DNA from: Methanothrix sp.
GTDB lineage: Archaea > Halobacteriota > Methanosarcinia > Methanotrichales > Methanotrichaceae
Length of the DNA stretch: 32,643 nt
Assembly: GCA_018052825.1 (NCBI GenBank)
Contig: JAGPMN010000017.1
Span: 1 to 32,643 of the forward strand
Direction of reading: 5' to 3'
Positions 1 to 32,643 of this stretch are shown piece by piece. The notes beneath the pieces were generated by a model. The model saw only the letters and a program-made list of their open reading frames with translations, was not told where the DNA came from and did no database searches. Both the position numbers and the translations under genes were made by a program. Position 1 is the stretch's first letter. Each line of letters begins with the position of its first letter.

Positions 1-1287
1 ATCCGAGGGCAAGTTCCAAGAAAACAAGGATTGAAACTTATTGCATCCCCGCCTACATGAGCATTGCCCATAACATCCGAGGGCAAGTTCCAAGAAAACA
101 AGGATTGAAACTCGTCCAAAACCGCTGCTCCGACCTCACGCAACACGATCCGAGGGCAAGTTCCAAGAAAACAAGGATTGAAACCGAAAGGGTATAGTAC
201 TGGTAGATTTTTTCACCAGAAATCCGAGGGCAAGTTCCAAGAAAACAAGGATTGAAACAGGATATACATGAGATCATGCCATTCAGCGCTCCAAATCCGA
301 GGGCAAGTTCCAAGAAAACAAGGATTGAAACCTTTCTATATGGTTCATGGCTTCGGCTGTAATCGGATAATCCGAGGGCAAGTTCCAAGAAAACAAGGAT
401 TGAAACAGGATATACATGAGATCATGCCATTCAGCGCTCCAAATCCGAGGGCAAGTTCCAAGAAAACAAGGATTGAAACTAGCGATAGACGTAGCCACGA
501 TGTGGAAGATCGGGGCATCCGAGGGCAAGTTCCAAGAAAACAAGGATTGAAACATGGAGCCTTCTCCAGAAATAGATTATCGGCTGGAAATCCGAGGGCA
601 AGTTCCAAGAAAACAAGGATTGAAACTAGGCGCTTTTCCTTCTTCTATCCGCTGCTCATAGATCCGAGGGCAAGTTCCAAGAAAACAAGGATTGAAACTA
701 AGGACTCTTCGTTAAAATCACAGGATACGGCAACATCCGAGGGCAAGTTCCAAGAAAACAAGGATTGAAACGTTACTGGATCCATAAACTCTTTTGGCCT
801 TACCATGATCCGAGGGCAAGTTCCAAGAAAACAAGGATTGAAACCTACACGGGATCTCCAACAGCAAGCGACGACAACAATCCGAGGGCAAGTTCCAAGA
901 AAACAAGGATTGAAACGGTCGCGGGCGAAGATGATTGGGTTGGTGTCTGGAATCCGAGGGCAAGTTCCAAGAAAACAAGGATTGAAACGCGCAATATTCC
1001 CAGATGATGAATACTGTGTACACTATCCGAGGGCAAGTTCCAAGAAAACAAGGATTGAAACAGAAACTACTGGAACACATAAGAGAAGAGTTCACAATCC
1101 GAGGGCAAGTTCCAAGAAAACAAGGATTGAAACTACATGCGATGCGCGCATTGTGAGCAGGAGGTCCTGCATCCGAGGGCAAGTTCCAAGAAAACAAGGA
1201 TTGAAACAGACATCGATGTGCCCAGCGTGCAGGCAGATAGAGATCCGAGGGCAAGTTCCAAGAAAACAAGGATTGAAACGGAGTTGT

Positions 1288-1300
1288 TTGATATTATACC
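1288..1300 (+). promoter_or_regulatory. possible TATA box of nfo inside the last CRISPR spacer
   Basis: The stretch TTGATATTATACC is the only AT-rich element just upstream of nfo, and it lies inside the terminal spacer. An archaeal TATA box centred near 1294 would start transcription near 1320, giving a leader of about 40 nt that contains the decayed repeat. No Shine-Dalgarno sequence is visible before the ATG at 1362. Alternatively, nfo could be transcribed by read-through from the array. Confidence 0.35.
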
Positions 1301-1315
1301 AACTTCCATAACAAC

Positions 1316-1336
1316 ATCCGGGGGCAAGGTTCTTGG
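1316..1336 (+). repeat. degenerate terminal CRISPR repeat
   Basis: It starts 36 nt after the last intact repeat, which is one normal spacer length. The first 13 bases match the repeat with one substitution (A to G at repeat position 6). An extra G follows, then TTC, and similarity is lost. The 3' half, including the ATTGAAAC handle, is gone. Decay at the leader-distal end is normal for CRISPR arrays, so this fixes the array polarity. Confidence 0.85.
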
Positions 1337-1361
1337 CGGTGTCGCTCCTGCTCTCCTGACT

Positions 1362-2279
1362 ATGGTGCGACTTGGCGTGCATGTATCCGTGGCCGGCGGC
1401 ATAGACCTGGCAGTGGCAAGGGCAGCGGAGAAGGGCTGCGATGCGTTTCAGATCTTCTCGGCAAACCCTCGCGGCTGGAAGGCAAAGCCCATCTCCTGCG
1501 AGGCTGCGGAGCGATTTGTCGCCGCCCGCCGGAGAGCCGGCCTCTCTCCAGCGGTCTCGCATATGCCCTACCTGCCCAACCTGGCCTCTCCCCGGCCGGA
1601 AGTCTATGAGAGGTCTGTCCAGGCGCTGCAGGAGGAGATGCATAGATGCCGCTTGCTGGAGATGGACTATCTGGTGGCACACCCCGGAAGCCACCTGGGT
1701 GAGGGAAGGGAGGCGGGACTGGACAGAGTTGCAAATGCCCTGCAGACAGCCCTGCCCGAGGACCGGGGCAGGACGGCCCTTCTCCTGGAGAGCACGGCCG
1801 GAAGCAAGAACAGCATAGGCGGGAGATTTGAGGACCTGGCAGCCATCCTGGACCGGATGGAGGGCGAGGCCTGGGGGGAGGGGCTGGGCGTGTGCCTCGA
1901 CACCTGCCACCTCCACGCCGCAGGCTACGACCTGAGGAGCCCCGCCGCCCTTCAGGCCACACTTGACGAGTTCGAGGGGCTCATCGGCCTCAAGAGAGTG
2001 CACCTGGTCCATCTAAACGACTGCAAGAGCGCCCTCGGATCGCATCTGGACAGGCATGAGCACGTCGGTCTGGGCCAGATCGGCGAGGAGGGATTTCGCG
2101 CCGTACTCCGCCATCCAGTCCTGTCAGGGCTGCCCATGATCCTGGAGACGCCGGTGGACAGCCGTCGCAACGATGTCGGCAATCTTCAGGAGGCAAGGAG
2201 GCTTGCCGGCCCTCATCAGGAGAATAGCGTCTTTAAAACCAGCAGAAAGGCCTCATTGGATATGGGCTTGACAAGGTAG
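1362..2279 (+). CDS. nfo: endonuclease IV (AP endonuclease)
   Basis: A 305-aa member of the Nfo family, which cuts DNA 5' of abasic sites in base-excision repair. All nine expected metal ligands are present at family spacing: H67, H107, E143, D180, H183, H217, D230, H232 and E262. The reading frame stays open leftward into the CRISPR array, but homology begins at the ATG at 1362 (MVRLGVHVSVAGG). Family members are about 280-285 aa, so residues from about 283 onward are an extra tail. The tail overlaps the convergent response-regulator gene by 64 bp and is probably read-through of an ancestral stop rather than a domain. The upstream neighbour is the CRISPR array, and no ribosome-binding site is obvious. 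Confidence 0.95.
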   Translation: MVRLGVHVSVAGGIDLAVARAAEKGCDAFQIFSANPRGWKAKPISCEAAERFVAARRRAGLSPAVSHMPYLPNLASPRPEVYERSVQALQEEMHRCRLLEMDYLVAHPGSHLGEGREAGLDRVANALQTALPEDRGRTALLLESTAGSKNSIGGRFEDLAAILDRMEGEAWGEGLGVCLDTCHLHAAGYDLRSPAALQATLDEFEGLIGLKRVHLVHLNDCKSALGSHLDRHEHVGLGQIGEEGFRAVLRHPVLSGLPMILETPVDSRRNDVGNLQEARRLAGPHQENSVFKTSRKASLDMGLTR

Positions 2280-2605
2280 CTTTTAGCCCCCAGGTCGTAG
2301 CTCTTCTGAATATCCTTGTCCTCATTGGAGCCGGTTAGAATGACCACGGGGATGTCTTTGAATTTATCCTCTTTTTTTATGTTCTTGAGCAGCTCAATGC
2401 CGCTCATATCGGGCAGGTTGATATCCAGCAGGATGAGCTGGGGAAGATCGGCGGGCGCGCTGTTTTGAAGTATGGATACGGCCTGCCTGCCGTCTGCTGC
2501 TATGACCAGATCTCTGTCCAGCGCGTTGTGCCGGAGCAGCCTCCTTGCTGCAGCCGCATCCAGCAAGTCATCCTCTATCAGCATTATCCTCAATTCTCTC
2601 TCCAT
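2216..2605 (-). CDS. single-domain response regulator (CheY-like receiver)
   Basis: A 129-aa protein that is only a receiver domain. The acidic pocket is E11/D12/D13, the phospho-acceptor is D61 in LLDINLP, the switch residue is T91 and the conserved lysine is K113 in LVKPI. It should receive phosphate from a histidine kinase and act through protein-protein contact, because it has no DNA-binding or enzymatic output domain. No kinase gene is in the window, so it is an orphan here. The sequence style (KPISNEAFLLVLKTL) resembles the Rcp1-like stand-alone receivers common in methanogens and cyanobacteria. A GGAGGT sits 13 nt upstream of the ATG. Its 3' end overlaps nfo on the other strand by 64 bp. 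Confidence 0.9.
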   Translation of the reverse strand: MERELRIMLIEDDLLDAAAARRLLRHNALDRDLVIAADGRQAVSILQNSAPADLPQLILLDINLPDMSGIELLKNIKKEDKFKDIPVVILTGSNEDKDIQKSYDLGAKSYLVKPISNEAFLLVLKTLFS

Positions 2606-2781
2606 ATATTATCCCGAAACCTCCGCTCATCCATGATCGCGAAGACCTGAGAAGACGTTACAATTACCCACAAAAATAGTTTTCCCACTGAGCTGAGAGT
2701 TAATATGATCCGCGCACTTCATCTTCCTAAACCCGTTTCTCAATTCGTGTGCTCGATCATCCCGGCAAATAATCTGATTTT

Positions 2782-3702
2782 TCATGAAGATATGATGTGC
2801 CTTTCCACGCGCCCGCTGGAGAGAAGGGCCACCCGGCTGAGGGGCACATCCGCCTCTATCTCGTAGCCCAGCGCCCCGCCCAGATTGCGGGAGAACTGCA
2901 GTATCTCCTCATGCGGTGGCATGGCCTCGCGGGCAAGCCTGTTGCGGGAGCGGCCCAGGTGCATGTAGGCCTTGACCTCAACGAAGTCCGGCTCGCCCTG
3001 CGCGATTATGCGGGCCCAGTCTTCGGGCCGCTCCAGGTTCAGGCCGCGGGCCAGTGTCAGCCGGACAACGCTTCTGCAGCAGTGCTCCCGCAGGACCTCC
3101 AGGCTCTGCAGTATGCGGGGCCAGAAGTGGCCTGAGGGGCGGCATACCCTGTGGTACAGATCCTCATCCGGGGCGTTGAGGCTCAGGTAGAGCTGTGTTG
3201 GACGCAGAGCAGAAAGCACATCCGGATTGGTGCCGTTGCTCACAAGAAAGCTTGTCATGCCCCTGCTGCTGATGAGCTCGAGAAGCTCCGCCAGGTAGGG
3301 GTAGAGGGTGGGCTCGCCCATCAGGGAGAGGGCGACGTGCCTGGGCACCCACGCCTCGGCCAGGCGGGCCGGGTCGGTGGTCTTCGCCCCGCCGTAGCCG
3401 GAGAGAAACCTCTGCTGGCCGGAAAGGATGCCATCCAGAAGGGCAGCAGGCTCCAGGGGCTCCTTCGCCGGCGTCTGACCCTCTATCGGCCTCCAGCAGT
3501 GCAGGCAGAGGTGGTTACACTCCAATGTTGGCGTCATCTGCACGCACCTGTGGCTGGAGATGCCGTAGAAGTGGTGCTTGTAGCACTGCTCTCCGCCCCG
3601 CATGGCGCGATTGAGCCACAGGCAGGGCTTGACTGCTCCGCCGCCCACCAGGTGATAGCCCTGGCGGGAGAGTATCTGGACGGCCTGATCTTCCTGGGGC
3701 AT
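2782..3702 (-). CDS. taw1: tRNA 4-demethylwyosine synthase Taw1 (TYW1)
   Basis: A 306-aa radical-SAM enzyme that condenses pyruvate with N1-methylguanosine-37 of tRNA-Phe to build the tricyclic wyosine core. The SAM-cluster cysteines are C62, C66 and C69 (CNHLCLHCW). Three more cysteines, C27, C40 and C53, sit where archaeal TYW1 binds its second [4Fe-4S] cluster (C26/C39/C52 in the Methanocaldococcus enzyme, from memory). The context GISSHRCVQMTP before the CxxxCxxC motif is diagnostic. Length fits the archaeal enzyme without the eukaryotic flavodoxin domain. A TATA-like element at 3725-3738 on the minus strand is about 28 nt from the ATG, so the transcript may be nearly leaderless. No other wyosine gene is in the window. 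Confidence 0.93.
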   Translation of the reverse strand: MPQEDQAVQILSRQGYHLVGGGAVKPCLWLNRAMRGGEQCYKHHFYGISSHRCVQMTPTLECNHLCLHCWRPIEGQTPAKEPLEPAALLDGILSGQQRFLSGYGGAKTTDPARLAEAWVPRHVALSLMGEPTLYPYLAELLELISSRGMTSFLVSNGTNPDVLSALRPTQLYLSLNAPDEDLYHRVCRPSGHFWPRILQSLEVLREHCCRSVVRLTLARGLNLERPEDWARIIAQGEPDFVEVKAYMHLGRSRNRLAREAMPPHEEILQFSRNLGGALGYEIEADVPLSRVALLSSGRVERHIISS

Positions 3703-3724
3703 AACGGATGATGGTTGGCGGGAG

Positions 3725-3738
3725 GGGATAAAGCTTTG
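3725..3738 (-). promoter_or_regulatory. putative TATA box for taw1
   Basis: On the minus strand the sequence reads AAAGCTTTATCCCC. Its centre is about 28-30 nt from the taw1 ATG at 3702, the spacing expected for a TATA box of a leaderless or very short-leader transcript. It shares a short divergent region with the promoter of the channel-like gene. Confidence 0.4.
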
Positions 3739-3756
3739 GGGCTCGCCGGCTCTGCA

Positions 3757-3770
3757 TAAGTGATAAATCC
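3757..3770 (+). promoter_or_regulatory. putative TATA box for the pentapeptide-repeat gene
   Basis: The element TAAGTGATAAATCC is centred about 27 nt before the ATG at 3792, consistent with leaderless initiation at that codon. This supports the ATG at 3792 over the TTG immediately before it. Confidence 0.4.
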
Positions 3771-3791
3771 TGGCTCATCCAGCTAGCTTTG

Positions 3792-5330
3792 ATGCGAGCC
3801 TATCCCAGGGTCCTGCCATGCTCTTTCCATCGCCCGCGGTGGACAGGTATCTGGCACTTCTCCGCAATTCTCTTCGCCATAGCCATTCTGCTGGCCTGCG
3901 CAGGGGCAGCTCAACCTGCCCCGCTGGCTCCCCCATTTACGCAAAGCGTGCAGCCGAGCCATGAGGTCCCAGCCTCGCAGATCCTCTCAGCCATACAGTC
4001 TGGCCAGCCTGTCAGCTACGACAATGTGACGGTCACCGGCAGGCTGGAGCTGGACATGTCTGCCAGCCCCGTGCGCAGGCAGGTGAGCATCACCAACTCC
4101 CGCTTCCTGGATGAGGTGAGTGTCGTTGCTGTGACCTTCAGCGAGGATCTGGACATGAGAAACTGCATCTTCGAGGAGAACGTCAGCTTCGTCAAATCCA
4201 GGTTCCAGGGAGAGTTCAGGCTCGCAGGAGCTGTATTTCTCAAGCAGGCAGACTTTGCCGAGGCCGTCTTCTCCGGCCCGGCCACATTTGCCTCAGCCCG
4301 CTTTCTCAGTGATGCGAGCTTCAGCAATGCCGAGTTCGATGGAGATGCCATCTTTCTGGATACGGGATTTGCGAGCGACGTGGACTTCAACTATGCCAAG
4401 TTCATGAGGACTGGCTACTTTTATAGCGCATTCTTCGATGATGTCAGATTCTTTGAGACCCTCTTCCAGGGCCAAGTCACATTCCGTTCGGTTCGCTTCT
4501 TCGGCAATGCCGAATTCGCAGCCACGCGATTTGAGAGCGATGTGATCTTCCGGGACGCACGGTTCATGAGCGGCAGCACATTCGGCCTCTCCAGCTTTGC
4601 CGGTATCGTCGACTTCGGCGGCGTGAACTTCAGCCAGACAGCATTCATGGGAGGCGTCAAGTTCTCGGATCTGGCCTACTTCACGGACACCCACTTCGGC
4701 GGAGACCTGATACTGGAGGAGGCAAGGCTGTACAGCATGCAACTGGAGAGCGCCTCGTTTGCGCCCGGCTCGAGGATCAACCTCAACAGCACAGATTTCA
4801 ACAAGTTCGTGGTCCACTGGCCGACCATACAGGACCGCCTCGTTTACAACGGCGCCGCCTACATGGCCCTGGTCAAGAACTACAAGAGCCTGGAGTGGTT
4901 CGACGAGGCAGACGACTGCTACTACCAGTACCGCAGAGCCGGCCAGGATCGGGCCCCCTGGGGCTGGGGCAAGATATCAGACATCATCGCATGGCTGTCC
5001 TGCGGCTACGGGGTGCGGGTGAGCTACACAGCCTTCTGGTGCCTCTTTACCATCCTGTTCTTCGGAGTGATATTCTGGGCTGGAAAGGGCATGAGCAAAT
5101 TCGAAATAGAGGGCATGGAGCTTCCAGGCGATCCGCGCCTGCGTCCCAGCAAACGCGTCTCATTTACCGATGCCCTGTACTTCAGCATCGCCATGTTCAC
5201 CACCTCCCAGGCGCCGGTCAATACATATCCCGTGGGCTTCTACAGGCACCTGGCCATGGCGGAGGGCATACTGGGCTGGTTCTTCCTGGGGCTCTTCGTG
5301 GTGGTGCTCAGCGCAGTGCTGATTCGATGA
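3792..5330 (+). CDS. exported pentapeptide-repeat protein with two-TM ion-channel-like domain
   Basis: A 512-aa protein. The N-terminus is basic (five R/H in the first 18 residues), followed by a hydrophobic stretch at about 22-36 ending LLACAGA, which fits a signal peptide or lipobox with Cys36. From about 100 to 320 runs a phenylalanine-centred pentapeptide repeat, with units such as ARFxSDVxFxx, expected to fold as a right-handed quadrilateral beta-helix. A conserved linker (WLSCGYGVRVSY) leads to TM1 at about 412-431, a pore-helix-like segment (YFSIAMFTTSQAP, about 463-475) and TM2 at about 488-511. This matches the two-TM pore (Ion_trans_2) layout, but the filter position lacks the potassium signature TVGYG. 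Such fusions occur in other methanogens. The function is not known; a gated ion channel is the simplest guess. Confidence 0.8.
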   Translation: MRAYPRVLPCSFHRPRWTGIWHFSAILFAIAILLACAGAAQPAPLAPPFTQSVQPSHEVPASQILSAIQSGQPVSYDNVTVTGRLELDMSASPVRRQVSITNSRFLDEVSVVAVTFSEDLDMRNCIFEENVSFVKSRFQGEFRLAGAVFLKQADFAEAVFSGPATFASARFLSDASFSNAEFDGDAIFLDTGFASDVDFNYAKFMRTGYFYSAFFDDVRFFETLFQGQVTFRSVRFFGNAEFAATRFESDVIFRDARFMSGSTFGLSSFAGIVDFGGVNFSQTAFMGGVKFSDLAYFTDTHFGGDLILEEARLYSMQLESASFAPGSRINLNSTDFNKFVVHWPTIQDRLVYNGAAYMALVKNYKSLEWFDEADDCYYQYRRAGQDRAPWGWGKISDIIAWLSCGYGVRVSYTAFWCLFTILFFGVIFWAGKGMSKFEIEGMELPGDPRLRPSKRVSFTDALYFSIAMFTTSQAPVNTYPVGFYRHLAMAEGILGWFFLGLFVVVLSAVLIR

Positions 5331-5349
5331 GATGATCGCTTCCGGAAAG

Positions 5350-5361
5350 GTTGATATACGT
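5350..5361 (+). promoter_or_regulatory. TATA box of tRNA-Arg
   Basis: GAAAGGTTGATATACG precedes the tRNA. The TTGATATAC core is centred about 31 nt before the first tRNA base, and the purine-rich GAAAGG just upstream resembles a BRE. This is a typical archaeal tRNA promoter. Confidence 0.55.
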
Positions 5362-5386
5362 GCCGGGAATACGGATGGCCGGACAA

Positions 5387-5461
5387 GGGCGCGTGGCCTA
5401 GTCAGGATAAGGCGGCAGCCTCCTAAGCTGTAGATCGGGGGTTCGAATCCCCCCGCGCCCG
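5387..5461 (+). tRNA. tRNA-Arg (anticodon CCU)
   Basis: The acceptor arms GGGCGCG and CGCGCCC pair perfectly, with discriminator G. The D arm contains the conserved AG and GG elements, and the T arm is GGGGG-TTCGAAT-CCCCC. The anticodon arm GCAGC-CTCCTAA-GCTGT gives loop positions 34-36 as CCT, reading AGG arginine codons. No intron is seen and CCA is not encoded. It is convergent with hisG, only 16 nt from the hisG stop. Confidence 0.95.
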
Positions 5462-5477
5462 CTCGATTTTTATGTAT

Positions 5478-6350
5478 TCAGGGAACTATCTTGGATATCG
5501 CCAGCTCCAGGATATCCTCTGCCCCAGATTTCTTGAGCCGCGGTATGAGCAGGTTTACGACGCCCCTGTCCACCACAGTCTCCACAGCATAGTAGCCGGA
5601 GTTGTAGAGCTTGGAGATGGTGGGATTTTTCATGCTTGGCAGCATGGCCGCGACAGCCTTCATAGCCTCCTCAGGCACATTCATCTTCAAGAGCACCTTC
5701 TCCTTGGCCCGGATCACAGCGGAGAGAAGCGTCTCAACTGCGACTATCTCCTCGTGCTTGACGGGATCGGCCCAGCTCTTCTTGTTTGCGATCAGCTCTG
5801 ATGTGGACTTGAGCATGACATCTATGATCTTCAGCCCGTTCTTCTTCAGGGTGGAGCCCGTCTCCGTGAGATCGACCACCACATCTGTCAGCTCCGGCAC
5901 CTTGGCCTCCGTGGCTCCGAAGGAGAACTGAATCTCCACTGGAATTCCCAGCCCCAGAAAGAAGGCCTGAGTGAGGTTGGGATACTCTGTGGAGACGCGG
6001 CTTCCAGGCTTGATCTCCCTGGCAGAGTGAATGTCCTGGCTTTCGGGCACAGCCACCACCAGCTTCACCATGCCCGGCCCCTGCTTGCCGTAATACAGCT
6101 CGGTGATGCGTGAGACCACCGCCCCGGACTCCATGATCCAGTCCGTTCCGGATATGCCCAGGTCGAAGTAGCCCTTGGCCACATACCCGGGAATCTCCTG
6201 GGGGCGCAGTATCTTCACCTTGCCTATGCGGGGATCGTCGATGCGGGCGTTGTACTCCCGCTCAGTCCTTTTAACCTGCAGCCCTGCCTGCTCAAAGAGC
6301 TGCAGGGTCTGGTTTTGCAGGCTGCCCTTGGGAATGGCGATGTCTATCAT
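5478..6350 (-). CDS. hisG: ATP phosphoribosyltransferase, long form
   Basis: A 290-aa enzyme for the first step of histidine synthesis, joining ATP and PRPP. The catalytic domain shows IAIPKGSLQ at the N-terminus, GTDWIMESG and the PRPP-binding region VVDLTETGSTL. The last 80 residues (from about KVLLKMN) form the HisG C-terminal ACT-like regulatory domain, so this is the long form that works without HisZ and is usually histidine-inhibited. The frame is open for another 89 codons upstream, but homology starts at MIDIAIPKG, and a GGAGGAG at 6364-6370 lies 13 nt before that ATG. The other his genes here, hisH and hisF, are over 13 kb away. Confidence 0.95.
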   Translation of the reverse strand: MIDIAIPKGSLQNQTLQLFEQAGLQVKRTEREYNARIDDPRIGKVKILRPQEIPGYVAKGYFDLGISGTDWIMESGAVVSRITELYYGKQGPGMVKLVVAVPESQDIHSAREIKPGSRVSTEYPNLTQAFFLGLGIPVEIQFSFGATEAKVPELTDVVVDLTETGSTLKKNGLKIIDVMLKSTSELIANKKSWADPVKHEEIVAVETLLSAVIRAKEKVLLKMNVPEEAMKAVAAMLPSMKNPTISKLYNSGYYAVETVVDRGVVNLLIPRLKKSGAEDILELAISKIVP

Positions 6351-6439
6351 TCTGATCGTATGGCTCCTCCGGAACATATTTTTGCCTTGTGGTTGGCCTC
6401 CGGAGGGCCGGAGCTCCGCGGCAAACCTTTGCCCCCCAC

Positions 6440-6453
6440 AATATTTATAAATA
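6440..6453 (+). promoter_or_regulatory. putative TATA box for the metallophosphoesterase gene
   Basis: AATATTTATAAATA lies in an otherwise G+C-rich gap, centred about 46 nt upstream of the ATG at 6493. A GGAGGGGG follows at 6473-6480 and may be the ribosome-binding site, although its spacing to the ATG is long. Confidence 0.5.
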
Positions 6454-6492
6454 ACTACAGAGATACCATTCCGGAGGGGGAGTAGCAGAGCA

Positions 6493-7500
6493 ATGGCATC
6501 ACTCATCATCTCGGATACGCACTTCGGATGGAACGCCTCAAGCCTGCATGATCCTGCCAGGGTAGAGCAGCTCATGCAGGAGGTATGCAGGTATGAGAGC
6601 GACTGCAGGGAGGCCATACTGCTCGGCGATATATTCGATTTCTGGAGGGCCCGCCCGGAGTCTGCTGTGAAGGCATCCCTCCCCTTTCTGCTGCGGCTGG
6701 AGGAGGCCGGCCTGAAGATCCGCTACATAGTGGGAAATCACGATCATCACCTGGTGGTCCAAAAGCAGGAGGCGGAGTTCATGGAGAGGGCCGCCCGCGG
6801 CGATATCTTTCCAGTCTACATTCCAGCACTGTGCTGGAAGCAGACCTTTGCGGGAATTGATGTGGAGATGCTCTATCCCTGCTATACGAAGAGGCTCTGC
6901 CGCAGGACATTTCTCTTCACACACGGCCATCACCTGGACGGCATTCAGACCCTCACCCTGCAGATTGTGGAGAGGATGCGCCGTCTCTCGGGAGAGGAGA
7001 TCCTTCCCTCCGACCTCGAGATGATGATGACATATGCCTACGAGAGCATCTACCGCACAGCTTACATCGGGGAGATGGTCTCCTTCGAGGACTTAATCTG
7101 GAGGGCGTCGGGCCTGCTGCATAGCATGGCCCCCTTCTCCCGGCAGCGGCCGTCATCTGTCCAGGGCCAGTATGATGCCATATTGCAGTTCATTCGCGAC
7201 CGACACATGGACAGGGTCGACTGCTTCATCTACGGCGATACTCACAGATCTGGCATATTTCAAAGAAGGGGCGGGCCTCTGGCTGTGAATTCCGGCTGCT
7301 TTACAAGGGAGAAGGCTGCCGGTCCGGCGCCCTGGCATGCAACAGGCACCGCAGCCGGGCAGCCCGGCAACCGGCAGGCCAGCCGCAATATAGCGCCGGG
7401 AGGGGAGACTTCTGAGACCTACATGCTTTTGGATGATGGGTGCCTGGCTCTGAGGCAGCTAGGCCGCCAGAAGCCTCTCTTCATATGCGAGCTATTCTAG
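6493..7500 (+). CDS. metallophosphoesterase, LpxH-like (COG2908-type)
   Basis: A 335-aa calcineurin-like phosphoesterase. Motifs in order: D8-x-H10 (SDTH), GDIFDF with D46 and D49, GNHDHH with N82/H83/D84, THGHH around 144-147 and a late YGDTH with the final metal histidine. The set predicts a complete dinuclear metal site. The closest named relatives are the UDP-2,3-diacylglucosamine hydrolases, but archaea lack lipid A, so the substrate is unknown. The segment around 275-300, rich in A, G, P and R, looks like a disordered insertion. The gene stands alone with its own TATA box and is followed 42 nt later by a gene with its own putative promoter. Confidence 0.82.
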   Translation: MASLIISDTHFGWNASSLHDPARVEQLMQEVCRYESDCREAILLGDIFDFWRARPESAVKASLPFLLRLEEAGLKIRYIVGNHDHHLVVQKQEAEFMERAARGDIFPVYIPALCWKQTFAGIDVEMLYPCYTKRLCRRTFLFTHGHHLDGIQTLTLQIVERMRRLSGEEILPSDLEMMMTYAYESIYRTAYIGEMVSFEDLIWRASGLLHSMAPFSRQRPSSVQGQYDAILQFIRDRHMDRVDCFIYGDTHRSGIFQRRGGPLAVNSGCFTREKAAGPAPWHATGTAAGQPGNRQASRNIAPGGETSETYMLLDDGCLALRQLGRQKPLFICELF

Positions 7501-7506
7501 GCCGGC

Positions 7507-7519
7507 CAAATCTATTTCA
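7507..7519 (+). promoter_or_regulatory. putative TATA box for the 100-aa ORF/elp3 unit
   Basis: AAATCTATTTCAT is centred about 30 nt before the ATG at 7543, in the 42-nt gap after the metallophosphoesterase stop. The spacing suits a leaderless transcript. Confidence 0.4.
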
Positions 7520-7542
7520 TCCTGTATCCCCAATGCCGGCAT

Positions 7543-7845
7543 ATGTTCGACGCGAACGAAGAGTCCTGGGCCCTGGAGGTTGCGAGAAGCCTCTTTGACA
7601 TGCCCCCAGAGGAGCTGATCGAGATCGGAGACATGGTCAAAGAGTCGCTATTCGATCCCAGCACTGCCAGCAAGGAAGAGGCTGTGGCCAATATCATGGC
7701 CGCATCGAAGGGAATGTCGCAGGAGAAGCTGATCGTAGCCGGCATGTTCCTCTCCGGCCTGCTCCGCTGCAAGCTGGCCCAGCAGGCGGGTGAGATGAGC
7801 GGCGAGGATTTCGGAACACCGGAGGAGGAGGGAAAAGAGCCCTAG
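7543..7845 (+). CDS. small acidic helical protein of unknown function
   Basis: A 100-aa protein I do not recognise. It is acidic and predicted mostly alpha-helical: repeated LFDxxPxEL-type segments occur near the start (SLFDMPPEELIEIGDMVKES), then a hydrophobic helix (LIVAGMFLSGLLRCKLA) and an acidic tail ending EEEGKEP. It has a single cysteine, no signal peptide and no convincing membrane span. It lies 17 nt upstream of elp3 on the same strand, so the two are probably co-transcribed, which suggests a role linked to tRNA modification or to regulation of Elp3. That link is inferred from position only. Confidence 0.7.
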   Translation: MFDANEESWALEVARSLFDMPPEELIEIGDMVKESLFDPSTASKEEAVANIMAASKGMSQEKLIVAGMFLSGLLRCKLAQQAGEMSGEDFGTPEEEGKEP

Positions 7846-7862
7846 ACAGGACAGGACGGCAG

Positions 7863-9458
7863 ATGAAGGCTGAGGAGATGGCCGGCAGATGGCAGGATGA
7901 AAAGGCCAGGAAGAGGGAGATCAGAGGCATAGTGGACGCCATCCTGGCCGGCCGGGTCCGGGGCGAAGCGGAGCTTGAGGCCCTCAAGAGGAAGGCCTCC
8001 GCCAGGCTGGCTCTCTCCTCACTGCCCAGCAATGCCGATATCCTGGCCATGTGCAGGCCGGATGAGAGGGAGAGGCTCAAGATGCTTGTGCGTAAGCCCA
8101 CCCGCACACTCTCAGGCGTGGCTGTGATTGCAGCCATGACATCGCCAGCCAGGTGCCCGCACGGCATATGCGTCCCCTGCCCTGGCGGCATATCCTGCCC
8201 ATCTCCGCAAAGCTACACAGGGCGCGAGCCGGCTGCCCTGCGCGCCGCCCAGCATGGCTTCGACCCCTACCGGCAGGTGACTGCCCGGCTGGCGCAACTG
8301 GATGAGATAGGCCACAGCCTGGACAAGGCTGAGCTGATCATCATGGGCGGAACCATCACAGACAGGCCCCCGGGCTATCAGCACTGGTTTGTCAGCAGGT
8401 GCCTGCAGGCAATGAACGACTATCCCGGGCATGGAGGGGCATTCCTGCGAGGCACAGCAGGCTTTCGCACATTTGGCGTGGAGGCGGCCGCCAATGAGAC
8501 AGCTGCAGTCAGGAACATCGGCACCACATTCGAGACCCGGCCGGACTGCTGCCGTCCCAGGGACATCGCCCGCATGCTCAGCCTCGGAGCGACAAAGGTT
8601 GAGCTGGGGGTGCAGAGCACGAGGGAGGAGCTGCTGCAGGCCATGAAGAGGGGCCACAGCGTGGATGACTCGGTGCAGGCCGCAGCCAGGCTGCGGGAGG
8701 CGGGGCTGAAGGTGGGCTTTCACATGATGCCGGGGCTGCCAGGCTCCACCCCCGAGATAGACCTGCAGGTCTTCCGGGAGCTCTTCTCAGACAGCCGCTT
8801 TCGGCCCGACTACCTCAAGATCTACCCCACACTGGTGGTGGAGGGGACTGAGCTGTACAGGATGTACCTCCGCGGCGACTATGCCCCCCTCCTGGACGGG
8901 GAGGCGGCTGAGCTTGTCTCCTGCATCAAGGAGATCCTGCCAGGATATGTGCGGCTGCAGAGGGTGCAGAGGGACATCCCAGCCCAGCTCATCGCGGCCG
9001 GCGTCAAGAAGTCCAATCTCCGCCAGCTCGCCAGGCAGCGGCTGGAGGCGCGGGGCGGGCGGTGCCGCTGCATCCGCTGCAGGGAGGCGGGGCTGTTGCA
9101 TGTGACAGAGGCGGATGTATCCCTGAAGCACGAGAGATACCAGGCGGCAGGGGGAGAGGAGCACTTCCTTTCCTACGAGGCCGAGGACGGCACACTGGTT
9201 GGATTTTTGCGGCTGCGTCTGTCTGCTGAGGCGAGGGTGAGGGAGCTGCACATTTACGGGCCGATGCTGCCCATCGGCAGCCGGGCGGAGGGCTGGCAGC
9301 ACCGCGGCTACGGGGAGCGGCTGGTCACAGCTGCAGAGGGGCTGGCTGCTGACGCGGGCTACAGCCGCCTGCATGTCACAAGCGGCATCGGGGCCAGGGG
9401 ATACTACAGGCGGCTGGGATACGAGCTCTTTGGCCCCTACATGGTGAAGGCGATTTAG
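7863..9458 (+). CDS. elp3: Elp3 family tRNA uridine-34 acyltransferase
   Basis: A 531-aa Elp3. The radical-SAM domain carries the characteristic Cx4CxxC motif, C98/C103/C106 in CPHGICVPCPGG, and a GNAT acetyl-CoA-binding domain fills the last 130 residues (YGPMLPIGSRAEGWQHRGYG, then ARGYYRRLGYE). In archaea Elp3 acts alone to start carboxymethyl-type modification of wobble uridine 34 using acetyl-CoA and SAM. Length and domain order fit the family. The N-terminal 80 residues are basic and probably contact tRNA. It follows the 100-aa gene closely and converges with the RecJ-like gene, whose stop is 37 nt away. Confidence 0.95.
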   Translation: MKAEEMAGRWQDEKARKREIRGIVDAILAGRVRGEAELEALKRKASARLALSSLPSNADILAMCRPDERERLKMLVRKPTRTLSGVAVIAAMTSPARCPHGICVPCPGGISCPSPQSYTGREPAALRAAQHGFDPYRQVTARLAQLDEIGHSLDKAELIIMGGTITDRPPGYQHWFVSRCLQAMNDYPGHGGAFLRGTAGFRTFGVEAAANETAAVRNIGTTFETRPDCCRPRDIARMLSLGATKVELGVQSTREELLQAMKRGHSVDDSVQAAARLREAGLKVGFHMMPGLPGSTPEIDLQVFRELFSDSRFRPDYLKIYPTLVVEGTELYRMYLRGDYAPLLDGEAAELVSCIKEILPGYVRLQRVQRDIPAQLIAAGVKKSNLRQLARQRLEARGGRCRCIRCREAGLLHVTEADVSLKHERYQAAGGEEHFLSYEAEDGTLVGFLRLRLSAEARVRELHIYGPMLPIGSRAEGWQHRGYGERLVTAAEGLAADAGYSRLHVTSGIGARGYYRRLGYELFGPYMVKAI

Positions 9459-9494
9459 AATTACTACCTGCTTTCCCCACCTTTCCAGTCCCGC

Positions 9495-11627
9495 CTACCC
9501 CGCCTTCGAGGCGGCATCCACCCCGCAGCCTGCGATCTTCTCGGCGAGCTTGGCTAAAACCTCCTTTCTCATGCCGCTCACGAACTTGATCGATCCCACA
9601 ACCAGATGGCCGCCACCCGAGACCCCGCCGTTGGGAATCTCCTCCATCAGCTCCTTTACCATCTGGGGGATGTTCATCCGCACGCCCCGGCTCCTGAGCA
9701 CGGCGAAGTCCGGCCCGTAGCCGATGGTGACCACCGGCCTGCCGTCAAACTTCTTGCAGAGCCGGTCGTGCACCTCGCCGCTCGTCTTGCCTGGCGGAGG
9801 GAAGGTGAACTTATGGGCGAAGTTCTCCACATCCAGCACATTCATGATGATGCCGTTGGCAAGCCGTGTGGTCTTCACATTGCCCATGCTTGCCCGCAGT
9901 TGCTCGTCGATAGCGGCATTGGCCTGCTCGCATAAGAGCTCCACAATCCTCTGATGACGGTCCAGCCTTCCGAGGCAGAGGATGTCGTTGATCAGGCCGC
10001 GGCCCTCATTGAAGCGCAGCCAGAAGGCCTCATAATCCAGAGCCAGGGCTATCTTCTTGAGGTCCTCCCGGTTGTATCTGTCTTCGACCAGCCGGATGTA
10101 CTCTTCAGCCTCAGGAGCCTCGCTTCGATCCCCAACCGCCGAGACGGCTGGAAAGTGCCCGATCCTGGCCTCCACAGCAGGATAGATCATGCGGGCGATC
10201 TCAGTGGCCAGCATGCCCGTGGTCAGGCCGAAGTCTCCACCCTGATGGGCGGGATTGACATGGGCGATCAGGAACTGATCCACGATCTTGTGGGGGTGAT
10301 GGTGGTCGACAACAAGCATCTCCAGGCCGTAGACCTGAGCTTGGCGCATCGCCGGGACATCCTCCTCTGTGGAGCCGTTGTCCATGAGGACGATTAGCGG
10401 CATCTTCTGGCCGTGCCGGCTGCTGTCCTCCAGTGCGTAGCTCAGGTCCTTTGTCACATCCTCCAGCTCATAGAAGGGGGCTTTGCTGGGAGCGCGGCGG
10501 TAGTTATAGTACTCGGCGTCAGGCCCACCTATCTCCTTGATAAGTGGCAGTATGGCGTTTTCAATGGCCACGGCGGCTGTGATTCCGTCGGCATCGGCAT
10601 GGTGGCGGACGACAATGGGCTGGGACTTGAATACGGCGCGGCGGATCTCCTTTGCGACTTTTTTCATGGCAGGCTTGAGGCGCTGCATGACATCGCTTTT
10701 GACCAGAAACTCCGTCTCGAATGGCTCTGCCCGCAGGTCTATGGCCTGCTCGATCCTGTCCTTAACAGAGGAGGCCTCTTTGCCCCAGAGGCGCTTCATG
10801 GACTTGATCTCCACCTGTACCTGGTTGTTGCGCATGGAGACGTCGCCTATGACCCTCACAATCATATCGCTGTCTATCTCGGCATAGGCCCGAACCCCGG
10901 CCTTCTCAAAGGCAGCACAGAATACCGGGCCGCTGTCGTCGGCGACTGTGAATATGGTGGGGCCGCCGGTCTGCTTGACCTGGATGACCTCTCCCTTGAT
11001 CATGACCTGCTTTCCCACAGACCTATGCAGATCCGCAGCCCTCGCCAGGGGCAGCTCTTTTTCCACCTCCACTGTGTTGTACTCAATGAGCTCCACCGGC
11101 TCGAGCTCGATGTTGCCGTTGGGAAGTATGTTTCTGACCGCCACGATGATGGCGTCCCCCACCTCCGGCCTGCTCTTCAAGACCTTATTGTGGGCCAGGC
11201 CCCTCACGCTCTCGGAGAGATCCACAAATGCCCCGAAATTGGCCAGGCCGTTTACCCTGCCCTGGTAGATGTCGCCGATATTGATATCCTTGAGATCGCA
11301 TGCGGGGTCGAGGATATGCAGCAGCGGCTTTTTGGCGCAGCGCTCGCACACCTCCTTTTTGCTGTTGAGGCGGGATCCGCATACCACGCAGGTGTACTCG
11401 CGGCCGAGGCCTCCGCAATCCTGGCAGCTCTCGGTGACAGGCATTTTGCCAGAGCCGTGGCAGACGCTGCACCTCGTGGAGCCGCTTTCTATAAGCTCCC
11501 TCATCTCCTTCTCCGATGCCTCCCCAAGGGAGATGGACTCGGTCTTTCCGCTGCCGTCGCAGTTGGGACAGGGCTGCTCTCCCACCACGATGTAGCCCTT
11601 GCCTCCGCATCTCTCGCACAGATTCAT
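9495..11627 (-). CDS. archaeal RecJ-like DHH exonuclease with DnaJ-type zinc finger (COG1107 type)
   Basis: About 710 aa. Domains in order: a DnaJ-like cysteine-rich region with CxxC pairs (CERCGGKG, CPNCDGSG, CSVCHGSG, CQDCGGLG) and two further CxxC pairs up to about residue 97; an S1 RNA-binding domain at about 120-175; an OB-fold at about 200-280; and a DHH phosphoesterase core with HADADG near 343-348 and DHHHPH near 441, ending in a DHHA1-like part (GGVSGGGHLVV). The whole layout is archaea-specific. The family is expected to degrade single-stranded nucleic acid; which nucleic acid is used in vivo is uncertain. I chose the ATG giving MNLCERCGGKGY. A TTG four codons upstream (11639) is the alternative. 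Confidence 0.9.
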   Translation of the reverse strand: MNLCERCGGKGYIVVGEQPCPNCDGSGKTESISLGEASEKEMRELIESGSTRCSVCHGSGKMPVTESCQDCGGLGREYTCVVCGSRLNSKKEVCERCAKKPLLHILDPACDLKDINIGDIYQGRVNGLANFGAFVDLSESVRGLAHNKVLKSRPEVGDAIIVAVRNILPNGNIELEPVELIEYNTVEVEKELPLARAADLHRSVGKQVMIKGEVIQVKQTGGPTIFTVADDSGPVFCAAFEKAGVRAYAEIDSDMIVRVIGDVSMRNNQVQVEIKSMKRLWGKEASSVKDRIEQAIDLRAEPFETEFLVKSDVMQRLKPAMKKVAKEIRRAVFKSQPIVVRHHADADGITAAVAIENAILPLIKEIGGPDAEYYNYRRAPSKAPFYELEDVTKDLSYALEDSSRHGQKMPLIVLMDNGSTEEDVPAMRQAQVYGLEMLVVDHHHPHKIVDQFLIAHVNPAHQGGDFGLTTGMLATEIARMIYPAVEARIGHFPAVSAVGDRSEAPEAEEYIRLVEDRYNREDLKKIALALDYEAFWLRFNEGRGLINDILCLGRLDRHQRIVELLCEQANAAIDEQLRASMGNVKTTRLANGIIMNVLDVENFAHKFTFPPPGKTSGEVHDRLCKKFDGRPVVTIGYGPDFAVLRSRGVRMNIPQMVKELMEEIPNGGVSGGGHLVVGSIKFVSGMRKEVLAKLAEKIAGCGVDAASKAG

Positions 11628-11685
11628 CTCCCATAACAAGGTACATCTGGAATTTAGCTATTTTGCCGGGAGGCTCCGATTAAGG

Positions 11686-11699
11686 CTAAATAATATGCC
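11686..11699 (+). promoter_or_regulatory. putative TATA box for trm56
   Basis: CTAAATAATATGCC is centred about 25 nt before the trm56 ATG at 11715. This spacing puts the transcription start at or next to the start codon, so the mRNA is probably leaderless. Confidence 0.55.
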
Positions 11700-11714
11700 A
11701 GCCGTCCCGCGGCC

Positions 11715-12248
11715 ATGCGAGTGGTAGTTTTGCGCATCGGCCACCGGCCGGAGAGGGACAAGAGGATCACCACCCATGTGGGCCTTGTGGCGCGGGCCTT
11801 CGGAGCGGAGGAGATGCTCCTATCCGGGCGCGACTCTCATGTGGAGGAGAGCCTGGCAGATGTGGCGGAGCGCTGGGGCGGAGACTTTCGCATTACCCCT
11901 GGCGTCTCATGGAAGGGGGAGACGGTGCGCTGGAAAGAGGCGGGTGGGGCTGTGGTGCACCTGACCATGTACGGCTCCAACCTGCCAGATGTGATAGATG
12001 AGATCAGAGGCTCCAGCAGTCTGGGCCTTCTGGTCGTCGTGGGGGCGGAGAAGGTGCCGGCGGAGATGTACCAGCTCGCGGACTGGAATGTGGCAGTGGG
12101 CAATCAGCCCCACTCAGAGGTGGCTGCCCTGGCCGTCTTCCTGGACAGGCTCTTTGAGGGGCGCGAGCTGGCAGCAGAGTTCGAGGGCGGGCTGAAGATC
12201 GTTCCCAGCTCCAGCGGAAAGCAGGTCCTGTACCCCAGAGAAGAGTAA
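11715..12248 (+). CDS. trm56: tRNA (cytidine-56 2'-O)-methyltransferase aTrm56
   Basis: A 177-aa SPOUT-class methyltransferase that methylates the ribose of C56 in the T-loop of archaeal tRNAs. The family hallmarks are the N-terminal VLRIGHRPERDKRITTHV and the central HLTMYG. The C-terminal ligand-binding region contains VVVGAEKVP and NVAVGNQPHSEVAALAVFLDRL, the trefoil-knot part that binds SAM. Length matches the family. The stop overlaps the next start by one base (TAATG at 12246-12250), so translation of the ATP-grasp gene is coupled to it. Confidence 0.95.
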   Translation: MRVVVLRIGHRPERDKRITTHVGLVARAFGAEEMLLSGRDSHVEESLADVAERWGGDFRITPGVSWKGETVRWKEAGGAVVHLTMYGSNLPDVIDEIRGSSSLGLLVVVGAEKVPAEMYQLADWNVAVGNQPHSEVAALAVFLDRLFEGRELAAEFEGGLKIVPSSSGKQVLYPREE

Positions 12249-13390
12249 TGAGGATACTGATAATCGGCATCAACATCAGGCACATCGCCTCCTCCGCCTG
12301 CCGGGCCGGCCACCAGGTCTTTGCAGTGGACGGCTACTGCGACAGGGATCTGGCCTGCTGGGCGGAGGAGACGTCTCTGCTGCCGCTGGCGGCCGCAGAG
12401 CAGGCCATTCCCCAGTTCGTGAACAGGTTCTCCCCGGAGGCCGTGGTCCTGGGCCCCGGCCTTGAGGAGGCATCCGTTCCTGGAGCGCCGGTTCTGAACA
12501 ATCCGACCGGCAAGTTCAAGCAGGTCTCGGATAAGCTGTGGCTGGCCGGCTGGCTGGAGAAAAACGGCTTTCCTTTCATCAGGACGTTTTCCGGAGCAGA
12601 TGCCCTGGCTGCAGCAGCCGCCGGCGACCTCTCCTATCCCTTTCTGATCAAGCCGCGCAGGGGTGCAGGGGGTGCGGGGTGCAGGACGGCGAAAAGCCCG
12701 CACGATCTGTCTTTGCCGGGTCAGGTGGATGGAGAGGCTGGGGAGAAGGTGGAGATGATCGCCCAGGAGCTATTGTCAGGCAGGCCGGCCAGCGTCTCGG
12801 TCATAGGCAACGGAGACGATGCGCGAGCCATTGCCGTAAACGAGCAATTGATAGGCCTCTCCTGGTCCGGGGCAAAGGGCTTTCGCTACAGCGGCAACAT
12901 CACTCCCCTCGAGATGCAGCAGCGCGACCTGGTCAGACTGGCCAGCATGGCAGAGGAGATTGTGGCCGGCCTGGGCCTGGTGGGAAGCAACGGCGTGGAC
13001 CTCCTGCTCACAGATGAGGGACCGCGTGTTCTGGAGGTCAATGCTCGCTTTCAGGGCTCCCTGGACTCGGTGGAGATGGCGGCGGGATGCAATGTCTTCT
13101 CCGCCCATCTGAAGGCCTTTCGGGGAGAGCTGCCCGGCCCGCTTGCCCCGCTCAGACGTACTGCAGGCAGGATCATACTTTATGCTCCGCGCGATCTGAC
13201 GGTCAAAGCCGATCTATGCCGGCAGTGGAGCCGGGACGTGCCTACAGTGGGATCGCGAGTGCTGGCGGACGATCCCTTGCTCTCCATAACAGCTCTGGGA
13301 AGAGATAGGAGGCAGGTGCTGGCATTGCTGCAGAGGAGGGCGGCTAAAATGCTTCGCCTTGCCGGACAAGGATCCCATCAAAAAAAATAG
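12248..13390 (+). CDS. ATP-grasp family ligase (COG2232-like)
   Basis: A 380-aa protein with an N-terminal Rossmann-like pre-ATP-grasp region (MRILIIGINIRHIA), an ATP-grasp lysine region (YPFLIKPRRGAGGAGC, about 131-146) and the metal-binding end of the fold (GSNGVDLLL ... RVLEVNARFQGS, about 244-273). It should form a carboxylate-amine or similar bond using ATP through an acyl-phosphate. The family is often labelled a predicted carboligase, and I recall relatives near tetrahydromethanopterin genes in methylotrophs. Substrate unknown. Translational coupling to trm56 suggests co-expression but does not prove a tRNA role. The last 10 residues are lysine-rich and close to the stop. Confidence 0.75.
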   Translation: MRILIIGINIRHIASSACRAGHQVFAVDGYCDRDLACWAEETSLLPLAAAEQAIPQFVNRFSPEAVVLGPGLEEASVPGAPVLNNPTGKFKQVSDKLWLAGWLEKNGFPFIRTFSGADALAAAAAGDLSYPFLIKPRRGAGGAGCRTAKSPHDLSLPGQVDGEAGEKVEMIAQELLSGRPASVSVIGNGDDARAIAVNEQLIGLSWSGAKGFRYSGNITPLEMQQRDLVRLASMAEEIVAGLGLVGSNGVDLLLTDEGPRVLEVNARFQGSLDSVEMAAGCNVFSAHLKAFRGELPGPLAPLRRTAGRIILYAPRDLTVKADLCRQWSRDVPTVGSRVLADDPLLSITALGRDRRQVLALLQRRAAKMLRLAGQGSHQKK

Positions 13391-13702
13391 GATGATCGAT
13401 GCTCGCTACCAGGATATAACCCTGTATATCCAGTTGCTGAGGAGGGTCCAGGCCTTGACGAAGCCCGACCCTTTCTCCAGCTTCTCCTTATCCTTTTCGC
13501 TGTATATGTTTCTAGAATCCATCCATGAGTCCATGGCATGAGTTCATCACTCTTCCCAATATAACAATGTCGGTCGGCATCAATTTGGAAAAAATGAAGA
13601 GAAAGCGGCACCCAATACCGGAATTTTACTTCCGGATTCAGCATAAAAAGTTTGTGCTTGAAAAAGGATAATATATCATAAAGAAGAAAGGCTGGGGATG
13701 AA
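13391..13702. other. 312-bp intergenic region with two hairpins and a promoter
   Basis: No convincing gene. A hairpin GGATATA (13422-13428) / TATATCC (13435-13441) with a 6-nt loop lies just after the ATP-grasp stop. A second hairpin, CCGGAA (13618-13623) / TTCCGG (13630-13635), also with a 6-nt loop, lies about 40 nt upstream of the TATA box of the ribbon-helix-helix gene. Such regulators usually repress themselves, so the second hairpin is an operator candidate. Pyrimidine-rich runs at 13469-13500 may serve termination. Confidence 0.5.
13666..13682 (+). promoter_or_regulatory. putative TATA box for the ribbon-helix-helix gene
   Basis: GGATAATATATCATAAA is centred about 30 nt before the ATG at 13703 and is the strongest AT-rich element in the gap. 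GGGGATGA right before the ATG could be a weak ribosome-binding site. Confidence 0.5.
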
Positions 13703-14251
13703 ATGAAGTCGCCGGAAAGAATTACCATAGCTTTGGATGAAGAGACTGCAGGTCTGTTCAAGAAGATGAAGGAGGAGCTGGGCATGTCCCAGAGCGAGCT
13801 GATGAGAGAGTCCTTGAAGTTCTTCGGCAAGCACAAGATGCTCTTCGAGCTAGCCGAGGACAGGAAGATCTACACCCACGCCGAGATGCTCTCAGCCGGA
13901 GAGCATGTGATCCTGGACATCGACCACTGGATTTTATTTCTCAATTTCATGGAGAGCCACCCTGACAAGGAGAAGTTCTGGAGTATGCACAAGGCCGTCT
14001 GCAGGGCCCACGCCGAGCAGTTCAAGCACAAGCTCTTCAATGCCGAGAGCATTCTGCGCCGCCTGGAGATGTGCAACCTCTTCAATATGAGCAAGACCGG
14101 AAAGAACGAATTCACCCTCATATTCGGCTCCGAAGCAGCCAAGAAATTCGTCCGCGTCGAGCTGGAGGAGATCTTTGCCGGAATGGGCTTCATGGTGGAG
14201 ATCAAAGAGGATTTCTCAAAGCTGAGGGTCAAAGTCCTTCACGACCTGTAA
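13703..14251 (+). CDS. ribbon-helix-helix (CopG-like) regulator with unknown C-terminal domain
   Basis: A 182-aa protein. Residues about 5-42 (RITIALDEETAGLFKKMKEELGMSQSELMRESLKFF) fit a ribbon-helix-helix DNA-binding domain: a short basic beta strand followed by two helices. The remaining 140 residues contain a helical middle (ILFLNFMESHPDKEKFWSMH) and a predicted alpha/beta end (FTLIFGSEAAKKFVRVEL ... LRVKVLHDL). I do not recognise this C-terminal part; it may be a sensing or dimerising domain. Most RHH regulators of this type act as dimers and control their own operon. No toxin partner follows directly, so a toxin-antitoxin reading is not favoured. The next gene is 83 nt away with its own TATA-like box. 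Confidence 0.75.
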   Translation: MKSPERITIALDEETAGLFKKMKEELGMSQSELMRESLKFFGKHKMLFELAEDRKIYTHAEMLSAGEHVILDIDHWILFLNFMESHPDKEKFWSMHKAVCRAHAEQFKHKLFNAESILRRLEMCNLFNMSKTGKNEFTLIFGSEAAKKFVRVELEEIFAGMGFMVEIKEDFSKLRVKVLHDL

Positions 14252-14334
14252 TTGGCTCTGCCCTGTAATGAATCGCGAGCCGAAATCCTCCGGCACCATT
14301 ACTGTTTTATGGTATGAACAAGAGAGAGCCGCCC

Positions 14335-14817
14335 ATGGATCTCATGGCCCAGGTGAGGGGATTCATGTCCAAAAAGCAGGCCCAGCTCTGCGAGGATCTT
14401 GCCAAAAAGTATGGCGTTTCAAGGGAGGAAGTAGCTCCTGCAGTGGATTCCTTCCTGAACCAAACCTACGGCCCGGCGGTGAGGCTGGCTCAGGATATCA
14501 GCCGTATGGATAAGATGGTCCTCCTTTTCATAGGCAGAGAGGACTGCGCCATCTGTCAGAGAAGCAAGCCCATTTTAAGAGGCTTTCTTTCCGAGCACAA
14601 CGATCTCGTGCTGGTGGAGCAGGACTATTCCCAGCCGGAGGGGCTTCTCTACCACATCATACATGATCAAAAGAAAGGCATGCTCCCTATGATTGCTTTT
14701 ATTTGTAATGGCGATATAAAAATGATTTTCACCGGGGAGTGCCTCTGCGCCGAAGCTTATGAAAAATTCTATTACGACATGCGGGCCGAATGCTGCCAAA
14801 ATTTATATGTTCGTTGA
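14335..14817 (+). CDS. thioredoxin-fold protein with CxxC motif
   Basis: A 160-aa protein. The N-terminal 50 residues are helical (QAQLCEDLAKKYGVSREEVAPAV). A thioredoxin fold follows: strand MVLLFIGRE, active site DCAICQRSKP (CAIC), then cis-proline region KKGMLPMIAFI and the last strand DIKMIFTGE. It may reduce disulfides or bind metal; the motif CAIC is unlike the canonical CGPC. Extra cysteines occur near the C-terminus (CLCAEAY, ECC). The frame extends to an ATG at 14314, but the TATA-like GTTTTATGG at 14304-14312 would put the transcription start near 14333, so ATG 14335 (MDLMAQ) is preferred. The gene ends 27 nt before tpiA. Confidence 0.72.
   Translation: MDLMAQVRGFMSKKQAQLCEDLAKKYGVSREEVAPAVDSFLNQTYGPAVRLAQDISRMDKMVLLFIGREDCAICQRSKPILRGFLSEHNDLVLVEQDYSQPEGLLYHIIHDQKKGMLPMIAFICNGDIKMIFTGECLCAEAYEKFYYDMRAECCQNLYVR
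14798..14808 (+). promoter_or_regulatory. putative TATA box of the tpiA operon
   Basis: AAATTTATATG lies inside the 3' end of the thioredoxin-like gene, about 42 nt before the tpiA ATG. Transcription would begin near 14829, leaving a short leader that contains the GAGGGAG ribosome-binding site. Confidence 0.5.
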
Positions 14818-14833
14818 TGATGTATGTATGACG

Positions 14834-14841
14834 CGAGGGAG
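14834..14841 (+). promoter_or_regulatory. ribosome-binding site that fixes the tpiA start
   Basis: CGAGGGAG followed by a 3-nt spacer precedes the ATG at 14845. It selects this ATG over the in-frame ATG at 14824, which would add seven residues not expected in archaeal TPI. Confidence 0.65.
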
Positions 14842-14844
14842 ATA

Positions 14845-15513
14845 ATGGCCACAATTGTGCTCAACTTCAAGACCTATAGTGAATCCACCGGCGCGCAGGC
14901 AGTGCGCCTTGCCAGAATCTGCGAGGATGTTGGCAGAGATTATGCCGTGCAGATGATAGTGGTGCCCCAAGTGGCTGATATATCCGCCGTGGCATCGGCT
15001 GTGAAGATTCCTGTTTACTCTCAGCATGTGGACGGAGTGGGATTTGGCGGCTTCACCGGTCACGTGACCGCAGCCTGCCTGGCCGGGGCGGGTGCGAAGG
15101 GCAGCCTCATCAACCATTCTGAGAGGAGGCTCGAGCTGGCTGAGATCGAGGCATCAATCTCTGCCTGCCGCCAGGCGGGGCTGAAGAGCATCGTCTGTAC
15201 AAACAATGTGGCCACCACCCGCGCCGCTGCGGCCCTGCGGCCAGACTGGGTCGCAGTCGAGCCGCCGGAGCTTATCGGAAGCGGCATTCCCGTATCCAAG
15301 GCCGATCCGGATGTGGTGATAAACTCGGTCAAGGCTGTCAAGGGCATCGCCCCCGATGTGGGAGTTCTCTGCGGGGCGGGCATAACCCGCGGCGAGGACC
15401 TGAAGAGCGCTCTGGAGCTGGGCACGGAGGGAGTGCTTCTCGCATCAGGCATAATCAAGGCCAAGGACCAGCGCCAGGCGCTGCTGGACCTGGTGGCCGG
15501 AGCCGGCAAATGA
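14845..15513 (+). CDS. tpiA: triosephosphate isomerase (archaeal short form)
   Basis: A 222-aa archaeal-type TPI that interconverts DHAP and glyceraldehyde 3-phosphate. Catalytic residues are visible: N7 and K9 (LNFKTY), H91 (INHSERR) and E139 (VAVEPPELIG). The phosphate-binding end shows CGAGITRGED and GVLLASGI. Archaeal TPI is shorter than the bacterial form, and the length fits. It is the first gene of a four-gene operon: its TGA overlaps the acylphosphatase ATG by four bases (ATGA). With geranylgeranyl reductase in the same operon, it could tie DHAP supply for glycerol-1-phosphate to membrane lipid synthesis; this link is inference. Confidence 0.96.
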   Translation: MATIVLNFKTYSESTGAQAVRLARICEDVGRDYAVQMIVVPQVADISAVASAVKIPVYSQHVDGVGFGGFTGHVTAACLAGAGAKGSLINHSERRLELAEIEASISACRQAGLKSIVCTNNVATTRAAAALRPDWVAVEPPELIGSGIPVSKADPDVVINSVKAVKGIAPDVGVLCGAGITRGEDLKSALELGTEGVLLASGIIKAKDQRQALLDLVAGAGK

Positions 15514-15779
15514 TAGCAGTTCACGTCCGGGTCTCGGGCAGGGTGCAGGGCGTATTCTACCGGGCCTTTACGAGAGATCATGCCCGGGCCCTGGGGATCA
15601 AAGGCTGGGTGAGAAACATCCCCGGGGGCGGAGTTGAGGCTGTGCTGGAGGGAGAGAGGAAGGCCATTGGAGAGCTGCTTCAGATTATGAAAGCCGGACC
15701 TGCGGGTGCCATGGTTCTGGGTATGGAGCTCTCAGAGCTGGAGCCCGGGGGATATGAGGGCTTTGAAATAAAATATTAA
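15510..15779 (+). CDS. acyP: acylphosphatase
   Basis: An 89-aa protein with the whole family signature: GRVQGVFYR containing catalytic R18, and GWVRNIPGGGVEAVLEG containing N36. It hydrolyses acyl-phosphates such as acetyl-phosphate or 1,3-bisphosphoglycerate, and may therefore act on a glycolytic intermediate next to TpiA. The start overlaps the tpiA stop in ATGA, so the two are translationally coupled. Length is normal for the family. Confidence 0.95.
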   Translation: MIAVHVRVSGRVQGVFYRAFTRDHARALGIKGWVRNIPGGGVEAVLEGERKAIGELLQIMKAGPAGAMVLGMELSELEPGGYEGFEIKY

Positions 15780-15792
15780 AGGATATGATCTC

Positions 15793-15963
15793 ATGCTTGC
15801 CATAAACAGATACAAATGCTGCTACTGCGGTGCCTGCGTCGGTGTCTGCCCCACATGTGCCCTGGAGCTGGTTGAGGCCTGGCTGGAGGTCTCGGCTGAA
15901 TGCAAGGAATGCGGCCTGTGCACAAAGGTCTGCCCTGTGGGGGCTCTCGAGGTCAGGGCATGA
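15793..15963 (+). CDS. 2[4Fe-4S] ferredoxin, likely electron donor of geranylgeranyl reductase
   Basis: A 56-aa ferredoxin read directly from the sequence. Two complete CxxCxxCxxxCP motifs are present: C9/C12/C15/C19 (CCYCGACVGVCP) and C37/C40/C43/C47 (CKECGLCTKVCP). It starts 13 nt after acyP, and its TGA overlaps the ATG of the reductase gene (ATGA at 15960-15963). In Methanosarcina acetivorans, as I recall, the ferredoxin encoded beside geranylgeranyl reductase is the electron donor needed for full saturation of the lipid chains. The same arrangement here supports that job. Confidence 0.92.
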   Translation: MLAINRYKCCYCGACVGVCPTCALELVEAWLEVSAECKECGLCTKVCPVGALEVRA

Positions 15964-17141
15964 AGTGCGATGTGGTCGTCGTGGGAGCGGGCCCCGGCGG
16001 CTCCATGGCTGCCCGCCGGGCGGCGGAGGCGGGCCTGAATGTCGTGCTGCTCGAGAAGCGGCAGGAGATCGGCGATCCAGTGCGCTGCGCCGAGGGAGTG
16101 AGCAAGAGGTCGCTGCACCGGCTCGTCAAGCCCGAGCCGGAGTGGATAGCCGCCGAGGTCAAGGGCGCCAGGATCTATGCCCCCGACGGCACGGAGATAG
16201 TCATGTCAGAGGACCAGAGCGGGGGCGAGGTGGGATACGTCCTTGAGAGGAAGGTCTTCGACAGGGGGCTGGCCATGCTGGCTGCCCAGGCAGGGGCGAG
16301 GGTCATGGTCAAGACCCGGGCCATGGGGCTGCTCAGGAGGGACGGGGCCATGAGCGGCGTTAGAGCTCTGCATATCGGCGAGCCGGTTGAAATCGAGGCG
16401 CCTCTGGTTATAGGCGCAGACGGGGTCGAGTCCAAGGTGGGGCGCTGGGCTGGAATAGACACCGCTCTCAAGCTCCATGACATCGAGTCCTGCGCACAGT
16501 TCCTGGTGCAGGATGCCTCGATCGACGAGGAGTACACCGAATTCTTTTTAGGCAACAGCATTGCCCCAGCCGGGTATGCCTGGATATTCCCAAAGGGCGA
16601 GAAGCTGGCCAATGTGGGCCTGGGGATTCTGGGATCGAAGGGCGGGCCGGGCGAAGCAATCCGGCATCTTAAGGAGTTCATGAAGACGCGCTTTCCCAAC
16701 GGCCGGGTGCTGGAGATGGTGGTGGGAGGAGACCCCTGCTCCGGCCCCCTCGCCTCCGCCACAGCCGACGGAGTGATGCTGGTCGGAGACGCCGCCCATC
16801 AGACAGATCCCCTCACAGGCGGAGGCATTCTCAACGCCATGCAGGCGGGGGTCGTGGCAGGAGAGGTGGCGGCCAAAGCCCTATCCCGGGCAGGGGAGAG
16901 CGTGCCCCGTGAAGCCCTGAAGGAGTACGATGACCGCTGGAGTGCGGCCATGGGCAGGAGCCTCGCCAAGAGCTTCCAGTTCAAGGAGTTCTTCGTCAAG
17001 CTCACCGACAATGACCTAAACCAGCTTGTGGGATCATTAGCCAGGGAGGACATATCCAAGATGGACCTGCCGGGTATGCTGCGCGTTTTATTCCGGCTCA
17101 ATCCCAAGCTACTGTGGGGTCTGAGAAGTCTGATAGTCTAG
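15960..17141 (+). CDS. geranylgeranyl reductase (digeranylgeranylglycerophospholipid reductase)
   Basis: A 393-aa FAD flavoprotein that saturates the double bonds of archaeal isoprenoid lipids at the membrane. It has an N-terminal dinucleotide-binding motif (VVVVGAGPGGSMAARRAA, GxGxxG at 9-14), the family motif PVRCAEGVS with C43, and the second FAD motif VMLVGDAAHQTDPLTGGGI. The open frame begins earlier, at 15900, but that part overlaps the ferredoxin in another frame. The ATG at 15960 gives the expected MKCDVVVVGAG start and couples it to the ferredoxin stop. It is the last gene of the tpiA operon. Confidence 0.95.
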   Translation: MKCDVVVVGAGPGGSMAARRAAEAGLNVVLLEKRQEIGDPVRCAEGVSKRSLHRLVKPEPEWIAAEVKGARIYAPDGTEIVMSEDQSGGEVGYVLERKVFDRGLAMLAAQAGARVMVKTRAMGLLRRDGAMSGVRALHIGEPVEIEAPLVIGADGVESKVGRWAGIDTALKLHDIESCAQFLVQDASIDEEYTEFFLGNSIAPAGYAWIFPKGEKLANVGLGILGSKGGPGEAIRHLKEFMKTRFPNGRVLEMVVGGDPCSGPLASATADGVMLVGDAAHQTDPLTGGGILNAMQAGVVAGEVAAKALSRAGESVPREALKEYDDRWSAAMGRSLAKSFQFKEFFVKLTDNDLNQLVGSLAREDISKMDLPGMLRVLFRLNPKLLWGLRSLIV

Positions 17142-17179
17142 GGTGATAACAAGAGGCAGAGGGTGGAATGAATCAGAGA

Positions 17180-17731
17180 TTATCCCTCCAGCACACTGCT
17201 ACCGTCCGCCCTTCTGGGCAGCCTCTCCGGATCGAAGCTCACCACGATCTTCTCCTTGTCTGCGGAGATGGCTGTGACGCCGAGGTGGAAGATGTAGCGC
17301 ATGGTTCTCCTGCCCTCCGGGATGGTCAGCCGGTGCGTCCGTCGCAGGATGGCGGCGCAGGCAGTCTGCAGCGCCGGGCCGCTCTGCAGGAAGAGCAGGC
17401 CGGGCAGGTTGAGGCGCTGGTGATCGGCTGTCGGATACCTCTCGTCCATGAGCTTCCCCAGTTCTTCGCGATGGATGGTGACCTCAGTCTGGCCGCTCTT
17501 GACGGAGATCATGCCGCCGTCGGAGCGGACTGAATCGATGTGGGAGTGAAGGGCACTGAGAATGTAGCTGCTCCCGCGACCCCTGTTTTCTGCAGGCAGA
17601 AGCTCTTCCAAATTTTTCATAAAAGGCCTCAGAAGAGGGCTGGTCCCGGCAAAGAGAGATCCGGGCAGGTTTTTAACCTCGGTGCGAGCCAGTTCGCGCA
17701 GATCCTTCTCCCGGATCTCGATGGTTATCAT
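17180..17731 (-). CDS. conserved-looking protein of unknown function
   Basis: A 183-aa protein that I do not recognise. It appears alpha/beta with an N-terminal strand (MITIEIREKDL), a long helical region and a C-terminal stretch ending in a strand (KIVVSFDPERLPRR). It has one cysteine, no signal peptide and no membrane span. The frame is open for 16 more codons upstream, but a TATA-like box 24 nt before the ATG at 17731 favours that start. It faces the geranylgeranyl reductase gene tail to tail across a 38-nt gap. Confidence 0.68.
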   Translation of the reverse strand: MITIEIREKDLRELARTEVKNLPGSLFAGTSPLLRPFMKNLEELLPAENRGRGSSYILSALHSHIDSVRSDGGMISVKSGQTEVTIHREELGKLMDERYPTADHQRLNLPGLLFLQSGPALQTACAAILRRTHRLTIPEGRRTMRYIFHLGVTAISADKEKIVVSFDPERLPRRADGSSVLEG

Positions 17732-17745
17732 GAGAACAGGATGTC

Positions 17746-17761
17746 CTTGGAGGAAGATATA
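17746..17761 (-). promoter_or_regulatory. putative TATA box for the 17180-17731 gene
   Basis: On the minus strand the sequence reads TAAGATATATCTTCC, centred about 22-26 nt before the ATG at 17731. This again suggests a leaderless transcript. The box is itself a near-palindrome (AAGATATATCTT). Confidence 0.5.
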
Positions 17762-17779
17762 TCTTACTGAAAGCCTCAT

Positions 17780-18129
17780 CGGCTATACTGCTGTGCTCTT
17801 CTGCGAGATGAATGGAGATAATTATATTTATAAATAATAATCTACTATGATACAATAAAATTCTCCCTAAATAAATTATATAACCTCAATCTGAGATATT
17901 CCCTGAAAAATGGAGGAAAAACTGTCTCTGATCTGCATGGCCGGTAGAGGGCTTCCGGAAAATAAAGCAATTATAAATTTTCATTTAATGTCGTCATTGC
18001 TTCTAAATCCATCTAATTGTAAATGCCAGTTGCTTTTAAAGTTATTATCTAAAGTATTAGTCTAATTTTGTAAAATTAAAAGACATACCCTTTCAAAACA
18101 AATTATTTATATCATTAAGTATTTGTGTA
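17780..18129. other. AT-rich 350-bp intergenic region
   Basis: This is the most AT-rich stretch in the window, lying between divergent genes. It contains several TATA-like runs (17818-17840, 17868-17885, 17990-18000). In the middle is a G+C-richer island at about 17911-17975, where an unlisted 51-codon frame begins (ATG 17910, stop 18065) with a TATA-like box about 30 nt upstream. No tRNA or known RNA is recognised. It could be a long regulatory region, a small-RNA locus or decayed sequence. Confidence 0.5.
18101..18113 (+). promoter_or_regulatory. putative TATA box for the winged-helix regulator gene
   Basis: AATTATTTATATC is centred about 23-27 nt before ATG 18130. A GGTGA at 18141-18145, 5 nt before ATG 18151, leaves open a shorter protein starting at MRESTVKIL. 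Confidence 0.5.
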
Positions 18130-18540
18130 ATGAAAAATATGGTGACGATTATGAGAGAGTCCACCGTGAAGATCCTGGACGACAAGGACATGGAGTTTGT
18201 CGAAACGCTTCGATCCCTGAACGTGCCGCGAAATGTGGCGACGCTCATAACCTTCCTGGCCAATGTGGATGAGGCCTCCTCTAGGGAGATCGAGATGGGC
18301 TCGGACCTGCGCCAGCCGGAGGTTTCCATTGCCATGCGCACACTGCGCGACAACAACTGGATTGAAGAAAAGGAGATCAAGCGGGAAGGAAAGGGCAGAC
18401 CGATGAAGGTCTACTCTCTGAAGGCGAAGATAGATGAGATAATAAGTCACTTTGAGGAGGAGAAGCTGCACGAGTCCGCCCAGGCCATGGAGAGCATCCA
18501 GCGGCTAAAGCAGCTCATATCAACTGAAGCCGCGCAATAG
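18130..18540 (+). CDS. winged-helix transcriptional regulator
   Basis: A 136-aa predicted DNA-binding protein. The central part (NVPRNVATLITFLANVDEASSREIEMGSDLRQPEVSIAMRTLRDNNWIEEKEIKREGKGRPMKVYSL) fits a winged helix: two helices, a recognition helix (QPEVSIAMRTLRDNNWI) and a basic wing (GKGRPMKVYSL). A C-terminal amphipathic helix (EEEKLHESAQAMESIQRLKQLI) probably mediates dimerisation by coiled coil. It resembles archaeal predicted regulators of the MarR/TrmB-like type. Target unknown. The long AT-rich upstream region may hold its own operator. The start is uncertain among ATG 18130, 18139 and 18151. Confidence 0.82.
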   Translation: MKNMVTIMRESTVKILDDKDMEFVETLRSLNVPRNVATLITFLANVDEASSREIEMGSDLRQPEVSIAMRTLRDNNWIEEKEIKREGKGRPMKVYSLKAKIDEIISHFEEEKLHESAQAMESIQRLKQLISTEAAQ

Positions 18541-18595
18541 CGCAGCAGGCCCTAATAGGTCAAAAAGCCGCAATAATTCCATATTTCATTAAATT

Positions 18596-18841
18596 TTATC
18601 GAGAGGGGGTGACCAGCTCCACCTCGATCTTTGCGGCGATATTTCGGCCCAGGGATATCTTGGAGCCGCCCACATCGATTACCACCGGGCCACCGAATGG
18701 CTGGGAGGCAATTTTCCGGATATGCCTGCCCGGTCTTATGCCCATGGCCTCAAATCTCTTCTGCCAGGCGGCGTCGGCGTTTACCGCCATCACTTCCAGT
18801 AGTTGATTAGAGGGAGCTTTGTCCAGTTCAATATACCTCAT
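18596..18841 (-). CDS. FeoA-domain protein
   Basis: An 81-aa SH3-like FeoA-domain protein: QRFEAMGIRPGRHIRKIASQPFGGPVVIDVGGSKISLGRNIAAKIEVEL carries the LGIxPG-type motif (MGIRPG) and the strand pattern of the family. FeoA domains assist the ferrous-iron transporter FeoB or occur at the end of DtxR-type regulators. No feoB is nearby, so its role here is unclear. It is the last gene of the hisH-hisF unit, 16 nt after the hisF stop. Confidence 0.85.
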   Translation of the reverse strand: MRYIELDKAPSNQLLEVMAVNADAAWQKRFEAMGIRPGRHIRKIASQPFGGPVVIDVGGSKISLGRNIAAKIEVELVTPSR

Positions 18842-18857
18842 TTAAATAGCGCCTCAT

Positions 18858-19670
18858 CTAGATCCGGACGATTATGCCCCTCTTCTTCAAATACTCCTTC
18901 ACATCCCGGACATTCCACTCTGCAAAGTGAAATATGCTTGCCGCCAGGGCAGCCGAGGCGCGGGTCTTCTGGAATACCTCCAGCATGTGATCGGGGCTGG
19001 CGCAGCCTCCCGAGGCTATGACAGGCACCTTCACCATGGAAGATACGGCATCTGTGAGCTGGATGTCGAAGCCGTCGTAGGTTCCGTCCCGGTCCATGCT
19101 GGTGAGCAGGATCTCCCCTGCTCCCAGAGATACGCCTCTTTCCGCCCAGGCCAGGGCGTCGATTCCCGTGAAACTCCTGCCCCCGTAGCAGGAACACTCA
19201 AACCAGCAGGGACCGCTCTCCGTCTCCACGACCTGCCTGCCGGGCTCTATGTTATAGCGCCGCTTGGCATCGATCGCAAGCACCACTGCCTGATCGCCGT
19301 AGTGATTCGCGATCTCGCTGATAAGCTCCGGCCGCTTTATGGCCGATGTGTTCAGAGCGATCTTGTCGGCTCCGGCATTGAAGACCTCCCTGGCCTGCTC
19401 GATGCTGCTGATGCCTCCCCCCACCGCCAGTGGCACGAATACAGACCGGGAGGCCCTCTTGATGACCTCTGTCATGGTCTCCCGCCGCTCGTGAGAGGCG
19501 GTGATGTCCAGGAAGACGATCTCGTCTGCTCCGTCCCGGTAGTATTTGCCTGCCAGCTCCCATGGAACTCCAGCATATCTGATCTGCTGAAACTCGATGC
19601 CCTTGACAACCCGCCCCCCCGGCACCTGAAGGTCGCAGTCCAGGCAGGGGATTATCCTTCTCGCTAGCAT
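18858..19670 (-). CDS. hisF: imidazole glycerol phosphate synthase, cyclase subunit
   Basis: A 270-aa (beta/alpha)8 barrel that uses ammonia from HisH to form imidazole glycerol phosphate and AICAR. The catalytic aspartates are D11 (IPCLDCD) and D134 (LAIDAKRR). The phosphate-binding motifs are AVGGGISS and [12 protein letters not shown]. The insertion [36 protein letters not shown] is longer than I would expect in that loop. The ATG at 19670 overlaps the hisH stop by 7 bases, consistent with a HisH-HisF complex. Confidence 0.96.
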
Positions 19671-20269
19671 GAGACATCCCTCACGAAGTTCTCCAGGATG
19701 CGAAGCCCCTTAGCTCCAGACTTTTCAGGATGGAACTGGGTGGCAAAGACATTGCCGGTTGCCACAGCCGCAGTGACTGCCACGCCGTGCTCGACTGTGG
19801 CCACGAGGACAGACTCATCATCAGGCAGGCCGTAGTAGGAGTGCACGAAATAGAACATATCGCCATCATCGATCCCATCCAGCATATCCACATGCCGCCG
19901 GATGGACAGGTCGTTCCAGCCCATCTGAGGGATCATGACAGAGGCAGGCAGCTTAACCACTCTGCCGTTTATCCATCCAAGACCCCGTGCGCCCGGGCTC
20001 TCTTCGCTCTCATCGAAGAGCACCTGGAGCCCCAGGCATATCCCCAGTATGGGCACTCCATCCTCCCGGGCGCGGCAGAGCGCCTCCTGAAAGTGGGAGA
20101 GGCGCTCCATGCACTGGCCAAAGGCTCCAACGCCTGGCACAACAATGCCCTGAAATCCCTGCAGCGCCGAGGGCTCAGTTACGATCTTGGGATCGGCCCC
20201 CACGTAATTCAGGGCATTGTAGATGCTGAAGAGATTTCCCATTCCGTAGTCCACAATGGCAATCGTCAT
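19664..20269 (-). CDS. hisH: imidazole glycerol phosphate synthase, glutamine amidotransferase subunit
   Basis: A 201-aa class I glutaminase that delivers ammonia to HisF. The nucleophile is C78 in GICLGLQ, and the His-Glu pair is in QFHPEKSG near the C-terminus. The N-terminus [14 protein letters not shown] is typical. It heads the minus-strand hisH-hisF-FeoA unit. AGAAGG lies 9 nt before the ATG. The upstream region is shared with the divergent ubiquitin-like gene. Confidence 0.96.
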
Positions 20270-20360
20270 CGCTTTTATCCTTCTTTTCTGTGCGTCGCTG
20301 TCTTTTTTCCGGTATCATTCGCTTCGTTTACCTCGTCCTATTTGAATATGCCCTATTGCC

Positions 20361-20371
20361 AATCTATTTAT
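20361..20371 (+). promoter_or_regulatory. putative TATA box for the ubiquitin-like/E1 unit
   Basis: AATCTATTTAT is centred about 31 nt before ATG 20397. It overlaps the upstream in-frame ATG at 20370, so that codon would lie before the transcript start. This supports the shorter protein. Confidence 0.5.
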
Positions 20372-20396
20372 GCCGGCTGATGTTTTGATAGATAAA

Positions 20397-20591
20397 ATGC
20401 ATATTGTTATGCCTGACGGCAGCCGGATGGAGATGGCTGGAGAAGCCTGCCGCATCGAAGATATACTCAATCGGCTCGGCATAAATCCGGTTGAGGTCAT
20501 AGTGGCCAGGAACGGCAGTATCGTCTCGGAGGAGGAGACAGTCTGCGGCGGCGACGAGCTCAAGATAGTGAGGTTTGTTCACGGCGGATGA
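20397..20591 (+). CDS. ThiS/MoaD/SAMP-like ubiquitin-fold protein
   Basis: A 64-aa beta-grasp protein ending in the diglycine HGG that is adenylated by E1-like enzymes. The internal pattern (IEDILNRLGINPVEVIVARNGSIVSEEETVCGGDELKIVRFVHGG) is that of ThiS-like sulfur carriers and archaeal SAMP proteins. The ATGA at 20588-20591 couples it to the E1-like gene, its likely activating enzyme. It could carry sulfur for tRNA thiolation or a cofactor, or be conjugated to proteins as SAMPs are. The sequence does not decide between these. Confidence 0.88.
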   Translation: MHIVMPDGSRMEMAGEACRIEDILNRLGINPVEVIVARNGSIVSEEETVCGGDELKIVRFVHGG

Positions 20592-21364
20592 ATGAAATGC
20601 TGAGCGATGCTGAGCTGAAGAGGTACTCCCGCCAGATCCCTCTATTCGGAGAAGTGGGACAGGAGAGGCTGAAGAGAACTCACGTCATTTTGGCCGGCGC
20701 CGGGGGCCTCGGCTCTGCCATGGCTTATTACCTGGCTGCTGCAGGCTTTGGCAGGATTCGCATTGTCGACTGCGACCGGGTGGACCTGAGCAATCTGAAC
20801 CGCCAGATACTGTATAAAGTCTCAGACCTGAACAGGGACAAGGCCCTCTCCGCCCATGACTCCCTGAGGGCCCTCAACCCCGATATAAAGGTGGAGGCGC
20901 GGGCAGCTATCATCAGCGAGGATAACATCGACGATCTGGTGCAGGGCTGCGACCTGATCATGGACGGCATGGACGGCTTTGCCGCCAGATACATACTCAA
21001 CCGGGCGGCTTTAAAGAGGAGGATTCCTCTATTTCACGGGGCGGTCAGCGGCTACCAGGGCCAGGCCACCACAGTCGTGCCAGCAAGGACGGCCTGCCTG
21101 CGCTGCATCTTTCCCAGGGCTCCGCCGGATGCGGTCGTTCCTGCCCTCGGCAGCACATGCGGTGTGATCGGCTCCATTGCAGTGACTGAGGCAGTCAAAT
21201 ATGTCACAGGCAAGGGAAGGCTCCTCGAAAACAGGCTGGCCCTGTGGGACGGCAGGAACGCCTGCCTGGACGAGCTGGCGGCCGAAAGGAACCCATTCTG
21301 TCCGGACTGCTCCGGCATAACGGGAAAGGCCGGCGAATGGCGTGACCGAACAGCCGGCGTCTGA
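20588..21364 (+). CDS. E1-like adenylyltransferase (ThiF/MoeB/UbaA family)
   Basis: A 258-aa E1-like enzyme that adenylates the C-terminal glycine of a ubiquitin-fold carrier. Visible are R14 in RYSRQI, the ATP site GAGGLGS (37-43), DCDRVDLSNLNRQ (61-73), and two zinc pairs, C170/C173 and C238/C241. C191 in STCGVIG is a candidate catalytic cysteine. It lacks a C-terminal rhodanese domain, as usual in archaea. It is coupled to the ubiquitin-like gene and could also serve MoaD, encoded about 1.7 kb downstream. Confidence 0.93.
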   Translation: MNEMLSDAELKRYSRQIPLFGEVGQERLKRTHVILAGAGGLGSAMAYYLAAAGFGRIRIVDCDRVDLSNLNRQILYKVSDLNRDKALSAHDSLRALNPDIKVEARAAIISEDNIDDLVQGCDLIMDGMDGFAARYILNRAALKRRIPLFHGAVSGYQGQATTVVPARTACLRCIFPRAPPDAVVPALGSTCGVIGSIAVTEAVKYVTGKGRLLENRLALWDGRNACLDELAAERNPFCPDCSGITGKAGEWRDRTAGV

Positions 21365-21377
21365 CTCAGAAAATCCG

Positions 21378-21390
21378 GTAGTATTAATAG
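21378..21390 (+). promoter_or_regulatory. putative TATA box for the DUF1890 gene
   Basis: GGTAGTATTAATAGCC in the 54-nt gap after the E1 gene has its TATTAATA core centred about 34 nt before ATG 21419. It suggests a separate promoter for the DUF1890-to-cutA run. Confidence 0.4.
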
Positions 21391-21418
21391 CCATAACGGC
21401 AATTTTCGTGATAAAGAG

Positions 21419-21877
21419 ATGGAGCATATGAGCGAAGGCAAAAAGGCGCTGCTGGTGATGGGCTGCCCGGAGGTGCCGGTGCAGATGAGCATGGTCATCT
21501 ACCTCACCCACAAGCTGACCCGCGCGGGCTATGATGTGACTGTGGCAGGAACAGATGCAGCGGTCAAGCTGCTCAGGGCCGCAGACCCGGAGGGCTACTA
21601 TGTGCAGAAGACCGCTGACATAGATCAGATGATCGGCGACATTGTGGAGAAGAAGACAGACTTCGACCTCTGCTTTGCCTTCATGCACAGCGATGCCGGG
21701 ATGGCTTATGGTGCGACTTTTTCCTCTATCTCAAGGGCCAAGCTCTATGCAGTGGTCTTCGGCAAGAATGCCGAGGGCCTGGCGGAAAGCATAGACTATC
21801 CGGCGGAGAAGATAGTGGCCAAGGCGGTACACAATCCCAATCCCCTGAAGAATAAGATCGACAAGGTGGTTTTGTGA
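21419..21877 (+). CDS. DUF1890 protein (DsrE-like fold)
   Basis: A 152-aa methanogen protein that I assign to DUF1890; I recall Methanothermobacter MTH777 as the family member of known structure. The sequence suggests an alpha/beta fold related to DsrE or Rossmann-like proteins: strand KALLVMGCPEVPVQ with one cysteine, helix SMVIYLTHKLTRAG, strand YDVTVAGTD, later DFDLCFAFMHSDAG and KLYAVVFGKN. Function unknown. It is coupled to the DUF1894 gene by a GTGA overlap. The start may be ATG 21428. Confidence 0.8.
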   Translation: MEHMSEGKKALLVMGCPEVPVQMSMVIYLTHKLTRAGYDVTVAGTDAAVKLLRAADPEGYYVQKTADIDQMIGDIVEKKTDFDLCFAFMHSDAGMAYGATFSSISRAKLYAVVFGKNAEGLAESIDYPAEKIVAKAVHNPNPLKNKIDKVVL

Positions 21878-22236
21878 GCTGTATCGAGCAGATGAAGTAC
21901 AGGCTGTATCTGGAGAGAACCTCCTTCAAGGAAGCCCGCGAGTATATAGAGAAAAACAGCGATGAGGTCTACTACGTCGATCCCGGCTACAAGATATTCA
22001 AGGACTACTATATCATCGGCGTGCCGCCTGTGGCAATGGGCGTGCGGGGGACGGAGATGCTCTTCACATATGTCAAGCCCTGCCACGGCACATTCGTCAT
22101 GGGGATCGATTCGGAGGAGGAGATCGCCCGGCTGCGGGAGAACGAGAAGAAGAAGATCCTCAAGTCAATCAGAAAGGGAAAGGCTGAGGCGGATGCGGCA
22201 GCTCCGGCGAGCTACAGCGAGATGTGGAAGCGATAG
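21874..22236 (+). CDS. DUF1894 protein
   Basis: A 120-aa protein that I assign to DUF1894, found beside DUF1890 in methanogens. The core is EEVYYVDPGYKIFKDYYIIGVPPVAMGVRGTEMLFTYVKPCHGTFVMGI-like, a compact alpha/beta domain, followed by a charged helical tail (EEEIARLRENEKKKILKSIRKGK). It starts with GTG at 21874, overlapping the DUF1890 stop (GTGA); an ATG six codons later is the alternative. Probably it forms a complex with the DUF1890 protein. Function unknown. Confidence 0.8.
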   Translation: MSCIEQMKYRLYLERTSFKEAREYIEKNSDEVYYVDPGYKIFKDYYIIGVPPVAMGVRGTEMLFTYVKPCHGTFVMGIDSEEEIARLRENEKKKILKSIRKGKAEADAAAPASYSEMWKR

Positions 22237-22253
22237 GCGGACGTGATTGAAAA

Positions 22254-22532
22254 ATGCGCATTAAGGTCCTGGCGTTTGCCGGCTTTCGTGAGGCCCTGGG
22301 AAAGGAAAGGGAGCTGGACGTGAGGGACGGGGCGACTGTGGGCGAGGCTCTGCAGGCCCTGGCGGAAAGCCTTCCCCGCTTCAAGGAGGAGGCCTTCGAA
22401 CAGTCTGGCGCCATCCGCGACTATGTCCTGCTCATGGTCAACAGAAAGAGGATCGATCCACTTCAGGACCTGTCCCGAAGGCTGCAGGATGGAGACGAGC
22501 TGGCCGTATTTCCCCCGGTGGCAGGAGGATGA
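22254..22532 (+). CDS. moaD: MoaD-family molybdopterin synthase small subunit
   Basis: A 92-aa beta-grasp protein with MoaD features: N-terminal KVLAFAGFREALGKE, the central DYVLLMVNRKRID and the C-terminal ELAVFPPVAGG, ending in the diglycine that carries thiocarboxylate sulfur to molybdopterin synthase. It begins 17 nt after the DUF1894 gene. Its stop overlaps the moaE start (ATGA), as expected for the two subunits of one enzyme. Confidence 0.93.
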   Translation: MRIKVLAFAGFREALGKERELDVRDGATVGEALQALAESLPRFKEEAFEQSGAIRDYVLLMVNRKRIDPLQDLSRRLQDGDELAVFPPVAGG

Positions 22533-22936
22533 TGCCCTTGATTGAGATCACCGAAGAGGAGATCTCCATAGATCAGCTCATGAGGCGGGCCAGGAGGCCG
22601 GAGGCGGGGGCTATCGTCAGCTTCACAGGCACAGTTCGGGACGACGGAATAGAGCAGATGGTTGTGGAGGCATTCCCTGAGGCCGCAAAGGCGGAGATGC
22701 AGGCCATAGTCGATGAGGCGACAGGACGCTTTTCCCTGCTTTCGGCCGGTGTGGTGCACCGAACCGGCTCCCTGGCGGTAGGGGAGAGCATCGTGGCAAT
22801 AGTCTGCTCTGCTGCCCACCGGCAGGAGGCCTTTGATGGATGCAGGTACATCATAGAGGAGCTGAAGAGCAGGGTCCCCATCTGGAAGAAGGAGATAGGA
22901 AAGGACGGGGGGCGCTGGGTGGAAGGGATGCGATAG
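22529..22936 (+). CDS. moaE: molybdopterin synthase large subunit MoaE
   Basis: A 135-aa MoaE. It shows SFTGTVRDD, the helix EAAKAEMQAIVDEA, VVHRTGSLAVGESIVAIVCSAAHRQEAF and the lysine-rich VPIWKKE near the active site. With MoaD it converts precursor Z (cPMP) to molybdopterin, which methanogens need for formylmethanofuran dehydrogenase or other Mo/W enzymes. GGAGG precedes the start; two consecutive ATGs leave a one-residue ambiguity. Confidence 0.94.
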   Translation: MMPLIEITEEEISIDQLMRRARRPEAGAIVSFTGTVRDDGIEQMVVEAFPEAAKAEMQAIVDEATGRFSLLSAGVVHRTGSLAVGESIVAIVCSAAHRQEAFDGCRYIIEELKSRVPIWKKEIGKDGGRWVEGMR

Positions 22937-22957
22937 CTTTTGGCTGAGGGGAATGGC

Positions 22958-23284
22958 ATGAACGAGAATGAGTTTGTTGTGGTGCTCTGCACAGCCGGTC
23001 CGGGCGAGGCTGAGAAGATGGCCGAGTCTCTGGTCAGAGAGAGGCTGGCCGCCTGTGTGAACACAAGCCAAGTCCGCTCCTGCTACATCTGGGATGGCAG
23101 GCTCAACTGGGACGGCGAGATGCTCTTGATAATCAAGACCGCGGCGGGCCAGGTTGAGGCCATAAAGAAGAGGATAATAGAGCTGCACAGCTATGCCGTC
23201 CCCGAGATAATCGTTCTTCCCATAATCGATGGCAGCCCGGCCTATCTGGAATGGGTGCGAAGCTCGGTAAAATCGGTCACTTAG
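22958..23284 (+). CDS. cutA: CutA divalent-cation tolerance protein
   Basis: A 108-aa CutA1 with a ferredoxin-like fold that forms stable trimers. Family segments are VVVLCTAGPGEAEKMAESLVRERLAACVN, the strand YIWDGRLNWDGEMLLIIKT, and SYAVPEIIVLPIIDGSPAYLEWV. CutA binds divalent metals; its function is disputed. The ATG at 22958 has GAGGGG 6 nt upstream, which is better than the TTG at 22940. It is the last gene of the MoaD/MoaE run and is followed by an inverted repeat. Confidence 0.93.
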   Translation: MNENEFVVVLCTAGPGEAEKMAESLVRERLAACVNTSQVRSCYIWDGRLNWDGEMLLIIKTAAGQVEAIKKRIIELHSYAVPEIIVLPIIDGSPAYLEWVRSSVKSVT

Positions 23285-23291
23285 TCTTTGT

Positions 23292-23357
23292 GCCTTTGTG
23301 GTGGGGCATTAAGCTACCGCACATACCCCCTGCTTCCAAAAACCAAACCACAAAGGC
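23292..23357. repeat. 11-bp perfect inverted repeat in the cutA downstream gap
   Basis: GCCTTTGTGGT at 23292-23302 is the exact reverse complement of ACCACAAAGGC at 23347-23357, with 44 nt between. It starts 7 nt after the cutA stop. It could form a long-loop hairpin that ends the operon, be an operator for the gene at 23406, or be a relic of a tiny mobile element. Confidence 0.6.
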
Positions 23358-23373
23358 CCATTCGGCCCGATGA

Positions 23374-23384
23374 GCCTATATCAT
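23374..23384 (+). promoter_or_regulatory. putative TATA box for the 23406 gene
   Basis: CCTATATCATT is centred about 27 nt before ATG 23406. This favours that start over the upstream ATG at 23370, which lies before the box. Confidence 0.4.
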
Positions 23385-23405
23385 TGCAGAGCATCGCTAA
23401 CAGCC

Positions 23406-23750
23406 ATGTCCCGAGATCTGAACGAGGCAGACCGGCAGATCCTGTTCAAGCTGGTGCCGGAGCTGGAAGCTCTGCAAAAGAAGGGAATTGATATAGAGTA
23501 CATGAATATCCTGCCCCCCGTGGCCAATCATCACTCTCGAAGCCCCCAGGAGTTCGAGCAGCGGCTGAAGAGGCTCACATCCGAGGACATGAGCTACCTA
23601 GCCGAGCAGGTCCTGCAGGGAGTTGAGAGCCTTGGCTGCCTCTCTCCCGAGTTCGCAGAGGTATTCTGCACCGTCGCCGGCCAGAGGCTCTCAGAGCTGG
23701 TGGCAGATCAGCTCAGGGAGGCATACGAGTCTGGAGAGGCCTGCGGGTGA
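23406..23750 (+). CDS. small helical protein of unknown function
   Basis: A 114-aa protein that I do not recognise. It is predicted all-helical and acidic: DRQILFKLVPELEALQKKG, EFEQRLKRLTSEDMSYLAEQVLQGV and SELVADQLREAYESG are amphipathic helices, with two cysteines in the third quarter. No signal peptide or membrane span. The ATG at 23406 is chosen because a TATA-like box lies just upstream; ATG 23370 would add 12 residues with no support. The hydantoinase gene follows 88 nt later with its own TATA-like element. Confidence 0.65.
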   Translation: MSRDLNEADRQILFKLVPELEALQKKGIDIEYMNILPPVANHHSRSPQEFEQRLKRLTSEDMSYLAEQVLQGVESLGCLSPEFAEVFCTVAGQRLSELVADQLREAYESGEACG

Positions 23751-23790
23751 TGGACACCATCCTCGAAAAGTCCTCTCTAAAGACCACAAA

Positions 23791-23801
23791 GCCGATATAC
23801 C
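23791..23801 (+). promoter_or_regulatory. putative TATA box for the hydantoinase-deacetylase unit
   Basis: GCCGATATACC is centred about 43 nt before ATG 23839. The predicted leader of about 16 nt contains a purine-rich AAAGG that may serve as a weak ribosome-binding site. Confidence 0.35.
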
Positions 23802-23838
23802 TCTTTGTCTTAGCGCGTATCGAAAGGCGATTGATAAT

Positions 23839-25530
23839 ATGCTCATTGGAATAGATGTGGGCGGCACAACCACCGATGCTGTCATCGTGGAGGGCAGCAG
23901 TGTGGTCAAGACCGCATATGTGCCGACGGATCATGACAACCTGTTGAACTGCCTGCTGGCGGCAATGGATGAGCTGATCCGGGGCATCGACACCAGTAAG
24001 ATCGAGAGGGTCGTGCTGAGCACCACACTCATCACAAATATGATTGCCGAGGGCAAGACCGATCCAGTGGCCCTGGTGCTCATCCCCGGGCCCGGCACCA
24101 ATCCCAGAGACTACGCGCTTGGCGAGAGCATAATTTTAGACGGGGCAATCGACTTCCGTGGCAAGGAGACCGCTCCCCTCAAGGAGAGCCAGATCAGGGA
24201 GGCTGCAGCCAGGATCTCAGTACAGGGACTCTCACGGGTGGCAGTGGTGGGAAAGTTCTGCCAGAGAAATCATTCCCACGAGCTTCTGGCCGGGCGGACT
24301 CTCTCCTCCGCCCTTCCCAAAGCCAGGATTGAGTTCGGCCACCGCGTCTCAGGCCAGCTCAACTTCCCCCGCCGGGCGGCGACCACCGTTCTCGCAGTCG
24401 CCACCAGGGACAAATATGAGATGTTTGCCGCCGATGTGGCCAGAGCCCTCAAAGAGCGCAGGATCACAGCCCCTGTCTACATCCTCAAGGCGGACGGCGG
24501 CACCCTGCCCCTCGACAGGGTGCCGCCTGTGGAGACCATATTCTCCGGGCCGGCGGCCAGCATCATGGGCGTGCTGGCCCTGACCGAGGCGGATCGGACG
24601 AGCGTGGTCGTTGACATCGGCGGCACCACCACCGATCTGGCCCCGATACTCTCGGGAAGGCCCCTTCTCTCGGCAAAGGGGGCGAGGGTGGACAGCATGC
24701 TCACCCATGTTCGGGCCTTCTCAGTCAGGTCGGTAGCCATCGGAGGGGACAGCGCTGTTCGCGTATGTCGCGGCTCCTCATCAGGAAGCGCTGCGACTGT
24801 AGCAGTATCCGTCGGACCTCACCGGGACGGCCCGCCCATCTGCATGGGCGGAAATGTGCCGACGCCCACAGATGCACTGCGGGTTCTCGGGCTGGCCGAC
24901 ATCGGAGAGGCGGCAGGCGCCGAGCAGGCCATGTTGATGCTGGCCGCCGAGCTGGGCTGCACTGCAAAGCAGGCGGCAGGCAAGGTGGTAGACGCTGTGG
25001 TGGACAAGATAGTCTCCGAGGTGTACGAGATGTTCCGGGAATGGGAGCAGGAGCCGGCCTACCGCGTCTGGGAGATCATGCAGAAGGAGAAGCTCTCGGC
25101 CCAGAGCGTAGTCGGAGTGGGCGGAGGCGCGCCGCCGCTTGTCCCATTGATCGCCGCCAGGATGGGTGCGGCGGCTGTGGTGCCCCAGTACGCCGCTGTG
25201 GCCAATGCCATAGGCGCAGCTGTGGCCCGGCCCACAATCACCCTCAACCTGCACATCGACACAGAGAAAGGGGAGTATTCAGTGGCCGAGGACGGAAGCA
25301 CTGGGAGGGTGACGAATAAAAATATGACTCCGGAGGACGCAGAAAAGCTGGCCAAAAAGCTGCTGGTTGAGAGGGCGTCCCTGCTCGGCATAGGCGAGTA
25401 CGCCTCCGAGGCGGAGGTAACCTACAGCGATGTGTTCAATATGATTCGAGGCTGGTCTACGGTAGGAAGGCTCATGGATGTGAGGATGGAGGTCACTGCC
25501 GGCCTTCTTCCATCCTGGGGGAGGCGCTGA
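23839..25530 (+). CDS. hydantoinase/oxoprolinase family protein (HyuA-type)
   Basis: A 563-aa member of the ATP-dependent hydantoinase/5-oxoprolinase A family, with an actin-like fold. The phosphate-binding motif IDVGGTTTDAV is at residues 5-15 and a second one, VVVDIGGTTTDL, near the middle. ETIFSGPAASIMG and VGVGGGAPPLVPLI are further family motifs. These enzymes use ATP to open or form cyclic amides or to carboxylate ketones. No B subunit is adjacent. The frame extends upstream to 23623, but the extension overlaps the previous gene. One base separates its stop from the next ATG. The substrate is unknown. Confidence 0.88.
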   Translation: MLIGIDVGGTTTDAVIVEGSSVVKTAYVPTDHDNLLNCLLAAMDELIRGIDTSKIERVVLSTTLITNMIAEGKTDPVALVLIPGPGTNPRDYALGESIILDGAIDFRGKETAPLKESQIREAAARISVQGLSRVAVVGKFCQRNHSHELLAGRTLSSALPKARIEFGHRVSGQLNFPRRAATTVLAVATRDKYEMFAADVARALKERRITAPVYILKADGGTLPLDRVPPVETIFSGPAASIMGVLALTEADRTSVVVDIGGTTTDLAPILSGRPLLSAKGARVDSMLTHVRAFSVRSVAIGGDSAVRVCRGSSSGSAATVAVSVGPHRDGPPICMGGNVPTPTDALRVLGLADIGEAAGAEQAMLMLAAELGCTAKQAAGKVVDAVVDKIVSEVYEMFREWEQEPAYRVWEIMQKEKLSAQSVVGVGGGAPPLVPLIAARMGAAAVVPQYAAVANAIGAAVARPTITLNLHIDTEKGEYSVAEDGSTGRVTNKNMTPEDAEKLAKKLLVERASLLGIGEYASEAEVTYSDVFNMIRGWSTVGRLMDVRMEVTAGLLPSWGRR

Positions 25531-25531
25531 G

Positions 25532-26887
25532 ATGTCCGGCAACGGAAAGACCGGGCTGATATTCTTCCCGGCATTCGACTGGGCCATAAGCCCCACCCAC
25601 CCGGAGAGGGAGGAGCGGCTGCTCTACACCCGTGACCAGATATTCGAGGAGGGGCTGATGGACCTTCCCGGCATAGAGGAGTACAAGCCCCGCCCGGCTG
25701 AAAAGAAGGATGTAGCCCGGACACACTTCTGCGTTCCCGACGTGGAGAGCCAGGTGACCGAGGCCCACCTCATCGCTGCGGGCAGCGCCCTCACCCTGGC
25801 CGATGCCCTCGAGAGGGGGGAGATCAGGAATGGCTTCGCCCTGGTCAGGCCTCCAGGCCACCACAGCATGAGGGTGGTGCACGGCAACCGGGGCTTCTGC
25901 AACATCAACAACATGGCGATCCTGGTCGATTATCTTAGGACCAGGTACGGCCACAAGAGGATTGCCGTCATCGATACCGATGTGCACCACGGCGACGGCA
26001 CCCAGGAGATCTTCTGGCACGATCCGGATGTGCTCTGCATCTCCTTCCACCAGGACGGGCACACCCTCTATCCCGGCTCCGGATTCGTCAATGAGATGGG
26101 GGGGCCCCAGGCCCTTGCCCGCACATTGAATGTGCCGCTGCCGCCCGGAACCACAGATGAGGGGATTCACTATGTTCTGGACAGACTCATCCTGCCGGTG
26201 CTGGATGAGTTCAAGCCTGAGCTGGTGCTCAACTCAGCCGGACAGGACAATCACTACACAGATCCCCTGGCCAACATGCGTTTCTCTGCGAACGGCTATG
26301 CCAGGCTCAATGAAAAGCTCGCCCCAGACCTGTGCGTTCTGGAGGGCGGCTATGCAGTGGAGACGGCTCTGCCCTATGTAAACACCGGGATCATCCAGGC
26401 CATGGCTGGCCTCGACTACTCCCATGTGAAAGAGCCGGATTATGTGCCCGGCCGCTTCGTCCAGTCTGCTGAGATGAAGCGGGAGATAGAGCACACAGTA
26501 TCCCAGGTGAAGAAGATCTGGGATGAGAGGGACGAGCTGGTGGCCGCCGCCCTGGATGGCATGGGCGACTTCTACCGTAGGAAGAAGCGCATCTTCTACG
26601 ACACCGACATGATCAACGAGAACCAGGAGGAGGTGGTCCGGCTCTGTCCTGACTGCGCCGGGTACATGACGATTACAACCTCCGCCCAGCGGGGCTACGG
26701 AGTGCTGAACAGCGCATTCTGCGTCTCCATTCCCCGCGGGGCATGCTCCTCTTGCAGGGAGGACGCCCAGGAGGAGTATGCAGAGCACCTGGACGACCGG
26801 AGGATCGGCTATGTGATGATGCAGGATAAGGACAGGGACAGGTTCAAGTTCTGCAACAATATGACCCGCACAGAGAAGGGCTATTGA
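25532..26887 (+). CDS. histone-deacetylase family amidohydrolase with C-terminal zinc-ribbon-like tail
   Basis: A 451-aa protein. The deacetylase domain (about 1-330) has its key residues: RPPGHH with H110/H111, zinc ligands D150 and H152 in DTDVHHGDG, D239 in GQDNH and the transition-state tyrosine Y274 in EGGY. It is therefore likely active on an acetyl-lysine, an acetyl-polyamine or another amide. Residues after about 365 form an extra segment with C372/C375 (CPDC) and C405/C408 (CSSC), which could bind zinc. It starts one base after the hydantoinase stop, so the two are translationally coupled and may act on related substrates. Confidence 0.9.
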   Translation: MSGNGKTGLIFFPAFDWAISPTHPEREERLLYTRDQIFEEGLMDLPGIEEYKPRPAEKKDVARTHFCVPDVESQVTEAHLIAAGSALTLADALERGEIRNGFALVRPPGHHSMRVVHGNRGFCNINNMAILVDYLRTRYGHKRIAVIDTDVHHGDGTQEIFWHDPDVLCISFHQDGHTLYPGSGFVNEMGGPQALARTLNVPLPPGTTDEGIHYVLDRLILPVLDEFKPELVLNSAGQDNHYTDPLANMRFSANGYARLNEKLAPDLCVLEGGYAVETALPYVNTGIIQAMAGLDYSHVKEPDYVPGRFVQSAEMKREIEHTVSQVKKIWDERDELVAAALDGMGDFYRRKKRIFYDTDMINENQEEVVRLCPDCAGYMTITTSAQRGYGVLNSAFCVSIPRGACSSCREDAQEEYAEHLDDRRIGYVMMQDKDRDRFKFCNNMTRTEKGY

Positions 26888-26925
26888 TTGGTCCGACAAG
26901 AAAAAAGCGGGATGGGGAAAAGTGA

Positions 26926-26930
26926 GGAGG
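26926..26930 (+). promoter_or_regulatory. ribosome-binding site that sets the start at 26936
   Basis: A perfect GGAGG 5 nt before ATG 26936 selects this codon over the in-frame TTG at 26888 and ATG at 26912. Confidence 0.7.
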
Positions 26931-26935
26931 CGAAG

Positions 26936-27565
26936 ATGACCGAAAGGGAGCAGGAGCTTCTCTCTGCCGCTGCCGCAATAGATGCAGCATGTCTCGAGCA
27001 GGCTGCAGCCGCCGTGGCAGAGGGCTGCCGGGAGCTGTCCTGCTGGGCGGGCATCTTCTCACGCAGACTGAAGGGCGTCTCTTCCAAAGAGGCGCACACG
27101 TTCGCCCGGGCCCTCTCTCTTACCATGCTCGGCCATCTGCCCGCCCGGCCCGCCACATGCCCCTTCTGCATCCAGTACGGCCGGGACAGATCCTGCAGCG
27201 GCTGCGGATACGCCGCCACGCACGGCCGCTGTGACGAAGATACGTCGGCGTTCAGCGTTTTTATAGAGGCCTTCCTGGAGCTGGGGAGGATCATTTACCA
27301 GGACGCTGAGGTCCGGCCCGTTCAGATGCATGAGGCTGCGGCCATACTAGGCGAAAGCATCTCCATGGCACAGGCGAGAGCCGGGAGGATGGCAGAAGAT
27401 GTGCAAGAGCTGTCCCCGGGGCAGGAATGCAGGACGATGCATCTCATGCTGCTGAAGGCCATGTACATTGAAGACATGATAGGTCTGCTTCCGTTCCGTC
27501 TTCTCTCCTCTGAAGCGATGAGGGGAGCGCAACAGGTAAAAGATGCTTTGAGAGATTATTGGTAG
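26936..27565 (+). CDS. cysteine-rich protein of unknown function
   Basis: A 209-aa protein that I do not recognise. It is helical at both ends, with a central cysteine cluster CPFCIQYGRDRSCSGCGYAA...GRC that looks like a zinc-binding or Fe-S site (CxxC ... CxxC plus one more Cys). The surrounding helices (ARALSLTMLGHLPARPATCP, HEAAAILGESISMAQARAGR) are amphipathic; there is no membrane span. It follows the deacetylase gene by 48 nt with a strong ribosome-binding site, so it is probably the third gene of that operon. Its own stop faces the 27586 gene across 20 nt. Confidence 0.7.
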   Translation: MTEREQELLSAAAAIDAACLEQAAAAVAEGCRELSCWAGIFSRRLKGVSSKEAHTFARALSLTMLGHLPARPATCPFCIQYGRDRSCSGCGYAATHGRCDEDTSAFSVFIEAFLELGRIIYQDAEVRPVQMHEAAAILGESISMAQARAGRMAEDVQELSPGQECRTMHLMLLKAMYIEDMIGLLPFRLLSSEAMRGAQQVKDALRDYW

Positions 27566-27585
27566 AGAAAAATAATAAATTAAAT
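27566..27585. terminator. AT-rich shared terminator region between convergent genes
   Basis: The 20-nt gap is almost pure A/T (AAAAATAATAAATTAAATTT) between two converging stops. It gives T-runs on both strands, enough for archaeal termination in either direction. Confidence 0.45.
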
Positions 27586-28689
27586 TTATTTTATATAGTC
27601 AGCTATCTCCGGATCTTTCTTCAGATCCTCCAGCAGCGTTTTCTCAGATGGGGTGAGGACAGATCTCTGGGACAATTCTTTGATGCGCTCTAGCTTTCGG
27701 AAGTTCTCATATGTCTTCATTGTATCGCGCAGGAATTCCAGGGCAGCCTTGCCGCTCTGCCCTTTTCCGGACAGCTCCGAGGCCAGTTTTGCCGCTTTTT
27801 CATCAATCTCCTCTACAGGGCTCAGCTTGAACGTCTTGCTCACTTCTATTATGACATAGCTGCAGGCTTCGAACTCAGACATATCGGACCTGAAAAGCCT
27901 CAACTCATCCCCAACAAGCTTCAGATAACGGACATCTCTGGCAGTCATTCGATCTCTCATGATCACATAGTATCCCTGCTGTAGAAGGGAATGGCCCGTC
28001 CCCGCTTCGGATGCATCAAAATCGATGTGCTCGTCTATAATTGAGTCATGAGGATCCAGTTCGTCGAGCATTTTGAATCCGGATTCTATTACTCCTGCCG
28101 CCATATTCAATGGAATCGAATACTGATATAGAACTGGGATGGAGGCGATAGCGCTATTTGCCAGGTTTTTGGAGGCCGCCAGGAAATCGGAATCCATTTT
28201 GTCGATGTCATAGATCTTGATATCTAGCATGAGGGATTCGTCCAGATCTTTGAAGTCCCGCATGGCCAGTATTCTGCGGTTTCGGAAGTTGTCGAAATAG
28301 CCGAGATTTGCATCCTTCTCCATGAAATGGATCTTTTCCACCTTGGGATCGGTCCCGAACTGGTAGCTGGTGGTGATGAGAATGTCATTGGTTTTTCCGT
28401 TTTTAAATGGATGCAATTCTCCATGTAAGCCTTTGCGATACTTTGGATCTTCGCTCTCCCGGATCATCACCCCCCGGAGGGTGACTGTGATGGGGTCTCC
28501 TGAATAAAATCTGGAGACGTTTAAAGAGGGATTCTTTTCGGAAGTCCCCATCGCTGAGGAATTCAGCTCAGCCTCTGATAATTCAGATATGTATGTCTGA
28601 AGATCTCTAAGTTCAGTTGCTCCCGTGGCAGTATCGAAATTCAGTGGCGCTATCCACAGGCGGCTTGGTTCAGATCCTAATTCGCTCAT
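27586..28689 (-). CDS. protein of unknown function, lower G+C than neighbours
   Basis: A 367-aa protein that matches no family I know. The first 160 residues look beta-rich (SRFYSGDPITVTLRGVMIRE, DILITTSYQFGTDPKVEKIHF, ESLMLDIKIYDID). A helical middle follows (LAASKNLANSAIASIPVLYQYSIPLNMAAGVIESGFKML), then another beta-like part (GYYVIMRDRMTARDVRYLKL, CSYVIIEVS) and a charged helical C-terminus. The base composition is visibly closer to half A+T than in the neighbours, which suggests transfer. The start is well supported by AAGGTGAAAGG 2 nt before the ATG and a TATA-like box. The beta-sandwich followed by a helix pair might be a C2-like or pore-forming module, but this is a guess. Confidence 0.75.
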   Translation of the reverse strand: MSELGSEPSRLWIAPLNFDTATGATELRDLQTYISELSEAELNSSAMGTSEKNPSLNVSRFYSGDPITVTLRGVMIRESEDPKYRKGLHGELHPFKNGKTNDILITTSYQFGTDPKVEKIHFMEKDANLGYFDNFRNRRILAMRDFKDLDESLMLDIKIYDIDKMDSDFLAASKNLANSAIASIPVLYQYSIPLNMAAGVIESGFKMLDELDPHDSIIDEHIDFDASEAGTGHSLLQQGYYVIMRDRMTARDVRYLKLVGDELRLFRSDMSEFEACSYVIIEVSKTFKLSPVEEIDEKAAKLASELSGKGQSGKAALEFLRDTMKTYENFRKLERIKELSQRSVLTPSEKTLLEDLKKDPEIADYIK

Positions 28690-28711
28690 ATCCTTTCACC
28701 TTGTTAAACAG

Positions 28712-28726
28712 ACCATATATCTTAAG
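28712..28726 (-). promoter_or_regulatory. putative TATA box and strong ribosome-binding site for the 27586-28689 gene
   Basis: On the minus strand TTAAGATATATGG precedes the gene by about 30 nt, and AAGGTGAAAGG ends 2 nt before the ATG. Unlike most genes here, this one has an obvious Shine-Dalgarno sequence. Confidence 0.5.
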
Positions 28727-28810
28727 GTTTTTAATGATAAATATTTTTGTGATATTGAGATAGCATGAACTTATTGCATCTAAGAGAAAATGCCGCTGTA
28801 GAATAGGGCA

Positions 28811-28822
28811 AAGATTAATCCC
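28811..28822 (+). promoter_or_regulatory. putative TATA box for the MFS gene
   Basis: AAGATTAATCCC is centred about 30 nt before ATG 28847, again fitting a leaderless start and favouring this ATG over the TTG at 28835. Confidence 0.35.
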
Positions 28823-28846
28823 GTTGTCCTTCAATTGAAGCGGGCA

Positions 28847-30229
28847 ATGACAGTTTGCCCTCCCGCCGATATCAGAAGATGCGCTCTGGTCATAGCCACA
28901 TTGACATCATTCGTCCCACCCTTCATGGCCTCCTCCATCAACATCGCCCTGCCGGCCATAGGTGCGGAGTTCTCCATGAACGCCGTACTGCTTGGCTGGA
29001 TTGCCACCAGCTACCTGCTCGCTGCTGCCGTCTTCATGGTGCCCTTCGGAAAGCTGGCTGACATATTCGGCATGAAAAAGATCTTCCTGACCGGCCTATT
29101 TATATTCACCATCTCCTCCCTGCTGGCGTTCACCGCCTCCAGCGCTGCCATGCTCATGGTCTCGCGAGTGCTGCAGGGCTTTGGCTGCTCCATGATCTTC
29201 GGAACGGGAACGGCCATACTGGTCAACGTCTTTCCCGTGCAGGAGAGGGGCAAGATACTGGGGATCAACTCCGCCACAGTCTATCTGGGCCTGTCCCTGG
29301 GGCCCTATCTGGGGGGCCTTCTCACCCGCTACTTCGGCTGGAGAAGCCTCTTTCTGGTCAATGTGGCACTGGGCCTCATCCCCCTGCTCCTGGGGCTGTG
29401 GAAGCTGAAGGGGGAGTGGGCTGGGGCCAGCGATGAGAGTTTCGACCTGACAGGCTCGGTCATATACAGCCTGATGCTGGTGGCGCTGATGTACGGCCTG
29501 ACCCTCATGCCGGGCTGGCAGGGTGCGGCCCTTGTGCTGCTGGGAGCCGCCACGTTTCTGCTGCTCATCCGGTGGGAGTCCGGGGTCAAAAGTCCTGTGC
29601 TGGACGTGCTCCTCTTCCGGCAGAACCGCGTCTATGCATTCTCCAATCTAGCGGCGCTGATCAGCTATGCCGCCACATTCGCCATAACCTTCATGCTCAG
29701 CCTTTACCTGCAGTACATCAGGGGCCTGGAGCCGGACCAGGCGGGAATGGTGCTTCTAGCCCAGCCCCTGGTGATGACAGTCTTCTCCCCCTACACGGGA
29801 AAGCTCTCCGACCGCATTGAGCCCCGCCTGCTGGCCTCAGCGGGAATGGCAGTTACCACCGCCGCAGTGCTTGCCCTCACACTCCTAGGAGAGGAGACGA
29901 GCCTGGGATTCGTGGCTGCATGCCTCTGCGCCCTCGGCCTCGGCCTGGCCCTCTTCACCTCCCCAAATACCAACGCCATAATGTCCTCCATTGAGCCCCG
30001 TCACTATGGCGTTGGGTCGGCGACGCTTGGGACCATGCGGATGGTGGGGCAGCTCTCAAGCATGAGCTTCGCCATGATGGTCTTCTCCCTCTACCTGGGG
30101 GCAGTACAGGTCACGCCCCAGTACCATCCTCAGTTTCTGGCTGCAGTGAGGGTGGCCTTTGCAGTCTTCTCCGCCCTCTGCCTGGTGGGGGCATTCGCCT
30201 CTTTGGCCAGGGGCAGGCTGAGGGGCTGA
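28847..30229 (+). CDS. MFS drug/metabolite exporter, DHA2 (14-TM) family
   Basis: A 460-aa membrane transporter. Hydrophobic segments run along the whole protein; length and segment density fit the 14-TM DHA2 group. The motif between TM2 and TM3 is GKLADIFGMKKIFLTG, the MFS motif A. The motif C region in TM5 is GLSLGPYLGGLLTRYFGWRSLF. Such proteins use the proton gradient to export drugs or metabolites. Substrate unknown. The start MTVCPPADI is chosen for its distance from the TATA-like box. It is followed 49 nt later by the phosphomevalonate dehydratase genes. Confidence 0.92.
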   Translation: MTVCPPADIRRCALVIATLTSFVPPFMASSINIALPAIGAEFSMNAVLLGWIATSYLLAAAVFMVPFGKLADIFGMKKIFLTGLFIFTISSLLAFTASSAAMLMVSRVLQGFGCSMIFGTGTAILVNVFPVQERGKILGINSATVYLGLSLGPYLGGLLTRYFGWRSLFLVNVALGLIPLLLGLWKLKGEWAGASDESFDLTGSVIYSLMLVALMYGLTLMPGWQGAALVLLGAATFLLLIRWESGVKSPVLDVLLFRQNRVYAFSNLAALISYAATFAITFMLSLYLQYIRGLEPDQAGMVLLAQPLVMTVFSPYTGKLSDRIEPRLLASAGMAVTTAAVLALTLLGEETSLGFVAACLCALGLGLALFTSPNTNAIMSSIEPRHYGVGSATLGTMRMVGQLSSMSFAMMVFSLYLGAVQVTPQYHPQFLAAVRVAFAVFSALCLVGAFASLARGRLRG

Positions 30230-30278
30230 GCGGGCAGTATTCAATAGTTTTATCAACGGAAAGTGGAGCCTTTGCATC

Positions 30279-31478
30279 ATGTACCTGTCCCGCGAGGAGG
30301 AAGCCGTTTATCAGGGAGAGAGGGGCGAGACCCTGGCCCGCATGATGCAGATACTGGTGGCGCTGGGAGATATCTACGGCGCTGAGGGGCTGGTGGCTGT
30401 GAGATCTGTGCAGATCGCCGGCGTCTCCTACAAGAACATCGGGCCTGCAGGGCTTGAGTGGATCTCCGGGCTGCAGGGCCGGGTGGCTGTGCCCAGCATA
30501 CTCAATCCGGCTGGAATGGACCTTCTCAGATGGAGGGAGATGGGAATTGATGAGGGATTCGCAGAGAGGCAGAGAGCGGTGGTCCAGGCCTATGAGAGGC
30601 TGGGCGTGTCCGTTGACTGCACATGCACACCCTATCAGATATATGACAGCCTGGCGGCTCGCGGCGATCATCTGGCATGGAGCGAGTCCTCTGCCGTATC
30701 CTATGCCAACTCGGTGATCGGCGCCCGCAGCAACCGGGAGGGCGGCCCCTCCGCCCTGGCCGCCGCACTTGTGGGAAAGACAGCCCTCTACGGCTATCAT
30801 CTGGACGAAAACCGGATTCCGACGCATCTGATCGATGTTCAGGCAGACCTCAAGAGCTCCGACTTCGGAGCTCTGGGATTTCTGGCTGGAGGGATTGTCA
30901 GGGACGGAGTGCCCCTCTTCCGGCTGCGCTCCCATCCCCGGGGAGACGAGCTGAAGGCTCTTGGGGCGGCCATGGCAGCCACCGGATCGGTTGCCCTCTA
31001 CTACGTGGAGGATGTGACCCCTCCTCCCCCTGCGGCCTCATCCGGTATGGCTGCTCAGCAGGCGCAGGTGGAGAGGATCAGCCTGGATAGAGAGGATATC
31101 GATGAGGTCTATGAGCAGCACCCCGCGGACGGCTGCGATGCCGTGGCCATCGGATGCCCCCACTGCTCCAGGGAGGAGCTGGAGAGGGCCGCCCGGCTGC
31201 TCTCTGGCAGGAGGGTGAAAAAGGAGCTATGGATCTGCACCGCCCGCAGGACCGCCGAGGCCAATCCACATTTGGTGGCGGCCATCGAGGAAAGCGGGGC
31301 GCGCGTCTTCTGCGATACATGCATGGTGGTCTCGCCGGCTGCAGAGAGGTTTTCTAAAATGCTGACATGCTCGGGAAAGGCTCTGGCCTACCTGCCCGGC
31401 CTGGCTGGGGTCCGGGCGGGATACGCCGGCCTGGAGGAGTGTATAGAGGCGGCCCTCTCTGACGGGAGGCGGCTGTAA
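30279..31478 (+). CDS. phosphomevalonate dehydratase large subunit (aconitase X catalytic domain)
   Basis: A 399-aa aconitase-X-type protein. With the small subunit it dehydrates 5-phosphomevalonate to trans-anhydromevalonate 5-phosphate in the archaeal modified mevalonate pathway, which makes isoprenoid precursors. The N-terminus MYLSREEEAVYQGERGETLARMMQILVALGD and the motifs VDCTCTPYQ, GSNREGGPSALAAAL-like and AIGCPHCS are family hallmarks; the cysteines C114, C116, C290 and C293-like positions are candidate Fe-S ligands. Its stop overlaps the small-subunit start by one base (TAATG). Confidence 0.93.
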   Translation: MYLSREEEAVYQGERGETLARMMQILVALGDIYGAEGLVAVRSVQIAGVSYKNIGPAGLEWISGLQGRVAVPSILNPAGMDLLRWREMGIDEGFAERQRAVVQAYERLGVSVDCTCTPYQIYDSLAARGDHLAWSESSAVSYANSVIGARSNREGGPSALAAALVGKTALYGYHLDENRIPTHLIDVQADLKSSDFGALGFLAGGIVRDGVPLFRLRSHPRGDELKALGAAMAATGSVALYYVEDVTPPPPAASSGMAAQQAQVERISLDREDIDEVYEQHPADGCDAVAIGCPHCSREELERAARLLSGRRVKKELWICTARRTAEANPHLVAAIEESGARVFCDTCMVVSPAAERFSKMLTCSGKALAYLPGLAGVRAGYAGLEECIEAALSDGRRL

Positions 31479-31876
31479 TGCATATAAAGTGCCACCGCGT
31501 GGCCCCCGGGCGGGCAGAAGGAGAGGCGCTTGTGACCGGGGAGCCCATATCCTTCCTGGGAAATGTCGACCCCAAAACTGGAAGGGTGGTCGACCCGGCT
31601 CACGAGCTCTTCGGCCAGTCTGTGGCCGGAAGGGTGCTGATCTTTCCATGCGGCAAGGGCTCGACAGTGGGCTCGTACGTCATATACCGGCTCAAGCGGC
31701 TGAATCTCGCCCCCGCTGCCATGATCAACCTGCGCTCAGAGCCCATTGTGGCGGTTGGGGCCATCATCAGCGGCGTTCCTCTGGTGGACAGGGTGCCGGA
31801 GGCTGTCATGAGAATAAAGAGCGGCACCCGGGTGGAGGTCGATGCGGACGGGGAGTTGATTGACATCTCTCAGTAG
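31478..31876 (+). CDS. phosphomevalonate dehydratase small subunit (aconitase X swivel domain)
   Basis: A 132-aa swivel-domain subunit of the same enzyme. It has GEALVTGEPISFLGNVDPKTGRVVDPAHELFGQSVAGRVLIFPCGKGSTVGSYVIY-type sequence, with the loop PCGKGSTVGS that closes over the substrate in this family. The start is translationally coupled to the large subunit. The 3' end overlaps the minus-strand winged-helix gene by 7 bp. Confidence 0.94.
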   Translation: MHIKCHRVAPGRAEGEALVTGEPISFLGNVDPKTGRVVDPAHELFGQSVAGRVLIFPCGKGSTVGSYVIYRLKRLNLAPAAMINLRSEPIVAVGAIISGVPLVDRVPEAVMRIKSGTRVEVDADGELIDISQ

Positions 31877-32166
31877 CAGCAGACGTGCGGGCAGATCTCC
31901 GTCTCCGCCATTAGTTTATCTGCATCTGCATTTTGGCGCTCGAGCTTTTCCATCCGCTCCAACCCTCTCGGTGTAGCCTTATGGACAATCCTGAATCCCT
32001 CATCCACCACATCAATGAGCCCCTCGTCGATCAGGATCAGATAAGATATCATCTTCACTGAATTTGGGCTTGACTGATGCACAACTCGTGTCTCGATCGC
32101 ACCGTTCGCGCACGCCCTTAAAATGCGCGCAGCCGTCAAGTCGCTCGCTTTTGTTCTTGATCTCAT
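31870..32166 (-). CDS. small winged-helix DNA-binding protein
   Basis: A 98-aa predicted winged-helix protein. The pattern SDLTAARILRACANGAIETRVVHQSSPNSVKMISYLILIDEGLIDVVDEGFRIVHKATPRGLERMEKL fits the archaeal type with HTH, recognition helix and a short wing, followed by a helix for dimerisation and a cysteine-containing tail (CPHVCCY). Target unknown. I start it at ATG 32166 because AGGGTGA lies 8 nt before it; ATG 32184 upstream has no ribosome-binding site. A TATA-like GAGAATTAAAG lies at about 32200-32213. Confidence 0.75.
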   Translation of the reverse strand: MRSRTKASDLTAARILRACANGAIETRVVHQSSPNSVKMISYLILIDEGLIDVVDEGFRIVHKATPRGLERMEKLERQNADADKLMAETEICPHVCCY

Positions 32167-32199
32167 GTCTTTTTTCACCCTCATGTTCGATCTCGAATT

Positions 32200-32213
32200 G
32201 CCTCTTTAATTCT
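32200..32213 (-). promoter_or_regulatory. putative TATA box for the small winged-helix gene
   Basis: On the minus strand the sequence reads TGAGAATTAAAGAG. A start near 32180 would leave a leader of about 15 nt that includes the AGGGTGA ribosome-binding site. Confidence 0.35.
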
Positions 32214-32483
32214 CAGGCACGACTAGCCATGCCCTTCAAGAATGATATAGACGATTATGTTCAAATCTTATCAGATGCTAGACGCATGCTATCGAAACAA
32301 TTATCCTTAAAATTGATCAGTAGAATGGCTCCTCGCTGTTTTGTGTGGGTAAACTGGAATCCCGAGACACAATCCAAGTTATAGCTAAATTGCCGGGAGA
32401 CCGCCAATCATCATAATATCAATGCCAACCGCCTCTCAAGTCGGAGTAATAAGTGAAGTTGCATCATGATACCAAAATAGATA
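32214..32483. other. 270-bp region with no supported gene
   Basis: The region between the small winged-helix promoter and the partial gene at the right edge has mixed composition. A 51-codon frame (ATG 32229, stop 32384) exists, but I see no promoter, ribosome-binding site or familiar sequence for it. A hairpin lies at 32464-32489. Confidence 0.45.
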
Positions 32484-32489
32484 TCATGA
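32464..32489 (-). terminator. hairpin after the partial right-edge gene
   Basis: TCATGATA (32464-32471) and TATCATGA (32482-32489) form an 8-bp stem with a 10-nt loop. The stop codon of the minus-strand partial gene lies inside the second arm, so the hairpin sits exactly at its 3' end. Archaeal termination does not need a hairpin, so the role is uncertain. Confidence 0.35.
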
Positions 32490-32643
32490 GGTTACCCACA
32501 GGAAATAGCGAAGAGCCAGTAGAATGAAGCTTGTCTCTGTGCTCTCTGTCGCGAAAACGTCACCAGCCATTGCATATTCGGCAAAGCGCTTCTGGACTTC
32601 TTGCCATGGCTCCCGGCTCACACGTCTCCTCCAGCCGCCCTCT
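32484..32643 (-). CDS. C-terminal fragment of an unknown gene cut by the window edge
   Basis: An open minus-strand frame enters from the right edge and stops with TGA at 32484-32486. The visible 52 residues include REPWQEVQKRFAEYAMAG and a hydrophobic end (FILLALRYFLWVTS), suggesting an amphipathic helix and then a hydrophobic tail. Too little is visible to name it. It could also be a chance frame. Confidence 0.35.
   Translation of the reverse strand, partial: EGGWRRRVSREPWQEVQKRFAEYAMAGDVFATESTETSFILLALRYFLWVTS

Follow-up and report, generated by a model that had tools for sequence, protein, structure and literature searches.

GluR0 is a prokaryotic, K+-selective channel with two transmembrane (TM) segments, in which an inverted K+ channel pore is joined to a substrate-binding protein, and the origin of the glutamate receptors is thought to have involved a K+ channel pore inserted upside down (PMC6385376). 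Opposite orientations are also found in YdgE and YdgF, homologous membrane proteins whose charge biases are opposite as well (PMC3962082). HalA, of the Hailong anti-phage system, is described as an ion channel that poly-dA adducts of HalB block (PMC13275509). The gene described in this study lies in a 32,643-nt stretch of DNA, the whole of which was analyzed and is referred to as the window. It encodes a candidate inverted pore that carries a predicted exported pentapeptide-repeat beta-solenoid. A literature search on pentapeptide repeat, potassium channel, and archaea returned nothing relevant, as judged by title and abstract.

The source contig belongs to Methanothrix, and the nearest named records are Methanothrix MAGs. 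Orthologs with 62 to 74% identity were found in 23 of the 24 other congeneric genomes. The neighborhood has the order xylose-isomerase-like gene, response regulator, TYW1-like radical SAM gene, channel gene, tRNA-Arg, HisG, metallophosphoesterase, and ELP3, and the gene order around the channel gene is kept in related genomes, other genera of Methanotrichaceae included (three genera). Because the locus is conserved and the congeneric genomes carry orthologs, the channel gene looks vertically inherited. Wherever neighbors were recognized, in the window or in related loci, they proved to be housekeeping genes. A tRNA-Arg (CCT) lies directly downstream of the channel gene at window positions 5387-5462 and is similarly placed in several related loci. 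In most loci examined, a second paralog with a signal peptide, 33 to 44% identical and with an SQGPID filter, is found directly upstream; this tandem copy is missing from the window (3700-3792).

The features of the protein are given in Table 1. AlphaFold2, run as a monomer on an 82-sequence alignment, produced a model with a mean pLDDT of 90.8, in which the solenoid strands scored 93 to 98 and the pore region mostly 80 to 97, the low-confidence stretches being residues 1-17, 38-44, and 442-446. A Pfam search with the window protein matched Pentapeptide_3 (PF13576) at E 2e-28. The repeats are thus identified by PF13576 and the solenoid by the AlphaFold2 model, which places the protein in the pentapeptide-repeat class, defined by a right-handed quadrilateral solenoid. 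The helices of the pre-TM1 bundle were modelled at residues 354-366, 370-387, and 392-407, and the translation holds no domain after TM2. Nearly all Methanotrichaceae members, whether or not they have a signal peptide, keep two bundle cysteines, at residues 376 (DDC; window 4917-4919) and 404 (SCGYG; 5001-5003), the first of which is often absent in homologs from other families. A disulfide or a metal site is possible at this pair.

Table 1. Features of the channel gene (window positions) and of two paralogs in the window genome
Feature	Coordinates	Strand	Basis or remark
Whole gene, 512 aa plus stop	3792..5330	+	ORF and translation
Sec-type signal peptide, residues 1 to about 41	3792..3914	+	Positive n-region, hydrophobic core about 24-36
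Pentapeptide-repeat beta-solenoid with N-terminal cap, residues 57-340, predicted exported	3960..4811	+	Pfam PF13576; AlphaFold2
Pre-TM1 helical bundle, residues 354-409	4851..5018	+	NYK..DADDCYYQYRR..SCGYGVR; columns invariant in A1/A2
TM1, residues 410-431, predicted outside to inside	5019..5084	+	AlphaFold2; charge test
TM1-P loop, Lys/Arg-containing, residues 432-457, predicted cytoplasmic	5085..5162	+	6 K/R
Re-entrant pore helix, residues 458-471	5163..5204	+	AlphaFold2; Foldseek to NaK/KcsA
SQAPVN in place of TVGYGD, residues 472-477	5205..5222	+	Homolog alignment; invariant in orthologs
TM2, residues 484-511, predicted inside to outside, C terminus outside	5241..5324	+	AlphaFold2; depleted post-TM2 charge
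Paralog L079, without signal peptide	G000:C41:69591-70499		Filter position AKTLVK; window genome
Paralog L080, without signal peptide	G000:C34:608-1234		Filter position GKTPQN; window genome

A preliminary description of this gene had placed the beta-helix outside the cell by means of a signal peptide or lipobox. In the AlphaFold2 model, a signal-like helix spans residues 19-35, and the small-residue cleavage region reads ..ACAGAA/QPA, the slash marking the likely site. Signal-peptide labels throughout the family were assigned by a hydrophobicity scan and reading by eye rather than by a trained predictor. A signal-type segment is present in all Methanothrix orthologs with a readable N terminus; its sequence is divergent, with no invariant column, and what recurs is a hydrophobic core together with an n-region of mostly positive charge and, farther downstream, an acidic region. 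AxA-type sites occur in 77 of 98 members, compared to 59.8 expected from shuffling. Judging by these features, the signal peptide, taken as a class, is genuine, and in combination with the pentapeptide solenoid it predicts that the beta-helix is exported, as had been proposed. The lipoprotein reading was dropped: the window protein contains LLAC, yet a lipobox is found in just 5 of 98 members. N-glycosylation sequons were likewise rejected as an export marker because their enrichment over shuffles, 1.86-fold with and 1.58-fold without a signal peptide, is seen in both groups and is non-discriminating.

Direct searches with the window protein do not recognize a channel. Pfam returned no family above cut-off besides Pentapeptide_3 and no channel match, NCBIfam did not identify a channel, and phmmer found no match among solved structures. 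A profile built on the last 180 residues retrieves family members across the phylum. Outside Methanotrichaceae, members that share the signal peptide, the solenoid, and the DADxxYYQYRR...CGYGV segment have mostly TTVGYGDWYP or TIGYGDWYP as the filter. Ion_trans_2 (PF07885) is matched by 12 of the 82 family members (best, 6.9e-16), and tandem paralogs pass its cut-off in three genomes. The wide C-terminal profile A4 retrieves KirBac3.1 at E 2e-6, followed almost exclusively by K+ channels and NaK, and the full-length family profile aligns the SQAPVN position with the KirBac3.1 filter. A profile of the noncanonical Methanothrix sequences alone reaches KirBac3.1 at just E 1.7. Since the window protein has no channel match and the Methanothrix-only profile is weak, the homology to K+ channels runs via intermediate members; that to Ion_trans_2 is likewise found through relatives and goes undetected with the window sequence alone. 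When A1 was compared profile to profile with eight K+ channels, the match was weak (P 0.019, probability 2.4%), yet in the filter register.

The structural searches point the same way. Foldseek returned NaK (prob 1.00), KcsA (0.99), KirBac, and HalA for both the full-length and the pore models, and iGluR pores additionally for the pore model. NaK superposed at 1.6 A over 101 columns, and the monomer model has the TM1, re-entrant pore helix, and TM2 fold of two-TM P-loop channels. On the evidence of the models and of the profile homology through relatives, the C-terminal unit is a P-loop pore, and the pore-type TM pair of the preliminary description is thereby corroborated. By its homology, the window protein is derived from a K+-channel-type pore, but it is not classed as a K+ channel because a TVGYG-type filter is absent.

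By a gap-free count back from the conserved P, the TVGYGD of relatives corresponds to SQAPVN in the window protein, a change that removes the tyrosine and both glycines of the filter and leaves A, V, and P in their place. That TTSQAP stands at the filter position had been noted before, and it is confirmed by homologs of the same architecture, which read TTVGYGDWYP there. TTSQAPVNTYP is constant in 23 of 23 readable Methanothrix genes (one ends in Q), while synonymous codons vary. Invariant columns among the orthologs make up 86% of the P-loop and filter, compared to 25% of the solenoid and none of the signal peptide. As computed from these alignments, the filter replacement is under purifying selection. 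When 295 genomes of the phylum were scanned with an exact degenerate pattern for TTSQAPVNTYP, it was found only in the window genome and in another genus of Methanotrichaceae. Other Methanotrichaceae groups have SQGPID, AQSPAS, AKTQVK, GKTPQN, and more at this position, and ANSKGLP and SGTRLFIDPPD are found in the filter regions of further paralog groups. SQAPVN is read as a lineage-specific (Methanotrichaceae) replacement of the TVGYG filter that relatives still keep. The carbonyl sites of TVGYG are not to be expected from SQAPVN, and for this reason the pore has probably lost its K+ selectivity. A look-alike with the QG of AMPA receptor pores was noticed, and no claim is made from it. One divergent signal-peptide clade (L144, L151, L152, and L156) has FYGYG ahead of TM1 and, at the filter, SGTRLFIDPPD or SGTKFFIDPPA.

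If the signal peptide fixes the side of the solenoid, the pore should be inverted relative to the paralogs without a signal peptide, and the flanking charges should differ. The set compared comprised 147 family members, 100 with and 47 without a signal peptide, including the two paralogs in the window genome. Only Lys and Arg were counted because charge rules are less well calibrated for archaea, where negative charges act differently (PMC5525207). All three flanks differed. Before TM1, the Lys/Arg count was 4.9 with a signal peptide (n = 100) versus 8.3 without (n = 47); in the TM1-P loop it was 4.95 versus 1.00; and after TM2 it was 1.2 versus 2.3. In PGLS, using a tree built leaving out most of the charge-scored columns, the corresponding P values were 0.0076, 0.0016, and 7e-14, and that for the combined charge asymmetry was 7e-6. 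The shift had the same direction in nearly every subclade, the exception being the ANSKGLP signal-peptide subclade, which has a short TM1-P loop with 1-2 K/R. Within the window genome, L079 and L080 have 0-1 Lys/Arg in the TM1-P loop compared to 6 in the window protein. Ordinary K+ channels of the same class have few Lys/Arg in this loop too. Running counter to an inversion, the segment before TM1 keeps a net positive charge in members that have a signal peptide. The three-flank pattern is that expected for opposite orientations and survives correction for relatedness. The window pore is accordingly predicted from sequence to lie in the inverted orientation; signal peptide and charge pattern both place its N and C termini outside, not in the cytoplasm as in K+ channels. 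The reversed topology, earlier likened to that of ionotropic glutamate receptors, thus gains support, so that of the earlier interpretation the topology and the pore fold are supported and the lipobox is not.

The signal peptide appears to have been gained or lost within the family. It is also absent from other family groups and from distant members with Cys/His-rich N termini, and TVGYG-type filters occur among members with and members without it. A single clade of signal-peptide members was rejected by the AU test (p-AU 0.0035). The best trees require a minimum of 4 to 5 changes of signal-peptide state, most of them on weakly supported branches; fully supported branches carry just one. An independent-pairs sign test gave no significance with so few supported changes, which is why PGLS and the AU test were used. 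Some signal-peptide members (L199, L196, L197, and L204) have long TM1-P insertions, with loops of about 85 to 115 residues that would be cytoplasmic under the inverted model and could be cytoplasmic sensor or contact domains. Taken together, a tentative proposal, to which we give somewhat less than even credence, is that one archaeal family holds K+-channel-derived pores in both orientations, even within one genome, switched by gain or loss of the sensor's signal peptide and with TVGYGD-type filters on both sides, and that the inverted Methanothrix members conduct via an SQAPVN-type filter opened by the extracellular beta-solenoid.

For the window protein itself, we consider it probable that a K+-channel-type P-loop pore is inserted upside down with its solenoid exported, and that it forms a tetramer gated from outside. 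The Sec signal peptide would export the pentapeptide solenoid; with the solenoid outside, TM1 must run from outside to inside. The pore loop would enter from the cytoplasmic side, TM2 would return to the outside, and four subunits would presumably form the pore. Most likely, the exported rod and the helical bundle would sense something extracellular and move TM1 and TM2, gating the pore. A rod on a bundle joined to TM1 of an inverted pore suggests, by analogy, gating from outside as in GluR0 and iGluRs, with a different sensor. Ligand control through such a solenoid-bundle-pore module is plausible because HalA, the best whole-model fold match, is described as a poly-dA-blocked channel.

A serious rival, unlikely in our judgment though far from negligible, is that the inverted 2TM/P unit is a nonconducting relic that acts as a tetrameric anchor or a transmembrane signal relay for the exported rod. 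The disappearance of the filter glycines and tyrosine would fit such a relic, as would the strong divergence of the filter regions between paralog groups (SQGPID, AQSPAS, ANSKGLP, and SGTRLFIDPPD). However, the P-loop and filter are the best-conserved part of the protein even as their codons vary, which points to a specific function of the loop. It is considerably less probable that the pore has the conventional K+ channel orientation, with an N-terminal hydrophobic segment that is no export signal and a cytoplasmic solenoid like that of the homologs without a signal peptide. The distant canonical-filter homologs with Cys/His-rich N termini do lack a signal peptide and look cytoplasmic, and some conserved positive charges remain in the pre-TM1 segment. 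These points are opposed by the divergent signal-type segment of all readable Methanothrix orthologs, with its positive n-region and acidic downstream region, and by the opposite charge shift at three separate flanks.

A still more remote reading, one to which we attach very little weight, would be a defense effector resembling HalA from the Hailong system, with a nucleic-acid signal that opens or closes it. HalA (PDB 9nyi) is the top whole-model fold match (prob 1.00, E 1.2e-3), but with TM-scores of 0.28/0.39 and an rmsd of 9.5, and it also matches the pore plus pre-TM1 bundle (pore domain TMq 0.48). Against this reading, the sensor is predicted to be extracellular, the core locus (TYW1, tRNA-Arg, HisG, metallophosphoesterase, and ELP3 homologs) is conserved in three genera, and no HalB-type nucleotidyltransferase was recognized next to the window gene or in related loci. 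Nor was a sequence relationship to HalA detected in the profile searches, HalA being absent from the matches listed.

Under the favored inverted-pore reading, living archaea contain closely related pores for which one or the other orientation is predicted, canonical filters occurring in each group, and the family seems to illustrate how a pore turns over in the membrane, as happened in the line leading to animal glutamate receptors. The gain or loss of a signal peptide, together with a few charges, would therefore be enough to put the flip to the test. In addition, the family offers an unstudied filter sequence that is kept throughout a genus contributing heavily to methane production.

Compared with known systems, the window protein has the TM1-P-TM2 fold of KirBac, KcsA, and NaK (Ion_trans_2) but differs in having no TVGYG, a predicted reverse orientation, and an N-terminal solenoid. 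YdgE and YdgF are small multi-TM proteins, whereas here the switch tracks a signal peptide before a large soluble domain. HalA/HalB signaling is intracellular. HalA is the best overall fold match of the full-length model and also matches the pore plus bundle. It is described as a ligand-regulated channel that answers a nucleic-acid signal from its partner HalB (PMC13275509), whereas the window solenoid is predicted to be extracellular. With GluR0 and iGluRs, the window protein shares, by prediction, an inverted P-loop pore and an exported sensor. Their sensor is a bilobed ligand clamp that the pore interrupts, whereas the window protein has an N-terminal pentapeptide solenoid only; Pfam found pentapeptide repeats and no bilobed substrate-binding-protein ligand domain. 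As for a sequence relation of the pore loop and TM2 to iGluRs, profile A5 gave no match at E<=10 among solved structures. The window protein differs further in its SQAPVN filter and in having paralogs of predicted opposite orientation in the same genome. There are precedents for inverted pores and, separately, for solenoid-pore proteins; what is new is a family predicted in both orientations, tied to the signal peptide, together with the SQAPVN filter.
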